Assembly: GCF_012027555.1 (NCBI RefSeq)
Contig: NZ_SNUQ01000001.1
Coordinates: forward strand, 620,001-684,000
Direction: 5' to 3'
Length of the DNA stretch: 64,000 nt
Source of the DNA: Thermococcus sp. CX2
GTDB taxonomy: Archaea; Methanobacteriota_B; Thermococci; Thermococcales; Thermococcaceae
In this document: piece after piece, positions 1-64,000 of the stretch
Position numbering within the stretch: the first letter of the stretch is position 1
Layout of the letters: the number at the start of each line of letters is the position of its first letter
Notes under the pieces: model-generated
Database searches by the model: none
What the model was told of the DNA's origin: nothing
Seen by the model: only the letters and a program-made list of their open reading frames with translations
Translations under genes and position numbers: made by a program

Positions 1-3000
1 AGGCCTTGAGGATGTTGAGGTAGGCATTCCTGACGTACGGAAGTGCTGCGACGGCGAGGCTCTCCCTCATCGGGTTCATGTACTTCTTGCCCTCCTCGTA
101 GTAGCTGTCGGCGAGCTCCTTGTAGTACATGGCCTCCTGGAGGGTCTCGTTGTCGACGCCAAGCTCAACTGCCTTCTGGTAGAGTGGGTCGAACTTCTGG
201 TCGTACCTCCAGTAGAGCATGTACCAGACGTAGTTCCAGGTGCTGACTATGTAGCGGGCGGTCTTGTACTCGATGGTAACTGTAACCGGGGAGGCATACT
301 GGACCTCGATTACTAGGTATATTGCGTTGTTACCCATAGTGGTGTAATAGCTGAGGACGTGGTCACCGCTGACTGTGACGTACTGGGTATCAATTGGGAG
401 AGTGACGATGAGATAGGCAGTGTATCCACTTGGACCATCTGCGATTATCGTCATTGTCGTAGTCTCTACACTCACATCCGTTATGGTCCCACTGCCAATC
501 GCGATAAATGGCTCGAGATCAGTTGAGCTGAGGACTTCGCCTGGAGCAATGTCCACAACATTGTATGTCAGCGTCTTTGATAGTGGCACATATCCTTCTC
601 TCTCGATGGTGACTTCAATGTCGTGCTTGCCAATCTCCAGCATATCTGGATCAAGATCGAGCTGGAGCCTGCCTTCTTCGTCAGTGAGGCCGTAGTATTC
701 TCCATTGATGAAGACCGCCGCTCCTGGGACGGCAACTCCCGTCAGGGCGTCCTTGACGATTATAGTCGGGCTCTCCATACCGAGCGTGAGGTCGGTCTTC
801 TCAAGGCCGACTGCGAATGATGAACCTCCGATTCTAACGAACATTGGGACGCTGAAGAACTCAACTACACCGTCCTCCATGTACGGCTCGTTGAGAAGGA
901 ACCCAACGAGGCCTATGTTGACACCTGGATAGACCTCTTCATTGGCGTTAAGCACGAGGGTTATGTTCGATATATCTCCTGGGGCAAGGTAGATGCTGTC
1001 GTCGTAGCTTCCAAGGTAGCCGTCCCTAAGGGCGTACTTCGTGAGCATGAAGTTAGTTTCGCCGCTTGGAACACTCCATCCATAGACGCTGATTGTGTAA
1101 ACTCCAGGAGTCGGGTCTTCGATGTCAATGGCCTCGTTGGAAGTTGGAGATTCACTTGAGTACACCTCGCCATCTGGGGTTATCACATAAAGGTCAAGGT
1201 CAGCCTCGGGGTCTCCTGGGTTGCCTATCTCAACGTGGAACTGCAGGGTGCCGTTCGGCACAGTGTACTGCTCAACGTACCATGCCCGATCACCAACGTT
1301 CCTGATGCTGGAGTTGTATGGACCAACACCGATGGTGAGGACAGTGGCGTTTATTGCAGCGTAGAGGTTTTCGATAGTGTAGTTGAATATTACAAGTCCT
1401 TCATTGTATGGAACTAACGGAACGTAGTCTCCAGACTTCACACCGTAGAGGGTGACGTTGAAGTCAATCTCAGCCTGCTGCGGGCTCGCGAATACGTCCC
1501 AAACCCAGGAGTTGAAGTAGTCATTGGAGGAGTATATCTCCCAGATTCCTCCGGAGGGATACTCTATATATCTCCTGTCCCTTGGGCCTCCCATGTCCCA
1601 GTAGTAAGTACAGTTGTCGCTGCTCGGCATGTCTGGACCAACGGTTCCAATGAACATGTAGTACATTCCATCGGGGTCGTAAACAAAGCTGGCCACATCC
1701 ACACCGGTTCTCTGGTAGACCTCAATGTCAATCAGCTGGGCATCACTCGGCACGTTGAAGAGGAGCCTCCTCTCGTTGGCGATTCCTTCCTCTCCGGGGC
1801 TTACGGTGAGGGCCTCGCTGATTCTGTAGCCATTGTCAGCGGTGAACTCGTAGGGAACGACGATGGTAATCGGGGCCCTCATGTCGATTATCTTTGTAGT
1901 CGGGTCGTCGCCGATTATCATGGCCTCGTGGACTCCTGGGGCAAGGGTCTCATTGAAGTAGTACGGCGTCGTGAAGAACAATGTAGTTATGTCATTAGCA
2001 GGGACTACAATAGAAGTCTTGGCTACTCCGTCCAAGAGCTGGGTGAGGTTGTCGTTCATGGATATATACGGCGCAAGCTCTCCCTCAACGCTCAGGTCGA
2101 TGGTTATGTTGCTGTCACTGGGGTTGTAGATGGTAATGAAGCCTATTGGCTCATCGTACCTAGCAACCATAGCTAGGGTGTAATCAGTAATGGAGTATTG
2201 GGCTGAAACGTTGTAGTACCAGTCGATTGGGAACCACATAAACGGATAGCCATACGGGGTAGTTTCATCTTGGTACTCCTCCCTCGCGACGCTGTTCCTG
2301 GCGTAGTAACCGGAGTATACGAGTGGTGACTCCTCAACGGTGTCAAAGGTACTAAGAACCTCCCATGCACCTGTGACGTTGAGGAAGCCAGCTCCCTGAT
2401 CGATGACGCTCTGATTCAACGGCACGGCTCCCCTGACGAGGGCATCCTCGAGCATGTCAGGGGTCGGCTTTGCCCCGTAGGTCTCCTCGTAGGCGTTTAT
2501 GAGGAGCGCGAGGGCACCACCTACATGTGGTGCTGCCATGGAGGTTCCGCTCATGTACTGGTAGGGAACGTCGTTTATGTAGTAGAGTTCCACCAATGGC
2601 ATGGCGGACATTACATTGGCACCAGGTGCAAGTATTGTCGGCTTGAACTGACCGACCTCGTTAGGACCCCTTGAGCTGAAGGTGGTGACAACGGCATAGT
2701 CAGTAATTTGGTCAACTGGGAAGCCCTCAACAGAGACATTGCACTCGGAGGCTATGTACTGGTACTCTGGAGTATAAATGACATTCTCGTTGAGCCACTC
2801 CATCCTGAGCTTCTCAAGGGCAGCACCTACGGAAATGGCGTTAAAGGCAACACTCGGGTCACCAACACTGTTTATTCCCGGACCCTCGTTTCCAGCAGAT
2901 ATCGAGAACGGTATGTCGAACTGGTCGGCAACCCAGTTGAGGACTATGTCATCGGGCTGGTCACCGACTTGGAACAGAGGCTGTCCTCCAATGCTCATGC

Positions 3001-4357
3001 TGACGACGTCGGCCTCATCCCCGGTGTTTGGAATGCCATCGGGTCCAAGGGCCGCAGTGACGAAAGCGTCAATGAGGTAGCTGGTGAGTATTATTCCCAA
3101 GAAGTCGGTACCGACCTTAATTACCATGAGCTGAGCGCCGGGGGCCATTCCCTTAATCCAGCCGTTGGCGGCTATGGTTCCTGCGACGTGGGTACCATGG
3201 TCACCCATGTCATAGCCGAGTATCACCCAGTTTCCGTTTGGATCAAGCTCTGAAACAACGAAGTCCTTCTTGATTCCGAGGGTCTCGTTCCAGACCCAGG
3301 CGCCTACATTGTCAGGACCTGGGTTAACCCTGTAGAGGGTGAGGGGCTTCTCGTCGGCGAAGCTTCCGTCGTTGTCGGTGTCGATGTAGACGAGGTTGTA
3401 TTCGCCGGCGGTCTCGTTGTCGACCACGAGGATAGCTCCAGCCCAGGGATCATAGTGGAAACCATCGTAGGGGTCCATATACGGATTGTTGTAGAAGTCA
3501 CCGTCAAGCTCAACGCCCCACTCTTCAACGTGACCGATGTGGTAGACGCCGCTCTTCGACGAAGCATCGTTTGGAAGCTCGAAAGTCATGCCCATATAAA
3601 CAACGGTTCCGTTAGTGGCCTCAACCTCGGTGGAAGTGTCAAACCATCCCGAGGCAGGCTTGTCGGGTATCCCGAAGTAGTAGCTCAGCAGCCAAGTGTC
3701 AGTTACGTCGATGTAGTCCTTAATCTTGGGTTTTCCGTCGGTGGTCCAGAGGAGGTCCGGGTGACCTGGATCAACACCCGTGTCTATAACGGCAACAGTA
3801 ACGTTTCTTCCATCAAAGCCGAGCTGCCACATCTGCTTAGCGTATGTGCTCTCAACGCTAACGTTGGCGAGTCCCTGTGCCTCTTCTATAGTGAGAGTAA
3901 CATTGCCAAAGAAGAAGTTTGGTTTAAGGTCGTCATCTTCAGGTTTTGGCGGCTCAATTTTGTATATCTGATCAAGCCAAACCCTATCTATAACCTTGCT
4001 CTTGTAGAGAAGGCCCATGTCATTGACATCAACGGCAACCGCTACGAGACGGAGGTAATCAAAAGTCTTACCAATAATAAAACCCTCTCTAGCCAAATCT
4101 TCGGCAGTATAGCCATCTTTAAGGTGAACTACTAAGGGCACTACGTCCCATCCTTTAGCTTTGGCCTGGACAAAAGCCTCTATAACTGACTTTGGAACGT
4201 ATGGGCCGTCCTGGACAACATTTACCTCAGTGTGCTCAACGGGCATTTCTGATGTTACCGTGCCTAGTGTAGCCACTGGAACGGATATTGCCGCTGGTAC
4301 CACCGATAGTAGCATCACTACCACGACTAAAAGGCTCAAGGCCTTTTTATTCATCAT
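1..4357 (-). CDS. Secreted pyrolysin-like subtilase (S8 family), C-terminus cut by window edge
   Basis: Extracellular serine endopeptidase of the subtilisin/pyrolysin type. The frame reads open from ATG at 4357 to base 1, giving at least 1452 residues without a stop. An N-terminal signal peptide (MMNKKALSLLVVVVMLLS) is followed by a propeptide region to about residue 150. The catalytic triad is visible: Asp192 in VAVIDTG, His387 in DHGTHVAGT and Ser606 in SGTSMAAPHVGGA. About 195 residues separate Asp and His, so a large insert lies inside the catalytic domain, as in pyrolysin. The C-terminal half has beta-sandwich character, including a PPC-like stretch near residues 1050-1120, and the far end (about 1390-1450) is helical. 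About twenty Asn-X-Ser/Thr sequons are visible. The start has GGAGGTG at 4360-4366 and a TATA box upstream. The neighbouring oligosaccharyltransferase could glycosylate it, but that is inference. Confidence 0.93.
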   Translation of the reverse strand, partial: MMNKKALSLLVVVVMLLSVVPAAISVPVATLGTVTSEMPVEHTEVNVVQDGPYVPKSVIEAFVQAKAKGWDVVPLVVHLKDGYTAEDLAREGFIIGKTFDYLRLVAVAVDVNDMGLLYKSKVIDRVWLDQIYKIEPPKPEDDDLKPNFFFGNVTLTIEEAQGLANVSVESTYAKQMWQLGFDGRNVTVAVIDTGVDPGHPDLLWTTDGKPKIKDYIDVTDTWLLSYYFGIPDKPASGWFDTSTEVEATNGTVVYMGMTFELPNDASSKSGVYHIGHVEEWGVELDGDFYNNPYMDPYDGFHYDPWAGAILVVDNETAGEYNLVYIDTDNDGSFADEKPLTLYRVNPGPDNVGAWVWNETLGIKKDFVVSELDPNGNWVILGYDMGDHGTHVAGTIAANGWIKGMAPGAQLMVIKVGTDFLGIILTSYLIDAFVTAALGPDGIPNTGDEADVVSMSIGGQPLFQVGDQPDDIVLNWVADQFDIPFSISAGNEGPGINSVGDPSVAFNAISVGAALEKLRMEWLNENVIYTPEYQYIASECNVSVEGFPVDQITDYAVVTTFSSRGPNEVGQFKPTILAPGANVMSAMPLVELYYINDVPYQYMSGTSMAAPHVGGALALLINAYEETYGAKPTPDMLEDALVRGAVPLNQSVIDQGAGFLNVTGAWEVLSTFDTVEESPLVYSGYYARNSVAREEYQDETTPYGYPFMWFPIDWYYNVSAQYSITDYTLAMVARYDEPIGFITIYNPSDSNITIDLSVEGELAPYISMNDNLTQLLDGVAKTSIVVPANDITTLFFTTPYYFNETLAPGVHEAMIIGDDPTTKIIDMRAPITIVVPYEFTADNGYRISEALTVSPGEEGIANERRLLFNVPSDAQLIDIEVYQRTGVDVASFVYDPDGMYYMFIGTVGPDMPSSDNCTYYWDMGGPRDRRYIEYPSGGIWEIYSSNDYFNSWVWDVFASPQQAEIDFNVTLYGVKSGDYVPLVPYNEGLVIFNYTIENLYAAINATVLTIGVGPYNSSIRNVGDRAWYVEQYTVPNGTLQFHVEIGNPGDPEADLDLYVITPDGEVYSSESPTSNEAIDIEDPTPGVYTISVYGWSVPSGETNFMLTKYALRDGYLGSYDDSIYLAPGDISNITLVLNANEEVYPGVNIGLVGFLLNEPYMEDGVVEFFSVPMFVRIGGSSFAVGLEKTDLTLGMESPTIIVKDALTGVAVPGAAVFINGEYYGLTDEEGRLQLDLDPDMLEIGKHDIEVTIEREGYVPLSKTLTYNVVDIAPGEVLSSTDLEPFIAIGSGTITDVSVETTTMTIIADGPSGYTAYLIVTLPIDTQYVTVSGDHVLSYYTTMGNNAIYLVIEVQYASPVTVTIEYKTARYIVSTWNYVWYMLYWRYDQKFDPLYQKAVELGVDNETLQEAMYYKELADSYYEEGKKYMNPMRESLAVAALPYVRNAYLNILKA

Positions 4358-4402
4358 GACACCTCCCAATCGTAATGTTCATCTATACTGTGAAGGTCAC
4401 AC

Positions 4403-4412
4403 AGATATAAAG
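4403..4412 (-). promoter_or_regulatory. TATA box of the subtilase gene
   Basis: On the minus strand the sequence reads CTTTATATCT, preceded by a purine-rich BRE-like CGAAA. The expected transcription start, about 25 bases downstream, leaves a leader of roughly 20-25 nt ending in the ribosome-binding site at 4360-4366. The rest of the gap up to 4590 shows no other recognisable element. Confidence 0.6.
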
Positions 4413-4590
4413 ATTTCGTTCTACGGAGTAACCACAAAGCCTCTACTAACCATGAAACACCAATAGTGACCCTTTTTGGGCATTAAACTCTCGTTTATCA
4501 CTCCATTAAAACTGAAAGTGAATCTAGTACAGAGTGATGTGACGCCCATACGTTCCTCAGAAACCACCTTAACTCAGATAAGAACAACAA

Positions 4591-5628
4591 TCACTCCTCC
4601 AGAAACAGCAGTGCCCCCAGAAGGAATATCAGCAGGAAAGCGTCGATTCCAGGATCGAGGGCATATACCATAATGGCAAGCACAAATGCAAAACTTTTTG
4701 TGTTTTTCTCACTCTCCCTCAGAAGGAAACCTAACAAAAAAGCCTCCAGAAGTCCAAAAAATCCAAAATCGGCAATTGCCTGTCCGAAAAAGAAGTACGT
4801 GTAGTTGCCGCTCGCCCCAAAGAGCCCGGCAATCATATGCCTCGGATTGTTGCTGAATAGCAGATTCCCATGGAAGATGCCAGTCGGAAGGGAAAGACGA
4901 ACCAAGTTATGAAACACTAAGAAAGTAAAACCAATCCTAATCAGAATTGCTTCGATGCTACCGCTGAGCCATATCACCAAAAGGCCTAAGAGGAGACCAC
5001 CCCCTAGGGTTTTGGTATCAACTCTGAAAATCCCACGAGAGTACAGGTCAAAGACGTAGGCGAGGTACATCAGCACTATAAGGGAGCGGAACGTTCCGAG
5101 GAAGAAGATGAAGGTAAAGATCAGGAATAGTAGAGTCTTCACTTTGGTGCTGGTGTCTGTGTACACAATGCTGAGGGCCCCCAAAAGCGCAGAAAAGACA
5201 AGCGGTCCAACCAGCTCATACCTCAGGTGTTTCTCAAATAGAGGAACACCCACGGCCAGATAAAGACCAACCGGGATAAGAAGGGCAATAACCAAAGCAT
5301 GAACTGCAAATCTGTTGTACACATTGATACGGAGACAGTAAGCCACAATGAGCAGGGCGGCCAACAGCGGGCCGAGGGGATATTCAAGGAATGAGAGCAC
5401 GAATATTCCCAGAGCGTAGAACCAAGGATTTACCTTGAATCTGGTTGAATAACCGAGGGCAAATACTGCAAAGAACGCCAGAGCATAAACCACGCCTAAC
5501 AGTAGCATCGAGGGAGAAAGGCCCCTAGCATAAATCAGCCCCCTCAGCTCGCTGTCAAAGTAGTTAGAATACAATGAAAGGAACAGGTAGCTGAAAAACG
5601 CGAGGCTAAAAATTTTTAACCCCCTCAC
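4591..5628 (-). CDS. Polytopic membrane protein, possible polysaccharide polymerase-like
   Basis: Unrecognised integral membrane protein of 345 residues, nearly all hydrophobic, with about ten predicted membrane segments separated by short basic or acidic loops. The start is GTG at 5628, with a weak GGTGGT a few bases upstream. It is transcribed divergently from the STT3-like gene, only 57 bp away. The pattern of many helices with a glycine- and phenylalanine-rich C-terminal part (FGASGNYTYFFFGQAIADFG) is reminiscent of Wzy/oligosaccharide repeat-unit polymerases, but no diagnostic motif is visible. The glycosylation context is the main support for that guess. It ends about 230 bp downstream of the subtilase start on the same strand. 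Confidence 0.8.
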   Translation of the reverse strand: MRGLKIFSLAFFSYLFLSLYSNYFDSELRGLIYARGLSPSMLLLGVVYALAFFAVFALGYSTRFKVNPWFYALGIFVLSFLEYPLGPLLAALLIVAYCLRINVYNRFAVHALVIALLIPVGLYLAVGVPLFEKHLRYELVGPLVFSALLGALSIVYTDTSTKVKTLLFLIFTFIFFLGTFRSLIVLMYLAYVFDLYSRGIFRVDTKTLGGGLLLGLLVIWLSGSIEAILIRIGFTFLVFHNLVRLSLPTGIFHGNLLFSNNPRHMIAGLFGASGNYTYFFFGQAIADFGFFGLLEAFLLGFLLRESEKNTKSFAFVLAIMVYALDPGIDAFLLIFLLGALLFLEE

Positions 5629-5685
5629 TTTACCACCAACTAATGTTAAAGCGGGAGTTTAAAAGATTTAAGGGGTGCAGGTGGG

Positions 5686-8151
5686 ATGAAAATCCGAACT
5701 GAGAAGCTTTATCTTTCCATGATTCTCATCGCGTCCTTCATCGTGAGATTGATACCCCACAGAACCCTTCTGTTGGCCACATACGACGAGTATCTCCACA
5801 GAGATATAACGATAAGACTTGCCAGCCAAGGTTTGAGTGCCATCTCAAAGGATATACCCTCCCTCTTAGGTCTGAGGGCATACAGCTATCCCCCGCTGTT
5901 CCACATAATCGGAGCTGCCCTTTACAGACTCTTCCCTTCGGACTATGTGTTTTTCATGCTGCCCCCGATTTACGGCACCATAGCGGTGTTTGGCTTTTAC
6001 CTCGCCTTTAAGGAGCTCATGGAGGACGAAAAGCGTGCCCTCCTGGCTACTTCATTGCTCGCCTTCGCCCCGAACTTCATATACAGAACTGGCCTCTACA
6101 TCCCCGAGAACCTCGGACTGGCAATGTTCTCCTTCAGCCTGCTGTTACTGATAAAGTTCCTGAAGACCAGGCGTCTCAAGTATCTGATAGTCCTCGGCGT
6201 TCTGCTTGGGGTGTACATGCTCACTCACAGGGGATGGGTCTTCTTCCTTATGGCCGCGTCAGTAATCATTCTCTCATACATCTGGCCGATAATAAAGAAG
6301 AACCTGCACTACTTCATCGCGCTGCTCATCCTGGCGTACATAGCGTACCTCAAGATTGATTTTATCAACTCCCTCGTGGCAGACTTCTTCCTTAGGCTCC
6401 AGAAGACGGAAGTCAGCTTCTTAGGCTACTTCAAGTGGATAGGGGTCATACAGCTAGTCTTCGGCGCCCTCGGGACAAAGTACTACCTTGAGAGAGACCC
6501 GATAAGAAGGGGCTTCGCCCTCTGGGCCTGGGCCTTCATGTTCGCGGGGGGAATATCCTTCAGGTTCAGGGATCCCTACGCCACCATTCCACTCGCGGCG
6601 ATGTCGGCGGAGTTCCTAATCGACGAGGTCTTCCCAAGGGTTGGCCCGCTGTTAAGAAACGCACTCAGCGATATCAGAGGCATTGGCTCAAAGTGGGTAA
6701 AGAACGTTTCCACCAAGAAGGGCCTCGCAACCGCGGTTATTGCACTGATGCTCTTTGTGCCCCTCGCCCAGGGAGCGTACAGCGCTTTCAGATACATCAA
6801 CCCGCCGACCGTTAGCGACAAGGAGGCCTACCAGTGGATAATCGACAACACTCCCGAGGACGCCACGATACTCGTCTGGTGGGACATGGGATACCTCATC
6901 ATCGGAAACACCCACAGGAAGGACGTCGTCATCTGGAAGAAGGTGTATCAGGGCTTCTTCGGAGAGGCACCAACCGCGATGGAGGCGAGCCAGGCATACA
7001 ACGACCACGTGGTGATGTTCAGTTCCAACCAGAGGGAGCGCGTCTATTTCCTCATGAAGAAATACAACGTGAGCTACATATTCGTGGATAAGACGAGACT
7101 GAGCTACGGCCTCATAAAATACGGTCTCATGGAGTACGCACCCTACGATACCCACTTCAAGCTCGAGTTCTGCAACGGCAACGCCCAGATATACCTCTTC
7201 ATTCCGGAACCAACGCTTCAGCCAGTAGACATGTTCCCGCTAAACTACACTGGAACCTATGAGCCTCTCGTAAGCTTCCTGGAGAAGTTCTGGACCGGCT
7301 ACAACTACGCCGACTTCGATGACCGCTACAAGGCCTACTTCAACCTCAACGGCTGGATGGTGGAGCTTTACAGCAGGCTCTATGAGAAGACGGGAGATGA
7401 GGCATTCAAGGAACGCACCGACTGGCTCCTCAAATGGCTTTCGTACAAACAGATGGACAACGGAGCCTTCCCGTGGGGGGTTCCACCAAACGACTTCACG
7501 CTTTACACTTCGTACACCCTTGAACCGCTGAAGAACTTCACCTTTGAGGGCAAGGAGAAGTCCTTAGACCTGCTCAAGAGCAGGGAAAAAGAAGACTACT
7601 TCATGACAACGCCAACAGACGAGAAAGGGGGCCTTGTAACTAACGCCATGATGTTACCAGTTTACAAAGAGCTTGGAATACTCAACGAGACCACCGAAAA
7701 GAACATCCTCAGAGAAATCCTGAACGAGCAGAGGGGGGACGGTAACTGGAACGGTAATTTAGGAACAACGATAGCGATAGCATCGAGCCTCGCCCGCTAC
7801 TACCAGCTGACTGGAAACGAGACAGTTTTAGAAGCCGTCAAGAAAGCCGCCGAATGGCTGAAAGACCAGCAGGATGAGACCGGAAAGCTCAAAGCGGAGA
7901 AGTTCGACTACGCATATTCCCGCGCCACCTATGCCCAGATGGTTTATATATACCACGTCGCTGGACTAACAGAGGAAGAGGAGATCACACTTAAATTCAT
8001 CTTTGACACCTTCAACCCCAACAGGGAAGTCCACCCGCTGGACACAGTCATAACCATATACCGCTACTTCGGCTATGCATACGGACCCGACAAAGCAATT
8101 GAGATGCTAAACAATCTGCTCAGGCTTCACCCAATGGTGAAGTTTGAGTAA
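5686..8151 (+). CDS. STT3/AglB-type oligosaccharyltransferase with C-terminal alpha-toroid-like domain
   Basis: Membrane glycosyltransferase of the GT66 (STT3/AglB) type, 821 residues. This family transfers a lipid-linked glycan to Asn in N-X-S/T sequons on the outer face of the membrane. Visible evidence: an acidic first-loop motif YDEYLHRD at 33-40, about eleven to thirteen membrane helices to about residue 365, then the signature WWDMGY at 398-403 (canonical WWDYG with Tyr replaced by Met). After the usual soluble domain, the last 280 or so residues are helical and repetitive, with DNGAFPWG and GDGNWNGNLG motifs. These resemble alpha/alpha-toroid (terpenoid-cyclase or polysaccharide-lyase-like) repeats, not the usual AglB beta-rich tail. 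ATG at 5686 follows GGTGGG. The gene is divergent from the membrane protein upstream. It could be a specialised paralogue and not the main OST. Confidence 0.88.
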   Translation: MKIRTEKLYLSMILIASFIVRLIPHRTLLLATYDEYLHRDITIRLASQGLSAISKDIPSLLGLRAYSYPPLFHIIGAALYRLFPSDYVFFMLPPIYGTIAVFGFYLAFKELMEDEKRALLATSLLAFAPNFIYRTGLYIPENLGLAMFSFSLLLLIKFLKTRRLKYLIVLGVLLGVYMLTHRGWVFFLMAASVIILSYIWPIIKKNLHYFIALLILAYIAYLKIDFINSLVADFFLRLQKTEVSFLGYFKWIGVIQLVFGALGTKYYLERDPIRRGFALWAWAFMFAGGISFRFRDPYATIPLAAMSAEFLIDEVFPRVGPLLRNALSDIRGIGSKWVKNVSTKKGLATAVIALMLFVPLAQGAYSAFRYINPPTVSDKEAYQWIIDNTPEDATILVWWDMGYLIIGNTHRKDVVIWKKVYQGFFGEAPTAMEASQAYNDHVVMFSSNQRERVYFLMKKYNVSYIFVDKTRLSYGLIKYGLMEYAPYDTHFKLEFCNGNAQIYLFIPEPTLQPVDMFPLNYTGTYEPLVSFLEKFWTGYNYADFDDRYKAYFNLNGWMVELYSRLYEKTGDEAFKERTDWLLKWLSYKQMDNGAFPWGVPPNDFTLYTSYTLEPLKNFTFEGKEKSLDLLKSREKEDYFMTTPTDEKGGLVTNAMMLPVYKELGILNETTEKNILREILNEQRGDGNWNGNLGTTIAIASSLARYYQLTGNETVLEAVKKAAEWLKDQQDETGKLKAEKFDYAYSRATYAQMVYIYHVAGLTEEEEITLKFIFDTFNPNREVHPLDTVITIYRYFGYAYGPDKAIEMLNNLLRLHPMVKFE

Positions 8152-8161
8152 CCTTTTTATT
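8152..8161 (+). terminator. T-rich terminator after the STT3-like gene
   Basis: The sequence CCTTTTTATT follows the stop codon directly. Short T-runs of this type act as intrinsic terminators in Thermococcales. No hairpin is evident. Confidence 0.4.
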
Positions 8162-8315
8162 CCAATTTTGGTACCGTGACACCAATGGAGTCCCATAAAA
8201 TGATGAACATTGGTGAACAGCATAAAGAAGAATTAGGCTAGCCTTATTCCACCAATGAGCACATTTGGCGTTTTTATCATTTCTGTACTCCAGCGAACAT
8301 CCTTGGATAGTTAAT

Positions 8316-8327
8316 TTTAAATATAAA
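8316..8327 (+). promoter_or_regulatory. TATA box of ppsA
   Basis: TTTAAATATAAA lies 59 bp before the ppsA start codon. The predicted start of transcription is near 8347, at the inverted repeat in the leader. A TATCAC half-site at 8336-8341 resembles half of the Thermococcales glycolytic motif, but the second half does not match. Confidence 0.6.
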
Positions 8328-8342
8328 CTCTCGATATATCAC

Positions 8343-8361
8343 CCGCAGTAAGCAACTGCGG
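8343..8361 (+). promoter_or_regulatory. Perfect inverted repeat at the ppsA transcription start/leader
   Basis: CCGCAGT, AAGCA, ACTGCGG: 7-bp perfect arms with a 5-nt spacer, located between the TATA box and the ribosome-binding site of ppsA. It could be an operator overlapping the transcription start or a small hairpin in the mRNA leader. Confidence 0.5.
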
Positions 8362-8385
8362 TAAACCACTTTGGAGGGGATTTGG

Positions 8386-10737
8386 ATGAGTGAATACAAG
8401 TTTATAAAGTGGTTTGAAGAGCTCGGAAAGAAGGATGTTGCCCTTGTTGGTGGAAAGGGTGCAAACCTTGGTGAACTTACCAACGCTGGTATTCCAGTTC
8501 CACCTGGATTCTGTGTTACTGCTGAGGCCTACAAGTACTTCGTTGAGAACGTCCGCGTTGAGGATGGTAGAACCCTTCAGGAGTGGATTATAGACATAAT
8601 CGCCCAGACTAACGTTGATGACAGCAAGCAGCTCCAGGAGAACACCGCCAAGATAAGAGAGAAGATCATCTCCATGGAGATGCCAGAGGATATAGCCAAG
8701 GAGATTGTCGACGCCTACAAGAAGCTCAGCCAGCGCTTCAACAAGGACGCCGTTTACGTTGCCGTCCGCTCTTCTGCCACCGCTGAGGACCTTCCGGAGG
8801 CTTCCTTCGCCGGCCAGCAGGAGACCTACCTCGACGTCTACGGCGAGGACGACGTTCTCGAGAAGGTCAAGCGCTGCTGGGCCAGCCTCTGGACTGCAAG
8901 GGCCACCTTCTACAGGGCCAAGCAGGGCTTTGACCACAGCAAGGTTTACCTCTCAGCAGTCGTCCAGAAGATGGTCAACAGCGAGACCAGCGGTGTCATG
9001 TTCACCGCCAACCCGGTCACCAACGACAGGAGTGAGATAATGATCAACGCCGCCTGGGGCCTCGGTGAGGCCGTCGTCAGCGGTGCCGTTTCTCCGGACG
9101 AGTACATCGTCGAGAAGGGCACCTGGAAGATCAAGGAGAAGTACATCGCCAAGAAGGAGATAATGATCGTCAGGAACCCCGAGACCGGTAAGGGAACCGT
9201 CACCGTTAAGACCGCCGAGTACCTCGGCCCAGAGTACGTCGAGAAGCAGGTCCTCACCGACGAGCAGATACTCGAGGTCGCCAAGATCGGTGCCAGGATC
9301 GAGGAGCACTACGGCTGGCCACAGGACATCGAGTGGGCCTACGACAAGGACGACGGCAAGCTCTACATCGTCCAGTCCAGGCCGATTACGACCCTTAAGG
9401 AAGAGGTTAAGACGGAAGAGGCCGAGATGACTGAGGAGATGAAGGTTCTCCTCAAGGGTCTTGGAGCCTCACCGGGCATTGGTGCCGGTAAGGTTGTCGT
9501 CATCTTCGACGCGAGTGACATAGACAAGGTCAAAGAGGGCGATGTCCTCGTCACCACCATGACCAACCCGGACATGGTTCCGGCCATGAAGAGGGCCAGC
9601 GCTATCGTCACCGACGAGGGCGGTAGGACCTGCCACGCTGCCATCGTCAGCAGGGAGCTCGGTATTCCGGCCGTTGTCGGTACCAAGGATGCTACCAAGG
9701 TCCTCAAGGACGGCATGCTCGTTACCGTCGACGGTACCAGGGGTGTCGTCTACGAGGGCATAGTCAAGAGCCTCGTTAAGGGCGAAGAGGAGAAGGCCGC
9801 TGGCGGTCAGGTAGTTGTCGCCGGTGCTCCGCTCATCACCGCCACCGAGGTCAAGGTCAACGTCTCGATGCCTGAGGTCGCCGAGAGGGCCGCCGCCACC
9901 GGCGCGGACGGAGTTGGTCTCCTCAGGGCCGAGCACATGATCCTCGGAATCGGTGCCCACCCGATCAAGTTCATCAAGGAGGGCAGGGAGGAGGAGCTCG
10001 TCGAGAAGCTCGTCGAGGGTATCAGGAAGGTCGTCGAGGCCTTCTACCCGAGGAGGGTCTGGTACAGGACCCTTGACGCCCCGACCAACGAGTTCCGCGA
10101 GCTCCCAGGTGGCGAGGACGAGCCAGAAGAGAGGAACCCGATGCTTGGCTGGAGAGGCATCAGGCGCGGTCTCGACCAGCCGGAGCTCCTCAAGGCCGAG
10201 TTCAAGGCCATCAAGAGGCTCGTTGACGAGGGCTACGACAACATCGGTGTCATGCTCCCGCTCGTCAGCCACCCAGAGCAGATCAGGAAGGCCAAGGAGA
10301 TAGCCATGGAGGTCGGCCTCATTCCGCACAAGGACGTCGAGTGGGGCGTCATGATCGAGACCCCGGCCAGCGCCCTCATCATCGAGGACCTCATCAAGGA
10401 GGGCCTTGACTTCGTCAGCTTCGGTACCAACGACCTCACCCAGTACACCCTCGCCATCGACAGGGACAACGAGCGCGTCTTCAAGCTCTACGACGAGAAG
10501 CACCCGGCCGTTCTCAAGCTCATCGAGAACGTCATCAAGGTCTGCAAGAAGTACGGCGTCGAGACCAGCATCTGCGGCCAGGCCGGCAGCGACCCGAAGA
10601 TGGTCAAGCTCCTCGTCAGGATGGGTATCGACAGCGTCAGCGCCAACCCGGATGCCGTCGAGCTCGTCAGGAAGACCGTTGCCAGGGAAGAGCAGAAGCT
10701 CATGCTCGAGGCCGCCAGGAAGAGGCTCTTTGAGTGA
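8386..10737 (+). CDS. ppsA: Phosphoenolpyruvate synthase (pyruvate, water dikinase)
   Basis: Interconverts pyruvate + ATP + water and phosphoenolpyruvate + AMP + phosphate. In Thermococcales it serves gluconeogenesis and is also implicated in glycolytic flux. The 783 residues show the three expected parts: an N-terminal ATP/pyruvate-binding domain (GGKGANLGEL near 22, RSSATAEDLPEASFAGQQ near 130), the swivelling phosphohistidine domain with GGRTCHAAIVSRELG (His417), and a C-terminal PEP-binding TIM barrel with FGTNDLTQYTL and the catalytic Cys730 in SICGQAGSD. ATG at 8386 is chosen because GGAGGGG (8373-8379) lies 6 nt upstream; an in-frame TTG at 8371 would overlap that site. Codon use from about 8800 on is highly biased toward GAG, AAG, GTC and CTC, typical of a very highly expressed gene. 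Confidence 0.97.
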   Translation: MSEYKFIKWFEELGKKDVALVGGKGANLGELTNAGIPVPPGFCVTAEAYKYFVENVRVEDGRTLQEWIIDIIAQTNVDDSKQLQENTAKIREKIISMEMPEDIAKEIVDAYKKLSQRFNKDAVYVAVRSSATAEDLPEASFAGQQETYLDVYGEDDVLEKVKRCWASLWTARATFYRAKQGFDHSKVYLSAVVQKMVNSETSGVMFTANPVTNDRSEIMINAAWGLGEAVVSGAVSPDEYIVEKGTWKIKEKYIAKKEIMIVRNPETGKGTVTVKTAEYLGPEYVEKQVLTDEQILEVAKIGARIEEHYGWPQDIEWAYDKDDGKLYIVQSRPITTLKEEVKTEEAEMTEEMKVLLKGLGASPGIGAGKVVVIFDASDIDKVKEGDVLVTTMTNPDMVPAMKRASAIVTDEGGRTCHAAIVSRELGIPAVVGTKDATKVLKDGMLVTVDGTRGVVYEGIVKSLVKGEEEKAAGGQVVVAGAPLITATEVKVNVSMPEVAERAAATGADGVGLLRAEHMILGIGAHPIKFIKEGREEELVEKLVEGIRKVVEAFYPRRVWYRTLDAPTNEFRELPGGEDEPEERNPMLGWRGIRRGLDQPELLKAEFKAIKRLVDEGYDNIGVMLPLVSHPEQIRKAKEIAMEVGLIPHKDVEWGVMIETPASALIIEDLIKEGLDFVSFGTNDLTQYTLAIDRDNERVFKLYDEKHPAVLKLIENVIKVCKKYGVETSICGQAGSDPKMVKLLVRMGIDSVSANPDAVELVRKTVAREEQKLMLEAARKRLFE

Positions 10738-10842
10738 ACCTCTTCGAGCAGCGCTCTGCGCTTCCTTCTTTTCTATCTCATTTGACTTGACGCATTCTCC
10801 GGTTTCTTGAAACAGGGGATGGATTCTTTATCCATGGCAAGG

Positions 10843-10881
10843 CTTTTATATTAGCGTTTCGACACCCGTTTGATTGACATG
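10843..10881 (+). promoter_or_regulatory. Promoter and near-leaderless start of MATE gene 1
   Basis: TATA element CTTTTATATT at 10843-10852, then AGCGTTTCGA, then TGATTGAC and ATG at 10879. The distance from TATA to ATG (36 nt) and the absence of a ribosome-binding site suggest an mRNA with almost no leader. The same arrangement, nearly base for base, precedes the next MATE gene. Confidence 0.55.
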
Positions 10882-12264
10882 GACGGTGACAGAAGGGACA
10901 AAATAGACGCGATGAGGCAGCAAATCGTCGAGGGGCACGTGGAGAAGACTCTCATCAAGTTAGCTTCTCCGCTCATCATCAACAACCTAGTGCAGGTTCT
11001 TTACAACCTCACGGACACCTTCTGGCTCGGTAAGCTCGGCAGGGAAGAGCTCTCTGCACCAGGAACCGCATGGCCCCTCGTGTGGTTCTTCATGAGTATA
11101 GGAATGGGCTTCGCCATAGCGGGCTTTGCCTTCGTGAGCCAGTACGTGGGAGCCAAGAGGTACGACGAAGCAAACAGGGCGGCTGGTTCCCTCTACTCCC
11201 TCATGATGATATTCTCCGCCATTGTGGCGGTCGTCGGTGTTCTGATAGCGCCTCTGGCGATGGATTTCATGAATGTCACGCCTGAGGTGTATGACTATGC
11301 CCTGAGCTACACGAGGATAGTCTTCATCGGAATACCATTCTCCTTTACGCTCTTCGCTTTCAACTTCCTCCTGAGGGCTATAGGAGACACTAAGACGCCG
11401 ATGAAGATAAACGCATTCACGGTCTTCCTCAACATAGTCCTCGACCCGTTTCTGATCTTCGGCTGGCTGGGCTTTCCAGCCCTCGGCGTCGTCGGAGCGG
11501 CTGTGGCCACGATGGTCTCAAACAGCATCGGTTCGCTCATAGGCGGCTACCTGCTCTTCAAGGGCAGGGTTGGAATCCACCTAACGCTGGAGAGCCTGAA
11601 GCCACACTGGGACTTCTACAAGCGTATCTTCAGGGTAGGCATTCCGTCAAGTGTTGGCTTCTCCACGGATGCCCTAGGTTTCGTTGTGCTTACAAGGATT
11701 ATATACGGTTACGGAACTGTGGCCTTCGCAACGTACAGCATAGCCAACAGGCTGATCAACTTCATGTTCGCCTTTGCCAACGGCATAAGCCAGGCCATGG
11801 GTACGATGGTAGGTCAGAACGTTGGGGCAGAGAAGTACGAGAGGGCCAAGAAGATAGCCGAAAAAGCGATGCTCATCAACTTCATAATCCTGAGCGCTGG
11901 AACGGCCATAGTCATCGTTTTCAGGCCGCAGATATTCGGCTTCTTCATAAAGGATCCAGAGGTTTTAGCGGAGAGCGTCAAGTTCGTGAAGTACTTCGCG
12001 GTCTCGCTGCCCTTCTTCGGCATACTCTCCGCGGTAAGCAACGTCTTCCAGAGCGCTGGCCACACTAAGAAGGCCATGGTGCTTGGCATGATAAGGCTCT
12101 GGATCCTGAGAATTCCCCTCGCTTACGGTCTCGGACAGTTCCTGAATGACACCATCGGCGTCTGGCTCGGTATGGGGCTGAGCAACATCCTCAGCGCACT
12201 GTTTGCCCTCGCCTGGTTCCTCCGGGGGAGCTGGATGAGAAAGATAATAGAAAAAGCACCATAA
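10879..12264 (+). CDS. MATE family multidrug/toxic compound exporter, copy 1
   Basis: Twelve-helix membrane exporter of the MATE/NorM family (461 residues), which expels cationic or organic compounds using a Na+ or H+ gradient. Typical features are the duplicated six-helix halves, an opening LIKLASPLIINNLVQVLYNL helix with DTFWLGKLG, and the repeat-typical FLLRAIGDTKTPMKIN and VFQSAGHTKKAM loops at the end of each half. ATG at 10879 is preferred because a leaderless mRNA is predicted; an in-frame TTG lies at 10870. It is followed 39 bp later by a paralogue on the same strand with a duplicated promoter, so the pair is a tandem gene duplication. The substrate cannot be inferred. Confidence 0.93.
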   Translation: MDGDRRDKIDAMRQQIVEGHVEKTLIKLASPLIINNLVQVLYNLTDTFWLGKLGREELSAPGTAWPLVWFFMSIGMGFAIAGFAFVSQYVGAKRYDEANRAAGSLYSLMMIFSAIVAVVGVLIAPLAMDFMNVTPEVYDYALSYTRIVFIGIPFSFTLFAFNFLLRAIGDTKTPMKINAFTVFLNIVLDPFLIFGWLGFPALGVVGAAVATMVSNSIGSLIGGYLLFKGRVGIHLTLESLKPHWDFYKRIFRVGIPSSVGFSTDALGFVVLTRIIYGYGTVAFATYSIANRLINFMFAFANGISQAMGTMVGQNVGAEKYERAKKIAEKAMLINFIILSAGTAIVIVFRPQIFGFFIKDPEVLAESVKFVKYFAVSLPFFGILSAVSNVFQSAGHTKKAMVLGMIRLWILRIPLAYGLGQFLNDTIGVWLGMGLSNILSALFALAWFLRGSWMRKIIEKAP

Positions 12265-12266
12265 CC

Positions 12267-12306
12267 CTTTTATATCAGCGTTTCGATTGCCGTCTGATTG
12301 AATATG
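12267..12306 (+). promoter_or_regulatory. Promoter of MATE gene 2, duplicate of the copy 1 promoter
   Basis: CTTTTATATC at 12267-12276 begins two bases after the stop codon of copy 1. It is followed by AGCGTTTCGA, CCGTCTGATTGA and ATG at 12304, 37 nt from the TATA element. The match to 10843-10881 extends through the promoter to the start codon, so the duplication carried its own control region. Confidence 0.55.
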
Positions 12307-13755
12307 AGGGACTCCAAAGTTCAGAGGACGCGCGAGGAAATTCTCCACGGGCCCATTGAGAAGACGCTTCTGTCTCTCTCGCTTCCGCTCATAATCAACA
12401 ACTTAGTGCAGGTTCTGTACAACATCACCGACACATTCTGGCTCGGCAAGCTTGGAAGGGCAGAACTCTCAGCTCCAGGAACTGCCTGGCCTATGATAGG
12501 AACCCTTATGGCCCTCGGCATGGGCTTTGCCACGGCAGGCTTTGCACTCGTCGGGCAGTACGTAGGGGCCGGGAGATACAAAGAAGCGAACAGAGCTGCG
12601 GGTTCACTCTACTCCCTCGTGCTAATCTTTGCCACCTTTGTCGGGATATTCGGCTACTTCGCGACACCCTATGCACTCCGCTTCATGCACGTTTCAGTGA
12701 GTGTCTACCCATATGCTTTGAGCTACACGAGGATAATATTCCTCGGCATACCCTTTGCCTTCACCAGCTTTGCCTTCAGCTTTCTCCTAAGGGCCGTCGG
12801 TGACACCAAAACACCGATGAAGCTCAACCTCCTGACGGTGGCCGTAAACATAGTCCTCGACCCCATCCTAATATTCGGATGGTTCGGCTTTCCTGAAATG
12901 GGGGTCACTGGAGCCGCCCTAGCCACGATAACAGCTAACAGCATTGGCTCACTCATAGGTGCCTACTTGCTCTTCACTGGTAAGGTTGGCGTGCACCTCA
13001 CTCCGGAGAACCTCAAACCGGATTTGGGATTCTACAGTAAAATATTCCGCATCGGACTGCCCTCGAGCATCGGCCAGTCTGCCAACAACTTCGGGTTCGT
13101 CATCCTGACGAGAATAATCTTCGGCTTCGGCGACGTCGCCTACGCTGCCTACATAATCACCACCCGCCTCGTGAACGTGCTCACGAGCATATCAAGGGGA
13201 ATAAGCATGGGAATGGGCACGATGGTCGCCCAGAACGTCGGTGCGGAGCAGTACGAGAGGGCCAAGAGGATAGCCGAGAGGACAATGATGGTAAACTTTG
13301 CCATAGCCTCTTTCTCGGTTCTCCTGATCGGCATATTCAGAGAGGAGGTTTTCCGGGTCTTTCTCAATGACCCAGCAGTTATAGCCGAGAGTGAAATCGT
13401 TCTCAAGTACTTCCTAATTTCTGTCCCATTCTTCAACGGCATCTTCGTAGTAGTTACCAACGTCTTCAGGAGTGCAGGTCACACGAAAAAGAGCATGACC
13501 TTAAGCATACTCCGCCTTTGGGGCCTGAGGATACCGATGAGCTACGCCTTTGGTTATATACCAGCGCTGGCCTTCAGCTTCGTCCTGCTTGGGCACACAA
13601 TCAGCGTCCACATTCCGCTGGCCGAGCTCTTCAACTTCACGAGCAAGGGAGTGTTCTTTGGCATGGGCATGAGCAACTTTATAACGGCTGGAGTGGCTTT
13701 AGTCTGGTTCATGAAGGGCACCTGGATGCGGAGGGTCATTGGAAGAGTGGAATAA
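12304..13755 (+). CDS. MATE family multidrug/toxic compound exporter, copy 2
   Basis: Paralogue of the preceding gene (483 residues), with the same DTFWLGKLGRAELSAPGTAW helix 1-2 region, FLLRAVGDTKTPMKLN at the end of the first half and VFRSAGHTKKSM in the second. It differs by an insertion of about 25 residues near 430-455 (after YIPALAFSFVLLGHTI), lengthening the loop before the last two helices. ATG at 12304 is taken as near-leaderless; TTG at 12298 is in frame. Its own promoter means the two copies can be expressed separately. The 171 bp after it (to 13926) holds no clear element except a C-rich stretch before upp. Confidence 0.93.
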   Translation: MRDSKVQRTREEILHGPIEKTLLSLSLPLIINNLVQVLYNITDTFWLGKLGRAELSAPGTAWPMIGTLMALGMGFATAGFALVGQYVGAGRYKEANRAAGSLYSLVLIFATFVGIFGYFATPYALRFMHVSVSVYPYALSYTRIIFLGIPFAFTSFAFSFLLRAVGDTKTPMKLNLLTVAVNIVLDPILIFGWFGFPEMGVTGAALATITANSIGSLIGAYLLFTGKVGVHLTPENLKPDLGFYSKIFRIGLPSSIGQSANNFGFVILTRIIFGFGDVAYAAYIITTRLVNVLTSISRGISMGMGTMVAQNVGAEQYERAKRIAERTMMVNFAIASFSVLLIGIFREEVFRVFLNDPAVIAESEIVLKYFLISVPFFNGIFVVVTNVFRSAGHTKKSMTLSILRLWGLRIPMSYAFGYIPALAFSFVLLGHTISVHIPLAELFNFTSKGVFFGMGMSNFITAGVALVWFMKGTWMRRVIGRVE

Positions 13756-13926
13756 ATCAAAACGTTTCCGAAACATTTTCTGTTGTTCTGAGTAAAGACC
13801 AAGAATTTTTAAACTCTCTTGGAAATTTTAAGCGAAATCCGAGTCTAGAATCAGAGGATACAATCAGCAGATCAAATCAGGAGTCAGACTAATAAACCCC
13901 TCCCCCAACCCCTTCCTGGTGATGGC

Positions 13927-14595
13927 ATGATCAGGGACGAACGCTGGACTGGAGTTTACCATTTTGAGGACTCGCCCTTTATTATGGAGATCCTAACCGA
14001 GCTCAGGGACGAGAGGACTGGGCCTATAGCCTTCAGAAAGGGACTCGTCAAGCTTGGGCGCTACATGGCCTACGAGATAACCAAGACTATGGAGACAGAG
14101 AGAATCAGAATAAAGACGCCCCTCGAGGAGACTGACGGAGTCCTCATCACTGACAGGCGCAACGTTGTCATAATAACAGTTCTCAGGGCCGCGATTCCGC
14201 TGATGGAAGGTCTGATCAAGGTTCTCGACCACGCCCGCGTGGGCATCGTCTCGGCCTCCCGCGGCAAGGCTCCGAAGTTCGAAATAGAGATGAAGTACGT
14301 CAAGGTACCCCAGATAACAGAGAAGGACACAGTCATCATAGCCGACCCGATGATAGCGACGGGCTCAACGCTGATTAAGGTTCTCGACGAGGTCAAGAAG
14401 TACGGAAAGGCCAAGCGCTACGTCATCGTCGGCGTCCTGGCCGCTCCAGAGGGAATAAGCAGGATAAAGGAAGCTCACCCCGACGTGGAGATGTTCGTCG
14501 CGGCGATAGACAGGGAGCTCAACGAAAAGGGCTACATCCTGCCAGGCCTTGGCGATGCCGGAGACAGAGCATTTGGAGCGCCGATTAAGCTTTGA
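13927..14595 (+). CDS. upp: Uracil phosphoribosyltransferase
   Basis: Pyrimidine salvage enzyme making UMP from uracil and PRPP; 222 residues, the usual length. The PRPP loop is [14 protein letters not shown] (about residues 137-150). An upstream substrate loop [17 protein letters not shown] (about 79-95) and the C-terminal uracil-binding segment [16 protein letters not shown] are intact. GGTGAT sits just before ATG at 13927. It stands alone, between the MATE pair and tRNA-Leu. Uridine phosphorylase at 53.9 kb would supply its substrate. Confidence 0.96.
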
Positions 14596-14618
14596 AGCCC
14601 TTCTTCTCTTTTAGATTG

Positions 14619-14718
14619 TTTAAGTAAAACACTGTAAAACCGCCAAATGAAGAATAGACCCCTTGAAGAACTGGCAGTTTTAGAATGACATGCCAACCTT
14701 AATCAGTCAAAAACTTTG
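14619..14718 (-). repeat. tRNA-trailer repeat, copy 1 (3' of tRNA-Leu)
   Basis: Read on the minus strand, starting about 20 nt after the tRNA CCA end, the block contains CAAAGTTT, then TGATTAAGGTTGGCATGTC (14686-14704 region), CTGCCAG and GTTTTAC. The same ordered words occur 3' of tRNA-Arg, and a weaker version occurs 3' of tRNA-Gly. Within copy 1, TGCCAAC (14691-14697) and GTTGGCA (14720-14726) also form 7-bp inverted arms. Confidence 0.55.
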
Positions 14719-14736
14719 TGTTGGCAAGGGCTGTGA

Positions 14737-14824
14737 TGGTGCGGGGGCGGGGATTTGAACCCCGGAACCCCTGCGGGAGTGGATCTTGAGTCCACCGCCT
14801 TTGACCAGGCTCGGCAACCCCCGC
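14737..14824 (-). tRNA. tRNA-Leu (anticodon CAA)
   Basis: Complete class II tRNA with encoded CCA (14737-14739). Acceptor arms are GCGGGGG (14818-14824) and CCCCCGC (14741-14747), with discriminator A. The anticodon loop is CTCAAGA, giving CAA, which reads UUG. The long variable arm and the GGTTCAAATCC T-loop are typical of tRNA-Leu. Confidence 0.95.
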
Positions 14825-14862
14825 GCCCAAAAGCGCGGTCAGAAGGAATAACTAAAGGCGAA

Positions 14863-14873
14863 CTTATAAATTT
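14863..14873 (-). promoter_or_regulatory. TATA box of tRNA-Leu
   Basis: On the minus strand AAATTTATAAG lies about 40 bp upstream of the mature 5' end, matching the TATA elements of the two other tRNA genes in the window. Confidence 0.55.
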
Positions 14874-14924
14874 AACGTCCCGACAAAACTCGGTAAAAGC
14901 TGAGAGACAGAAAACAGAAAAAGC

Positions 14925-15608
14925 TCAGCGCTCGAGCCTCTTGACGCCTTCCCTCGTGCCAACGAGGACTATGTCGGCTATGTCAGCGAATATGCCGTTC
15001 TCAACTACGCCCGGAATGTTGTTGAGCTCTATCTCGAGGTCTAGCGGGTCGTCGATGCGGTGGAACCTCGCGTCGAGGATGAAGTTTCCGTTCTCCGTGA
15101 CCACCGGCCCGTCCTTCTTGCTGGCCATCCTGAGCTCGGCTGTGGCGTTGAAGACCTCGAGTTCCTCCTTTATGGCCCTCCACGCGGCTGGGATGACCTC
15201 TATGGGCACTGGCATCTTCTGACCGAGCCTCTCTACGAGCTTGCTCTCGTCCACCAGCACGAGAAACGTTCCCGCACGGTACTCGATGATTTTCTCCATT
15301 GTCAGCGCTGCCCCGCGGCCCTTTATCAGGTTCAGGTTGGGGTCAACCTCGTCGGCGCCGTCAACGGCTATGTCTATAGCATCAACTTCATCCAGGCCAA
15401 CAACTGGAACGCCGTACTCGAGTGCCAATAGTCTTGCCTGATAGGACGTCGGGACGCCGTAGACGTCTTCGAGTTCCTCTTCCATTATGAGCTTGCCGAG
15501 ATACTCGATGAAGTAGGCCGTAGTGGAGCCTGTTCCAAGGCCCACTATCATATCGTCCTCGATGAACTTCAAAGCCTCTTTAGCAACCGCTCTCTTCAGC
15601 TCCTCCAT
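14925..15608 (-). CDS. rpiA: Ribose-5-phosphate isomerase A
   Basis: Interconverts ribose-5-phosphate and ribulose-5-phosphate. In Thermococcales, which lack a full pentose phosphate pathway, it works with the ribulose-monophosphate route to make PRPP precursors. The 227 residues are full length. Visible motifs are the phosphate loop GLGTGSTTAYF (about 23-33), the catalytic-acid region DGADEVDPNLNLIKGRGAA (about 83-101) and the base-containing VDESKLVERLG segment. The ATG at 15608 is 4 bp from the stop of the upstream membrane-protein gene, whose last codons contain its ribosome-binding site, so the two are probably translationally coupled. Confidence 0.96.
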   Translation of the reverse strand: MEELKRAVAKEALKFIEDDMIVGLGTGSTTAYFIEYLGKLIMEEELEDVYGVPTSYQARLLALEYGVPVVGLDEVDAIDIAVDGADEVDPNLNLIKGRGAALTMEKIIEYRAGTFLVLVDESKLVERLGQKMPVPIEVIPAAWRAIKEELEVFNATAELRMASKKDGPVVTENGNFILDARFHRIDDPLDLEIELNNIPGVVENGIFADIADIVLVGTREGVKRLER

Positions 15609-15612
15609 CTGC

Positions 15613-15957
15613 TCACCCCGTCACCGTTCCGTTATGGGTGATTTGATAGAGCAGGCTCTGGTTCGAGTAGAACACCGGCTGGAAGTTTATCATGATAGTG
15701 TAGCTGAGCATCGTGAAGTAGAGCCAGAACAGGAACCAGCCCCAGAAGGCTCTCTTAAGCACCATTCTTTCGTCCTCAATTTCGGACGGCAGCTCCTTTA
15801 TGAGTGCCAGAACGAACTTGTCGATGACGAAGTACAGAGCAACGCCGAGCAGCCAGCCGTATTGGACCTTTGCCGCTGCTATTCCACTGATTAACCCAGT
15901 GATCAGTCCCCACAGATATACTGATAGTGAAAACTTATGTTCAACTGTCAGCCCCAC
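15613..15957 (-). CDS. Small membrane protein of unknown function
   Basis: Not recognised. About 114 residues, with a hydrophobic hairpin near residues 12-45 (LWGLITGLISGIAAAKVQYG, then a second helix) and a further helix pair near 70-95. A charged loop KELPSEIEDERMVLKRAF lies between them, and the tail is polar with a possible sequon. The GTG at 15957 has AGGTGA 5 nt upstream; another in-frame GTG at 15966 overlaps that site. It is immediately upstream of rpiA and probably co-transcribed with it, but nothing in the sequence ties it to sugar metabolism. Confidence 0.75.
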   Translation of the reverse strand: MGLTVEHKFSLSVYLWGLITGLISGIAAAKVQYGWLLGVALYFVIDKFVLALIKELPSEIEDERMVLKRAFWGWFLFWLYFTMLSYTIMINFQPVFYSNQSLLYQITHNGTVTG

Positions 15958-16005
15958 GTTCTTCACCTACGGTTAGCTTTTAAAAGATGGTTTAAAACCT
16001 TTCCG

Positions 16006-17346
16006 TTAAGCGGAGAGTGTCTCGAGGAACTTCCTGCCCTTCTCGGTTATGCCGTAGTAGACCCGCCTCCCCTTCCGATAGGATTCCTCTATCAGACCGA
16101 GGCTTTCCAGCTCGCGGAGATGCTGATAGACCGCTTGATACTTGAGGGGCTTCTCCAAGGCCTCCCAAATCTCATAGCCGTACATACTCCTCCCACTAAG
16201 GAGCTTAAGGATTTCCAGTTTTGTGCCACCAATCGCAAACTTCTCCCTGCTCTCGGAATAATGGCCCTTAAGGCCAGAACTCGTCACTATAAGGGCTATT
16301 CTATCGTCCCTATCAAAGTAGCCCTCCTCGGCAAGCTTGAGAAGAGCCGGGACTATAACAGCGGATGCATACTCCGCAAAGATGCCCTCCTTCGCGAGCA
16401 ACCTCTCACCGAGATCGAGCTCATCCTCCCCCACGAGAACAGCTGTCCCATCGCTCTCACGTATGGCCTCCAACGCCAGCTCCTTCGTGAGCGGGTTCTT
16501 TACGTACAGCCCAAGTGCCTTGGTCGGCTCTGCCTTAGGCTCGATGCCAAGCACCTCACTCGCTATGGGTGAGCACCTCTCAGCCTGAACCGCTATCATC
16601 CTGGGCATCTCATCGATGGCCCCGATGGTGAGGAGCTCTTTAAAGCCCTTGTAGATGCTGTAGAGGTTGCTGCCGCTCCCAGTAGGAACTATCACATGCG
16701 TAGGGCTAAGCTCCTCCCACAGCTCAAAGGCTATTGTCTTCTGCCCCTCAAGGCCCACTACGTTCCTCTCGGGCGTGACGTTGTAGAGCCCCTTGCCCTC
16801 GGCCAGTCCATCGGCGTAACTTATGCCCTCGTCAACGCTCTCGCCGTATCGTATTATCCTCGCCCCGAAGGCCGCTATCTGAGTGAGCTTGCACTTCTCT
16901 ATAAGCTTTGGGACAACTGTATAGGCCTCCTTGCCGGCACGTGCAGCGTATGCGGCAAGCGATGCCGCAGCGTTTCCGTTGCTGGCAACGACAAAACCAT
17001 TCTCAGCGTAGGGCAAACCGTGTGAAACAGCCACACTAACGAGCCTGTCCCTGAAGGAACCGGTCGGGTTCCTCGTCTCGTCCTTGATGAAGACGTTTAG
17101 GCCCAGCTCCTCCCCCAATTTAGCCTTCAAAAGGGGAGTCCCACCCTCACTCAGGCTCACAACTTCCTTGACGTCCGGAAGAAGCTCCCTATAGCGCCAG
17201 ACACCCTTAACACGGTTCCTCCACTTGGAAACGTCTATGGACTCGTAGTCGTAGGTTATCGTCAAGGACGCCCCACAGGAGCACTTAGGGGGAATAAGGG
17301 AGGAATAGACCCTCCCACAGGAGGGGCACTTCACCCGCATTTCCAT
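16006..17346 (-). CDS. Threonine synthase-like protein lacking the PLP lysine motif, fused to PadR-like winged helix
   Basis: 446 residues in three parts. First, an N-terminal zinc ribbon (CPSCGRVYSSLIPPKCSCG). Second, a fold-type II PLP-enzyme domain of the threonine-synthase family to about residue 365, with the phosphate-binding SNGNAAASL and the conserved PTGSGSNLYSIYKGF. Third, a C-terminal winged helix of about 80 residues (GGTKLEILKLLSGRSMYGYE, then YQAVYQHLRELESLGLI) like PadR regulators. At the position where the family has SFKDR, whose Lys binds PLP as a Schiff base, this protein has NPTGSFRDR: Arg99 (codon AGG, 17050-17052). Normal threonine-synthase catalysis is therefore unlikely, and a ligand-sensing regulator is a reasonable inference. 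The start at ATG 17346 overlaps the FttA stop in a TGATG junction; ATG at 17340 is an alternative. It is co-transcribed after FttA. Confidence 0.85.
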   Translation of the reverse strand: MEMRVKCPSCGRVYSSLIPPKCSCGASLTITYDYESIDVSKWRNRVKGVWRYRELLPDVKEVVSLSEGGTPLLKAKLGEELGLNVFIKDETRNPTGSFRDRLVSVAVSHGLPYAENGFVVASNGNAAASLAAYAARAGKEAYTVVPKLIEKCKLTQIAAFGARIIRYGESVDEGISYADGLAEGKGLYNVTPERNVVGLEGQKTIAFELWEELSPTHVIVPTGSGSNLYSIYKGFKELLTIGAIDEMPRMIAVQAERCSPIASEVLGIEPKAEPTKALGLYVKNPLTKELALEAIRESDGTAVLVGEDELDLGERLLAKEGIFAEYASAVIVPALLKLAEEGYFDRDDRIALIVTSSGLKGHYSESREKFAIGGTKLEILKLLSGRSMYGYEIWEALEKPLKYQAVYQHLRELESLGLIEESYRKGRRVYYGITEKGRKFLETLSA

Positions 17347-19301
17347 CACTTCAACCTGATCGCGTCGAGGTTGTTCGGAGCCCTTGTGCTGAGACCGAAC
17401 TTCTTGTGGATGCTCGTTGAGAGGTCGAGACACTTGTGCGCCTCTCCGTGGACGGTGATGACCCTCTCTGGCCTTGGCCTGAGGCGGGCAATGTAGCTCA
17501 TGAGCTCCCGTCTGTCTGCGTGACCGGAGAAGCCATCGATGGTGTAAACCTCCATGTTGACCTGAACGACCTCTGTCCTGCCATCCTCACCGACCAGTGG
17601 GATCTCACGCAGGCCGCGCTGCACCTGCCTTCCGAGCGTTCCCTCTGCCTGGTAGCTGACGAATATCATGCTGTTCCTCGGATCGGGAGCGAGCTGCTTG
17701 AAGTACTCAACGCTCGGCCCACCAACGAGCATGCCCGATGTCGCTATGATTATCGCCGGCTCGTCGCTGTCTATGATGTCCTGCCTCTCCCTGCTGTTGG
17801 CGACGCTCTTGAATATCGGGTTGAGGAACGGGTTGTAGCCCTCGTGGAATATCTGCTCGCGGAGGTGCTTGCTGAGGTACTCCGGATAGGCCGTGTGTAT
17901 GGCGGTTGCTTCCCATATCATTCCGTCGAGGTAAATGGGCACGTCTATGCCGCCGACGCGCGCGTACTCCTCGAGCACCATCATTATCTCCTGGGCTCTA
18001 CCGACGGCCATCGACGGAATCAAGACCTTGCCCTTCCTCCTGATGGTCTGGTGTATGATCTCTATCAAGCGCTTCTCGGCTTCCTCACGCGGCATCTGGT
18101 AGTCGTTGCTTCCACCGTAAGTCGATTCCATCACGAGGGTCTCCAGGCGGGGGAACCTGCTCACGGCTGGCTCGAAGAGCCTCGTGGGGATGAACTTGAA
18201 GTCGCCTGTTATGGCTATGTTGTGCAGTCCGTTGCCTATGTGGAGGTGGACTATGGACGAACCAAGGATGTGGCCGGCGTTGTGGAGCGTAAGCCTCATG
18301 TCCGGGGCAATGTCACGGACCTCACCGTAGTCAAGGGTTATGGTGTGCTTGATGACCTCCTTGATATCCTTCGGCCTGTAGAGAGGCTCCATACCGCTCA
18401 TCTGCTGGATTTCGATGAAGTCCTTCTGGAGGAGCACCATCAGGTCCCTCGTCGGCGGGGTCGTGTATATCGGCCCGTCGAAGAGGTTGAACCTGAAGAG
18501 GTAGGGCAGCAAACCGCTGTGGTCGAGATGGGCGTGGGTTATGATTATGGCATCAAGAAGGCCTGCATCCAGGACGTAGCGGAACTCGGGCGCGTCGAAG
18601 TGCGGGAAGGCCTTCTTTGGGTCGCGGAGGGCAGCTATATTGATACCAAAGTCGACCAGCACATAGCTCTCGTTGGTCTGGACGAGCAGCGCACTCCTGC
18701 CAACCTCACGGAAGCCTCCAAGGCCCGTGATTCTAATCCACTCACTCTTGAGCTCGGGCTTGCGGTAGATGTTCCTGCCCACCTGCCTGAGGAACTTCCT
18801 CCTGTCCTTGCTCTCAGTCTGAAGGATCTGCCGGATTGAGTAAATCGTCTGGGACTGTATGGGCGGTGTCCTTATAACGCGCGGCGCCCAGTGAACCTTC
18901 TGAGTGATTAAACGAAGCGTCTCGCCGTTCTTTCCAATGACGAGACCCGGCTTTTTGGCCTCTATTAGAACCTCACCGACAGATGGATCAAAGCTTATGT
19001 TGGTTATCTCGGCCTCAGGCGGGACGAGAGCTTTTATCATCTCCTCCGCGCGCTCAGGTGGGAGGAGAACGTCTGGATCAGGCCTTACACTTATCCTCTT
19101 CTTGAGCACCTTGGCGAGGTTCTTTATCAGCTCACCGTCCTGCATTATGGCCTCGGGATTCTTGACGTAAATAACCAGCTCCGGCCCCTCGAACTCAACG
19201 TCCGTAATCCTTGCCTCCTTAGGAACCATCTGGGAAATTACTGCTTTTATATCGCGTAGAATGTCATCAACGAAGGTCTCTCTCCTTATCAAAGCCACCA
19301 C
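17346..19301 (-). CDS. fttA: FttA / aCPSF1, KH-domain beta-CASP ribonuclease and transcription termination factor
   Basis: Archaeal CPSF73-like nuclease (651 residues) that releases RNA polymerase and cleaves nascent transcripts; the T. kodakarensis homologue is the termination factor FttA. Domains in order: two KH-like RNA-binding modules to about residue 145 (PSVGEVLIEAKKPGLVIGKNG carries the GxxG-type loop), a metallo-beta-lactamase core with the zinc motif THAHLDHSG, a beta-CASP insertion, and the returning nuclease segment with TIDGFSGHADRREL. The start is a cluster of GTG (19301), GTG (19298) and TTG (19292). 19301 fits homologue length best, whereas ribosome-binding-site spacing favours 19292. 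It begins 1 bp after the psmB stop and ends overlapping the thrC-like gene. Confidence 0.96.
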   Translation of the reverse strand: MVALIRRETFVDDILRDIKAVISQMVPKEARITDVEFEGPELVIYVKNPEAIMQDGELIKNLAKVLKKRISVRPDPDVLLPPERAEEMIKALVPPEAEITNISFDPSVGEVLIEAKKPGLVIGKNGETLRLITQKVHWAPRVIRTPPIQSQTIYSIRQILQTESKDRRKFLRQVGRNIYRKPELKSEWIRITGLGGFREVGRSALLVQTNESYVLVDFGINIAALRDPKKAFPHFDAPEFRYVLDAGLLDAIIITHAHLDHSGLLPYLFRFNLFDGPIYTTPPTRDLMVLLQKDFIEIQQMSGMEPLYRPKDIKEVIKHTITLDYGEVRDIAPDMRLTLHNAGHILGSSIVHLHIGNGLHNIAITGDFKFIPTRLFEPAVSRFPRLETLVMESTYGGSNDYQMPREEAEKRLIEIIHQTIRRKGKVLIPSMAVGRAQEIMMVLEEYARVGGIDVPIYLDGMIWEATAIHTAYPEYLSKHLREQIFHEGYNPFLNPIFKSVANSRERQDIIDSDEPAIIIATSGMLVGGPSVEYFKQLAPDPRNSMIFVSYQAEGTLGRQVQRGLREIPLVGEDGRTEVVQVNMEVYTIDGFSGHADRRELMSYIARLRPRPERVITVHGEAHKCLDLSTSIHKKFGLSTRAPNNLDAIRLK

Positions 19302-19302
19302 C

Positions 19303-19914
19303 TCACTTTAGAAGAGCCTTTATCTCCTCTTTGCTCAGCTCTCTGTAGCCCTCCTTTGTTATGGTTATGAGGGTTATCCCATCACCCGTGAAAACGTCGC
19401 GCCTGGTGGCGATATTTATCGCCTTGAGGGCGAGCTTAACGCCCTCTTCAACAGTCATATCATCCTTGTACTCATTCTCGAGAACCGCAAAGGCGAGCTC
19501 CATTCCGGAGCCAGCCGCGGTGAACTTGTCCTCGGTAACGCCGCCCGCCATATCGACAGAATACAGCGCGGGATTCTCATTGTAGCCGGCTATTAAGAAC
19601 CATCCAAAGTACGGCACGAGTCTGTTCCCGTGGAGGATGTTCGCAGTGAGGGTAGCGAGTGCCTTAACGCTCATCTCCCTTCCAACCTTGGCCCTGTAAA
19701 GCCTGGTCTCAGCCTGGAGAAGCCTAACCAGAGCCAGAATATCCCCAACGTTCCCTGCACCCGCCAGGGCAAGATGGTCGTCTATCTGGAATACCTTGGT
19801 GACGTCCTTGGACAGTATCATGTTGCCGAGGGACGCTCTCTTGTCCGCTGCCAGCACCGCGCCGTCCTTACATACAATGCCGACTGTAGTCGTTCCTTTT
19901 AGCTTTTCAGCCAA
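19303..19914 (-). CDS. psmB: Proteasome beta subunit
   Basis: Catalytic subunit of the archaeal 20S proteasome (203 residues). A short propeptide MAEKLKG is followed by [11 protein letters not shown]; autocleavage after Gly7 exposes Thr8 as the N-terminal nucleophile. The Lys/Asp partners lie in [14 protein letters not shown], and the family [12 protein letters not shown] segment is present. The start is TTG at 19914, with GGGGTG a few bases upstream. It is the first gene of a minus-strand operon psmB - fttA - thrC-like. A TATA-like CTTTAAATAC near 19980-19990 probably serves it, and the same AT-rich stretch may serve the divergent gene at 20027. Thermococcales usually have two beta subunits; which one this is cannot be told here. 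Confidence 0.95.
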
Positions 19915-20026
19915 TTACAACACCCCTGTTGGTCTGCTTTTAGAATAGAAGAACCTCTACAAGTGCGGTTTAGGGGAATAGTATTTAAAGGTTTCGTCCC
20001 AAAAGAGGGGGCAGTGGGGTGGTAGA

Positions 20027-21190
20027 ATGAAGGAAGTTATACTCTTAACTGGCCCGCCGCTCAACGGCAGGGACGAATATATAACCGAGGCCCTCAAGCT
20101 CGCCGAAGGGGAGAGCTACGTATACTATCACGTTTTTGACTACATAAGGGAAGTCGGCAAGGAGCTCGGCGTTAAAATCACGCGCAAGAACGTTCTAGAT
20201 TTCGCAATAAGCCATCAGGATTTGATGAACGAGATAAGGGACGAAGCATTCAATAGAATAAGAAAGGAAATAGATGAAAGCGACAAGAAGTATCACCTTG
20301 TCTCAACTCCCAGCCTCTTCCGCTGGGGAAGTGGGAGCGTCCTAGGGTTCACCACGAGCAATCTTAAGCTCCTCAGACCGAACAGGGTGATAATTGTCCT
20401 GGACGACGTGCTCTCCGTCAGGCGGAGGATAATAAACGACCCCGAGTGGTTCGAGCGCTTCGGCAAAGACCCCGAGAACATAAAGCTGACAACCCTCGTC
20501 ATGTGGCGTGAGGATGCCATAAACCACGTGAAGACCCTCGTCCACGAGCTGAAGAAAGAAGGCCTTGAAGTCCGCTACGTCCTCCAGTTCGGCATAAGGC
20601 ACCCACACGAGGTCTTCCTCAACCTGATTTTCAGGGAGAATGAGAAGCCCCTCATCTATCTCAGCTACCCGATGACGGGCCACGAGAATGAGTACTACCA
20701 CCGCGTCAGGGACTTCTACGACAAGCTGAGCAAGCACTTCACGGTTCTCGACCCTGGCGCCCTCGACGACTGGTGGGTGGTCGCCGAGTACGACAACCAA
20801 GTAGCTAAAGACCCATCCATAAGGAGGATTAAAATCAAGCACCTGCTCGACGGCGAGGAAGTTGAGGAACTCGACAGGGAGGACATAGAGCAGGCTACCG
20901 ACATTCTAAGAAGACAGCTCGTGGAGAGGGACTTCAACTTGGTCGATGTCAGCAAGGCAATAGCGGTGTATCACTACGCGGAAGGAGTCTCTGCAGGGGT
21001 TATCAGCGAAATGGCCGAAGCCTACAGAACGCTCGCTGCCATATACCTCTACTATCCCTTCGAGAGGCGTCCGAGTCCGTTCATGGAGTTCTACGGCATG
21101 CAGAACCCGTCACGCAGAACCATGTTCAAGGACGAGGACGAGATGATAAGGGCGATGGTGGAGGAAAAGGACTACTGGGCGAAAGCTTAG
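20027..21190 (+). CDS. P-loop-like protein with degenerate Walker A and a C-terminal Rossmann-like domain
   Basis: Conserved-looking protein of 387 residues without a confident function. The N-terminal half resembles adenylate-kinase-like P-loop NTPases (VILLTGPPLNGRDEYI at 4-19, VIIVLDDVLSVRRRI near 124). However, the Walker A reads GPPLNGRD: the Lys is replaced by Arg and the following Ser/Thr by Asp. The second half begins with PLIYLSYPMTGHENEYYHR and FTVLDPGALDD, reminiscent of the nucleoside 2-deoxyribosyltransferase/TIR-like Rossmann fold, and ends with a YHYAEGVSAGVISEMAEA helix also seen in that superfamily. GGTGGT precedes ATG at 20027. It lies between the proteasome operon and gdhA. 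Confidence 0.82.
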   Translation: MKEVILLTGPPLNGRDEYITEALKLAEGESYVYYHVFDYIREVGKELGVKITRKNVLDFAISHQDLMNEIRDEAFNRIRKEIDESDKKYHLVSTPSLFRWGSGSVLGFTTSNLKLLRPNRVIIVLDDVLSVRRRIINDPEWFERFGKDPENIKLTTLVMWREDAINHVKTLVHELKKEGLEVRYVLQFGIRHPHEVFLNLIFRENEKPLIYLSYPMTGHENEYYHRVRDFYDKLSKHFTVLDPGALDDWWVVAEYDNQVAKDPSIRRIKIKHLLDGEEVEELDREDIEQATDILRRQLVERDFNLVDVSKAIAVYHYAEGVSAGVISEMAEAYRTLAAIYLYYPFERRPSPFMEFYGMQNPSRRTMFKDEDEMIRAMVEEKDYWAKA

Positions 21191-21309
21191 ATCTCTCTTC
21201 TATCCTAATTTTTCGCCAAAGAAATTGTCCCGTAGAGGCCACATCAGGATCTCAAAGCAGAGGACAGCCAAACGGCAAGAAGAGAATTAAGAAGAAAGGA
21301 GGCAAGAAA

Positions 21310-22572
21310 TCACTTCTTGACCCATCCGCGGTCCTTCATAGCCTGGTAGACCCTGCTGACCGCGACGACGTAGGCGGCGTCACGCATGTTGATGTTCTTC
21401 TCCTTGTGGGTGTTGTAGACGTCCCAGAAGGCCTTGGTCATCTTCTTGTCGAGCTTGGCCCTGGTCTCCTCGACGGTCCAGTAGTCACCGGTTATGTTCT
21501 GGACCCACTCGAAGTAGCTGACGGTAACACCACCGGCGTTACAGAGGAAGTCCGGTATGATGAGGATGCCCTTCTCGTAGAGGATCTCGTCGGCCTCCGG
21601 GGTGGTCGGACCGTTGGCGAGCTCGGCAACGATCTTGGCCTTGATGTTGTCGGCGTTCTTCTTGGTGATGACCTCCTCGATGGCCGACGGAGCGAGGACG
21701 TCGACCTCGAGCTCGAGGAGCTCCTCGTTGGTGATGTTCTGGGCGCCTGGGAAGTCCTTAACGCTGCCGTTCTTCCTCTTCCACTCGAGGACCTCGTCGG
21801 CGTTGAGGCCGTCCGGGTTGTAGATGCCGCCCTTGCTGTCGCTGACGGCGACGACCTTCATGCCGTACTCCTCGCTCATGATCTTGGCCATGTAGTAGCC
21901 GGCGTTACCATAACCCTGGATGGCGATGGTCTTGCCCTTGAGGGTGTCCCATCCGAGGGCCTTGGCGGCCTCTCTGACGGTGAAGGCAGCGCCCCTGGCG
22001 GTGGCATCCATCCTGGCGACAATACCACCGACGCTCGGCGGCTTGCCGGTGATGATACCGAAGGCCGGGGTCTTCCTCCTGCTGATGGCCTCGTACTCGT
22101 CCATCATCCAGGCCATGATCTGCGGGTTGGTGTAAACGTCAGGAGCGGGAACATCGGTGTACGGGCTGATGATGTCGTAGATAGCCCTTATGTAACCGCG
22201 AGCGAGCCTCTCCTTCTCCCTGTCGGAGAGCTCCTTCGGGTTGCAGATGATACCACCCTTACCTCCACCGTACGGGAGGTCCATAACGGCGGTCTTCCAA
22301 GTCATCCAAGCGGCGAGAGCCTTGACGGTACCAAGGGTCTCCTCAGGGTGCCACCTGATACCACCCTTGGTCGGACCGCGAGCCCAGTTGTACTGAACCC
22401 TAAAACCGGTGAAGACCTTAACAGAACCGTCATCCATCTCAACAGGGATGCTGACTTCGAGAATCCTCTGAGGCCTCTTAAGGAACTCGAGAGCCTCTTC
22501 GCTTATGTCCATATACTGGGCAGCCCTCTCGAGCTGCTGAACCGCAATCTCAAACGGGTCTATCTCGACCAT
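21310..22572 (-). CDS. gdhA: Glutamate dehydrogenase
   Basis: Hexameric cytosolic enzyme converting glutamate and 2-oxoglutarate, with NADP(H) preferred in Thermococcales, and one of their most abundant proteins. The 420 residues match the family length. The substrate-binding lysines lie in [15 protein letters not shown] and [11 protein letters not shown], the dinucleotide fold in [16 protein letters not shown], and the C-terminal [18 protein letters not shown] is diagnostic. ATG at 22572 has GGTGGT 6-7 nt upstream. A strong TATA box lies at 22622-22632. T/C-rich sequence near 21275-21309, after the stop, is a plausible terminator. Codon use is strongly biased, consistent with high expression. 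Confidence 0.98.
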
Positions 22573-22621
22573 CTTTTACCACCTCAGGTTTCGGTAATTT
22601 GCGATACGGGTTACGACGGTC

Positions 22622-22632
22622 ACATATATAAA
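22622..22632 (-). promoter_or_regulatory. TATA box of gdhA
   Basis: On the minus strand ATTTATATATG, preceded by GCGAAAG as a BRE, lies about 50 bp before the gdhA ATG, leaving a leader near 25 nt. Upstream, the words GAAATTTTCGGC and GCCGAAATTTTA (about 22690-22725) form an imperfect inverted repeat of unknown role. Confidence 0.65.
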
Positions 22633-22823
22633 TCTTTCGCTAAAGGAGGCAGGAGAACGGCCAATTTCAAACAAAAAGTTATATACGGAAATTTTCGGCC
22701 AAAAGAAAAAACCTGCCGAAATTTTAGGGCAAAAACAAGGCTGTACATCCAAGATTTTTTATACATTGACGAACATTAAGGGACACGGTTGAATAAGAAC
22801 GAATGAAACAAAATTGAAACGGG

Positions 22824-22887
22824 ATGCCCTCAGCGAGAAGTCGGTCATCATCCCGTCAGCTCACTCTCTGTTCCAGTCATCGGGCAT
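22824..22887 (-). ncRNA. C/D box guide sRNA (predicted)
   Basis: On the minus strand a 64-nt unit starts ATGCCC and ends GGGCAT, a perfect 6-bp terminal stem. Inside are, in order, a C box with the GATGA core (CGATGA), a 17-nt guide, D' box CTGA, a 5-nt linker CGGGA, C' box TGATGA, an 11-nt guide CCGACTTCTCG and D box CTGA. Size and order match archaeal 2'-O-methylation guide RNAs bound by L7Ae, Nop5 and fibrillarin. A TATA box lies about 25 bp upstream of the 5' stem, and T-rich sequence (CAATTTTGTTTC) follows. The first C-box base is C, not U, and the C to D' spacing is somewhat long. The target was not identified. It lies in the 620-bp gap between gdhA and the NSS transporter. Confidence 0.68.
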
Positions 22888-22906
22888 TCGTTTGTCATAT
22901 TCTATA

Positions 22907-22916
22907 CATATATTAA
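22907..22916 (-). promoter_or_regulatory. TATA box of the predicted C/D sRNA
   Basis: Minus strand TTAATATATG, within GGTTAATATATGTATA. Its centre is about 25 bp upstream of the predicted RNA 5' end at 22887, which supports independent transcription of the sRNA. Confidence 0.5.
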
Positions 22917-23195
22917 CCCTTCGCAAATGCCCATTGGGAGGTCAGCCGGATGTTGTCGCCCTTTTTAACTATCCGGTAGAACATTGTCACAATGACCATT
23001 TTCTAATTACGAGACACTAACGTACTGAAAGATATATAAGAATTAAATTTCAACCATTTCACGGTTAAGCAAATCGTCTTTTGTCGAAAAAAGGCAGCAG
23101 AAAGCTTTTTATAGAATGTTATATGCTATACATAATACCCCGTAACAGTGCACGGGGGTTTGTTGTCCATCCATTTAAGAACGGAGGTGAAAGGC

Positions 23196-24779
23196 TTGGA
23201 GCAGAGGGATCAATGGGCAACAAAGATTGGTTTGATTTTAGCCATGGCTGGAAATGCCATCGGTCTCGGAAACTTCTGGAGGTTCCCATACCAGCTAGCT
23301 AGCAACGGTGGCGGCGCTTTCATGATACCGTACTTCATAGCACTGGTATTCCTTGGAATTCCAGTGATGTGGATTGAATGGACCACTGGTCGCTACGGTG
23401 GTAAGTACGGACACGGTACAATCGGGCCAATGTTTTACCTCATGGCCAGGGAGAGCCTCAAGCCAAGAACGGCTTTAATCTTCGGTATAATCGGTGGAAT
23501 GCTGGCCTTCTCTGTCGCTTCCCTGCTTAGCTCATACTACTACCAGGTCATAGGCTGGTCAGCAGCGTACACCTACTACAGCCTCACCGGTGCTTACTTC
23601 GGAAAGGACACCGTCCAGTTCTTCCTCGACTACGTCGCCAACACCAAGGCAGTGCTGTTCTTCTGGGGACTGACGATGCTCTTCCTTGGAATAGCCGTTG
23701 GACAGGGCGTCAGTAAAGGTATCGAGCGCTGGGTCAAGGTCATGATGCCCGTCCTATATGTATTCGCTATACTCCTGGTCATCAGGGCCCTTACCCTCGG
23801 TTCACCGGTTAAGCCAGAGTGGAGCGCCATAGCAGGTCTTGAGTACATCTGGAAGCCAGACTTCACAGTACTCAGGGAGAACTTCTTCAAGATAAGCCTG
23901 GCAGCGGCGGGACAGATATTCTTCACCCTGTCCCTCGGTATGGGTATCATCCACAACTACGCTTCCTACCTCGGCCCTGAGGACGACGTTGCCCTCTCAG
24001 GTCTAGCCACGGTTTCGCTCAACGAGTTCGCAGAGGTCATCCTCGGTGGTTCGCTCGCCATACCGATAGCCTTCGCCTATCTCGGTCCGGAGAAGGCAGT
24101 CAAGGGCGGTGTCGGTCTCGCATACATGGCCCTTCCGAACGTCTTCGCCAACATGACGGCAGGTCAGATATTCGGTGCCATGTGGTTCCTCCTGCTCTGG
24201 TTCGCAGGATTCACTTCAGCTATAGCCACCTACAACTACCTCGTCGCCATGCTCGAGGAGGACATTCACATCGAGAGGAAGGTCGGCACCTGGGTCGTCT
24301 TCGTGTTCCTGTTCCTGCTTGGACTGCCAGTTGCCCTTGACAGCACCCTAGCGTACCTCAGCGAGCTCGACATGTGGGTTGGTTCCTACTTCCTCGTGCT
24401 GCTCGGTCTCTTCGACATCATAGTTGCAGTGTGGCTCTTCAAGCCCGATAACTTCTGGAAGGAGCTCCACAAGGGTGCTTACATTAACGTTCCGGAGTGG
24501 TACAAGCCGATAATGACCATAATAGCGCCGCTGTTCATGCTGTTCCTCCTGGGTGGCAACACCTGGGACTACATAAGGAACGGAGCCTTCTCAGTATCGG
24601 AGTACTATGTCACTCAGATACTTGGATACGACTACACCCCAGAAGTCATCAGCCTCATCACCAGGGCCAGGATAGTGATCCTCATAATCCTCGTCATCGG
24701 CGCCATCGAGGCATACCTGGCCATCAAGAAGAAGTACGGCGAGGAGCTGGCAAAGAACGAGGTCATCATAAAGATCTGA
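23196..24779 (+). CDS. Sodium-dependent transporter, NSS (SNF) family
   Basis: Na+-coupled symporter of the neurotransmitter:sodium symporter family (LeuT fold), 527 residues, probably importing an amino acid. The first helix has the signature AMAGNAIGLGNFWRFPYQLASNGGGAFMIPY, where unwound backbone binds Na+ and substrate (written here only as a location, residues about 14-44). Eleven or twelve membrane segments follow. TTG at 23196 is chosen because GGAGGTGA (23183-23190) lies 5 nt upstream; ATG further upstream at 23148 has no such site. It is followed 10 bp later by a 36-residue MetS-like gene, so it probably belongs to the MetP-type two-component NSS transporters. A TATA-like GCTTTTTATAG lies near 23102-23112. 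Confidence 0.93.
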   Translation: MEQRDQWATKIGLILAMAGNAIGLGNFWRFPYQLASNGGGAFMIPYFIALVFLGIPVMWIEWTTGRYGGKYGHGTIGPMFYLMARESLKPRTALIFGIIGGMLAFSVASLLSSYYYQVIGWSAAYTYYSLTGAYFGKDTVQFFLDYVANTKAVLFFWGLTMLFLGIAVGQGVSKGIERWVKVMMPVLYVFAILLVIRALTLGSPVKPEWSAIAGLEYIWKPDFTVLRENFFKISLAAAGQIFFTLSLGMGIIHNYASYLGPEDDVALSGLATVSLNEFAEVILGGSLAIPIAFAYLGPEKAVKGGVGLAYMALPNVFANMTAGQIFGAMWFLLLWFAGFTSAIATYNYLVAMLEEDIHIERKVGTWVVFVFLFLLGLPVALDSTLAYLSELDMWVGSYFLVLLGLFDIIVAVWLFKPDNFWKELHKGAYINVPEWYKPIMTIIAPLFMLFLLGGNTWDYIRNGAFSVSEYYVTQILGYDYTPEVISLITRARIVILIILVIGAIEAYLAIKKKYGEELAKNEVIIKI

Positions 24780-24789
24780 GGTGGTCGAG

Positions 24790-24900
24790 ATGGACACGGG
24801 TGCGTTGGCCTTCCTGGCCTTTGCATGGGGTTCGATATTTATCTTAATGTGGTGGAGCATTAGCAAGCTCCTCAAAGCCGAAAAGGAGCAAAAGGCTTAA
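24790..24900 (+). CDS. MetS-like small subunit of the NSS transporter (36 aa)
   Basis: A 36-residue single-helix membrane peptide: MDTGALAFLAFAWGSIFILM, then WWSISKLLKAEKEQKA. One hydrophobic helix is followed by an amphipathic basic tail, the layout of MetS-type small subunits (studied with MetP in Corynebacterium glutamicum as a methionine/alanine importer). GAGGTGGT at 24778-24785 overlaps the transporter stop codon and gives ideal spacing to ATG at 24790, so the two genes are translationally coupled. A T-rich stretch follows (24905-24920). Confidence 0.82.
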   Translation: MDTGALAFLAFAWGSIFILMWWSISKLLKAEKEQKA

Positions 24901-24901
24901 A

Positions 24902-24920
24902 GCTCCCTTTTCTTTTACCT
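24902..24920 (+). terminator. T-rich terminator after the NSS/MetS operon
   Basis: Pyrimidine- and T-rich sequence CTCCCTTTTCTTTTACCT follows the MetS-like stop codon, and the next gene has its own ribosome-binding site just beyond. Confidence 0.35.
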
Positions 24921-24935
24921 TTTGGAGGTGCTTTT

Positions 24936-26041
<1,106 letters not shown>

Positions 26042-26068
26042 TCAAAAACAAGTATCACCTAATCTGTC

Positions 26069-26321
26069 TCACAAAATACCCGCCATTTTCAGCTTGGCAA
26101 GCGTCTTTGGCCCGATGTCCTTTATCTTAAGCAGGTTACTTTCGGGCTTTCTGGGAGTTTTCTCATTCTCTCGCCGATCCGCTTCGCCTTTTGAGGGCAG
26201 CTTTCGCCTCTCTCACCATCAGGGAAGAGTCAACGCCTCTTTCCTTGATAACACTGCGGCTCCCCGTCCCTCTCTTGGGCTTCTGGGCAAGGGCTTTGGC
26301 AACCTCCCTCGCATAGGTCCT
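26069..26321 (-). pseudogene. Decayed C-terminal tail (helix-hairpin-helix) of the branching enzyme
   Basis: Just beyond the TAG that ends the branching enzyme, the same frame continues for 52 more codons (RTYAREVAKALAQKPKRG and so on) to a TGA at 26163-26165. In the frame shifted by one base, an open stretch then reads LLKIKDIGPKTLAKLKMAGI and stops at 26069-26071. That is a helix-hairpin-helix motif. The T. kodakarensis branching enzyme is about 675 residues and ends in two such motifs. Here the tail seems to have been lost through a nonsense codon, a frameshift and truncation of the second motif. The catalytic part is intact. Confidence 0.7.
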
Positions 26322-28019
26322 CTACTCTTCCATCTTGACGAGTTCTTCGGGTTTTTCCTCCTTCTTCTCAGGCGGAACCTCAGGCGGCTCAACGTATTCC
26401 GGAACCTCAGGGGGATTCCCGCTCACGTAGTGAGCAATGATGATGGGCCGGAACGGATTGTCACGCTCTTCGAGCTCCTCAAGGAGCTTGAAGTCAAACT
26501 GCCCGGTCTTCATGTACATCTCAAGCTCGTTGGCCAGCCTGTGGAAGTCACTCGCGTGGAGGAGAACCCTCCTCTTACCGTACTCCTTCGCCTGACCCGT
26601 CGTGATGAGGAACTGCCAGTCGCTCGCCTCCAAGATGAGGAGTTCTCTTGCGAGCTGCTCCAGAATTCTGTCAGCGAGCCGGTCCTTACCGTAGTATTTA
26701 GTCGCCAGCGCCACCATCCTGTCCTCCGCTGAATACACGTACTCCCAGGTCCATTCCGTCTCCTCGTTCCACCATGTCGAGTGGTCCGCATTCTTGCCCC
26801 AGGAACCCTCGGGAAGTTCTATCTTGTGCCTCTCGCCAGAGTAGCTATCGAGAAATTCTGAAAGCGTCGTCGTCCTTATCTCACACTCTGCCATGAGCTC
26901 AAGAACCCTTCCAAGCCACTTAACCCCCTCAAACCACCAGTGGCCGAAGAGCTCTGTGTCGTAGGGCGAGACAATTATGCCTTTTTCGCCGAACTTCTTC
27001 TCATGCTCCGTCAGGAGGCGCTCAATCAGCGAGACGAAGTCTCTCGCATGTTCTTCAACGCGCTCCATAGCTTTGTCAGGGTCGTAGAACTCCTTATCAC
27101 CGAGGTCGACGTCCTTGCCCGTTACCCGCCAGTATTGGCCGCCACTCTCCTCGGCCTTCTTGTGGAACTCCCTGTACCAGAAGTCACCGGGGTAGCCGAA
27201 GTGGGCACTCCAGACCTGATGGCCAGCCTCGCGGTTTCTGGCGAAGATCGCAATGTTGCTTCCCTTAATCCAGTAAGGCCTGAGTGTGCTCTTCTCAGTC
27301 TCGGCCAGCGTTACCTCACCGTACTCCTTCGTTACGGGTCCCTCATCAATTAGGTTGCTCTCCACGAAGAAGTATTCAAGACCAAACTCCTCGAGAAACT
27401 TCTCGATTCCCTGTCTCTGCACCTTCTTTCCGCCGGGCAGTGGCCATTCTCCCCCGGACCTATAGGCGCATTCGGGCAACCATATCCCCCTAGGCTTCCT
27501 GCCGAAGTGCTTCTCATAGGTTAAAATGCCGTTGGCGAGCTGAGAGCGTATGGCCTCGTCCCTGCCAAGCAGGGGCAGGTAACCGTGGGTCGCCGCTGAA
27601 GTTATCACCTCGATGTAGCCCTCCTCCTGAAGCTCGCGGAGCTTTCCTATGATGTCGCCGTTGATAGCTTTCCAGTAGTCGTGGACTTTTCTGAAGTGGT
27701 CGAGCATGAAGCTTACAGCTTTCTCGTCGTACTTTCCACTCCTCAGATCTTCCTCTGTTGCTTTCAGCTTGCGTGCCAGGTACTCCTCAAAGCCACGCTT
27801 GATATAGTCGTCGGCCAGCTGCTCGGCGAGAACCGGCGTGACGTTTATGACCAGCCTGAACTTCATGCCTTTAGCCTTCAGCCTCTCAAGCTCCATAAGC
27901 AGGGGCAGATAGGTCTCGCTCATAGCCTCGTAGAGCCACTCCTCACCGAACGGCCATTTTCCATGCTTCCTCACATAGGGGAGGTGGGTGTGGAGAACAA
28001 AGGTTAGGTATCCTTTCAC
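26322..28019 (-). CDS. 1,4-alpha-glucan branching enzyme, GH57 family
   Basis: Makes alpha-1,6 branches in glycogen by cutting and transferring alpha-1,4 glucan segments. The 565-residue product shows the GH57 start GYLTFVLHTHLPYVRKHG, the nucleophile Glu183 in WLPECAY and the acid/base Asp354 in SPYDTELFGHWW. Both residue numbers agree with the T. kodakarensis enzyme. A proline/glutamate-rich stretch (PPEVPEYVEPPEVPPEKKEE) links to the lost C-terminal tail described at 26069-26321, and the protein now ends LVKMEE. The start is GTG at 28019, with AGGTGAT 5 nt upstream. A TATA-like GGTTAAATAG lies near 28050-28060. Removal of the tail is known to leave the T. kodakarensis enzyme active. Confidence 0.95.
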   Translation of the reverse strand: MKGYLTFVLHTHLPYVRKHGKWPFGEEWLYEAMSETYLPLLMELERLKAKGMKFRLVINVTPVLAEQLADDYIKRGFEEYLARKLKATEEDLRSGKYDEKAVSFMLDHFRKVHDYWKAINGDIIGKLRELQEEGYIEVITSAATHGYLPLLGRDEAIRSQLANGILTYEKHFGRKPRGIWLPECAYRSGGEWPLPGGKKVQRQGIEKFLEEFGLEYFFVESNLIDEGPVTKEYGEVTLAETEKSTLRPYWIKGSNIAIFARNREAGHQVWSAHFGYPGDFWYREFHKKAEESGGQYWRVTGKDVDLGDKEFYDPDKAMERVEEHARDFVSLIERLLTEHEKKFGEKGIIVSPYDTELFGHWWFEGVKWLGRVLELMAECEIRTTTLSEFLDSYSGERHKIELPEGSWGKNADHSTWWNEETEWTWEYVYSAEDRMVALATKYYGKDRLADRILEQLARELLILEASDWQFLITTGQAKEYGKRRVLLHASDFHRLANELEMYMKTGQFDFKLLEELEERDNPFRPIIIAHYVSGNPPEVPEYVEPPEVPPEKKEEKPEELVKMEE

Positions 28020-28143
28020 TATATATCACCTAGAGTGTTATGTACGTTCGACTATTTAACCTTAACCTTTGATTTTTCGTTGGGGAGACGAAATCAGCCA
28101 GCAACCCTTTAAACTCAACCGCGAAATCTCTTCGGGTGAGAGA

Positions 28144-30096
28144 ATGAAGGAGGAGATGAGCAGCGTTGACATACGCTACATCGTGAGGGAACTGCAGAGC
28201 TTGGTGGGCTCTCGCGTTGACAAGATATATCACGATGGAAACGAGATAAGGATAAAGCTCCGCACGAAGGAGGGGAGGCAGGATCTGATTTTGGAGGCGG
28301 GCAAGCGCTTCCACGTCACGACCTACATCAAAGAAGCACCAAAGATGCCATCAAGCTTCACCATGCTTTTGAGGAAGTACCTCAGCGGCGGTTTCATAGA
28401 CGCTATAGAGCAACACGACTTCGACAGAATAGTCAAAATTAAGGTGGGCGACTACACTCTCATCGGCGAGCTCTTCAGGAGAGGAAACATAATACTGGTT
28501 GACTCTGAGAACAGAATCATCGCTGCACTCCGCTACGAGGAGTTCAAAGACAGGGCGATAAAGCCGAAGGCAGAATACAAGTTCCCGCCAGCAAGGGAAA
28601 ACCCGCTCGATGTTGAATGGGAGCGTTTTAAGGAGTTAATCCTGGAGGAAGATGTCGAGGTAGTCCGGGCGCTGGCTAGAAAGCTCAACATGGGCGGCCT
28701 ATACGCGGAGGAAATTCTTCTTCGGGCGGGGATGGACAAGAAGAAAAAAGCGAGCGAGCTGAGCGAGGAGGAGCTTAAGCTAATCTTCGACACTATGAAG
28801 GCTCTTTTCAAAGAGGAGCCAAAGCCGAACATCGTCTTCAAGGACGGTGCCATGATAGATGTCCTGCCAATAGAGCTGAAGTGGTACGAGGGGTATGAAA
28901 GGGAATACTTCAGCACCTTCAGCGAGGCACTTGACGAATACTTCGGGAAGATAACCGTCGAGAAAGCCAGGCTCGAGCAGACAAAAAAGCTTGAGGGGAA
29001 GAAAAGGCAGCTCTTAATGACCCTCAAAAAGCAGGAGGAAATGCTGAAGGGCTTTGAAGAACAGGCGAGGGCAAACCAAGAACTCGGGGATCTGATATAC
29101 GCCAACTTCACGCTCATTGAGAATCTCCTAGCAGAGTTCAGGAAGGCCGTTGAAAAGCTCGGCTGGGAGGAGTTCAAACGACGAATAGAGGAGGGGAAGA
29201 AGGCAGGCAATAAAGTGGCCCTAATGGTCAAGTCCACCGACCCGAAGGAGAAGGCGGTAACGATAGAGCTCGATGGGAAGAAGATTCGTCTCTACCTCAA
29301 CAAGAGCATAGGTGAAAACGCGGAGCTCTACTACGAGAAGGCCAAGAAGGCCAAGCACAAGCTCGAGGGAGCGCTTAAGGCCTACGAGGACACGAAGAGG
29401 AAGCTGGATGAGATCGAGAAGCTCATAGAGGAAGAGACGAAGAAGGAGCTCGCGGTAAAGAGAATAGAGCGCAGAAAGAAGAAGTGGTTCGAGAAGTTCC
29501 GCTGGTTCGTGTCGAGTGAGGGCTTTTTGGTCCTGGCTGGAAAAGACGCCAGCACGAACGAGAACCTCATAAAGAAGCACATGAATGAAAACGACCTCTA
29601 CTGCCACGCGGACGTTTACGGAGCTCCTCACGTCGTCATCAAGGATGGCCAGAAGGCTGGGGAGAAGACGCTCTTCGAGGCCTGCCAGTTTGCAGTGAGC
29701 ATGTCAAAGGCCTGGAGCCAGGGACTCTACAGCGCCGATGCATACTGGGCGTATCCAAACCAGGTGACAAAGCAGGCGCCGAGCGGTGAGTACATGGGCA
29801 AGGGAGCCTTCATGGTCTACGGAAAGAGGAACTGGTTCCACGGGCTTCCGCTCAAGCTTGCCGTTGGGGTAATAAACTATGAAGGCGAGGACTTCGTGGT
29901 CTGCGCGCCGGTTGAGGCAATAAAGACCCACACCGACAGGTACATCGTCATAAGGCCCGGTTCGTTGAAGAAGAGCGAGCTGGTGAAGAGAATCAAACGC
30001 ATCCTCGAGAAGTGGGGCTATAAGGTGAGAGAAGAAGACATCATGGCAGTCCTGCCGCCGGGGAACGGTGACGTAGTAGAGGTGGTCGGCGCTTAG
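28144..30096 (+). CDS. Rqc2/NEMF (NFACT) ribosome quality control protein
   Basis: Archaeal homologue of Rqc2/NEMF/RqcH, which binds stalled 60S/50S-peptidyl-tRNA complexes; family members elongate or mark stalled nascent chains. 650 residues with the NFACT-N domain (SSVDIRYIVRELQSLVGSRV, then GKRFHVTTY), a HhH-like segment, long coiled coils (about 285-330 and 410-470 with many Glu/Lys) and the NFACT-R domain (KWFEKFRWFVSSEGFLVLAGKDA, HADVYGAPHVVIK). ATG at 28144 is chosen for GGTGAG 4-5 nt upstream; an earlier in-frame ATG at 28069 has none. Its stop overlaps by 4 bp the stop of the convergent membrane protein. Confidence 0.93.
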   Translation: MKEEMSSVDIRYIVRELQSLVGSRVDKIYHDGNEIRIKLRTKEGRQDLILEAGKRFHVTTYIKEAPKMPSSFTMLLRKYLSGGFIDAIEQHDFDRIVKIKVGDYTLIGELFRRGNIILVDSENRIIAALRYEEFKDRAIKPKAEYKFPPARENPLDVEWERFKELILEEDVEVVRALARKLNMGGLYAEEILLRAGMDKKKKASELSEEELKLIFDTMKALFKEEPKPNIVFKDGAMIDVLPIELKWYEGYEREYFSTFSEALDEYFGKITVEKARLEQTKKLEGKKRQLLMTLKKQEEMLKGFEEQARANQELGDLIYANFTLIENLLAEFRKAVEKLGWEEFKRRIEEGKKAGNKVALMVKSTDPKEKAVTIELDGKKIRLYLNKSIGENAELYYEKAKKAKHKLEGALKAYEDTKRKLDEIEKLIEEETKKELAVKRIERRKKKWFEKFRWFVSSEGFLVLAGKDASTNENLIKKHMNENDLYCHADVYGAPHVVIKDGQKAGEKTLFEACQFAVSMSKAWSQGLYSADAYWAYPNQVTKQAPSGEYMGKGAFMVYGKRNWFHGLPLKLAVGVINYEGEDFVVCAPVEAIKTHTDRYIVIRPGSLKKSELVKRIKRILEKWGYKVREEDIMAVLPPGNGDVVEVVGA

Positions 30097-30515
30097 AGCG
30101 CCTTTCCCCCTCCCCAAATAAAGCCGACGACGAAGCTTAGCAGTGCTATTATGTAGCCTTCCCCGAGTACCGCAAAGAATCCCTCACCATACACATGCCA
30201 TGCCACGAGAGTAAGGATGAACACTCCGATGACCCCGATCCCAGGCCCAGTGCGGCCGCCGAGGAGACCAAAGAGAATCCCGACGAGTATCATGAATATC
30301 CCCGTGAAGAAGACGATGAAGAGGAATATCGTGCCGACGCTTTCTGGGTTGAGCCACCAAAAGGCCCCCTCAGGACCGTTTGAGCTGCCCAGGGTTTCCT
30401 CGAGTATGGCAAGGAAGGTGATTTCCTCCACGCCACCGTTGACTGGTATCCTGAACCAGGGGAGAATGAAGGACAGGGCCACAACAATGGAAGACAGAAA
30501 ACCGAGCAATCTCAT
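30093..30515 (-). CDS. Membrane protein of unknown function next to nikR
   Basis: Not recognised. 140 residues with a hydrophobic N-terminus (MRLLGFLSSIVVALSFILPW), a short extracellular-type loop containing FWWLNPESVG, and three more glycine-rich hydrophobic segments ending FVVGFIWGGGKAL. ATG at 30515 follows GAGGGAG. It starts 20 bp after the nikR stop on the same strand, so the two may be co-transcribed. The sequence resembles small DUF-type membrane proteins more than a nickel transporter, and no metal-binding cluster is visible. Confidence 0.72.
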   Translation of the reverse strand: MRLLGFLSSIVVALSFILPWFRIPVNGGVEEITFLAILEETLGSSNGPEGAFWWLNPESVGTIFLFIVFFTGIFMILVGILFGLLGGRTGPGIGVIGVFILTLVAWHVYGEGFFAVLGEGYIIALLSFVVGFIWGGGKAL

Positions 30516-30534
30516 AACTTCTCCCTCACAGGCC

Positions 30535-30951
30535 TCATACAAGCTCTTTCCCCGTTGTCGTCATCACGAGCTTTCCGTGCTTGACGCCCTTCAGGCTTAT
30601 CAGCCTCTCCGCTATCTCCTTTATCCTGCTCGCCTTGCCCTTAACGACGACGACTTCGAGGCAGTTGTGCTCATCCATATGAACGTGAAGGCTTGAGACG
30701 ATCTCATCGACATAGTCATGCTGTAAATCGAGGAGTTCCTTAACGACATCCGCCTCGTCGTGGTTGTAGACAATGGTTATCGTCCCGGCCACCTCTTTGT
30801 CTCCCTCCTCCCACTCGTGTCTGACGATAAAGTCCCTCATCAAATCCCTGATTGCCTCACTCCTGTTGACGTAGCCCTTCTCCTCAATGATGCGGTCGAA
30901 CTTCTCAAGCAGCTCATCGGGAACGGATACACCAAAGCGCGTTATCTTCAT
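30535..30951 (-). CDS. nikR: NikR-type nickel-responsive ribbon-helix-helix regulator
   Basis: 138 residues, the normal NikR length. An N-terminal ribbon-helix-helix ([20 protein letters not shown]) is followed by an ACT-like metal-binding domain. The nickel ligands are visible as a His in [25 protein letters not shown] plus the Cys in the HNCLE motif. In the family, Ni(II) binding enables the tetramer to repress nickel-uptake genes. No nickel transporter lies beside it in this window. GGTGGT precedes ATG at 30951. It is divergent from the gene at 31034 and may share control sites in the 80-bp gap. Confidence 0.93.
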
Positions 30952-31033
30952 AACACCACCGTGATATCTTTGGGCCTCATCGTTAAAAAGATGACGCGAA
31001 ATGCTTTTATCCTTCGGAAAACAAGAAGTGGCC

Positions 31034-31480
31034 ATGCAGATGGAAGAGCTTTACACCACAGCCCAGATGGAGCTCGCAAAGGACCTGGTGTTCGAGATAG
31101 AGGGAGAACCCGTTACCCTCTCAATAAAGGGTGTTCTGATCGCAAGGGTAAAATCGAAAAGCTACAACTTCTCGTTCTTCGAGCTGAGTGAGAATGAGTT
31201 CGTCCTGGCAGTCCAGATGAAGGGGTTCACAGTTTACCTCGGCATAGAGGCCGACGAAGAGCTAAACGAGGAGGCCTATCCCGAGGTGGTGAGAATTCTC
31301 CTCGAGCATCTCACTCCCCAGATAGCGCTTCTGGTGACGAAGGCGGAGAAGAGCTATCTGGGAAAGGCGGACATTTTGCTTGACGACGACATGAGCCCCG
31401 AGATGAAGGAGTTCTTCTACGGCCTGCTCGTGAGGCACAGGAAGGGTGAGCTAATCTATGAACAGACCGAGGTTGCTTAG
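31034..31480 (+). CDS. Conserved-looking protein of unknown function
   Basis: Not recognised. About 148 residues ([20 protein letters not shown] start), mixed alpha/beta, acidic, with no membrane segment. A central beta-rich part ([19 protein letters not shown] and [18 protein letters not shown]) is followed by helices ending [20 protein letters not shown]-like GCTTTTATCC near 31002-31011 puts transcription start close to the ATG at 31034, so the mRNA is probably leaderless or nearly so. It is divergent from nikR, and its last codon overlaps the stop of the convergent gene. No catalytic motif is visible. Confidence 0.75.
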
Positions 31481-32484
31481 CCCGGAAACATGAGTTCAAG
31501 GAGAACTATCAGCGCTATCATCGACGCTAGGACGAGCATGGTTCTCTTCGTGTAGAGTCTTGCCGCTCTCCTCTCGTAGTAGCTCCTCGGCGAGACATTG
31601 AGGATGTACAGCCCAAGCAGCGAGCCGGTCAGCAGGCCAAGAACATTCTCGAGAGTTAGGATCAGCGAGCCGCCGAAAACATCCAACCAGCCCATGACGA
31701 GGGATATTCCAATGACCGTCGTTGGGGGGACGAGGGCGGCAGCAATGGAAACGCCAGCCAGTATCTCGGGTACCTTGCTGACTATAGCCACGACACCCGC
31801 GTAGCCGAGTATAACGGCCAGCAGGATGTAAACGAGGCCGGAATTTCCGCGGATCGCTATCTCGTGGGTTGGCTGAGAAGGCATAACTCCAGCCAGCTTG
31901 AGGATGAGCGTCACGATGGCGGCGGAGAGAAAGATAACTACCAAGAGCTTAAGGATGGAATAGACGGCGTTAAGGGCGTCTCTCCCCTTGCCCATGACGA
32001 CGTTGAGGGAGAATCCGTAGAGGGGGCCGAGGATAGGAGAGAGGAGCATGGCAGAGATTATCATCACGATGCTGTCGTTTATCAGTCCGAAAAGGGCTAT
32101 TATGGAAGCGACCGCGCCGAGGGTGAGCTGAATCGGATCAACCGTTGCCTGGTTGTTGGCGTCTTCTATGAGCTTTTCTATAGCTGCGAGACTCCAGCGG
32201 CGCTTGAACTTCCTGAGTGACTTGAGGGAGTTGGCGTACTTGACGGACTTGCCGCTCACCTGCGACCACGTTATCGCCGAGTGCCCTTTTCTGAGGTCTA
32301 TAGCCTTCATGAGCTCGTCTGCAAGGTCGTTTATGATGAAATCAGGGACAAGGGCCACGAACTTGAGGACGCGGTGATCGTTGCCCCTTACCTCTTCCAT
32401 GTAGAACTGGACGTTCCACTTACCGAGAACCGCAGAAACTTGCTCTCCCTCGGTTTCATCACAGTAGACCTCAAGCCGGAGCAT
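31477..32484 (-). CDS. DUF389/TIGR00341 family membrane protein
   Basis: 335 residues with a soluble N-terminal domain of about 100 residues (MLRLEVYCDETEGEQVSAVL) followed by a five- or six-helix membrane domain. The membrane part contains the family motifs TLGAVASIIALFGLINDS, SAMLLSPILGPLYGFSLNVV and SIAAALVPPTTVIGISL. The biochemical role of the family is not established. A palindromic TATA-like GGTTATTAACC lies about 30 bp upstream (near 32513-32523), consistent with a leaderless or short-leader mRNA from ATG at 32484. It is convergent with the preceding gene, overlapping by 4 bp. Confidence 0.9.
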   Translation of the reverse strand: MLRLEVYCDETEGEQVSAVLGKWNVQFYMEEVRGNDHRVLKFVALVPDFIINDLADELMKAIDLRKGHSAITWSQVSGKSVKYANSLKSLRKFKRRWSLAAIEKLIEDANNQATVDPIQLTLGAVASIIALFGLINDSIVMIISAMLLSPILGPLYGFSLNVVMGKGRDALNAVYSILKLLVVIFLSAAIVTLILKLAGVMPSQPTHEIAIRGNSGLVYILLAVILGYAGVVAIVSKVPEILAGVSIAAALVPPTTVIGISLVMGWLDVFGGSLILTLENVLGLLTGSLLGLYILNVSPRSYYERRAARLYTKRTMLVLASMIALIVLLELMFPG

Positions 32485-33056
32485 TAGGCATCGTATGATA
32501 TTGTAAGGGGAGGTTAATAACCGTTTCCGCTACGATTGCCCCTGCCGCAATCAGTGCGGTTGGCCCCTCACGCGGAAATGCATCCCGTCCATGGAACGGT
32601 CTTTCAAGAGGTCTTCGGCCCTAATGCCGAACGGAGCAATCCCATCCAAACCCGCGTGAAAAGTTTTGGCGGGCATGTATCCCAGAACATCCCTTCGCAG
32701 CTCAGAGCTTGCAAAAATGTCAAAAATCTCGACATAATCGTGAAAATAATCGTCATTTCTCCAGTCAACTTGAAGAAAAACATTTAAGGGTTGCAATCCC
32801 TTGGACTTCGATGCACCATGATGACCAGGAGTGATTGTTTTTGGCGTCTCTGAGGTCCCCCTGAATGTTTGGGTTAGCCTAACGGCTCAAGGGCGGGATC
32901 GTTTTTGGCCTGACTGATAGGGGGGCTCGTTTTTGGAGGTTCTAGAGGATTAAGCTTATGCCTCCACCCAGCTGGAGCTTTCTGCTTTGGGTTAGTCCTT
33001 ACTCTCTTTATTCCCTCGCCTTTGGGACTTCTTCCAAAAATCAGGAGGTGGTTTGA
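32485..33056. other. 572-bp gap upstream of trpB2: possible leader RNA and an orphan open frame
   Basis: The left part carries a minus-strand open frame of 81 codons (32551-32796) with protein-like composition (DWRNDDYFHDYVEIFDIFAS) but no ribosome-binding site; it may be a gene remnant. The right part looks like a trpB2 leader. A TATA-like CATTTAAGG (32781-32789) is followed by micro-ORFs at 32811 (MHHDDQE) and 32818 (MMTRSDCFWRL, with one Trp codon). The motif GTTTTTGG occurs at 32837, 32901 and 32929. A palindrome GTTAGCCTAAC lies near 32872-32882. A second TATA candidate is at 33006-33012. Confidence 0.4.
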
Positions 33057-34388
33057 ATGAAAGCCGTTCTGCCGGATTCCGAGATACCAAAGAGGTGGTA
33101 CAACATTCTGCCCGACCTGCCGGAGCCTTTGGCACCGCCCCTCGACCCGGAGACGGACGAGCCGATGGAGCCAGAGAAGCTGCTCCGCATCTTCGCAGCG
33201 GAGCTGGTGAAGCAGGAAATGAGCATGGAACGATACATCGAGATCCCAAAGAAGGTTCGCGAGCTCTACGCTAAAATAGGCCGTCCCACGCCTCTCTTCA
33301 GGGCGACGAACCTCGAAAAGGCCCTCGGAACGCCGGCGAGGATATACTTCAAATACGAAGGGGCTACCGTCACAGGAAGTCATAAGATAAACACCGCATT
33401 GGCTCAGGCCTACTACGCGAAGGAGCAGGGCATCGAGAGGCTCGTAACAGAGACGGGTGCGGGCCAGTGGGGAACTGCCCTGTCTCTGGCAGGGGCACTA
33501 ATGGGGATAAAGGTTCGCGTTTACATGGCTAGGGCCAGCTTTTACCAGAAGCCCTACAGGAAGACTATAATGCGTCTCTACGGTGCCGAAATCTACCCCA
33601 GTCCAAGCGACAGGACCGAGATAGGAAGGAAGTTCCTGAGCGAAGACCCAAACCACCCAGGTGGCTTGGGAATAGCGATAAGCGAAGCTATCGAGGACGT
33701 TCTAAGGGACGAAAAAGCGCGCTACGCCCTTGGAAGCGTGCTCAACCACGTTTTAATGCACCAGACGGTCATAGGCTTGGAAGCCAAGGAGCAGATGAAG
33801 GAGTTCGAGGAGCCAGACGTCATAATTGGCTGCGTTGGGGGAGGAAGCAACTTCGCCGGCCTGGCCTATCCCTTCGTCAAGGATAGACTAGACGGCAAAG
33901 CTGACTACGAGTTCATAGCGGTTGAGCCAAGGGCGGCACCGAGCATGACGCGCGGCGTTTACACCTACGACTACGGGGACTCTGGAGGGCTAACGCCGAA
34001 GATGAAGATGCGCACCCTCGGCCACACCTACTACGTCCCGCCGATACACGCTGGCGGCCTGAGGTACCACGGCCTGGCTCCAACGCTGAGTATTCTGATA
34101 AACCACGGGATAGTTAGGCCAGTAGCCTATCATCAGACGGAGGTCTTCGAGGCGGCCAGGCTCTTTGCCAGGACGGAAGGCATAGTTCCAGCACCCGAGA
34201 GCGCCCACGCGGTCAGGGCTGCAATAGACAGGGCCCTCAAGGCGAAGGAAGAGGGCAGGGAGGATGTCATCCTGTTCAACCTCAGCGGCCACGGCCTTCT
34301 CGACCTCAAGGGCTACGGGGACTTCCTCGACGGAAAGCTTGAGGACTACGAGCCAGAAGAGTTTCCAGCTTTGAAGGGGGAGGTTTAG
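33057..34388 (+). CDS. trpB2: Tryptophan synthase beta subunit, TrpB2 type
   Basis: PLP enzyme joining indole and serine to tryptophan. The 443-residue length, the extended N-terminus ([20 protein letters not shown]) and the lack of an adjacent trpA mark the TrpB2 class. TrpB2 enzymes often act alone, salvaging indole or using phosphoserine in some lineages. The PLP lysine is Lys110 in GSHKINTA; the phosphate loop [10 protein letters not shown] and the ETGAGQWG catalytic segment are present. GGAGGTGG lies 6-7 nt before ATG at 33057. The stop overlaps the convergent rnp3 stop by 4 bp. The long upstream region may hold control elements. Confidence 0.95.
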
Positions 34389-35071
34389 CTTTTCCTCCCC
34401 AAAACCATTCTTGGATAAAAGTCCAGGCTTGCCCTAGCTTGAGGGATCTCCATGCCAAGCGCTATTCCGAGGCTCATCAAATCCCTCGGCGAGCGGACTT
34501 CCCATCTGCTCTCGGCTGAAGATGTTAAAAACCTCATGGCACCGTATTTCTCGACAAGCTGCCAGGTTTTCATCATGAAGCGCAGGATCTGAGCTCTCTC
34601 GTATGGGCTGGCCCTCAGAATAGGTGATAGGGAGAAACCTATTGCCACGTTGTTCTTGGCCGCAAGCCTCGCCAGTATGTGGTCAAAGCCCGGATCTTTT
34701 CTGCCCAACCACGGACTTATGAGAGCATCGACGCCGAGCTCAAGGGCAAAGCGGTTCACCTTCATATCTCCGCCCTGAACGTAGATGAGGGCCTTGAGGT
34801 TTCTGCCCTTGACTTCACGGATTAGGGAGGGCTTCTTTGTGACGAGGAGGAGGGCAACTTTACCGTATCTCTCCCTCAGCTCCCTAATCTCGGCTTTGAG
34901 TGCCTCGAAGTCTGGCCTATCGTCGAGGAAAAGCCTCTTGGTGAAGACCACCTCGTCGAACCACTCCTCGGCCAGCTCGTAGGCCTCTTCACTCCTTACG
35001 TCCATCTCTATCCAGTGCTCGCGGGAAAAAGAAATTTCCTCATCAACTTCCTGAATCATTCCTCCAGCCAC
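34385..35071 (-). CDS. rnp3: Ribonuclease P protein component 3 (Rpp30)
   Basis: Protein subunit of archaeal RNase P, which matures tRNA 5' ends; Rpp30 pairs with Pop5 to activate the RNA. About 228 residues forming a TIM-barrel, with [40 protein letters not shown] and [20 protein letters not shown] typical of the family. The start is uncertain: GTG at 35071 gives an N-terminus like the MVGGGG of Pyrococcus Rpp30, while ATG at 35059 forms an ATGA overlap with the upstream stop. It is the last gene of a minus-strand operon rpl15e - RNA-binding protein - rnp3. Confidence 0.95.
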
Positions 35072-35511
35072 TCCCTAACGGCTTTGACGACGGCTTCCTT
35101 TTTCATCGGGAAGGCTTTGGCCTTTATCTTTATCTGGATGACGTCCTCGCCCTCATCTACCTCTGCCTCGCCGAGGTATGCCCTCTGCTTGTTGAAGCGG
35201 ACGTAGAAGGTGCCTTCCTCGTCGACCTTCTCGTCGAGGTGGTCAAGGAGGTAGGTTTTATCCCGATCGCTCAGGAGCTCCTTGAAGTATTCGAGGAAGG
35301 TCCTGACGGCCTTGCTCCTCTTTATCTCAACGTTCACAACCTTAATCGGATTACCAAAGAAGCCCTGAGTCTCAACGATGTCAAAGAGGACATCATCGTC
35401 GTCTATCTCCTCTGGGATGAAGGTTGCTATCGCCTCAAGAACCTTGTCCTCATCCTCAGTCGCGTGGATGAAGGTGGTCAGCCTGATGTGATGTGCCTTT
35501 ATCTTCGCCAT
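35056..35511 (-). CDS. RNA-binding protein, COG1325/DUF54 exosome-associated type
   Basis: 151 residues, one alpha/beta domain, acidic with basic patches. It begins MAKIKAHHIRLTTFIHATED, contains FFGNPIKVVNVEIKRSKAVR and ends with a helix [13 protein letters not shown]. The family is a predicted RNA-binding protein found next to rnp3 and rpl15e in Thermococcales; the exact role is not established. GGTGAG precedes ATG at 35511. It overlaps the rnp3 start and so is translationally coupled to it. Confidence 0.85.
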   Translation of the reverse strand: MAKIKAHHIRLTTFIHATEDEDKVLEAIATFIPEEIDDDDVLFDIVETQGFFGNPIKVVNVEIKRSKAVRTFLEYFKELLSDRDKTYLLDHLDEKVDEEGTFYVRFNKQRAYLGEAEVDEGEDVIQIKIKAKAFPMKKEAVVKAVREWLEE

Positions 35512-35604
35512 TTTTCTCACCTGAGAAGAGAAACGATGAAGGGTTTAAAAAGTTCGCCTGGGCTGGGGACAAAAAGCTGAAGGAATAGAAACAAAAGGGC
35601 AGAA

Positions 35605-36189
35605 TCACTTGGTCTTGCCCTTGTTGGCCCTCACACTGGGCCTGACCTTCTCGGCGCCCTTGCCCTTGTTCCTCAGGCCGCGGCTCTTCCTGCCAGCGCT
35701 GGTGAGTCCGCGGAAGACCCTGCCCTTGTGGGCCTTGCCGGCAATCCAGGCGATCTTCGGGTCGCTCTTTATGACGGGGTGGTGCGGGTCGACCATGATG
35801 ACCTCAAACCACTTGTACATTCCGTCCTCGCCGACCCAGTAGGAGTTGAGGACCTCAAGGTTCGGGAACTTGCGGGCGGCCTTCTCCTCGGCAATCCACT
35901 GGAGGCTCTTCTTCGGGCTGTACTTGACCATACCCATCTTGGAGGGCTTCCTACCGCCCTTCCACCTGGGCCTCTTCCTTCCGCCGCGCCTGACGCGAAC
36001 GCGAACGATGACGTAGCCCTGCTTGGCCTGGTAGCCGAGGCTCCTGGCCCTGTCGAGCCTGGTTGGGCGCTCAACCCTAACGACGCTCGGCTCCCTGCGC
36101 CACTTAATCATCCTAACCTTGAGAAGCTGACCGACGTAGGTCTTCTTCGGAGTCTTCCAGGCTTCCCTAATGTACTTGTACATTCCCAT
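35605..36189 (-). CDS. rpl15e: Large ribosomal subunit protein L15e
   Basis: 194-residue archaeal/eukaryotic-type ribosomal protein, very basic, with [20 protein letters not shown] at the start, [39 protein letters not shown] and the C-terminal lysine-rich tail. GAGGTG lies 5 nt before ATG at 36189; a GTG at 36198 overlaps that site and is rejected. It is the first gene of the operon with the RNA-binding protein and rnp3. Upstream is a roughly 70-nt leader with two hairpins (36213-36255), a possible target for regulation. T-rich sequence at about 35580-35600 follows the stop. Confidence 0.97.
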
Positions 36190-36259
36190 CTTTTCCACCT
36201 CACTTCCTCGTTTGTGGTTCTCCGCTTAGCGGAACATCCCGCGGGTTCCCCCGCCTAGT
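36190..36259 (-). promoter_or_regulatory. Structured 5' leader of rpl15e
   Basis: A TATA box (minus strand CTTTTAAAAAC, 36280-36290) places the transcript start near 36259. The leader then folds as GCGGG-GGAA-CCCGC (36241-36254, GNRA-type loop), followed by TCCGC-TAA-GCGGA (36221-36233), which extends with flanking bases. The two adjacent GC hairpins lie just before the ribosome-binding site. In this family of mRNAs, autogenous control by the ribosomal protein is a possible role, not shown here. Confidence 0.45.
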
Positions 36260-36318
36260 CGAGCGAAGTTGGAGATTGAGTTTTTAAAAGTTGCGGAGTA
36301 GTTTAGGCGGTGATAGCA

Positions 36319-37392
36319 ATGCGCCTCGACAAGCTCGTTTCCCTCATGGATAAGCAGGGTTTTAATGGAGCTTTGGTGAGCCCCGGCTCAAACCTCTACT
36401 ACCTGACCGGCCTGCACATCCATGAGGCAGGAGAGAGGCTGACCGTTCTGGCAGTGAATTCCGATGGAGAATATCACCTCCTGGCTCCAAGCCTCTACGA
36501 GAACGTTATCGAGGACTTCCCAGTTACCTTCTGGCGTGATGGAGAGAATCCCTACGAGAAGCTGGGGGGAATTTTGGGGGAGCTTGACATAGCCTCAGGC
36601 AGGCTCCTTGTCGAGAACACTATGAGGGCCGACTGGCTGATAGGCATCGAGAAGCTCCTCAGGGACTACGACCTCCATCCGCTCAGCAGTCTAATGCGCG
36701 AGTTGAGGATGAGGAAGGACAGAGAAGAGATAAGGCTCATGGAGAAGGCGGCCCAAGTCGTTGATGATGTCTTCGAGGAAATCCTCGCCATGGACTTAAT
36801 CGGTATGAGCGAGAGAGAGCTCGCTTTGAAAATCGAGCTGATGATAAGGGAGCGCTCCGACGGAATCTCCTTCGAGCCGATAGTGGCATCAGGAGAGAAT
36901 GGGGCTAATCCACACCACGCACCCAGCGAAAGGAAGCTGAAGAAGGGAGACCTCGTTATCCTCGACTACGGGGCCAGATGGAAGGGCTACTGCTCTGACA
37001 TAACGAGAACCATCGCGTTAGGAAAGCCGGACGAAAAGCTTCTAGAGATTTACGAGGTCGTCAAGAACGCCCAGGAGAGCGCCTTCCAGACCGTCCGCGA
37101 GGGGATAACGGCCAGGGAAGTCGACCGGGCCGCGAGAGAATACATAGCGAAGGCAGGCTACGGCAAATACTTCACCCACAGAACCGGCCACGGCCTGGGC
37201 TTAGACGTCCACGAGGAGCCATACATAGGGCCGGATGGAGAGGTAGTCCTGGAAAACGGCATGATCTTCACGATAGAGCCAGGAATATACCTCCCGGGCC
37301 TCGGGGGAGTCAGGATAGAGGACGATGTGGTTGTTGAAAACGGAAGGGGGGAGAGGCTAACCAAAGCTGAAAGGGATCTTGTTCAGCTGTGA
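36319..37392 (+). CDS. pepQ: Xaa-Pro dipeptidase (prolidase), M24 family
   Basis: Cytosolic metallopeptidase cleaving X-Pro dipeptides, of use to a peptide-fermenting archaeon. 357 residues with an N-terminal creatinase-like domain and a C-terminal pita-bread fold. The five dinuclear metal ligands are visible: Asp in VILDYGARW, Asp in CSDITRT, His in RTGHGLGLDVHEEP, Glu in FTIEPGIY and Glu in RIEDDVV. GGTGAT lies 4-5 nt before ATG at 36319. It is divergent from rpl15e and shares the AT-rich TTTTTAAAAG region with it. Confidence 0.95.
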   Translation: MRLDKLVSLMDKQGFNGALVSPGSNLYYLTGLHIHEAGERLTVLAVNSDGEYHLLAPSLYENVIEDFPVTFWRDGENPYEKLGGILGELDIASGRLLVENTMRADWLIGIEKLLRDYDLHPLSSLMRELRMRKDREEIRLMEKAAQVVDDVFEEILAMDLIGMSERELALKIELMIRERSDGISFEPIVASGENGANPHHAPSERKLKKGDLVILDYGARWKGYCSDITRTIALGKPDEKLLEIYEVVKNAQESAFQTVREGITAREVDRAAREYIAKAGYGKYFTHRTGHGLGLDVHEEPYIGPDGEVVLENGMIFTIEPGIYLPGLGGVRIEDDVVVENGRGERLTKAERDLVQL

Positions 37393-37408
37393 CAACTAAC
37401 GAAGAGGC

Positions 37409-37960
37409 TTATTGATCCCCCTCAAGCTCCTCCTCTATCCTCTTTATCTCCTCGTCGAGGATGTTCCTTATCTTCTTGAGCAGATCAAGGTATTCCATGA
37501 CGGTTTCCCTCTTCATCTTCCTCTCGTGCCCAGCCGCTTCAAGCTTCTTCTTGAGCCTCTCATGATAGTCAACGGCCGTGTAGAGGGTTCTCAAAGCCAG
37601 GTCGTTCGAGGTCTTGAGGTACTCCCATCCCCTCTCTGTGAGGCGGTACTTCACGCGCCTAACCTTTCCTCGGTACTCCTCCTTAGGTTCGAGGAGGCCC
37701 TCCTCGACCATCTTATTCAAAAGCGTGTAGAGATTGCTGTGGCTCGGCTTCCAGAGGCCGACGGTGAACTTTTCGAGCTCCTTCAAGAGTTCATAGCCAT
37801 GAGTTTCCCCCTTTAAGCCGACAATAACAAGAATTATATTCTTCAGGGGGACAGTAAACAGCCCCTTGATTATGCGCTTCTCTACATTATCGGTCGTTTC
37901 TACCACCCCCTTATCATAAATTTGTTCAAAAGGCTTATAAAATATATCCCTCAAAGACAT
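37409..37960 (-). CDS. PadR-like winged-helix transcriptional regulator
   Basis: About 183 residues. The PadR-type winged helix spans roughly residues 30-115 (LKNIILVIVGLKGETHGYEL, SHSNLYTLLNKMVEEGLL, RVKYRLTERGWEYL), followed by a long charged helix that should form the dimerisation coiled coil (MEYLDLLKKIRNILDEEIKR). Starts at 37960, 37975, 37990 and 38005 are all possible and none has a clear ribosome-binding site; 37960 fits a leaderless mRNA. It is divergent from the large MMPL transporter, and palindromic ACATGT repeats lie over the intergenic promoter, so it probably represses that transporter. The thrC-like fusion at 16-17.3 kb carries a related domain. Confidence 0.88.
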   Translation of the reverse strand: MSLRDIFYKPFEQIYDKGVVETTDNVEKRIIKGLFTVPLKNIILVIVGLKGETHGYELLKELEKFTVGLWKPSHSNLYTLLNKMVEEGLLEPKEEYRGKVRRVKYRLTERGWEYLKTSNDLALRTLYTAVDYHERLKKKLEAAGHERKMKRETVMEYLDLLKKIRNILDEEIKRIEEELEGDQ

Positions 37961-37977
37961 GTCGAACTTAGACATGT
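37934..37977 (+). promoter_or_regulatory. MMPL promoter with paired ACATGT sites (possible PadR operator)
   Basis: TATA element CTTATAAAAT at 37934-37943 puts the MMPL transcription start near 37965. Two GACATGT words lie at 37956-37962 and 37971-37977, 15 bp apart, flanking that start. The first is an 8-bp palindrome GACATGTC. Position and symmetry suit a dimeric repressor. Confidence 0.5.
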
Positions 37978-38019
37978 TTGAAAACTTCATATTGAAGAGT
38001 GACATAGACGGTGATGGCT

Positions 38020-41000
38020 ATGGCCTGGAACGAGTGGATAGTGAAGCACGCGAAGCTGGTAGTCGCGCTCTGGATAGTCATCATAATCCTCGCGGCGCCA
38101 CTAGCGGCGAAGCTGACGGACGTGACCAACTACAGCACCGACCAGTTCCTGCCGAACGACGTTGAGTCGGTCAAGGTTCAGGATATGCTGTCCCAGGACT
38201 TTCCAAGTTTCTCCCAGAGCGATAACCAGACCTACATGGTGATAACCAACATCAACGTGAACGATCCAAAGGCGAAAGAGGCCTACGAGCGCTTCAAGGC
38301 GGAAGCCAAGCCCTACGGTGACAACTTCACATCCTACTACGACGCGGTTGAGCTTCTCCAGAACCAGTCCTACGACATAGCCCTCAACCTGACGAAGCAG
38401 ACTGCCAACCTTACAGGAATTCTCTATATCTCAGCGCTGAACGCGAGCGACGCCTTCGGAGAAGTCCTTTCTCAGATGGAGCTCCTATCACAGTCAATCA
38501 ACATGACGAGGGAGAGCCTCCCTGAACTTGCCGGTGCATACCTTGAGCTGAGGCAGAACCTCACGCTCCTCTACAACCAGATGATGAGTCTCAAGGTCCT
38601 CATCAACTCCACTGACATGGCATACGTTGAGCTCAGCAGGAACCTCATAAACGCTAGCCAGCAGGAACTCGAAAAGGTGCTCATTGAGGAGATCTCAGAG
38701 AGTGTTCCGGAGGAAGAGAAAGCCCTCGTCCCCGTCATTGTGAAAACCGTAATGGCTTACGACACGAACGCCACAGGAGTTCTTGCAAAGGATCCAGTCC
38801 TGCTCAAGAAGGTTACGATTGGGCTGATGGAGAATGTTTTGGAAGAACAGGGCCTTTCTCTCGACGAGAAGACGCTTGAGGCCATCTACGAGAGTGGCGG
38901 AAACGTCGATGACATAGCAAAGGCCCTCTTGATTCAGGGCACCATCGAGAAGCTTGCCGGAATGCCCAACGCCAACGAGACTGCTAAGAAGCTTGTAGAA
39001 GTCGCGACGGCCGATCCAGAGGGGATACTAAGTGGTGAGAAGCTTGAGAACGCCACCCTGAGCGTCGTCGTCTCCCTCGCTGGAAACGTTGAAGGGATAG
39101 ACGTCGAGGACGTGGCAAAGAGGATCTACGAGGGCGAGAGCCCGAGAAAGATCGCCGAGGAGCTCTTCATTGACGAAATCAACTGGAAGCTGGAGGACAT
39201 TGACGCACCCGAGATCGTGAAGTGGGCCATGAAGGACACCCTAACGGCCGTTATTAAGGAGTATCCGCTGAGCGAGGAGGAGCTTGAGGCGTTAGTTAAG
39301 GAGAAGGTTAAGGCCCTGATCGGGGAGTACATAAACGAGAACTCGCAGGGCCTTGAGCTTCACATTGACACGGACGAGCTCGTGAACCTCGCCTTCAAGT
39401 TCAAGGACGACCCCAATGCCATAACAAGGGATGACGTTACGCCCATTGAGGAGTACATCTACCCGACGATCTACGATAAGGCGAAGAACTACATCGAGAT
39501 GCTCAAGAGCCCAGACAACACGACGATGCTCATCCTCTTCGTCCCACAGGGTCTCAAGGGAGTATCTGACCTCGAGAAGAGTTCAAAGGTTCAGTACGAG
39601 AACTCCCTGAAGGCCAAAGAAGTCGCGCTTAAGGAGTTTGGAAAGGCCTTCCCACAGGTCGAGGCCTACGTCAGCGGCACGCCGGTTCAGACCTATGAGA
39701 CCATCAAGTACGGCAAGGAGGACAACGACAAGACGACGAAGTTCAGCATCATCGGGGCGCTGATAGTGCTCTTCGTCATCATGGGCGCGGCACTGCTCGC
39801 AACACTCCTGCCGTTTACAGGTGTCGCAACCGCCACCCTCACTGCCCTCGGAATACTCTACCTCCTCGCCAAGGGCGATATCCTTGACGTCGGTAGCTGG
39901 GCCCAGATGCTCACCGTCACCACCGCCCTCGGACTGGGAATAGACTACTCAACCTACTACCTCCACAGGTTCAGGGAGTACCTAGCTGAAGGCTACGACC
40001 ACAACACTGCGGCAAGCGAGGCCTTGAAGCGCGCCAAGGACGCTGTGCTTGCCTCGGCCTCGACAGACATAATAGCCTTCGCCTCCTTCGTGCTCGCCTA
40101 CGAGTTCCCGATATTCAAGACAATGGGCATAATAGCCCCAATAGCCGTCATAACGGTGCTCCTGGCGTCTCTGACACTCATACCAGCAATAACTGTCCTG
40201 ATAGGCAACAAGCCGATATTCTGGTGGCCGAGGCATATCAAGCACATTGAGGGGATAGACATCCACGAGAAGAGCAGAATAGCCGACTGGGCAACGAGGC
40301 ACGCCAAGGTTGTCGTTCTCATAGCCCTACTCCTGACGGTTCCGGCCGCCTACAACTTCGCCAACTTCCACGGAACACACGACATCAAGCTCTTCATCCC
40401 GAAGGACAGCGATACCTACCACTTCCTCCAGCTGACGGAGGAGAAGATAGGTGCCAGTGTGGCGTCGCCGACCTACGTCGTCATCGAGTTCGACCACCCG
40501 GTGAGCGACAGCGATCTGGCCACCATCGACAGCATCGTGAAGAAGATAGAGAAGGTTGAGGGCGTTAAGTACGTCTACACAGTGACCCAGCCCTACGGAG
40601 AGCCGATTAGCGGCGTCGGCCTCGACGGGCTCAAGAGCCTCGGCGGCGACCGCTACATCTCCAAGGACGGAAAGAAGGTGCTCATCCAGGTGACAGGAAA
40701 GTACAGCGCCACCGACGAGCACTCCAAGGACATGGTGAAGGAGATAAGGTCCCTCCTCAAGGACGAGAAGAGCTCAGGAGAGCTCAAAGACGGGCTGGTA
40801 GGCGGAGCCACTGCACTGGCCCTCGACCTCAGCAACCTCATCAACGACGTCTTCTGGCACAGGATATTCCCAGTGGCGCTGCTGCTGATGTTCCTGTCGC
40901 TCATACCGACCCTCAAGGGACTGCCGGCGGTAATTACTACAATGGCCACCATAGCCACTGGCGTCCTGCTGAGCATCTGGCTCTCCAGCTGGCTCTTCGA

Positions 41001-41376
41001 GAGGGTCTTCGGGCAGCAGATAATGTGGTTCCTGCCCATGATGGTCTTCGTAGTGCTCATGGGAGTCGGCATCGACTACAACAGCTTCTTCCTTATCAAA
41101 GCAAGAGACGAGTTCGAGAGAAGAGAACCGAGGGAGGCCCTGGTAGTTGCAGCGGGAACCATGGACCTGCTCGTCATCGGCCTGGCAGCGGTGCTGGCGG
41201 CTACCTACGGCTCGCTGATGACAGGCGCAACCTGGGGAGTCAGGGAGATAGGATTCGCCCTAGCCATTGGAGTTCTCCTAACGGCCGCAATGGCAGTGTA
41301 CTTCGTAGGACCTGCCACTATGGCCCTCTTCGGCGAGAAGGCCTGGTGGCCGCTGTTCAAGAGAAAGAAGGATTGA
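38020..41376 (+). CDS. MMPL/RND superfamily transporter with very large periplasm-side domain
   Basis: 1118-residue integral membrane protein of the RND/MMPL (HpnN-like) type, which exports lipids or hydrophobic compounds. There is a single N-terminal helix (LVVALWIVIIILAAPLAAKL), then about 550 residues of helical extracytoplasmic domain rich in Asn-X-Ser/Thr sequons. A sterol-sensing-like six-helix bundle follows (LTVTTALGLGIDYSTYYLHR carries the proton-relay Asp), then a second external domain and a second six-helix bundle with LMGVGIDYNSFFLIKARDEF. The first external domain is unusually long. GGTGAT lies 4 nt before ATG at 38020. It is divergent from a PadR regulator and followed by a T-rich terminator. 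Confidence 0.93.
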   Translation: MAWNEWIVKHAKLVVALWIVIIILAAPLAAKLTDVTNYSTDQFLPNDVESVKVQDMLSQDFPSFSQSDNQTYMVITNINVNDPKAKEAYERFKAEAKPYGDNFTSYYDAVELLQNQSYDIALNLTKQTANLTGILYISALNASDAFGEVLSQMELLSQSINMTRESLPELAGAYLELRQNLTLLYNQMMSLKVLINSTDMAYVELSRNLINASQQELEKVLIEEISESVPEEEKALVPVIVKTVMAYDTNATGVLAKDPVLLKKVTIGLMENVLEEQGLSLDEKTLEAIYESGGNVDDIAKALLIQGTIEKLAGMPNANETAKKLVEVATADPEGILSGEKLENATLSVVVSLAGNVEGIDVEDVAKRIYEGESPRKIAEELFIDEINWKLEDIDAPEIVKWAMKDTLTAVIKEYPLSEEELEALVKEKVKALIGEYINENSQGLELHIDTDELVNLAFKFKDDPNAITRDDVTPIEEYIYPTIYDKAKNYIEMLKSPDNTTMLILFVPQGLKGVSDLEKSSKVQYENSLKAKEVALKEFGKAFPQVEAYVSGTPVQTYETIKYGKEDNDKTTKFSIIGALIVLFVIMGAALLATLLPFTGVATATLTALGILYLLAKGDILDVGSWAQMLTVTTALGLGIDYSTYYLHRFREYLAEGYDHNTAASEALKRAKDAVLASASTDIIAFASFVLAYEFPIFKTMGIIAPIAVITVLLASLTLIPAITVLIGNKPIFWWPRHIKHIEGIDIHEKSRIADWATRHAKVVVLIALLLTVPAAYNFANFHGTHDIKLFIPKDSDTYHFLQLTEEKIGASVASPTYVVIEFDHPVSDSDLATIDSIVKKIEKVEGVKYVYTVTQPYGEPISGVGLDGLKSLGGDRYISKDGKKVLIQVTGKYSATDEHSKDMVKEIRSLLKDEKSSGELKDGLVGGATALALDLSNLINDVFWHRIFPVALLLMFLSLIPTLKGLPAVITTMATIATGVLLSIWLSSWLFERVFGQQIMWFLPMMVFVVLMGVGIDYNSFFLIKARDEFERREPREALVVAAGTMDLLVIGLAAVLAATYGSLMTGATWGVREIGFALAIGVLLTAAMAVYFVGPATMALFGEKAWWPLFKRKKD

Positions 41377-41380
41377 ACTT

Positions 41381-41411
41381 TCACTTTTCCATTCTTTTCT
41401 ATCCTTTTTGC
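41381..41411 (+). terminator. T-rich terminator after the MMPL transporter
   Basis: Pyrimidine-rich run ending CTATCCTTTTTGCG within 35 bp of the stop codon, with no stable hairpin, as expected for an archaeal intrinsic terminator. Confidence 0.4.
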
Positions 41412-41433
41412 GTGGGAGTGAAAACCCAAAAAC

Positions 41434-41441
41434 CTTAAATA
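41434..41441 (+). promoter_or_regulatory. TATA box of leuS
   Basis: CTTAAATA, within ACCTTAAATACC. The predicted transcription start about 26 bp downstream falls at 41463-41464, exactly at the ATG of the leader micro-ORF. Confidence 0.55.
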
Positions 41442-41463
41442 CCAAAACCCGTTACCTACCCCG

Positions 41464-41517
41464 ATGCCTATGAGGGGGGAGTGTCTTCTCCACCGCTGGA
41501 ATCACGCCGATGTCTGA
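41464..41517 (+). CDS. Leaderless leader micro-ORF upstream of leuS (17 aa)
   Basis: ATG at 41464 opens MPMRGECLLHRWNHADV and stops at TGA 41515-41517. The TATA box places the transcript start at this ATG, so it would be translated from a leaderless mRNA 75 nt before leuS. It contains adjacent Leu codons CTT CTC. The run AGGGGGG (41473-41479) inside it can pair with CCCCCCT (41530-41536) beyond its stop, and that pairing would be disturbed by a ribosome on the micro-ORF. Function as a regulatory leader peptide is inference. Confidence 0.4.
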   Translation: MPMRGECLLHRWNHADV

Positions 41518-41591
41518 TTACCCCAATAACCCCCCTATTCTGGAGTTTCCATTCTCAGGCTCTTTTGAAAAAACTTCGAGGAGGTTTAGGC

Positions 41592-44486
41592 ATGGAGGAG
41601 CTTAACTTCAAGGCTATTGAGGAGAAGTGGCAGAAGCGCTGGCTGGAGGAAAAGGTCTTCGAGCCGAAGAGAGAAGATAAGCCAAAGTTCTACATAACGG
41701 TCGCCTTCCCCTACCTCTCAGGACACCTGCACGTCGGCCACGCGAGGACCTACACGATTCCCGACGTCATAGCGCGCTTTAAGAGGATGCAGGGCTATAA
41801 CGTGCTGTTCCCAATGGGCTGGCACATCACAGGGGCCCCGATAGTCGGAATCGCCGAGAGGATAAAGAACCGCGACCCCAAAACCATCCACATCTACCGC
41901 GACGTCTACAAGGTGCCCGAGGAGATACTGTGGAAGTTCGAGGATCCGAAGGAGATAGTCAAGTATTTCATGAAGGCCGCGAGGGAGACCTTCATAAGGG
42001 CCGGCTTCTCCGTTGACTGGAGCAGGGAGTTCCACACCACCAACCTGTTCCCGCCCTTCAGCAAGTTCATAGAGTGGCAGTTCTGGACGCTCAAGGACAT
42101 GGGGCTGGTCGTTAAGGGCGCCCACAGGGTTAGATGGGATCCAGTTGTTGGCACTCCGCTCGGCGACCACGATATAATGGAGGGCGAGGACGTTCAGATA
42201 CTTGAGTACGTCATCATCAAGTTTATCCTGGAGGAGAACGGCGAGGAAATATACATGCCGGCCGCTACGCTGAGGCCGGAGACGGTCTATGGAGTAACCA
42301 ACATGTGGCTGAATCCAGAGGCGATCTACGTCAAAGCAAAGGTCAGGCGCGGCGATAGGGAAGAGACCTGGATAATCAGCAAGGAGGCAGCCTATAAGCT
42401 CTCCTTCCAGGACAGGGAAATTGAGGTCATCGAGGAGTTCAAGGGCGAGAGACTCATTGGTAAGTACGTGAAGAACCCCGTAACGGGCGACGAGGTCATA
42501 ATTCTGCCGGCTGAGTTTGTTGACCCGGACAACGCGACCGGAGTTGTTATGAGCGTTCCTGCTCATGCCCCATTCGACCACGTGGCTTTAGAGGATTTGA
42601 AGAAGGAAACCGAGATTCTGCTGAAGTACGACATCGACCCGCGTGTGGTTGAGGAGATAAGCTACATCTCGCTGATAAAGCTTGAGGGCTACGGCGAGTT
42701 CCCGGCGGTTGAGGAAGTTGAGAAGCTCGGCGTGAAGAGCCAGAAGGATGAGGAGAAGCTCGAAGAGGCCACAAAGAACATCTACAAGGCAGAGTATCAC
42801 AAAGGAGTCTTCAAGATTGAGCCCTACGCAGGCAAGCCCGTTCAGGAGGTTAAGGACCTAATAGCGAAGGAGCTCCAGGAGAAGGGCATCGCCGAGATAA
42901 TGTACGAGTTCGCCGAGAAGCCGGTCATTTCAAGGTTCGGCAACCAGGCAGTTATCAAGATAATCCACGACCAGTGGTTCATCGACTACGGAAACCCTGA
43001 GTGGAAGGAGAAGGCGAGGGAAGCTCTAGCCAACATGACGATTTATCCAGAGAGCAGGCGCACACAGTTCGAGGCGGTAATAGACTGGCTCGACAAGAAG
43101 GCCTGCGCGAGGAAAGTTGGCCTTGGAACACCACTCCCATGGGATCCAGAGTGGGTAATCGAGAGCCTGAGCGACTCGACCATCTACATGGCCTACTACA
43201 CCATAAGCAGGCACATCAACAAGCTGAGAGAAGAGGGCAGGCTCGACCCCGAGAAGCTCGACAGGGAGTTCTTCGACTACCTGTTCAGGGAGGAGTTCAG
43301 CGAAGAGAGGGAGAAGGAGCTGGCTGAGAAGACAGGCATTCCGGCAGAGATAATCCACGAGATGAAGGAGGAGTTCGAGTACTGGTACCCGCTCGACTGG
43401 CGTTGCTCGGCGAAAGACTTAATCCCGAACCACCTGACGTTCTTCATCTTCAACCACGTGGCGATATTCAGGAAGGAGCACTGGCCGAGGGGCATAGCCG
43501 TAAACGGCTTCGGAACGCTCGAAGGCCAGAAGATGAGCAAGAGCAAGGGCAACGTGCTGAACTTCATTGACGCCATCGAGGAGAACGGCGCAGACGTTGT
43601 GAGGCTCTACATAATGGGTTTGGCTGAACACGACAGTGACTTCGACTGGCGCAGGAAGGAGGTCGGCAAGCTCAGGAAGCAGGTCGAGAGGTTCTACGAG
43701 CTGGTGAGCGAGTTCGCGAGCTATGAAGCAAAGGAGGATGTCGAACTCAAGGACATCGACAGGTGGATGCTGCACCGCCTGAACAAGGCCATTGAAGGAG
43801 CCACCAAGGCCCTGGAGGAGTTCAGGACGAGGACGGCCGTGCAGTGGGCTTTCTACAGTGTGCTGAACGACCTGCGCTGGTATCTAAGGAGAACCGAGGG
43901 AAGAGACGACGAGGCAAAGCGCTACGTGCTGAGAACCCTCGCCGACGTATGGGTCAGGCTCATGGCCCCGTTCACACCGCACATCAGCGAGGAGCTCTGG
44001 GAGAAGCTCGGCGGAGAGGGCTTCGTGAGCTTGGCGAAGTGGCCCGAGCCTAACCCGGCCTGGTGGAACGAGACCATCGAACTGGAGGAAGAGTACGTCA
44101 AGAACCTCATCGAGGACATCAAGGAGATAATCCGCGTGGCAAAGATAGAGGATGCAAAGAGGGCATACATCTACACGGCTCCAGAGTGGAAGTGGCGCGT
44201 TGCTGAGGTCGTCGCTGAAAAGAGGGACTTCAAGGCAGCCATGTCCGAGCTCATGAAGGACCCGGAGATGAGGAAGCACGGCAAGGAGATAAGCAAGATG
44301 ATACAGCGCCTGATAAAGGACAGGACCTTTGAAATCAAGCGCATCGACGAGGAGAAGGCTCTGAGAGAAGCCAAGGACTTCATCGAGAAGGAGCTTGGCA
44401 TCGAAATAATCATCAACCCAGAGGAGGATAAGGGAGGAAAGAAGAAGGCCGCGATGCCGATGAAGCCGGCGGTGTTTGTGGAGTGA
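41592..44486 (+). CDS. leuS: Leucyl-tRNA synthetase (archaeal type)
   Basis: 964-residue class I synthetase charging tRNA-Leu. HIGH-type motif in AFPYLSGHLHVGHARTYT (about 36-53), an editing CP1 domain with LRPETVYGVTNMWLNPEA and the SVPAHAPFDHVAL segment, the KMSKS loop in EGQKMSKSKGNVLNF, then the anticodon-binding helical domain and an archaeal C-terminal domain ending with KKKAAMPMKPAVFVE. GAGGAGG lies upstream of ATG at 41592; in-frame upstream codons (41481) have no such site. The roughly 130-nt leader holds a micro-ORF and a potential long-range stem. Confidence 0.97.
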   Translation: MEELNFKAIEEKWQKRWLEEKVFEPKREDKPKFYITVAFPYLSGHLHVGHARTYTIPDVIARFKRMQGYNVLFPMGWHITGAPIVGIAERIKNRDPKTIHIYRDVYKVPEEILWKFEDPKEIVKYFMKAARETFIRAGFSVDWSREFHTTNLFPPFSKFIEWQFWTLKDMGLVVKGAHRVRWDPVVGTPLGDHDIMEGEDVQILEYVIIKFILEENGEEIYMPAATLRPETVYGVTNMWLNPEAIYVKAKVRRGDREETWIISKEAAYKLSFQDREIEVIEEFKGERLIGKYVKNPVTGDEVIILPAEFVDPDNATGVVMSVPAHAPFDHVALEDLKKETEILLKYDIDPRVVEEISYISLIKLEGYGEFPAVEEVEKLGVKSQKDEEKLEEATKNIYKAEYHKGVFKIEPYAGKPVQEVKDLIAKELQEKGIAEIMYEFAEKPVISRFGNQAVIKIIHDQWFIDYGNPEWKEKAREALANMTIYPESRRTQFEAVIDWLDKKACARKVGLGTPLPWDPEWVIESLSDSTIYMAYYTISRHINKLREEGRLDPEKLDREFFDYLFREEFSEEREKELAEKTGIPAEIIHEMKEEFEYWYPLDWRCSAKDLIPNHLTFFIFNHVAIFRKEHWPRGIAVNGFGTLEGQKMSKSKGNVLNFIDAIEENGADVVRLYIMGLAEHDSDFDWRRKEVGKLRKQVERFYELVSEFASYEAKEDVELKDIDRWMLHRLNKAIEGATKALEEFRTRTAVQWAFYSVLNDLRWYLRRTEGRDDEAKRYVLRTLADVWVRLMAPFTPHISEELWEKLGGEGFVSLAKWPEPNPAWWNETIELEEEYVKNLIEDIKEIIRVAKIEDAKRAYIYTAPEWKWRVAEVVAEKRDFKAAMSELMKDPEMRKHGKEISKMIQRLIKDRTFEIKRIDEEKALREAKDFIEKELGIEIIINPEEDKGGKKKAAMPMKPAVFVE

Positions 44487-44537
44487 TTGGATTTCATAGC
44501 CTTTATCTATTTTCTTGATGAGGAAGAAGAGAAAGCA

Positions 44538-44708
44538 TTAATGACGATACTCACTCCAGAGGCCGAAGATAATCGCCCCGAAGAACAGCGCCATTGCAGC
44601 CCACATCTGCTTGGCATGATCTTTGGCTTTTATGCCAATTATTCCAACCACTATAGAGTAAATAAAGAAAAAGACTCCAACGATGGCATCTATCATGTCG
44701 ACATTCAT
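44538..44708 (-). CDS. Small two-helix membrane protein (56 aa)
   Basis: 56 residues. MNVDMIDAIVGVFFFIYSIV opens a first hydrophobic helix that runs to about residue 26, followed by a short basic loop KAKDHAKQ and a second helix MWAAMALFFGAIIFGLW, with a SEYRH tail. GGAGGA lies 5-7 nt before ATG at 44708, so it is a genuine gene despite its size. It sits 25 bp after another hydrophobic peptide on the same strand and behind the same promoter at 44955-44964. No family recognised. A membrane-resident accessory or immunity-type protein for the neighbouring peptide is possible but untested. Confidence 0.72.
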   Translation of the reverse strand: MNVDMIDAIVGVFFFIYSIVVGIIGIKAKDHAKQMWAAMALFFGAIIFGLWSEYRH

Positions 44709-44733
44709 AGAGTCTCCTCCATTTCTAGTTGTG

Positions 44734-44898
44734 CTATATTATTATTGTTGGACTAAAAATTGTTTGCATGACATAAATACCATTATGACCTCCAATCGCA
44801 TCTATCGTGTACACATAGGCTCCTGCAGCTAAGAGTGCTACTGCAATAATCCCGACGATTTCTGGGGCTATTCCCAGTGCGGCTAGTAGTGAGGCCAA
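44734..44898 (-). CDS. Very hydrophobic small peptide (about 54 aa), start uncertain
   Basis: An open frame between the promoter at 44955-44964 and the 56-residue membrane gene encodes a hydrophobic, alanine/isoleucine-rich peptide. It reads ASLLAALGIAPEIVGIIAVA, then LLAAGAYVYTIDAIGG, and ends SPTIII. Only TTG at 44898 (weak GAGG just before) or rarer codons upstream could start it; an in-frame TAG lies at 44938-44940, just 5' of the predicted transcript start. The composition is like that of bacteriocin-type or single-helix membrane peptides, but no family was recognised. It could also be a decayed gene. Confidence 0.4.
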   Translation of the reverse strand: MASLLAALGIAPEIVGIIAVALLAAGAYVYTIDAIGGHNGIYVMQTIFSPTIII

Positions 44899-44954
44899 TT
44901 CCTCTTTCGCAATCTCAAGCCCAAAAATTCGCCCCTGCTATAACTTCAACCTCA

Positions 44955-44964
44955 TTTTATAAAA
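44955..44964. promoter_or_regulatory. Palindromic TATA box serving divergent transcripts
   Basis: TTTTATAAAA, a perfect 10-bp palindrome. To the right it places a start near 44985 for the methyltransferase gene (ATG 45020). To the left it places one near 44933 for the two small hydrophobic peptide genes. Confidence 0.5.
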
Positions 44965-45019
44965 CTTTTCTCCGAAAATGGCTTAAAGACAACTGCTTTA
45001 GCATTTTTCGGTGTTTTCC

Positions 45020-45829
45020 ATGCCCACTGACGAGGAAACGTTTAAGAAAGATGTCCTCTCCAGAATTCCACTCCGAGACGAGCCTCCACTTCCCCAAAAT
45101 TGGCTTCATCTAGAAATGATTGAACGCTTCAGGGTTCTCAGGTTCGCCCCGATAAAGCCCGGCATGAACGTCCTTGAAATTGGCTGTGGGGCTCATGCAC
45201 TCACCACAGTCCCCCTGGCTTACCTCGTCGGCGAGACCGGCAGGGTCGTTGCCGTTGATCTGAGCAGGTGGCGCTTCTTCGGAGAAGTGACATCCTCCAC
45301 CGGAATGAAGCACCGGATAATCCCACTCAAGGTGGACGCGAAGGAGCTGCCTTTTCCGTTTAAGGCCTTCGATTTAGCCGTTCTCGTTCATGGAGTTAGA
45401 AGCCTGAAAAATGAGGAAACGATGGTTACGGTCTTCTCCGAGATGCTCCGCGTGGCAAACAGGGTTTTCATAGCGGAGAGTCTTCCCATAGCGAACAGCG
45501 AGAGGCAAAGGGCACATCTTGAGCTCTACAACCTGCGCGAGGATATCTTTGAAGCGCTCTTCGGCGAGAAGGACGACCTGCACTATCTCCCGCTGGAAAG
45601 GCTGAAGGAGCTGGTGGAAACGGCCGGTGGAGAGATAATCGAAAGCGGAACCTTTGAGCCGGGTCTGCCACACTACTTAGCCTACATCCCGCGGGAATAC
45701 GTGGAGCAGATAAAAGACGGGAAAAAGCGCGCCGAACTTCTGAAGCGGTGGGATAGAGCCTACGAGAAATGGAAAGCTGGTGCGGAGCATCCGCCGGTGG
45801 GATGGATTCTGGCGGAAAAAGATGAGTAA
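45020..45829 (+). CDS. Class I SAM-dependent methyltransferase
   Basis: 269 residues. The SAM-binding core is clear: motif I VLEIGCGAHALTTVP (about 53-67), motif II VVAVDLSRW, a motif-III-like IIPLKVDAKELPF and motif IV AFDLAVLVHGVRSL. The N-terminal extension (MPTDEETFKKDVLSRIPLRD) and the C-terminal tail with GLPHYLAYIPREYVEQIKDG are not diagnostic, so the substrate is unknown. GGTG lies about 6 nt before ATG at 45020. It ends 3 bp before the end of convergent idsA. It may be functionally separate from the isoprenoid genes. Confidence 0.88.
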   Translation: MPTDEETFKKDVLSRIPLRDEPPLPQNWLHLEMIERFRVLRFAPIKPGMNVLEIGCGAHALTTVPLAYLVGETGRVVAVDLSRWRFFGEVTSSTGMKHRIIPLKVDAKELPFPFKAFDLAVLVHGVRSLKNEETMVTVFSEMLRVANRVFIAESLPIANSERQRAHLELYNLREDIFEALFGEKDDLHYLPLERLKELVETAGGEIIESGTFEPGLPHYLAYIPREYVEQIKDGKKRAELLKRWDRAYEKWKAGAEHPPVGWILAEKDE

Positions 45830-45832
45830 AAC

Positions 45833-46861
45833 TCAGAACTCCCTCTCCACGAGGAACTCGGCGAGGAGCTCCAGATCCCTGCGTGCTTCGCTCTCGGGAA
45901 GGATCTTCAGGGCATCGTTGGCCTCCCTGACAAGGTTCTTAGCGTATTCTGCGGCGTAGTCTATGCTGCCATACTTCCTGAGGAGCTCGATGGCCTTAGC
46001 CACTTCCTCCTTAACGTCCTCATGAATCAGAGCATCGTCTTTGGCGTCGCCTGCGTACTTTCCAAAGACTTTCATAAACTCGGCCTTGTCCTCTTCGCTG
46101 GCGTTCTGGAAGAAGTGGCTGACTATGAGGGTCTTCTTGCCCTTCCTTATGTCGCTGCCGACGGGCTTGCCAAGCTTTTCCTCGTCGGCGATGAGGTCGA
46201 GAACGTCGTCCCATATCTGGAAGGCTATGCCAACGTTCCTGCCCCACTTCGAGAGTGCCTGAATGTACTCCTCGTTGTCAGTTCCAACAATAGCGCCGAT
46301 CGTCGCGGAGCCGTCGAAGAGTGCTCCGGTCTTGCCGCTTATCATCTGGAGATATTCATCAACGGTGACCTCTTCCCTCGTCTCGAACTCGATGTCGAGA
46401 GCCTGTCCCTCGCACAGCTCGTTGGAAGTCTGGACGAGGACTTCTAAAATCCTCGCTTTCTTCTCGGGACTGACCTCGGCCCTGGCAACAGCCTCGAAGG
46501 CCTTGCTGAAGAGCAGGTCGCCGGCGAGGATTGCCATGTTGATGCCCCAGACCTTATGGACGGTCGGCCTTCCGCGCCTGAGCTCGTCCATGTCCATTAT
46601 GTCGTCGTGGACGAGGGAGTAGTTGTGTATAAGCTCGACCGCGGCCGCTGGATAGAGTGCCTTGCTTGGATCACCGCCAACGGCTTCAGCCGCCCTCAGG
46701 ACGACGAACGGGCGAACCCTCTTGCCGCCGGCGAGCGGATAATGCCTGGCAGCGTCGTAGAGCTTCCTCGGTTCTCTCTCCGGAATGAGCTTGAAGAGCA
46801 CACCATCAACGTCCTTTGCCATCTCCTTAACCCTTGCAAACAGCTCATCGTACTTCGCCAT
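45833..46861 (-). CDS. idsA: Bifunctional farnesyl/geranylgeranyl diphosphate synthase
   Basis: 342-residue trans-prenyltransferase condensing IPP with allylic diphosphates to give C15 and C20 chains for archaeal ether lipids. First aspartate-rich motif DDIMD at 86-90, second DDVLD at 218-222, and GGKRVRP near 45-51 for substrate diphosphate binding. Tyr81, five residues before the first motif, corresponds to the residue shown to set chain length in the T. kodakarensis enzyme. ATG at 46861 follows GGTGAT. It is the last gene in the run of isoprenoid genes on this strand, after the RNase J-like gene. Confidence 0.96.
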   Translation of the reverse strand: MAKYDELFARVKEMAKDVDGVLFKLIPEREPRKLYDAARHYPLAGGKRVRPFVVLRAAEAVGGDPSKALYPAAAVELIHNYSLVHDDIMDMDELRRGRPTVHKVWGINMAILAGDLLFSKAFEAVARAEVSPEKKARILEVLVQTSNELCEGQALDIEFETREEVTVDEYLQMISGKTGALFDGSATIGAIVGTDNEEYIQALSKWGRNVGIAFQIWDDVLDLIADEEKLGKPVGSDIRKGKKTLIVSHFFQNASEEDKAEFMKVFGKYAGDAKDDALIHEDVKEEVAKAIELLRKYGSIDYAAEYAKNLVREANDALKILPESEARRDLELLAEFLVEREF

Positions 46862-46930
46862 TTTATCACCCCGTGAGCGATGAAAGCAACGTCAAAAGGA
46901 AAAAGGGATAACTCTTTATCAGTTTTACCC

Positions 46931-48253
46931 CTACTTAATCTCCACAGTGTAGCCATTGCGCGAGACGAAGACGTCCCTGCCTATGAGGTAGCCTTCTTCT
47001 TCAGCCAGCTCAGCGTAGTGGGTGAGCATCCTGAAGTCGCCGTGGCCAGGGACGATGTTCTCTGGGTTGAGCATTCTCAGTAGGTAGCGGTGGTCCTCCC
47101 TGCTGGCGTGGCCTGAAACGTGGAGATCCTTTATCATCCTAACGCCCTTCATCCTGAGCTTGGTTTCGAGAACGTAGCGCTGGGCCCTGTTGAGGGGGTT
47201 GGGAATGGTGCCGGCGGAGAAAACGACAGTGTCGCGCTTGCCTATGTCGTAGAGCTCCCCATTTGCCATCCTGGTTAAAACGGCACCGGGTTCACCCTGA
47301 TGACCGGTAACTATGAGAAGGTAATTTTCCCTTGCCTGGGAGACTTCTTTAAGGACTTTTCTGACGGCGTTTGGGCTCCTCACGGCCTTGGCTCCCTTCA
47401 TTTTGATGAGACCAAGCTGCTTGGCTATGCCCGTGTACTTAGCCAGGGAGCGGCCAACTAAGACAGCCTGCCTGCCCATCTTGTTGGCTATCCAGATGAG
47501 CTCCTGAAGGCGTGCTATATGGCTGGCGAAGGTTGTGGCTATCAGTCCGTCAGATTCCATGCCCTCATAGAGGAAGAAGTCCTCGAGGAGCATCTGAGCA
47601 ACTGCCTCGCTCGGCGTTTTGGTGGGTTCAGCAACGCGCGTCGATTCGGGGATGAGAACCTTGACACCCTCCTTCCCGAGCTCTTTAAGCCTGTCGTAAT
47701 CGGGCCTCTCGCCGAGAGGGCTGTTGTTGTCGAACTTGAAATCTCCTGTGTGGACAACGGCGCCTTCGGGCGTGTGAACTACAACAATGGCAGCTTGAGG
47801 GATGGAGTGGGTAATCTGAACGAACTCAATAGCTAAGTTCTCGCTCACCTGGACTATCTCGCCGTATTCGGTCTCGTACATCGGGTTCTTGACCTCGAAG
47901 TACTGCTCGCTCTTGACCTCGCTCTTGGCGAGCTTTATGGTGTAAGGAGTTCCATATATCGGCACGTCTGGATAATGGGGAGCGAGCTTGCCGACGGCAC
48001 CTATGTGGTCGAGGTGGCCGTGGGTAAAAGCGATGGCAACGACTTTCTTGTTTCTGATTGGTGAATCGTCAGGAATAGCCCCAAGCTTCTGGAGCTCCTT
48101 CGTGGGGAACTGCTGAATGTTCACATCCTCGTGGATGAGGACACGGTCGAGCCTTATTCCCATGTCGATTATAACGACCTCTCCGTTGTATTCAACGGCG
48201 GTCATGTTTTTACCGACTTCCTCGTAACCGCTGAGTGTGTAAATCTTTATCAT
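46931..48253 (-). CDS. rnj: RNase J family exo/endoribonuclease
   Basis: 440-residue metallo-beta-lactamase/beta-CASP nuclease; archaeal RNase J homologues degrade RNA 5' to 3'. The zinc motif is FTHGHLDHIG, with further ligand regions ITHSIPQAAIVVVHT, VVHTGDFKF, the beta-CASP ATTFASHIARLQEL and the C-terminal DLHVSGHASREDHRYL and VPGHGDFRML. ATG at 48253 has GGAGG 8 nt upstream; the longer open frame 5' of it lacks a ribosome-binding site. Its position between idi2 and idsA is conserved in Thermococcales as far as I recall. A TATA-like CTTTTTAAAC near 48323-48335 suggests its own promoter. Confidence 0.95.
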   Translation of the reverse strand: MIKIYTLSGYEEVGKNMTAVEYNGEVVIIDMGIRLDRVLIHEDVNIQQFPTKELQKLGAIPDDSPIRNKKVVAIAFTHGHLDHIGAVGKLAPHYPDVPIYGTPYTIKLAKSEVKSEQYFEVKNPMYETEYGEIVQVSENLAIEFVQITHSIPQAAIVVVHTPEGAVVHTGDFKFDNNSPLGERPDYDRLKELGKEGVKVLIPESTRVAEPTKTPSEAVAQMLLEDFFLYEGMESDGLIATTFASHIARLQELIWIANKMGRQAVLVGRSLAKYTGIAKQLGLIKMKGAKAVRSPNAVRKVLKEVSQARENYLLIVTGHQGEPGAVLTRMANGELYDIGKRDTVVFSAGTIPNPLNRAQRYVLETKLRMKGVRMIKDLHVSGHASREDHRYLLRMLNPENIVPGHGDFRMLTHYAELAEEEGYLIGRDVFVSRNGYTVEIK

Positions 48254-48406
48254 ACTCTTTCCTCCTTCGGCCTCTAAGCTCATAAGAGCATAAGGCCCCG
48301 TTGGAGATAGTAAGCTAGGTGAGTTTAAAAAGGTGTGCATCGAAGAGGAGGGCGTCAAGAACGTAGACACCGACTAGACACAACCTAAAAACGTGAAAAC
48401 GGAAGG

Positions 48407-49531
48407 TTAAATCCGCCTGTCCCGCAGGTAAGCAGGCAGGTCAATCCTCTGCTCGAGCCACTCCCTTGTGAAGCCTGTTATAACAAGCGGAACCTTCCTC
48501 AGTTCCTCGACGTTTCTGGCACCGATGAGGAACATGGTGTTCCTTATCTCCTCGATGTAGCGCTCCAGCACCTTGATGACGCCCTCAACGTCGCCCTTGA
48601 CCGCTGGTCTGAGCAGGGGCAGGGCAACGCCGGCGAAGGTGGCTCCCATCGCTAGTGCCTTCGCCATCGTTATTCCGTCGCGCATTCCCCCCGTGGCTAT
48701 AATCGGCAGCTCGGTGGCGTATCTGACTTCAGCCACGCTTATGGCGGTCTTTATGCCCCAGTCCCAGAACTTCAGGGCCAGGTTTTTGCCCATCTCGTCC
48801 TTGGCACGGTAGTACTCGACGCCGCTCCAGCTGGTTCCGCCGAGGCCGCCGACGTCAATCGCGTCTATTCCAATGCTCTCGAGCCTTATCGCGACCTCCA
48901 TTGAAACACCCGCGCCGGTTTCCTTGGCGATTATCGGGTAGGGGAACTCCGCCTTCAGCTCGGCCAGGGCCTTCAGCACTCCGCGGTACTGTGTGTCACC
49001 CTCAGGCTGGACGCTTTCCTGGAGGGGATTCATGTGTATCGCCAGAGCATCGGCCTGAATTGTCTCGACTGCCTTCAGTGCTTCCTCAATCCCATATCTA
49101 TCGGGCATCGTCTCGGCGAACTGAGGAGCGCCGAGGTTGCCAACTAGGAAAACGTCGGGAGCGACGTCTCTAACGTAGTAGCTCTCCCACGTTTCCGGCT
49201 TCCTTATCATAGCCCTCTGACTTCCGACGCCCATGGGGATGTTCAGCTCCTGAGCCGCCTTTGCCAGGGTCTTGTTTATCTTTCCGGCGAGCTGAGAGCC
49301 CTTCGTTCCGCCGGTCATGCCGGCTATCATTATCGGGTAGTCAAATTTCCTGCCAAGGAATTCGACGCTGAGGTCGATTTCATCCTTGTCAATTTCAGGC
49401 AGGCTCATGTGGACGAAGTGTACGTCCTCAAAACCATTGCTGACATGAGCCTGAACGTTCCTCTTGAGGCAGTGCTCTATATGCTCGAACTTCCTGATTA
49501 CGGTGAGCTCCTCCTTATCGAAAACTTCCAC
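48407..49531 (-). CDS. fni: Isopentenyl-diphosphate delta-isomerase, type 2 (FMN)
   Basis: Converts IPP to DMAPP with FMN and NAD(P)H. About 374 residues with a TIM barrel. Visible are [16 protein letters not shown] near the start, the FMN phosphate region [29 protein letters not shown], the conserved [14 protein letters not shown] metal/diphosphate segment and [17 protein letters not shown] at 49531 is preferred because AGGTGG is 5 nt upstream; GTG at 49540 overlaps the site. It lies in a minus-strand group with mvk, ipk, rnj and idsA and supplies the primer for IdsA. Confidence 0.95.
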
Positions 49532-49595
49532 ATCCACCACCTGAATGGAAAGGGAAGAAGGAGGTTAAGAGGTTTTTGGAAGGCCCGTCTCTGGT

Positions 49596-49985
49596 TCACC
49601 GTTGCTCATGAGTAGGAGTACGACCAAAGCCCCCCCAAGAGTATGCTCGCGAGAGCGTATTTGGAAAAGTAGAAGGAATCATACGGATCAGCAGAACTGG
49701 GATCATTAACAGGAGACCGCTCAGGAAGAGCCCGATGAGGGGCAAAAGCGAGAGTGCAAGCCCGTGCCGGAGCTTTTCTTGATTGGAAGTCAAAGTCGTT
49801 GGGAGAGTCAGAAAGAAACCGTGGAGTAGAAGTAGAGTTCCGTAAGCGGCGTATTCAGCCTCGTAGGTCTCCCACAGCGGATAACCCGCTACCCTAAGGA
49901 GCAGTTCTTGGTGGAGGAGATAGAAAAAAGTTGCAACGGCTTCGGAAATTATGAAGAGATAGAGAAGCAGTTGCCGTTTCTCCAC
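49596..49985 (-). CDS. Membrane protein of unknown function within the isoprenoid cluster
   Basis: Not recognised. 129 residues with three or four hydrophobic segments: LLLYLFIISEAVATFFYLLH at the start, YGTLLLLHGFFLTLPTTL in the middle and LALSLLPLIGLFLSGLLLMI near 80-100. The C-terminus is polar (SRAYSWGGFGRTPTHEQR). It starts with GTG at 49985, a few bases after the ipk stop with GAGGTGGG between, so it is co-transcribed with ipk. Its placement between ipk and fni might hint at a lipid-related role, but no motif supports that. Confidence 0.68.
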   Translation of the reverse strand: MEKRQLLLYLFIISEAVATFFYLLHQELLLRVAGYPLWETYEAEYAAYGTLLLLHGFFLTLPTTLTSNQEKLRHGLALSLLPLIGLFLSGLLLMIPVLLIRMIPSTFPNTLSRAYSWGGFGRTPTHEQR

Positions 49986-49991
49986 CCCACC

Positions 49992-50768
49992 TCACGGCAT
50001 AATTTTCGTCCCAGTTCCCCCTCCAATGATCGCGCCGCTCAGCCTTCCGGGAACTTTGCCGTTCACGAACCAGACCTCTGAAAACTGGGCTATCTCCTTC
50101 GCCTCCCTGAGCTTGTTGGCTATGCCGCCGGTAACGTCTATTCCAGCCGAGCCGGAGAGCCTCTCGATTAGCCTGTCAATCTCCCCAGCCTTGAGCTCCC
50201 ATATAAGACCTCCTTCGCCAGGCTTACCGTCATATATCCCATCCACGTCCATGAGGAATATCACCTTGCTCGGCCTCAGCATCTTTGCCAGGTAGGTTAT
50301 TATCTGGTCGCCCGAGAGAATGTCTATGCCCTTCTCCAAATCCACGGCAACATCGCCGAAGAGAACTGGGATTAACTTCAGCTCAATTAGCCTCTTGAGG
50401 ACCTCCACGTCACCGTAAGCGACCGAACCGTTTTCGGTTATGAAGACCGATGAAGTTGAGACGGAAAATGCCGGAAGGCCCCTCTCCAGGAAAACCTCAA
50501 TGATTTTTCCGTTGAGCTCAAGCATAGCCTGATGAGTTCTGGAGAAGCCGATGCGTTTGCTCTCGGGATTCGGCTCGATGCCCTCCCTGAGGTTGTACTC
50601 CTTCGCGAGGGGATGACCGTAGCTCCCGCCGCCATGGACGATAATGAAGTCCTCCTTTGGATAGAACTGGGCTATCTCACTCGCTATCTGGCTCACGACG
50701 TCCTCGTGGAAGGACTTCTCCACATTTTTGTCACTTATAACACTTCCACCAAGCTTGACAATTATCAT
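49992..50768 (-). CDS. ipk: Isopentenyl phosphate kinase
   Basis: Phosphorylates isopentenyl phosphate to IPP, the closing step of the archaeal alternative mevalonate pathway. 258 residues of the amino-acid-kinase fold, with [14 protein letters not shown] at the N-terminus, [14 protein letters not shown] carrying the conserved catalytic His52, and the nucleotide-binding [12 protein letters not shown] and [18 protein letters not shown] segments. ATG at 50768 overlaps the mvk TGA in an ATGA junction, so the two are translationally coupled. Confidence 0.95.
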
Positions 50769-51769
50769 GGCAGAACCTCCTCTATCCTCAATCCTTCATC
50801 GCTGATTTTAGTTATCATCGGCGTTCCTCCGGCGATGGTTATTGCAGTTGCCACCTCACTCTGCTTCTCAGGGGCGAGGGCGTACATGCATCCGCCTCCT
50901 CCAGCGCCGGTTATCTTCGCTCCTAGCGCTCCGGCCGTTCTGGCAGCGTAAACAAGCTCGCTGAGCTTCTTGGTAGAAACACCGAGGGCATCGAGCAGAC
51001 CGTGGTTGATGTTCATGAGCCTGCCAAGCTGGACAAAGCGGACCTCATCGTCGAGCTCAGAGAGGAGAACTTCCCTCGCCTTGTCCACTATCTTGCCCAT
51101 AGAAACGAGGATCGGTTCTATAACTTCGGGCATCTCCTCGTAGCTCCTCCTTACCATCGCGACGAGCTCCTTCGTCGAGCCGCTTGAGCCCGTGTAGCCG
51201 ACAACTATGGGCAGCTCCATGAAGGGCAGGTGCTCGAAGTTGCCCTTCTCGTAGTGAAGGAATCCACCTATGGCCGAGACTGTGGGGTCTATCCCGCTCG
51301 AAGCACCCTGGACGAGAAGCTCGACCTTGTGGCCAAGTTTGGCGATTTCCTCGTTGCTTAACTCTAAGCCGAGGAGCCTCGAGACGGCACCGATGGTGGC
51401 AACCGCAACGGCCGCTGAGGAGCCCAAACCAGCCCCAACGGGAATCTGGGAGGTTATTGAGACTGTGACACCATTTCCGTTCTTGTCGGCCTCCTCTCTG
51501 ACGAGCTCTATTGCCTGTCTGACGTAGCTGAGAACCTCAGCGGCCTTTCCATAGTCACTCTCGAAGTAAATCTCGTCCTCTGAGAAGGAGACCGTCAATC
51601 CGGGCACCTTGATGTCCTTGGCCTCAATCTTTATCGCCCCTTTGTTGTTGAACTCTGCCCAGACGTAGGTCCTTAGATCTATCGCAGCCGCTATGGCAGG
51701 CTTTCCATAGACGACGCTGTGCTCGCCGAAGAGGATAATTTTAGCAGGAGCTGATGCTAGAACCCTCAT
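50765..51769 (-). CDS. mvk: Mevalonate kinase
   Basis: GHMP kinase phosphorylating mevalonate to 5-phosphomevalonate, an entry step of isoprenoid synthesis. 334 residues. N-terminal [20 protein letters not shown], the GHMP ATP loop [20 protein letters not shown] (about 103-122), the catalytic Asp region [15 protein letters not shown] and the C-terminal [15 protein letters not shown] are all present. ATG at 51769 follows GGAGGGTC. It is followed without a gap by ipk; together with fni and idsA it gives the backbone of the lipid precursor pathway here. Phosphomevalonate-to-isopentenyl-phosphate enzymes are not in the window. Confidence 0.96.
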
Positions 51770-51832
51770 CTCTGACCCTCCAAACAAGAAAAGGAAAGAA
51801 AGTTTATGTGGGTTTTGGTCAAAATTTCACGC

Positions 51833-52708
51833 TCACTTCCTGAAGACTATAGAGGCATAGCCAACTATTGCATCGGTACTCCTGCTCACCTCAAAGCTCG
51901 TCGTGTAGTGTAAAAGCTCGGCCTCAAGGGCTCCAGCCAAGCGGGAGTAGACTACCGCAGTTCCAACTCCCCCGGGCCCACACATGGTGTGGCCCATCTT
52001 CCTTATCTCGTCGAACATGCCCTTAACGTCGAAGTCGAGGATTTTCTGAATAACCCTGAAGTCCCACTCCTTGACCCTGTGGGGAAGCTCATCCGCCCTG
52101 GCTCTAAAGGGAACATAGCCATAGGCCGGACCGTAGTGCATGAAGTCAGTGCTCGCTATAACAATGGTGTCCCTGCCGAGTTCTTTGGCGGCCTCGTAGA
52201 TTGCTTTGCCAAGATCCTCTACAACCTCCTCGTCCTGGATGCCAAGGGATATCGGCACTATCCTCACTTCCTTCCCTGCCCTCTCGCCCAGATACTGGAT
52301 GAAGGGCAGCTGAACCTCAATGGAGTGCTCGTATTTGTGGGCCAGCTCGTCGAGGTCTGCTATTCCAGAGAGCTTCGCTATGGCCTTGGCCATCTCGGAA
52401 TCGACCTCAATCTCGCCGAGCGGTGTGAGCCATTTACCGCCAGGATAGACCGCTATCGGCGAGCCAAGGCCTGTGTGGTCCGGCCCGATGACTACGAAGG
52501 TCTCCGGCAGACCGTCCTCGTAGATGGCCTTAAATGTTCTTGAGGCTGTGTAGCCAGAAAATATGTAGCCTGCATGGGGCACAACGCCCGCTGTTATCTT
52601 CCTCTCGCTTCCGTGCTCACCCAAGTCTCTGAAGAACTTCTCGAGCATCTCGATGAGCGCCTCACCCTCTGGATAGAAGCTCCCAGCAACGGCCGGATAC
52701 CTCGCCAT
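51833..52708 (-). CDS. MEMO1 family protein (AmmeMemoRadiSam system protein B)
   Basis: 291-residue single-domain protein of the MEMO family, structurally related to non-heme-iron dioxygenases. Visible are [20 protein letters not shown], the conserved [16 protein letters not shown] (His near 47) and the second conserved block [19 protein letters not shown] third site in [16 protein letters not shown] is typical. The biochemical activity in archaea is not known; partner genes (AMMECR1 and a radical SAM protein) are not in this window. GGAGGTGA lies 5 nt before ATG at 52708, which decides among three in-frame starts. It is upstream of mvk by 63 bp and may be co-transcribed with it. Confidence 0.93.
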
Positions 52709-52743
52709 ATCCATCACCTCCAGGAGGTAATCAACTCGAAAGT

Positions 52744-53820
52744 TTAAATACCTTGGGTTAGTTTAAGGCCCGAGCCGGTGAGGGGAAGGAGGACTTTCGA
52801 ACCCTCGGGGACAGAGCCGTCTTTTCTGAGCTTCCACAGGGCGGCCAACACCGTTGCTGATGTCGGCTCAACGATGAAGCCCCACTCCCAGAGCCAGCGA
52901 ATGGCTTCCGCTATTTCAGCATCACCAACGCTCATGCATTTCCCTTCGGTCTCGATTAGTATTTTCCTCATCTCTTCCAGCCTCGGCGGCTCCGGGATGG
53001 CTATGCCCTCTGCGAGGTGACTTTTCTCTTCCGAGCGCTTGCAGAGACTCTCGTAGCCGGAAGCCTGAACCGCCACAAAGTGGGGAAGCCTATCAATCTC
53101 GCCCATTTTTTTAAGCTCGTAGAAGCCTTTCCAGAGGCCGATGAAGAGGGAACCGCTGCCGGTTGGGACTAAAACGTAGTCTGGAACGCCAGTGCTCTCG
53201 TAAACCTCAAAGGCGATTGTTTTCGTCCCCTCGATGAAATATGGATTGAGCCAGTGGGAGACATAGGTGATGCCCCTCCTCTCGGCGAACTCGATAGCCG
53301 CCCTGTGGACTTCCATCCGCGAACCATCGATGACGTGAAGTTCTGTACCAAGTCTTTTCAAGAGTTCAAGCTTTCCGGAGCTTGTGCGCGCGGGCACGAA
53401 GATGTGGACGGATATTTCCTCAGCTTTGGAAAAAGCGGCCAGACTTAACGCCGCGTTGCCCGAGCTGTCGAGGACAACCTCAGTCAAGCCCTCCTCCATG
53501 AGCTTGGCAATTGTTACATAGGTGCCCCTGTCCTTGAAGGAGCCCGTTGGCTGGAGGTATTCAAGTTTGAAGAGCGCGTTTACTCCATCCAGGGCAAGCT
53601 CCACGATTGGAGTTATTGCCGGGATAATGACAGGTAGATGTCCCTCCGAGACGGGTAGAAAACTCAGGTAGCGCCTGATATCAAAGTGGTTCCGAAGGTT
53701 CTCCCCAAAGCGTCCGCTTATGTTCTTCTCCACGAAGAGGGTTCCCCCGCAGTCACACCTCAAGCGAAATTCCTCGGGATACCTGAGCCCACAGCGTGAA
53801 CATACAAGCACCCGAACCAC
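52744..53820 (-). CDS. thrC: Threonine synthase (PLP enzyme)
   Basis: 358 residues: an N-terminal zinc ribbon ([20 protein letters not shown]) and a fold-type II PLP domain. The Schiff-base lysine is intact in [10 protein letters not shown] (Lys96 counted from GTG 53820), with [13 protein letters not shown] for phosphate/substrate binding and [15 protein letters not shown] for the PLP phosphate loop. The family converts O-phosphohomoserine to threonine; some archaeal members make related products such as cysteate, so the exact substrate is not certain. GTG at 53811 has GGTGGT 4 nt upstream and is an alternative start. Contrast with the paralogue at 16.0-17.3 kb, which has lost the lysine. Its 5' end faces the divergent udp gene, 62 bp away. 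Confidence 0.9.
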
Positions 53821-53881
53821 CCAAGGGTTTTTAGAGGCTTCTTGCTATATCTATGTCACACAAGATAAAAAGGTGATTGAG

Positions 53882-54718
53882 ATGGGTGAGAAGTTCCTAT
53901 CTGCCGAGAGGCCGCAGACCGAGGAAGGATATCAGTACCACATAGCATGCAAGCCGGGGGACGTTGCAAGATACGTCCTCCTGCCAGGTGACCCCGAGAG
54001 AGTTCCGAAGATAAGCTCCCTATGGGATGAGGCAAAGGAGATAGCCTTCCACAGGGAGTATAGGACACACACCGGAAAATACAAGGGTGTTCCAATCAGC
54101 GTTACTTCAACCGGAATAGGCGGGCCTTCAACGGCGATAGCGATTGAAGAGCTTGCAGCCATAGGGGCAGATACGTTCATCCGAGTCGGCTCAACAGGAG
54201 CCATACAGCCGGGAATGGAAATAGGCGACCTCATTATAGCGAAGGCAGCGGTGAGACTCGAGGGGACATCGAAGCAGTACGTGAGGATTGAATATCCCGC
54301 CGTTGCCGACCTGGAGGTTACCCTCGCACTAATTGAGGCCGCCGAGACCCTCGGAGTGCGCTATCACATCGGCATAACTGCCTCGACTGACAGCTTTTAC
54401 CTTGGCCAGGGAAGACCCGGACTGAACGGCTACTTCCCGAGCTTCGCCAAGAACATCCTCGACGACCTCAGGCAGGCAAGGGTTACCAACTTTGAGATGG
54501 AAGCGGCAACGCTCTACACACTGGCCAACATCTACGGCCTCAGGGCCGGCTGTGTCTGTGCCGTCTTCGCCAACAGAGTAACCAACGAGTTCGGCAAGGC
54601 CGGTGAGAAGGAGGCCGCCTTAGTTGCCAGCGAAGCCGTCAAGATACTCGCCGAATGGGACGAGGAGAAGGAGCAGAAAGGCAAGAAAGTGTGGTTCCCG
54701 GGATTGAGGAGGCTTTGA
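53882..54718 (+). CDS. udp: Uridine phosphorylase (NP-I family)
   Basis: Cleaves uridine and phosphate to uracil and ribose-1-phosphate. 278 residues with the NP-I layout: N-terminal ARYVLLPGDPERVPKIS, AFHREYRTHTGKYKG, the phosphate loop TGIGGPSTAIAIEEL, FIRVGSTGAIQPGMEIGD and the substrate residues in VTNFEMEAATLYTLANIYG. GGTGAT lies 5 nt before ATG at 53882; the frame is open further upstream over the divergent thrC gene but without a signal. It is followed by a T-rich terminator. It pairs functionally with upp at 14 kb for pyrimidine salvage. Confidence 0.94.
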   Translation: MGEKFLSAERPQTEEGYQYHIACKPGDVARYVLLPGDPERVPKISSLWDEAKEIAFHREYRTHTGKYKGVPISVTSTGIGGPSTAIAIEELAAIGADTFIRVGSTGAIQPGMEIGDLIIAKAAVRLEGTSKQYVRIEYPAVADLEVTLALIEAAETLGVRYHIGITASTDSFYLGQGRPGLNGYFPSFAKNILDDLRQARVTNFEMEAATLYTLANIYGLRAGCVCAVFANRVTNEFGKAGEKEAALVASEAVKILAEWDEEKEQKGKKVWFPGLRRL

Positions 54719-54720
54719 GG

Positions 54721-54733
54721 CCTTCTTTTTTCA
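54721..54733 (+). terminator. T-rich terminator after udp
   Basis: CCTTCTTTTTTCA begins 2 bp after the udp stop codon. Confidence 0.45.
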
Positions 54734-54828
54734 TTAAACATTTTATCAGAGGCTCTTCTGTCCGGCAGGATTGACTATAAAATCCACTGCATAAAGAGCC
54801 ATTTTAGAGAGCATCTGCCCATCAGTTC

Positions 54829-54910
54829 GGCAGTTTAACTAAATGCTAATTCTGATCACCCAAAACAGGTAGGTCTTTTTAAACTTCCAGCAGAAGAGTT
54901 TGGTAGAATA
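54829..54910 (-). repeat. tRNA-trailer repeat, divergent copy 3 (3' of tRNA-Gly)
   Basis: On the minus strand, directly after the CCA end, the sequence reads TTCTACCAAACT and then TGGAAGTTT, matching TTCTAACAAAACT and GCAAAGTTT after tRNA-Arg. After a 22-nt insertion it continues TGATCAGAATTAGCAT and AACTGCC, matching TGATCAAGGTTGGCAT and TGCTGCC. Weaker than copies 1 and 2. Confidence 0.4.
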
Positions 54911-54988
54911 TGGTGCGGTGGCCGGGATTTGAACCCGGGCCAGCGGCGTGGCAGGCCGCTGTCCTAGACCAGGCTAGACTACCACCGC
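54911..54988 (-). tRNA. tRNA-Gly (anticodon GCC)
   Basis: Complete 78-nt tRNA with encoded CCA at 54911-54913. Acceptor arms are GCGGTGG (54982-54988) and CCACCGC (54915-54921). The anticodon loop CTGCCAC is closed by GCGGC/GCCGC and gives anticodon GCC. The T-loop GGTTCAAATCC is standard. Confidence 0.95.
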
Positions 54989-55020
54989 ACTGCGCGGCCC
55001 GTTAGATACTCACCCCTGGG

Positions 55021-55032
55021 CGCTTTATAAAT
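55021..55032 (-). promoter_or_regulatory. TATA box of tRNA-Gly
   Basis: Minus strand ATTTATAAAGCG, about 35-45 bp upstream of the tRNA 5' end. The same TTTATAAAGCG word is used by divergent tRNA-Arg, 25 bp away. Confidence 0.6.
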
Positions 55033-55056
55033 CTTTCGGTGGCAGAAAAAGGTTAA

Positions 55057-55066
55057 ATTTATAAAG
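55057..55066 (+). promoter_or_regulatory. TATA box of tRNA-Arg
   Basis: TTTATAAAG, followed by CGTCC, about 30 bp upstream of the tRNA 5' end. Confidence 0.6.
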
Positions 55067-55093
55067 CGTCCCTAAGAAGGTTTAGCGGGCAGT

Positions 55094-55171
55094 GCCCCGG
55101 TGGCCTAGTCTGGATAGGGCGCGAGGCTGCGGACCTCGAGGTCCGGGGTTCAAATCCCCGCCGGGGCGCCA
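55094..55171 (+). tRNA. tRNA-Arg (anticodon GCG)
   Basis: Complete 78-nt tRNA with acceptor arms GCCCCGG (55094-55100) and CCGGGGC (55161-55167), discriminator G and encoded CCA (55169-55171). The anticodon loop CTGCGGA gives anticodon GCG, which reads CGC/CGU. The T-loop GGTTCAAATCC is present. Confidence 0.95.
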
Positions 55172-55285
55172 TTCTAACAAAACTTCACGCAGGCAAAGTT
55201 TGATCAAGGTTGGCATGTCGCTTTTATAATTGCTGCCATTTCAGTGGGTTTACTTTTAACTTGCCACTTTTCCATGTTTTACTGT
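55172..55285 (+). repeat. tRNA-trailer repeat, copy 2 (3' of tRNA-Arg)
   Basis: Begins right after the CCA end: TTCTAACAAAACT, then GCAAAGTTTGATCAAGG, TTGGCATGTC (55210-55219), TGCTGCC, CAGTGGGTTTAC, TTGCCACTTTTCC and GTTTTACTG. The words GATYAAGGTTGGCATGTC, CTGCCA, TTTGGCGG/TTGCCAC and GTTTTAC occur in the same order and orientation after tRNA-Leu. No open reading frame is evident in this 260-bp gap before the CoA-disulfide reductase gene. Confidence 0.55.
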
Positions 55286-55397
55286 GAGTATAACACCCTT
55301 CAGGCGTTAAGAAGAGGAGAAACCCTTTACTCGCAAGTCTTTGAGTCAAATCCGCGTTAAGCTTGCAAGATCAAAAAGACATGCAAACTCATTCCAG

Positions 55398-55421
55398 CCA
55401 ATTTTGCAGAGCAAAAATTGG
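55398..55421 (-). terminator. Hairpin just downstream of the CoA-disulfide reductase gene
   Basis: CCAATTTTGC, AGA, GCAAAAATTGG on the plus strand: 10-bp arms with one bulged base, starting 14 bp beyond the stop codon of the minus-strand gene. The A/T-rich outer arms give a T-rich 3' side in the transcript, so it could act as a terminator or protect the mRNA end. Confidence 0.35.
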
Positions 55422-55434
55422 TAGAAGAAAAGCC

Positions 55435-56772
55435 TCAAGTCCTCAGCTTCGCGAGGGCATCTTCAGCGGCCTTGACTATCTGGTAGCCGACGGGCGATGC
55501 CGTGAGAAGCGGATGGGTAGCTATCTGCAACGTGTAGAGCTCACTCGCGGTTAGGCGCTTCTGTATTGCCAGAGCAAGGATGTTTATCATCTCGCCAACG
55601 CTCTTTCCTCCAGCTATCTGGGCCCCAAGGATTGCTCCCCTATCCCTGGAGAATATCAGCTTCACCGTCACCATGGAGGTATCAGGGAACTTCGCCGGAT
55701 GCCTATCCGGACCCTTGGCGCGGCCGATGATGACCTCAAAGCCCTCCTTCTTTGCGGCTTCTTCGGTTAGACCCGCTGCGGCCAGGGTTAGACCAGCAAC
55801 GTGGGTGGAGTAAACGCCTATCGTCCTCCTGTTCTCCCTGACTATCTGGAGCTTGAAGAGGTTGGCTCCAGCGATTCTCGCCTCGAAGGTTGCAGTTGAT
55901 GCGAGCATTAAGCCATAGGGCTTGCCCGTGAAGAAGTCCCTGTGCTCGACACAATCACCGACTGCAAAGATGTCTGGGTGAGAAGTCCTCATGTACTCGT
56001 CCGTCCAGATGCCGTAGCGAGTAACCTTCAGGCCGGCTTTGATGGCCAGATCAACATTCGGACGGTAGCCAATGGAGAATATCACGAGGTCAGCGTCGAG
56101 CTCCTTACCGTCGACCAGCTTAACTTTCTCGACCTTTCCGCTTCCCAGAAGTCTCTCAACCTGGCCGTAGACGATATTTATGCCAGCCTCCCTGAGCTTC
56201 TCCTCAACCATCTCGCTGAACTCCGGATCGAAAGAGGCCCTCAGGAGTCTGCTCCTAACGAGCAAAGTTACGTCCTTGCCGAGCTTCCTTATCTCGTCAC
56301 CAACTTCGAGGGCTATAAAGCCCCCACCAACGATGACTACTTTCTCGGCATTTTCAAGCCTCTCACGGAGAGCTTTCAGGTAGTGGTAGTCCTTAGGGAC
56401 GGTGTAAACACCGTCAAGTTCGACCCCGGGTATCTCCGGAAAGACCGGCTTCGAGCCAGTTGCTATGACGAGCTTCTCCCAAGCAATTTCCTTTCCACCC
56501 TTAGTCCTCACGACCTTGGCCTTCGGATCTATCTCGACGACCTCATCGACGAGTATCTCCACACCGAGGGGCTCGAGAAACTTCTCGGCTGGAAGGATAT
56601 CATCGTCAACGCCCTCGAAGGTTCCAAAGATGTAGGGAATGCCGCAGGGAATCATGCCGATTTGCTCCTTCTTAATTACAAGAACGCTCTTGTCAGGGTA
56701 AAACCTCTTGGCCGAGATCGCCGCGGTTAATCCACCCGCGCTCGCGCCGATAACAACAACATCGTACTTCAT
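55435..56772 (-). CDS. CoA-disulfide reductase / NAD(P)H oxidase family flavoprotein
   Basis: 445-residue FAD enzyme of the CoADR/NADH oxidase group, which in Thermococcales reduces CoA disulfide or sulfur-derived polysulfide with NAD(P)H. N-terminal FAD motif VVVIGASAGGLTAAISAKRF, the single redox Cys43 in GMIPCGIPYIF, a second dinucleotide fold VVIVGGGFIALEVGDEI (about 156-172), IFAVGDCVEHRD for FAD, and a C-terminal dimerisation domain (GVYSTHVAGLTLAAAGLTEE). ATG at 56772 follows a GGAGG-type site (CCTCC on the plus strand near 56779-56785). It is transcribed away from the tRNA pair on its left; MTA phosphorylase follows upstream on the same strand with a 124-bp gap. Confidence 0.93.
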   Translation of the reverse strand: MKYDVVVIGASAGGLTAAISAKRFYPDKSVLVIKKEQIGMIPCGIPYIFGTFEGVDDDILPAEKFLEPLGVEILVDEVVEIDPKAKVVRTKGGKEIAWEKLVIATGSKPVFPEIPGVELDGVYTVPKDYHYLKALRERLENAEKVVIVGGGFIALEVGDEIRKLGKDVTLLVRSRLLRASFDPEFSEMVEEKLREAGINIVYGQVERLLGSGKVEKVKLVDGKELDADLVIFSIGYRPNVDLAIKAGLKVTRYGIWTDEYMRTSHPDIFAVGDCVEHRDFFTGKPYGLMLASTATFEARIAGANLFKLQIVRENRRTIGVYSTHVAGLTLAAAGLTEEAAKKEGFEVIIGRAKGPDRHPAKFPDTSMVTVKLIFSRDRGAILGAQIAGGKSVGEMINILALAIQKRLTASELYTLQIATHPLLTASPVGYQIVKAAEDALAKLRT

Positions 56773-56896
56773 ATTTAGGCCCTCCTAACGGTTTTCAGTC
56801 GGGGTTACTCACCAAAGGATTTTAACCTTTCGTTAACCTTGGGTTCAAAACGCGGGCACAGGGGATTTCATCAATGAAGAAAAGAGAACAGAGGAA

Positions 56897-57700
56897 TCAC
56901 TCTCCGGTCGCGCCCTTAAGGGCGTCCTTGCAACCGCAGCGGCGCTCTTTCGGAATGTGCTTAATGGAATTCATGAGCAAGTACTTTATCTCCTCACTCT
57001 TCTTTGCCATCAGCTCGACGACCTCAGTGTGGGTGAGCTTCTCCCTGCTTATTCCGGCGGCGAAGTTGGTAACTATGGCCACGCTGGCGTAGCACATCTC
57101 AAGCTCCCTCGCGAGAATCGCCTCGGGACACTGCGTCATGCCAACGACGTCGGCACCGAGTATCTTAAGCGCCCTTATTTCTGCCCTCGTCTCAAACCTC
57201 GGCCCTTCCATGCAGGCGTACGTCCCAGTGGGATGGTAATTGAATCCCAGCTCCCTTGCAGCGGTCATGAGGGCCTTCCTGAGCTCCGGACAGTATGGGT
57301 CCGTGAAATCAACGTGGGCCACGAACTTCCTGTCGTGAGGACTGTCCTCACCGTCGTAGAATGTGTAGTGCCTCGTCTTTGTGAAGTCCAGAAGCTGGTC
57401 GAGGATAACGAAATCGCCCGGCTTCATGGCCTCGTTCAAAGAACCAACGGCGGACGTTGAGAGAATCCTCTCAACGCCGAGCTCGTACAGGGCCCAGATG
57501 TTGGCACGGTAGTTTATCTTGTGCGGTGGAACGCTGTGGCCCTCACCGTGTCTGGCCAGGAAAGCTATCTCCTCCCCGTTGTACTCGCCTATCTTCACCC
57601 TGACCCTCCCGTAGGGCGTGCTGACCCACTCCTCCCTGACGTTTGCCAAGAGCTTCGGATCGTAAACTCCAGAACCTCCTATAATGGCTATCCTCGGCAT
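56897..57700 (-). CDS. mtnP: S-methyl-5'-thioadenosine phosphorylase (MTAP/PNP family)
   Basis: Phosphorolyses methylthioadenosine (and in the archaeal subfamily also other purine nucleosides), recycling the by-product of polyamine synthesis. 267 residues of the trimeric NP-II type: IAIIGGSGVYDPKLL, the phosphate-contact FLARHGEGHSVPPHKINYRA, STSAVGSLNEAMKPGDFVI, the substrate segment TGTYACMEGPRFETRAEIR and MTQCPEAILAREL. The C-terminal CGC motif (RRCGCKDALKG) matches the stabilising CXC disulfide of hyperthermophilic enzymes. GGTGATA lies upstream of ATG at 57700. Confidence 0.94.
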   Translation of the reverse strand: MPRIAIIGGSGVYDPKLLANVREEWVSTPYGRVRVKIGEYNGEEIAFLARHGEGHSVPPHKINYRANIWALYELGVERILSTSAVGSLNEAMKPGDFVILDQLLDFTKTRHYTFYDGEDSPHDRKFVAHVDFTDPYCPELRKALMTAARELGFNYHPTGTYACMEGPRFETRAEIRALKILGADVVGMTQCPEAILARELEMCYASVAIVTNFAAGISREKLTHTEVVELMAKKSEEIKYLLMNSIKHIPKERRCGCKDALKGATGE

Positions 57701-57741
57701 GGTATCACCTAAAGGGAAGAAACGGGCGAGGGCTTAAAATG

Positions 57742-59043
57742 TTAGTGCTTCTCCCAGAAAGCCTTCTGGTGTGCTGCCTTCTTTTCAATGTCTTCCTCGA
57801 TCCGGCCCTCGGTCTGAAGCTCCAATATCTTCGTCAGTATCTCGCTGAGCAGCCAAGAGCCCCATTTGGGGTCTTTAACCTCAAGGGCGGCATCTATCGC
57901 TCCATCGATATCCCCCACCTTAAGCCTCGCAACGGCTATGCTTCCGAAGGCGAGGGAGCGGAGGTAATGGCCGCGGACGCGTTGGGCGAACCTGACGGCA
58001 TCCTCAAAGTCTCTCAGCTTGGATAGGTAAGTAACCACCTTTACTAGGAGGGCATCATCAGTCGTACGGTTACCTATCATCTCCACGAGAGGTCTGTACT
58101 TCTCATCAACTGGCCGCTCAAGAAGCCAATGGATGACAAAGCTGGCAACCTCTTCAAACTCCAAACCCTTCAAGGATTCCAAAAGGCGGGATAAAACCTC
58201 TTCCCTGTCGAGAGAGGTCTCAACGATGTCCTTTAAGATAGCAAGCCTCTCATCGGGCGATAACTTCTCGAGTACTGTCATGACGAACTCAAGTTCGCCC
58301 TGGTTGACCAGCCCCACCAAGAGTGACTTGAGAACGTCGAATCCAGTCTCAGATGACATGCTAAGGGCGATCTCAACGAATTTTTCGTAGGTTGTCTTTG
58401 GAACATCCGAGGTCTTCAGGTAAACCGCAACATCCTTCATGACCTGGCCCAACCAGTACTCGCTCTTCATTTCCGAGAGCAACCGTATTGCACTCCCGAA
58501 CTCTTCGCGCTTGAGGTGTTCTTTTATTGCCTCGATGGCACCGATTGAACGCCATGGCTCCTCCTCGATCCGATCTATGATAATCTTGGCCTTGCGCATA
58601 TTGCCCTTTTTGAGATAAACGCGGAGTATTTCGAGGAGGAGATCGTTACGCTTCACATTGTCCTCAATGTCCATAACGTAGAAGAGTGCATCGTCGGCAA
58701 TATCCAATTCCAGAAGCCTGCCCACAAGGTTCTCAAGCAGATCATCCCTCAGGGGCTGTGGGAACGTGATTATTGATTCGTAGGCCTGTTGGAAAACCTT
58801 AGACGCGATTTTAGAACCGGTTCCATAAAGGTAAGTGCCTATCTCAATCACTGCCTTTACCATAAGCACGGGATTGTCGATGGATCCCGCAGCGTTGAAT
58901 GCGTATTTGAATGCCTCTTTGTACCTAGGGTTTCTGGATCTGTACATGTAGTAACCAATTCTAGCGTAGGTGACCGCTCGAAGGTATTTGTCTCTAATGC
59001 TCGAGGCCAGCTTAAGAGCCTCACGATAAACGTCCACGGACAT
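57742..59043 (-). CDS. Helical-repeat (TPR/solenoid-like) protein, unknown function
   Basis: 433 residues, almost entirely alpha-helical. Repeating units of about 34-37 residues are seen in LKLASSIRDKYLRAVTYARI, VRFAQRVRGHYLRSLAFGSI and GDIDGAIDAALEVKDPKWGS; the first and last of these resemble each other closely, which argues for duplicated repeats. There is no membrane segment or signal peptide, so it is probably a cytosolic scaffold. AGGTGG lies 5 nt before ATG at 59043; GTG at 59052 overlaps the site. It is 41 bp upstream of mtnP on the same strand and may share its mRNA. Function unknown. Confidence 0.82.
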   Translation of the reverse strand: MSVDVYREALKLASSIRDKYLRAVTYARIGYYMYRSRNPRYKEAFKYAFNAAGSIDNPVLMVKAVIEIGTYLYGTGSKIASKVFQQAYESIITFPQPLRDDLLENLVGRLLELDIADDALFYVMDIEDNVKRNDLLLEILRVYLKKGNMRKAKIIIDRIEEEPWRSIGAIEAIKEHLKREEFGSAIRLLSEMKSEYWLGQVMKDVAVYLKTSDVPKTTYEKFVEIALSMSSETGFDVLKSLLVGLVNQGELEFVMTVLEKLSPDERLAILKDIVETSLDREEVLSRLLESLKGLEFEEVASFVIHWLLERPVDEKYRPLVEMIGNRTTDDALLVKVVTYLSKLRDFEDAVRFAQRVRGHYLRSLAFGSIAVARLKVGDIDGAIDAALEVKDPKWGSWLLSEILTKILELQTEGRIEEDIEKKAAHQKAFWEKH

Positions 59044-59134
59044 TATTTCCACCTAGTTGATTTACGACATCGGAGTATTTAATGATTTCCAACAGTTGGG
59101 ACAGAAACGGGAGAATTAGACAAAAAACGAAAAT

Positions 59135-59347
59135 TCAGCCAAGCTCGTCGTAAACGACACCCACGACCTCACCATCGTCGAGGGACACGAAGCTTACCTT
59201 TGTTTTCTTTCCGCTTTTAGGATCCACAACAACAAAATCCGGCTGTAAGAGGTACTTACTGGTGGGTATCTTCCAGACATCGCCGTAATGGGCCCTAAGC
59301 TCCTTCATAAATCTACCTGCGTCACGTTTAATTACTGTGGTCACCAT
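59135..59347 (-). CDS. Small basic protein of unknown function (70 aa)
   Basis: About 70 residues, MVTTVIKRDAGRFMKELRAH at the start, then a beta-rich part (FVVVDPKSGKKTKVSFVSLD) and an acidic end GEVVGVVYDELG. It reads as a compact alpha/beta domain. GGTGATA lies just upstream of ATG at 59347, and an AT-rich TATA-like stretch (TTTTTATATTTTG on the minus strand) lies near 59372-59384. No family is recognised with confidence. Confidence 0.68.
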   Translation of the reverse strand: MVTTVIKRDAGRFMKELRAHYGDVWKIPTSKYLLQPDFVVVDPKSGKKTKVSFVSLDDGEVVGVVYDELG

Positions 59348-59429
59348 TATCACCACTTAACTATACCACTTCAAAATATAAAAAGGTTTCCCATAGACAT
59401 TCGTTAAAGTTAATATCGACAGTTGTCTA

Positions 59430-60281
59430 TCAAAGCCACCTAATGCACATAGCGGAACCTTTAGGAACGTTCAGCTCCCTTGCTATGGGCGAACATTTGG
59501 CCTTGAGAAGGAAAAATATCCTCGAATCCCGGAGTTCACTTAACGTTTCGAAGTTTGCCTGTCCCTTGGCGATTATGACGTCAGCCCTCTTAAAGAGCTC
59601 TATAAAGTTCTCTGACGCATATTCCAATGGCGTTCCGGGAAGACGGGATCCAGTTGAAATCACGTGTGAAAACCTGTCGAACCCCGCCTCCAACAAGTCT
59701 TCCACGGTGGCGTCGTTGATTATCGGCCCCTCCTTGGCGGCGACGTACACCTCAAGGCCGGGAAAGAGGCGCTTGATCGTCTCGATGAAGAGCCTGTCAA
59801 AGTAAATCTCACCGCAGTTATCTACGAGGTACAGGAGAACCCGAGCTTTCTCAAGCTCGCGGAACAACACGTCACTCTCATCTATGTAGAGCTCTTCTCC
59901 CGCCATGCGGAGGATGTCCTCCTCTATCTTCTCTGGGTCATACCCGACGGCAAAGTCTATCACGTTTCCAGCAATAGCCAGCCGCATGGCGGTTTTGAAA
60001 TCGTCAACTGTACCGATGTCTTTCGCAACCTTTCTGGCGAGCTCACTGGAGCGGCGCTTGTATTCCTTAAAAGGGTCATCATTGCCCAGAAACTTGTAGA
60101 GCTCAAGGAACAGCATTCCACCGTCGGTTGCAGGCACGGAGTCTTCATTGAAAAATTCGCCAATCTGTTTGGCAAGGAAAACCATTGCCTCCCTGCGCTT
60201 TTCAAGATTGGATGTGCTCATCTCCACTATCTTCTGGACCTGATTGACCGCACAAGTGATGCACTCGTAGTGAATCTTCAT
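59430..60281 (-). CDS. DUF89 / ARMT1-like metal-dependent phosphatase
   Basis: 283 residues of the DUF89 family, whose studied members are metal-dependent damage-control phosphatases acting on sugar phosphates and related metabolites. An N-terminal CITC motif in HYECITCAVNQVQKI marks the archaeal subfamily. The metal-site Asp-Asn pair lies in VLLYLVDNCGEIYFDRL, with IINDATVEDLLEAGFD and the second-site VIIAKGQANFETLSEL. The C-terminal LLKAKCSPIARELNVPKGS is typical. ATG at 60281 has GGTGATA upstream and a strong TATA box at 60312-60321. The natural substrate here is unknown. Confidence 0.9.
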   Translation of the reverse strand: MKIHYECITCAVNQVQKIVEMSTSNLEKRREAMVFLAKQIGEFFNEDSVPATDGGMLFLELYKFLGNDDPFKEYKRRSSELARKVAKDIGTVDDFKTAMRLAIAGNVIDFAVGYDPEKIEEDILRMAGEELYIDESDVLFRELEKARVLLYLVDNCGEIYFDRLFIETIKRLFPGLEVYVAAKEGPIINDATVEDLLEAGFDRFSHVISTGSRLPGTPLEYASENFIELFKRADVIIAKGQANFETLSELRDSRIFFLLKAKCSPIARELNVPKGSAMCIRWL

Positions 60282-60311
60282 ATTATCACCGGGGGAAATA
60301 GGAGAGATGGG

Positions 60312-60321
60312 TTATATAAAT
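60312..60321 (-). promoter_or_regulatory. TATA box of the DUF89 gene
   Basis: Minus strand ATTTATATAAC, about 35 bp before the start codon. It overlaps the 3' end of the upstream 37-residue gene, so the two are probably transcribed separately. Confidence 0.5.
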
Positions 60322-60434
60322 CAAACCATCATGAGCTGCTCGACGTACTCGAGCTCCTCAGGTATATGCTTCTTTTTCCTTCTTTCCATTTCTCTCGTGA
60401 GCATGTACTCGTAAAGTGCAGTCATCCAAGTCAT
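60321..60434 (-). CDS. Micro-protein of 37 residues with strong ribosome-binding site
   Basis: MTWMTALYEYMLTREMERRK, then KKHIPEELEYVEQLMMV: an amphipathic helix, a basic KKKH turn and a second acidic helix. GGAGGTGA lies 5 nt before ATG at 60434, as good as any site in the window. AT-rich promoter sequence (AAAATATAG on the minus strand near 60478-60486) lies at suitable distance. No family recognised. The helix-turn-helix-like layout suits a small protein-binding peptide, but that is a guess. Confidence 0.7.
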   Translation of the reverse strand: MTWMTALYEYMLTREMERRKKKHIPEELEYVEQLMMV

Positions 60435-60663
60435 CTCTCTCACCTCCTTTTGGTCTCTCCAGCATATATTAACTATATTTTAAGTTTAAAAGCCTTGTGA
60501 GACTTTAAAATTCCATGAATGCCATCGAAATATCTTTAATCGCCCAGAAAAGCAGCGATGATGGTTTTTGGAATTGGATGGACATAAATGGACAATTTAA
60601 AAAGCCCTCATGCCGTATTTTTCAACAAAAGAGTACATTCAAACAGGCAAAAATAACCTAACT

Positions 60664-60673
60664 GTTTATAAAC
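60664..60673 (+). promoter_or_regulatory. TATA box of srp54
   Basis: GTTTATAAAC, a palindromic TATA element about 40 bp before the srp54 ATG. The 230 bp to its left (60435-60663) is AT-rich intergenic sequence with the micro-protein promoter and nothing else recognised. Confidence 0.55.
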
Positions 60674-60704
60674 TTTGAAGCCTCCTTCACTATGGTGGGA
60701 GAAG

Positions 60705-62051
60705 ATGGCCTTAGAAAAGCTCGGAAAGGCACTCAACAACGCCCTAAGGAAGCTCGCTCGTTCAAGCACTGTGGATGAAGCCACGATAAAGGAAGTCGTG
60801 AGAGACATCCAAAGGGCGCTCATTCAATCAGATGTTAACGTTCGACTCGTTCTTGACCTGACCAAGAGGATAGAAAAGAGAGCCCTCGAAGAGAAGCCCC
60901 CCGCGGGTGTTTCGAAGAAGGAGCACATAATTAAAATCGTCTATGAGGAGCTCACCAGGTTCCTTGGAACAGAGGCTAAACCAATTGAGATAAAGGAGAA
61001 GCCCACCGTTCTGCTAACGGTTGGTATTCAAGGTTCGGGCAAGACCACCAGCATAGCGAAGCTGGCGCGCTATTTCCAGAAGCGTGGTTATAAAGTGGGC
61101 CTCGTCTGTTCGGACACTTGGCGTCCAGGAGCTTACTACCAGCTCAAACAGCTCGTCGAGCCCTTTGGCATAGAGGTTTTTGGAGACCCGGACGAGAAGG
61201 ATGCGATAAAGCTCGCCAAAGAGGGAGTTGAGTACTTCAAAGAGAAAGGAGCAGACATCATTATAGTTGATTCCGCGGGAAGGCACAAAGAGGAGAAGGG
61301 CCTCATAGAGGAGATGAAGCAGATAAGCAATGCCATAAAACCGCACGAAGTCATCCTCGTCATAGATGGAACTATCGGCCAGCAGGCCTACAACCAGGCA
61401 CTGGCCTTTAAAGAGGCAACCCCAATAGGCTCAATCATCGTTACAAAGCTCGATGGCTCCGCTAAAGGTGGAGGAGCGCTTTCTGCTGTGGCCGCAACGG
61501 GGGCACCGATAAAGTTCATCGGTGTCGGTGAGAGGATAGACGACCTCGAGCCCTTCGACCCCAAGAGGTTCGTCTCGCGCCTCCTCGGCCTCGGCGACAT
61601 TCAGGGACTTCTTGAGAAGTTTGAGGAGCTCCAGAAACAGCAGGAATTCAGCGAGGAGGATATGGAAAAGTTCCTCAAAGGCAAGTTCAATCTCAAGGAC
61701 ATGTATGCCCAGCTCGAGGCCATGCAGAAGATGGGTCCGCTCAAACAGATACTGCAGATGATCCCAGGAATGGGATACTCCCTCCCGGAGGAAGCGGTTA
61801 GGGTCGGAGAGGAAAAGCTGAAGAAGTTTAAAGTCATAATGGATTCAATGACAGAAGAGGAGCTTGAGCACCCAGAGATAATCAACTACTCGAGGATTAA
61901 AAGGATTGCGAGGGGCTCCGGAACCAGCACCCAGGATGTCAGGGAGCTTCTAAACCAGTACAACCAGATGAAAAAGATGTTCAAGAGCATGGATAAGAGA
62001 AAACTCTCCAAAATTGCCCGTAAATTTAACCTGGGAGGGTTTGGGTTATGA
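60705..62051 (+). CDS. srp54: Signal recognition particle 54 kDa protein
   Basis: SRP GTPase that recognises signal sequences on ribosomes. 448 residues: N domain ([20 protein letters not shown]), G domain with P-loop [20 protein letters not shown] (about 105-125), [33 protein letters not shown] and the G5-type [17 protein letters not shown], then a methionine-rich M domain (about 300-430: [31 protein letters not shown]) that binds 7S RNA and signal peptides. ATG at 60705 follows GGTGGGAG. The stop overlaps the next start in an ATGA junction. Confidence 0.98.
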
Positions 62052-62287
62052 TAGAGGCCTTCGTGCTGGTTGTTGTTAAGCCCGGAACCGAAGAGAAAGT
62101 CTACGAAGCTCTTGCCAAAAACGAGAAGATTAAGGAAATCTACCGCGTCTATGGGGAATACGACATCATTCTCCGCGTGGAGGTTGGGAACATCGGGGAA
62201 TTAGACAGCTTCCACGATAAGGTCCTGAGGAGAATAAACAACATAGAAATGACAGAGACCCTCATAGCAAGCTCCTACAGGGGGTGA
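62048..62287 (+). CDS. Lrp/AsnC ligand-binding (RAM) domain protein without DNA-binding domain
   Basis: 79 residues consisting only of the RAM/ACT-like ligand-binding domain of Lrp/AsnC regulators: [40 protein letters not shown] and the closing TLIASSYRG. The DNA-binding helix-turn-helix is missing, so it is a stand-alone effector-binding subunit that may form hetero-oligomers with full Lrp proteins, such as the one cut by the right edge. It overlaps srp54 by 4 bp and is translationally coupled to it. Confidence 0.92.
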
Positions 62288-62291
62288 ACCC

Positions 62292-62792
62292 TTGGAGAAG
62301 AGGTGGGTCGCCACGATTCACCTCGATACGTTAGAGGTAGAATCGGACCCCACCTTTAAATTTAAGTGCCTCGAGAACTGCGGGAAGTGCTGTTACGAGC
62401 TTGAGATACCCATAAGGGACGAGGATATAGTCAGGATAGAGGAGCTCGGCTATAATGCCTGGGAGTTCGTGGACTACAACAAGAGTTTCTACAGAGGGGA
62501 CAAGTTCCTCAGCTACGCGATTAAAAAGAGACCCTTCGACGGCGGCTGTGTATTTTTAGACCCAGAGACGATGAGGTGCAAAATTTACAAGCACAGGCCC
62601 CTAGCGTGCAGGCTGTATCCTTTCGTTTTCGTGAAGCATGGGAACAAGATGGAGATCTACGTCAAAGAAGATCCATTCTGTCCGGGCATTAACCATCCTG
62701 AAGGCGAGCCCATAACGAAGGAGTTCCTCCTCAGGGAATACGGGGACATTATAGAGGACTACCGCAGAAAGGCTGTAAACCTCGAAGGATAA
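62292..62792 (+). CDS. YkgJ-type CxxCxxCC cysteine-cluster protein
   Basis: 166 residues with the metal-binding cysteine signature: KCLENCGKCCYELEIPIRDE (about 20-39, CxxxCxxCC-type) and a second set in GGCVFLDPETMRCKIYKHRP and LACRLYPFVF. The family (UPF0153/YkgJ) is thought to chelate Zn or an Fe-S cluster; its cellular role is unknown. The start is TTG at 62292, with GGTGA 5 nt upstream and only 4 bp after the previous stop, so it is in the srp54 operon. Confidence 0.88.
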   Translation: MEKRWVATIHLDTLEVESDPTFKFKCLENCGKCCYELEIPIRDEDIVRIEELGYNAWEFVDYNKSFYRGDKFLSYAIKKRPFDGGCVFLDPETMRCKIYKHRPLACRLYPFVFVKHGNKMEIYVKEDPFCPGINHPEGEPITKEFLLREYGDIIEDYRRKAVNLEG

Positions 62793-62800
62793 CCGAAACA

Positions 62801-62809
62801 TATTTATAC
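62801..62809 (+). promoter_or_regulatory. TATA box of the gfcR-like gene
   Basis: TATTTATAC, 38 bp before the ATG at 62847. It indicates that the PRT-type regulator starts a new transcript. Confidence 0.55.
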
Positions 62810-62846
62810 ATTTTCTTGTTAATTTCTGGCCACCGGAGGTGAGAGA

Positions 62847-63563
62847 ATGAGCCAGTTAAAGTCGGTCCAGGAGAAACTCAGACTCGTCAGAATCCTTAGA
62901 TTGCTTAAGAAAACCTACACCTACGAGGAGCTCTCGAAGATAACGGGCCTCCCCATAACCGTCCTCAACAGATACGTCAGGGGAAAGGTCCTTCCAAGTG
63001 CTGAAAGAACAAGGGAGCTCCTTGAGCTGCTGCTCCCCTACATTAACATTGAGGAGGAGGTTAAAAAGAGGATAAAATTCGATGAGTACGGTTTCTTCGA
63101 CAACATGCCCGTCATCAGCGACACAGCCCTGATGAGCATAATAGCCGAAGACGTGGCAAGCAGGTTCATGGACAAGAACGTGGACAAGGTTCTAACGGCA
63201 GCGACCGATGGAATACCCCTCGGTGTCCACGTTGCAAGGGAGCTCAACGTCGATGTGGTCTACGCCAAAAAGAAGAAGGAAGTCGGAGTTGAGAAGTTCT
63301 ATGAGGTAAGCTACGTGCCAAGCGCCTCTGGAAGCGTTACAACACTCTATCTCCCCCAATGGGCTCTCAAAAAGGGCGAGAACGTCCTCATTGTCGATGA
63401 TGTCATTAGGAGCGGTGAAACCCAGAAAGCCCTGCTGGAGATGTGCAGGCAGGCTGGTGCAAAGCCCGTTGGCATGTTCTTCCTGATAAGCGTCGGCGAC
63501 GTCATTGACAAACTCAAGGAAGAGTACAACATCCCCGTGGAGAGCCTCATAAGGCTGGAGTGA
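62847..63563 (+). CDS. gfcR: GfcR-like transcriptional regulator (HTH + phosphoribosyltransferase domain)
   Basis: 238 residues. An N-terminal helix-turn-helix (YTYEELSKITGLPITVLNRY, about 24-43) is followed by a type I phosphoribosyltransferase domain. The PRPP-binding motif is VLIVDDVIRSGETQKALLEM (about 184-203), with TAATDGIPLGVHVAREL and VYAKKKKEVGVEKFYEVSY upstream. This architecture is that of the haloarchaeal sugar-catabolism regulator GfcR and of archaeal PRT-like regulators that sense PRPP or nucleotides rather than catalysing. GGAGGTGA lies 5 nt before ATG at 62847. Its target genes are unknown here. Confidence 0.9.
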   Translation: MSQLKSVQEKLRLVRILRLLKKTYTYEELSKITGLPITVLNRYVRGKVLPSAERTRELLELLLPYINIEEEVKKRIKFDEYGFFDNMPVISDTALMSIIAEDVASRFMDKNVDKVLTAATDGIPLGVHVARELNVDVVYAKKKKEVGVEKFYEVSYVPSASGSVTTLYLPQWALKKGENVLIVDDVIRSGETQKALLEMCRQAGAKPVGMFFLISVGDVIDKLKEEYNIPVESLIRLE

Positions 63564-63568
63564 TTGAA

Positions 63569-63895
63569 ATGAAAGTGCTGATTTACAACGTTGATGGCCT
63601 AACCCTCCCGGTGGAGGTCGAGCCTGGCCTCCCCTTCACCTTCCACTGCAGTTCGGAGGAATGCGGCAAGGAGATAATCATCGAAGGCATTGTGAGAACC
63701 GTAGATGAGCTCGAGTTCAATAGTGTTCTTGAGGATACCATCTCGGAAAATCCCGATTTCGAGAGGATAAAGGAAATCACCGCAAGGAACCTCATATTTG
63801 AGGGGAGGGTAAACGGGAAAAAGGTTAAGCTCCCCGTGGAGAGCATGGACGACTTCGCCAAGCGATTCATGGACGAGGTTTTAGTCCTCCGTTAG
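63569..63895 (+). CDS. Conserved-looking small protein, unknown function
   Basis: 108 residues, alpha/beta, acidic. It begins MKVLIYNVDGLTLPVEVEPG, has a Cys pair in HCSSEECGKE, then IIIEGIVRTVDELEFNSVLE and a helical C-terminus ESMDDFAKRFMDEVLVLR. The Cys pair could bind metal, but only two cysteines are present. GGAGTGA, formed across the previous stop codon, lies 5 nt before ATG at 63569, so it is translationally coupled to the gfcR-like gene. It overlaps the convergent Lrp-type gene by 15 bp. Confidence 0.75.
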   Translation: MKVLIYNVDGLTLPVEVEPGLPFTFHCSSEECGKEIIIEGIVRTVDELEFNSVLEDTISENPDFERIKEITARNLIFEGRVNGKKVKLPVESMDDFAKRFMDEVLVLR

Positions 63896-64000
63896 CTTAA
63901 TCCTTAGATCCTCTTTTACAACTTGCATGGCGACGCTCGTGTTCGTTTTTTCCACACCATCAAGTGAGAGGAGCCACTTGACAAACCTGTTCATGTCGGC
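63881..64000 (-). CDS. Lrp/AsnC family regulator, C-terminal fragment (cut by window edge)
   Basis: Only the last 39 codons are visible: ADMNRFVKWLLSLDGVEKTN, then TSVAMQVVKEDLRIKLTED and TAA. This is the end of the RAM ligand-binding domain of Lrp/AsnC regulators, where the helix before GVEKTNTS closes the effector site. The DNA-binding part lies outside the window. It is convergent with, and overlaps, the small gene on the plus strand. Confidence 0.75.
   Translation of the reverse strand, partial: ADMNRFVKWLLSLDGVEKTNTSVAMQVVKEDLRIKLTED

Follow-up and report, generated by a model that had tools for sequence, protein, structure and literature searches.

The fusion protein encoded at 16006-17346 on the minus strand of the window (the whole stretch of 64,000 nucleotides that was analysed) is very probably a transcription factor that keeps vitamin B6 in balance, acting as a PLP-responsive repressor of pdxS and of a predicted B6 importer. 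It likely represents a new family of PLP sensors that controls B6 synthesis and import in Thermococci, Bathyarchaeota/Thermoprotei and Asgard archaea, with a fold-type II origin independent of MocR and with the catalytic Lys lost in association with the fusion. As part of the same likely reading, it would be the first archaeal B6-responsive transcription factor, and NF004170 would be wrongly named.

The ORF encodes 446 residues, and its ATG at 17346 overlaps the stop codon of FttA by one base, the A of the former being the final base of the latter. A zinc-ribbon-like N-terminal element (17275-17328, minus strand, as for all features of this protein) carries four cysteines, Cys7, Cys10, Cys22 and Cys24, that are nearly invariant in the aligned family. 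The fold-type II PLP enzyme domain, the predicted sensor, covers residues 63-355 (16282-17160; Pfam PF00291, PALP, E 5.5e-67). The predicted DNA-binding domain, with the motif QAVYQHLRELESLGLI, is a PadR-like winged helix at residues 373-445 (16012-16230), recognised by PF03551 over residues 379-442 (E 1.8e-9; 37.9 bits vs a gathering score of 27). An AlphaFold2 model built from a 34-sequence alignment (mean pLDDT 90) has the PALP fold, with a separate helix-turn-helix-wing at 374-445 behind a disordered linker at 360-372. The winged helix proposed in the first-pass annotation is thus present, at about 73 residues and not 80. The best Foldseek matches of the model are PLP-bound threonine synthases (6cgq, E 1.4e-29). 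The full-length protein, including the winged helix, matches the "threonine synthase" equivalog NF004170 (PRK05638) with 767.6 bits vs a curated cut-off of 421, but the functional name of this model is doubtful.

The translated ORF confirms that the family motif SFKDR reads SFRDR (residues 97-101), with Arg99 (codon AGG, 17050-17052) replacing the Schiff-base Lys. The PLP phosphate-binding loops are retained, also as first noted, at SNGN (residues 122-125, 16972-16983, including Asn125) and GSGSN (residues 223-227, 16666-16680). The C-terminal motif TSSGLK (residues 355-360, 16267-16284) is kept as well, and presumably marks where, in this fold, a residue contacts the ring nitrogen of PLP. Among 70 aligned Thermococcales rows, two of which do not cover site 99, Arg occurs in 66/68, so the substitution is not due to chance, sequencing error or a local mutation. 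The other 2/68 have Lys and come from two genomes, G002 and G003, of a genus (g2) which we take to be Palaeococcus. The G002 copy is a full fusion, whereas that of G003 runs off its contig before a winged helix would be reached. In two other genomes, one single-contig and one draft (L077 in G077 and L078 in G048), a frameshift breaks the regulator gene in two.

A scan of 84,980 species, one genome each, found remote fusion homologues in Bathyarchaeota, Baldrarchaeota, Freyarchaeota, Jordarchaea, Thorarchaeota, Lokiarchaeota, Sifarchaeum, Thermoprotei and a sister family in Thermococci. The winged helix is conserved across these phyla in the alignment of fused homologues. Site 99 is Arg in the remote fused proteins or else Ile (Thorarchaeota, Lokiarchaeota and one Bathyarchaeon), Leu (Sifarchaeum) or Val (one crenarchaeon), with no Lys in any full-length one in which the site is covered. 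Arg99, or an aliphatic residue in its place, co-occurs with the winged helix; the check proposed at the outset was such an alignment for Thermococcales homologues. Lys is found in a Njordarchaeota fragment (L150) that is truncated before its C-terminus, so that a fusion would not be visible. In one alignment all 23 unfused relatives have Lys, vs Arg 16, Ile 4, Leu 1, Val 1 and Lys 1 among 23 fused rows. The fused homologues keep the Asn of S-x-G-N, the glycine-rich phosphate loop and a C-terminal TGxGLK. Before GN (residue 123) most fused members have Asn or Asp, where most unfused enzymes have Ser or Thr, a shift which suggests that the substrate site is altered in the fused proteins.

The predicted targets are pdxS and a PF07155 ECF-transporter S component, which in the genome of the window lies at G000:C2:360820-361278 and is above cut-off in 80/94 Thermococcales genomes. 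At the S-component promoters that were read, a palindrome lies just behind the TATA box when the fusion gene is present, and no palindrome is found when the gene is absent. Its placement there suggests repression. Exact matches to AAGTTNNAACTTGAA in the 94 genomes fall mainly in S-component promoters and immediately upstream of pdxS (as in G073, G076, G080, G089, G090 and G093), with fewer sites elsewhere. Most of the other exact matches, at KaiC-like, moeA-like, ferredoxin-oxidoreductase and other genes, are inside genes or unrelated to them and were taken as chance. No exact match to the palindrome core occurs in any of the 94 that lacks the fusion gene. G052 at first appeared to have an operator without the gene, but the gene is present there and cut by a contig end.

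Scored as at least 13/16 matches to TTCAAGTTNNAACTTGAA, with a first-order shuffled background of 0.3%, the operator is found at the pdxS promoter in 44/47 genomes with the fusion gene vs 1/22 without it, and at the S-component promoter in 53/66 vs 0/12. Both promoters reach 13 in 33 of the 46 genomes that have both. Several genomes (G001, G031, G074, G075, G078, G079, G084, G086, G087 and G092, among others) have the fusion gene without pdxS, and keep the S component and its operator. In the genome of the window the pdxS promoter, ggctTATATTCAAGTTTTTCCTTGAGatt, lies about 35 nt before the ATG, and its site TTCAAGTTTTTCCTTGAG (G000:C6:50295-50312) is the only exact match in that genome to the relaxed pattern. 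A relaxed scan of the same genome at two mismatches was set aside, since a control pattern matches equally often, and it is informative only for this exact site. The S-component site is degenerate there (10/16), as are several Pyrococcus sites. No operator was found in the 64-kb window, so no autoregulation is seen.

The first-pass annotation set Lys in the same fusion against a regulatory role. This combination does occur in the Palaeococcus-type copies (one of them cut at the contig end, as above), yet the regulator reading survives, because these genomes keep operators: 15/16 at the S-component promoter in both, and 14/16 at pdxS in the one that has pdxS. Covalent PLP binding seems to be tolerated, as the genome with the full Lys fusion is among them.

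The joint loss of gene and operator supports their link and does not prove it. On a tree of FttA only two changes in presence of the fusion gene are needed, and independent-pair tests give one to two pairs. Fisher p values thus overstate the association, and co-loss was rejected as a phylogenetically independent test. Stronger arguments are the occurrence of one palindrome at two unrelated promoters of the same pathway, the linkage to transporter genes in several phyla and the PLP-type sensor domain. Operators in the remote clades are only partly similar and most are not individually significant; they were taken as suggestive and not as independent proof. Some clades have a common AGTTNNAACT core, and the operators of Thorarchaeota and Lokiarchaeota differ. 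Against shuffles, the sites score 0/500 (G125, S component), 3/500 (G129), 10/500 (G134) and 11/500 (G119 and G127), followed by 15/500 (G126) and 23/500 (G128); these last two and the five others are the only low scorers, uncorrected for promoter number.

The S-component gene directly adjoins the fusion gene in 9/20 remote genomes. It is divergent in L107, L112, L114, L115, L116 and L117 and downstream in L105 and L106/L363, and in G125 (L368) it is downstream of a second copy of the fusion gene. In L107 and L117 genes that read as an ECF ATPase and EcfT also adjoin. PF07155 is present in 19 of these 20 genomes and PdxS in only 4, many of the genomes being incomplete MAGs. The B6 transporters PdxU and PdxU2/HmpT belong to PF07155/COG4720 (PMC9997740), and pyridoxamine was found bound to HmpT as substrate (PMC4860826). 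Membership in PF07155 alone does not prove B6 transport, as the family is broad and its Pfam name refers to riboflavin; the S component could carry another compound. In several Thermococcus genomes (L176, 1811-3809, and relatives) the S component follows class-III aminotransferase-like and thioredoxin reductase-like genes.

The place of the gene in an FttA/proteasome operon had been thought striking. The linkage is indeed conserved, with the order psmB-fttA-fusion gene in every Thermococcaceae genus except g2, but nothing found gives it a functional meaning. FttA/aCPSF1 (17346-19301, minus strand) is the upstream neighbour by synteny only and is placed outside the system. In g2 and in the Thermococci sister family the fusion gene is located elsewhere, so that the linkage is not functional evidence, and a functional link to FttA or the proteasome was rejected on these grounds and on the lack of an operator in the window. 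The Thermococcales order has an echo in two Bathyarchaeota genomes, where some 5 kb separates the fusion gene from psmB- and fttA-like genes on its downstream side (L102, 8368-9826; L103, 12065-13330). A small membrane protein after the regulator (15613-15966 in the window) is conserved in most Thermococcaceae and has no Pfam or NCBIfam match. In g2 the regulator has moved beside genes that resemble those of polyamine synthesis, with an aminopropyltransferase-like gene in all three loci (L070, L071 and L081), an arginine decarboxylase-like gene nearby and an AdoMet decarboxylase-like gene in L071 and L081. This context was set aside as local to the genus.

The paralogue at 52744-53820 (minus strand), a PALP protein outside the system, does keep SFKDR, as reading of its ORF confirms. 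The conclusion drawn from it, a normal threonine synthase in this cell, remains unproven, since homoserine kinase was not detected in this genome (best TIGR00191 match 41 bits vs a cut-off of 168). This kinase (thrB) is above cut-off in only 35/94 Thermococcales genomes and does not track the fusion gene, and a link of the fusion to threonine biosynthesis was rejected. The fusion protein is thus not, and the paralogue not necessarily, part of threonine synthesis. The name of the paralogue, threonine synthase (NF006205), is for the same reason a doubtful guide to its real substrate.

In the proposed mechanism, the threonine synthase-like domain, with most of the PLP pocket kept and the covalent Lys lost, would hold PLP, or an adduct of PLP with an amino acid, as a reversible ligand. 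At high PLP levels the loaded dimer would set its winged helices on TTCAAGTTNNAACTTGAA behind the TATA box and block transcription of pdxS, encoding PLP synthase, and of the S component of the predicted B6 importer. A fall in PLP would lift the repression of both. An adduct as the actual ligand, or repression by the apo form, are possible variants of the same scheme. Palindrome binding, PLP as ligand and corepression are its predicted parts, and they build on what was observed: Lys is lost together with the fusion, palindromes lie at the two promoters and go with the presence of the fusion gene, and transporter genes adjoin that gene in remote genomes.

Could the protein still be a working PLP enzyme, a threonine synthase or similar, with Arg99 or another Lys in catalysis and the winged helix as an accessory? 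The NF004170 score of 768 bits, the Lys of the two Palaeococcus-type copies and the conservation of other pocket residues, including Lys153 and Lys203 in 23/23 fused rows, are in its favour. Yet Ile, Leu or Val at site 99 in several archaea makes catalysis by a basic residue there impossible in those proteins, the shift at residue 123 separates most fused from most unfused members, and homoserine kinase is below cut-off in this genome and in most Thermococcales. Since it also leaves the operators and gene neighbourhoods unexplained, an enzyme is very unlikely. A regulator that responds to an amino acid or phosphorylated amino acid, alone or as a PLP external aldimine, would suit a fold that normally binds amino-acid substrates, and the K41A mutant of O-acetylserine sulfhydrylase, which is in the Foldseek list (1d6s), holds a PLP-methionine external aldimine. 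The predicted regulon of B6 synthesis and uptake and the absence of ThrB from many genomes with the fusion gene argue against such a ligand, which is improbable.

The palindrome might instead belong to another B6 regulator and be tied to the fusion protein only through shared ancestry. The independent losses of the gene are few, and several genomes without it (G019, G020, G033, G050, G055, G065 and G067; for example loci L279, L273 and L274) have a different, TTCAAATCNNNATCTGAA-like palindrome at the pdxS promoter, both of which fit this explanation; it is nevertheless unlikely, because the fusion protein is implicated both by its PLP-type sensor domain and by the PF07155 genes that adjoin its gene in phyla far apart. 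The TTCAAATCNNNATCTGAA-like palindrome lies some 73-79 bp before the pdxS match and is possibly the site of a replacement B6 regulator. For the fusion protein itself, the original proposal of an inactive PLP enzyme joined to a winged helix, with the logic of MocR on another fold type, is strongly supported as a transcription factor. The predicted regulon of pdxS and PF07155, together with homoserine kinase being undetected here and in most Thermococcales, favours PLP or another B6 vitamer as the ligand and not the amino acid or phosphohomoserine-like compound that was also suggested.

These results name a candidate B6 transcription factor of Archaea with its predicted operator and targets, and no description of the fusion family or of an archaeal B6 transcription factor was found in the literature searched, most subscription journals being outside its scope. 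They would also explain a recurrent misannotation as threonine synthase and give a functional handle on archaeal PF07155 S components as B6 importers. The predicted target shares its Pfam family with the ECF S components PdxU and PdxU2 (HmpT), and is an archaeal homologue for which the B6 substrate is predicted. With threonine synthases (NF004170, NF006050, TIGR00260; 6cgq, 2d1f, 1v7c) the fusion protein shares the fold and the phosphate-binding loop, and with their archaeal relatives the zinc-ribbon-like N-terminus, but it lacks the catalytic Lys, has an added winged helix and is unlinked to threonine biosynthesis. The DNA-binding domain is that of the PadR family (PF03551), here placed at the C-terminus of a PLP pseudoenzyme. 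The closest parallel in logic is bacterial PdxR, whose regulon comprises pdxST and/or pdxK and the transporter pdxU (PMC5320631). In both, a wHTH is fused to a sensor domain derived from a PLP enzyme, and operators, here predicted, lie at genes for PLP synthesis and B6 transport. MocR proteins have an N-terminal wHTH of the GntR family and a fold-type I aminotransferase domain, and are reported absent from Archaea (PMC5320631, PMC4944035). The fusion protein is predicted to work like PdxR and yet not to be a MocR, since its wHTH is PadR-like and C-terminal, its sensor is a fold-type II PALP domain and its Schiff-base Lys is lost. If this reading is true, PLP enzymes have given rise to PLP-dependent regulators twice, each time independently.
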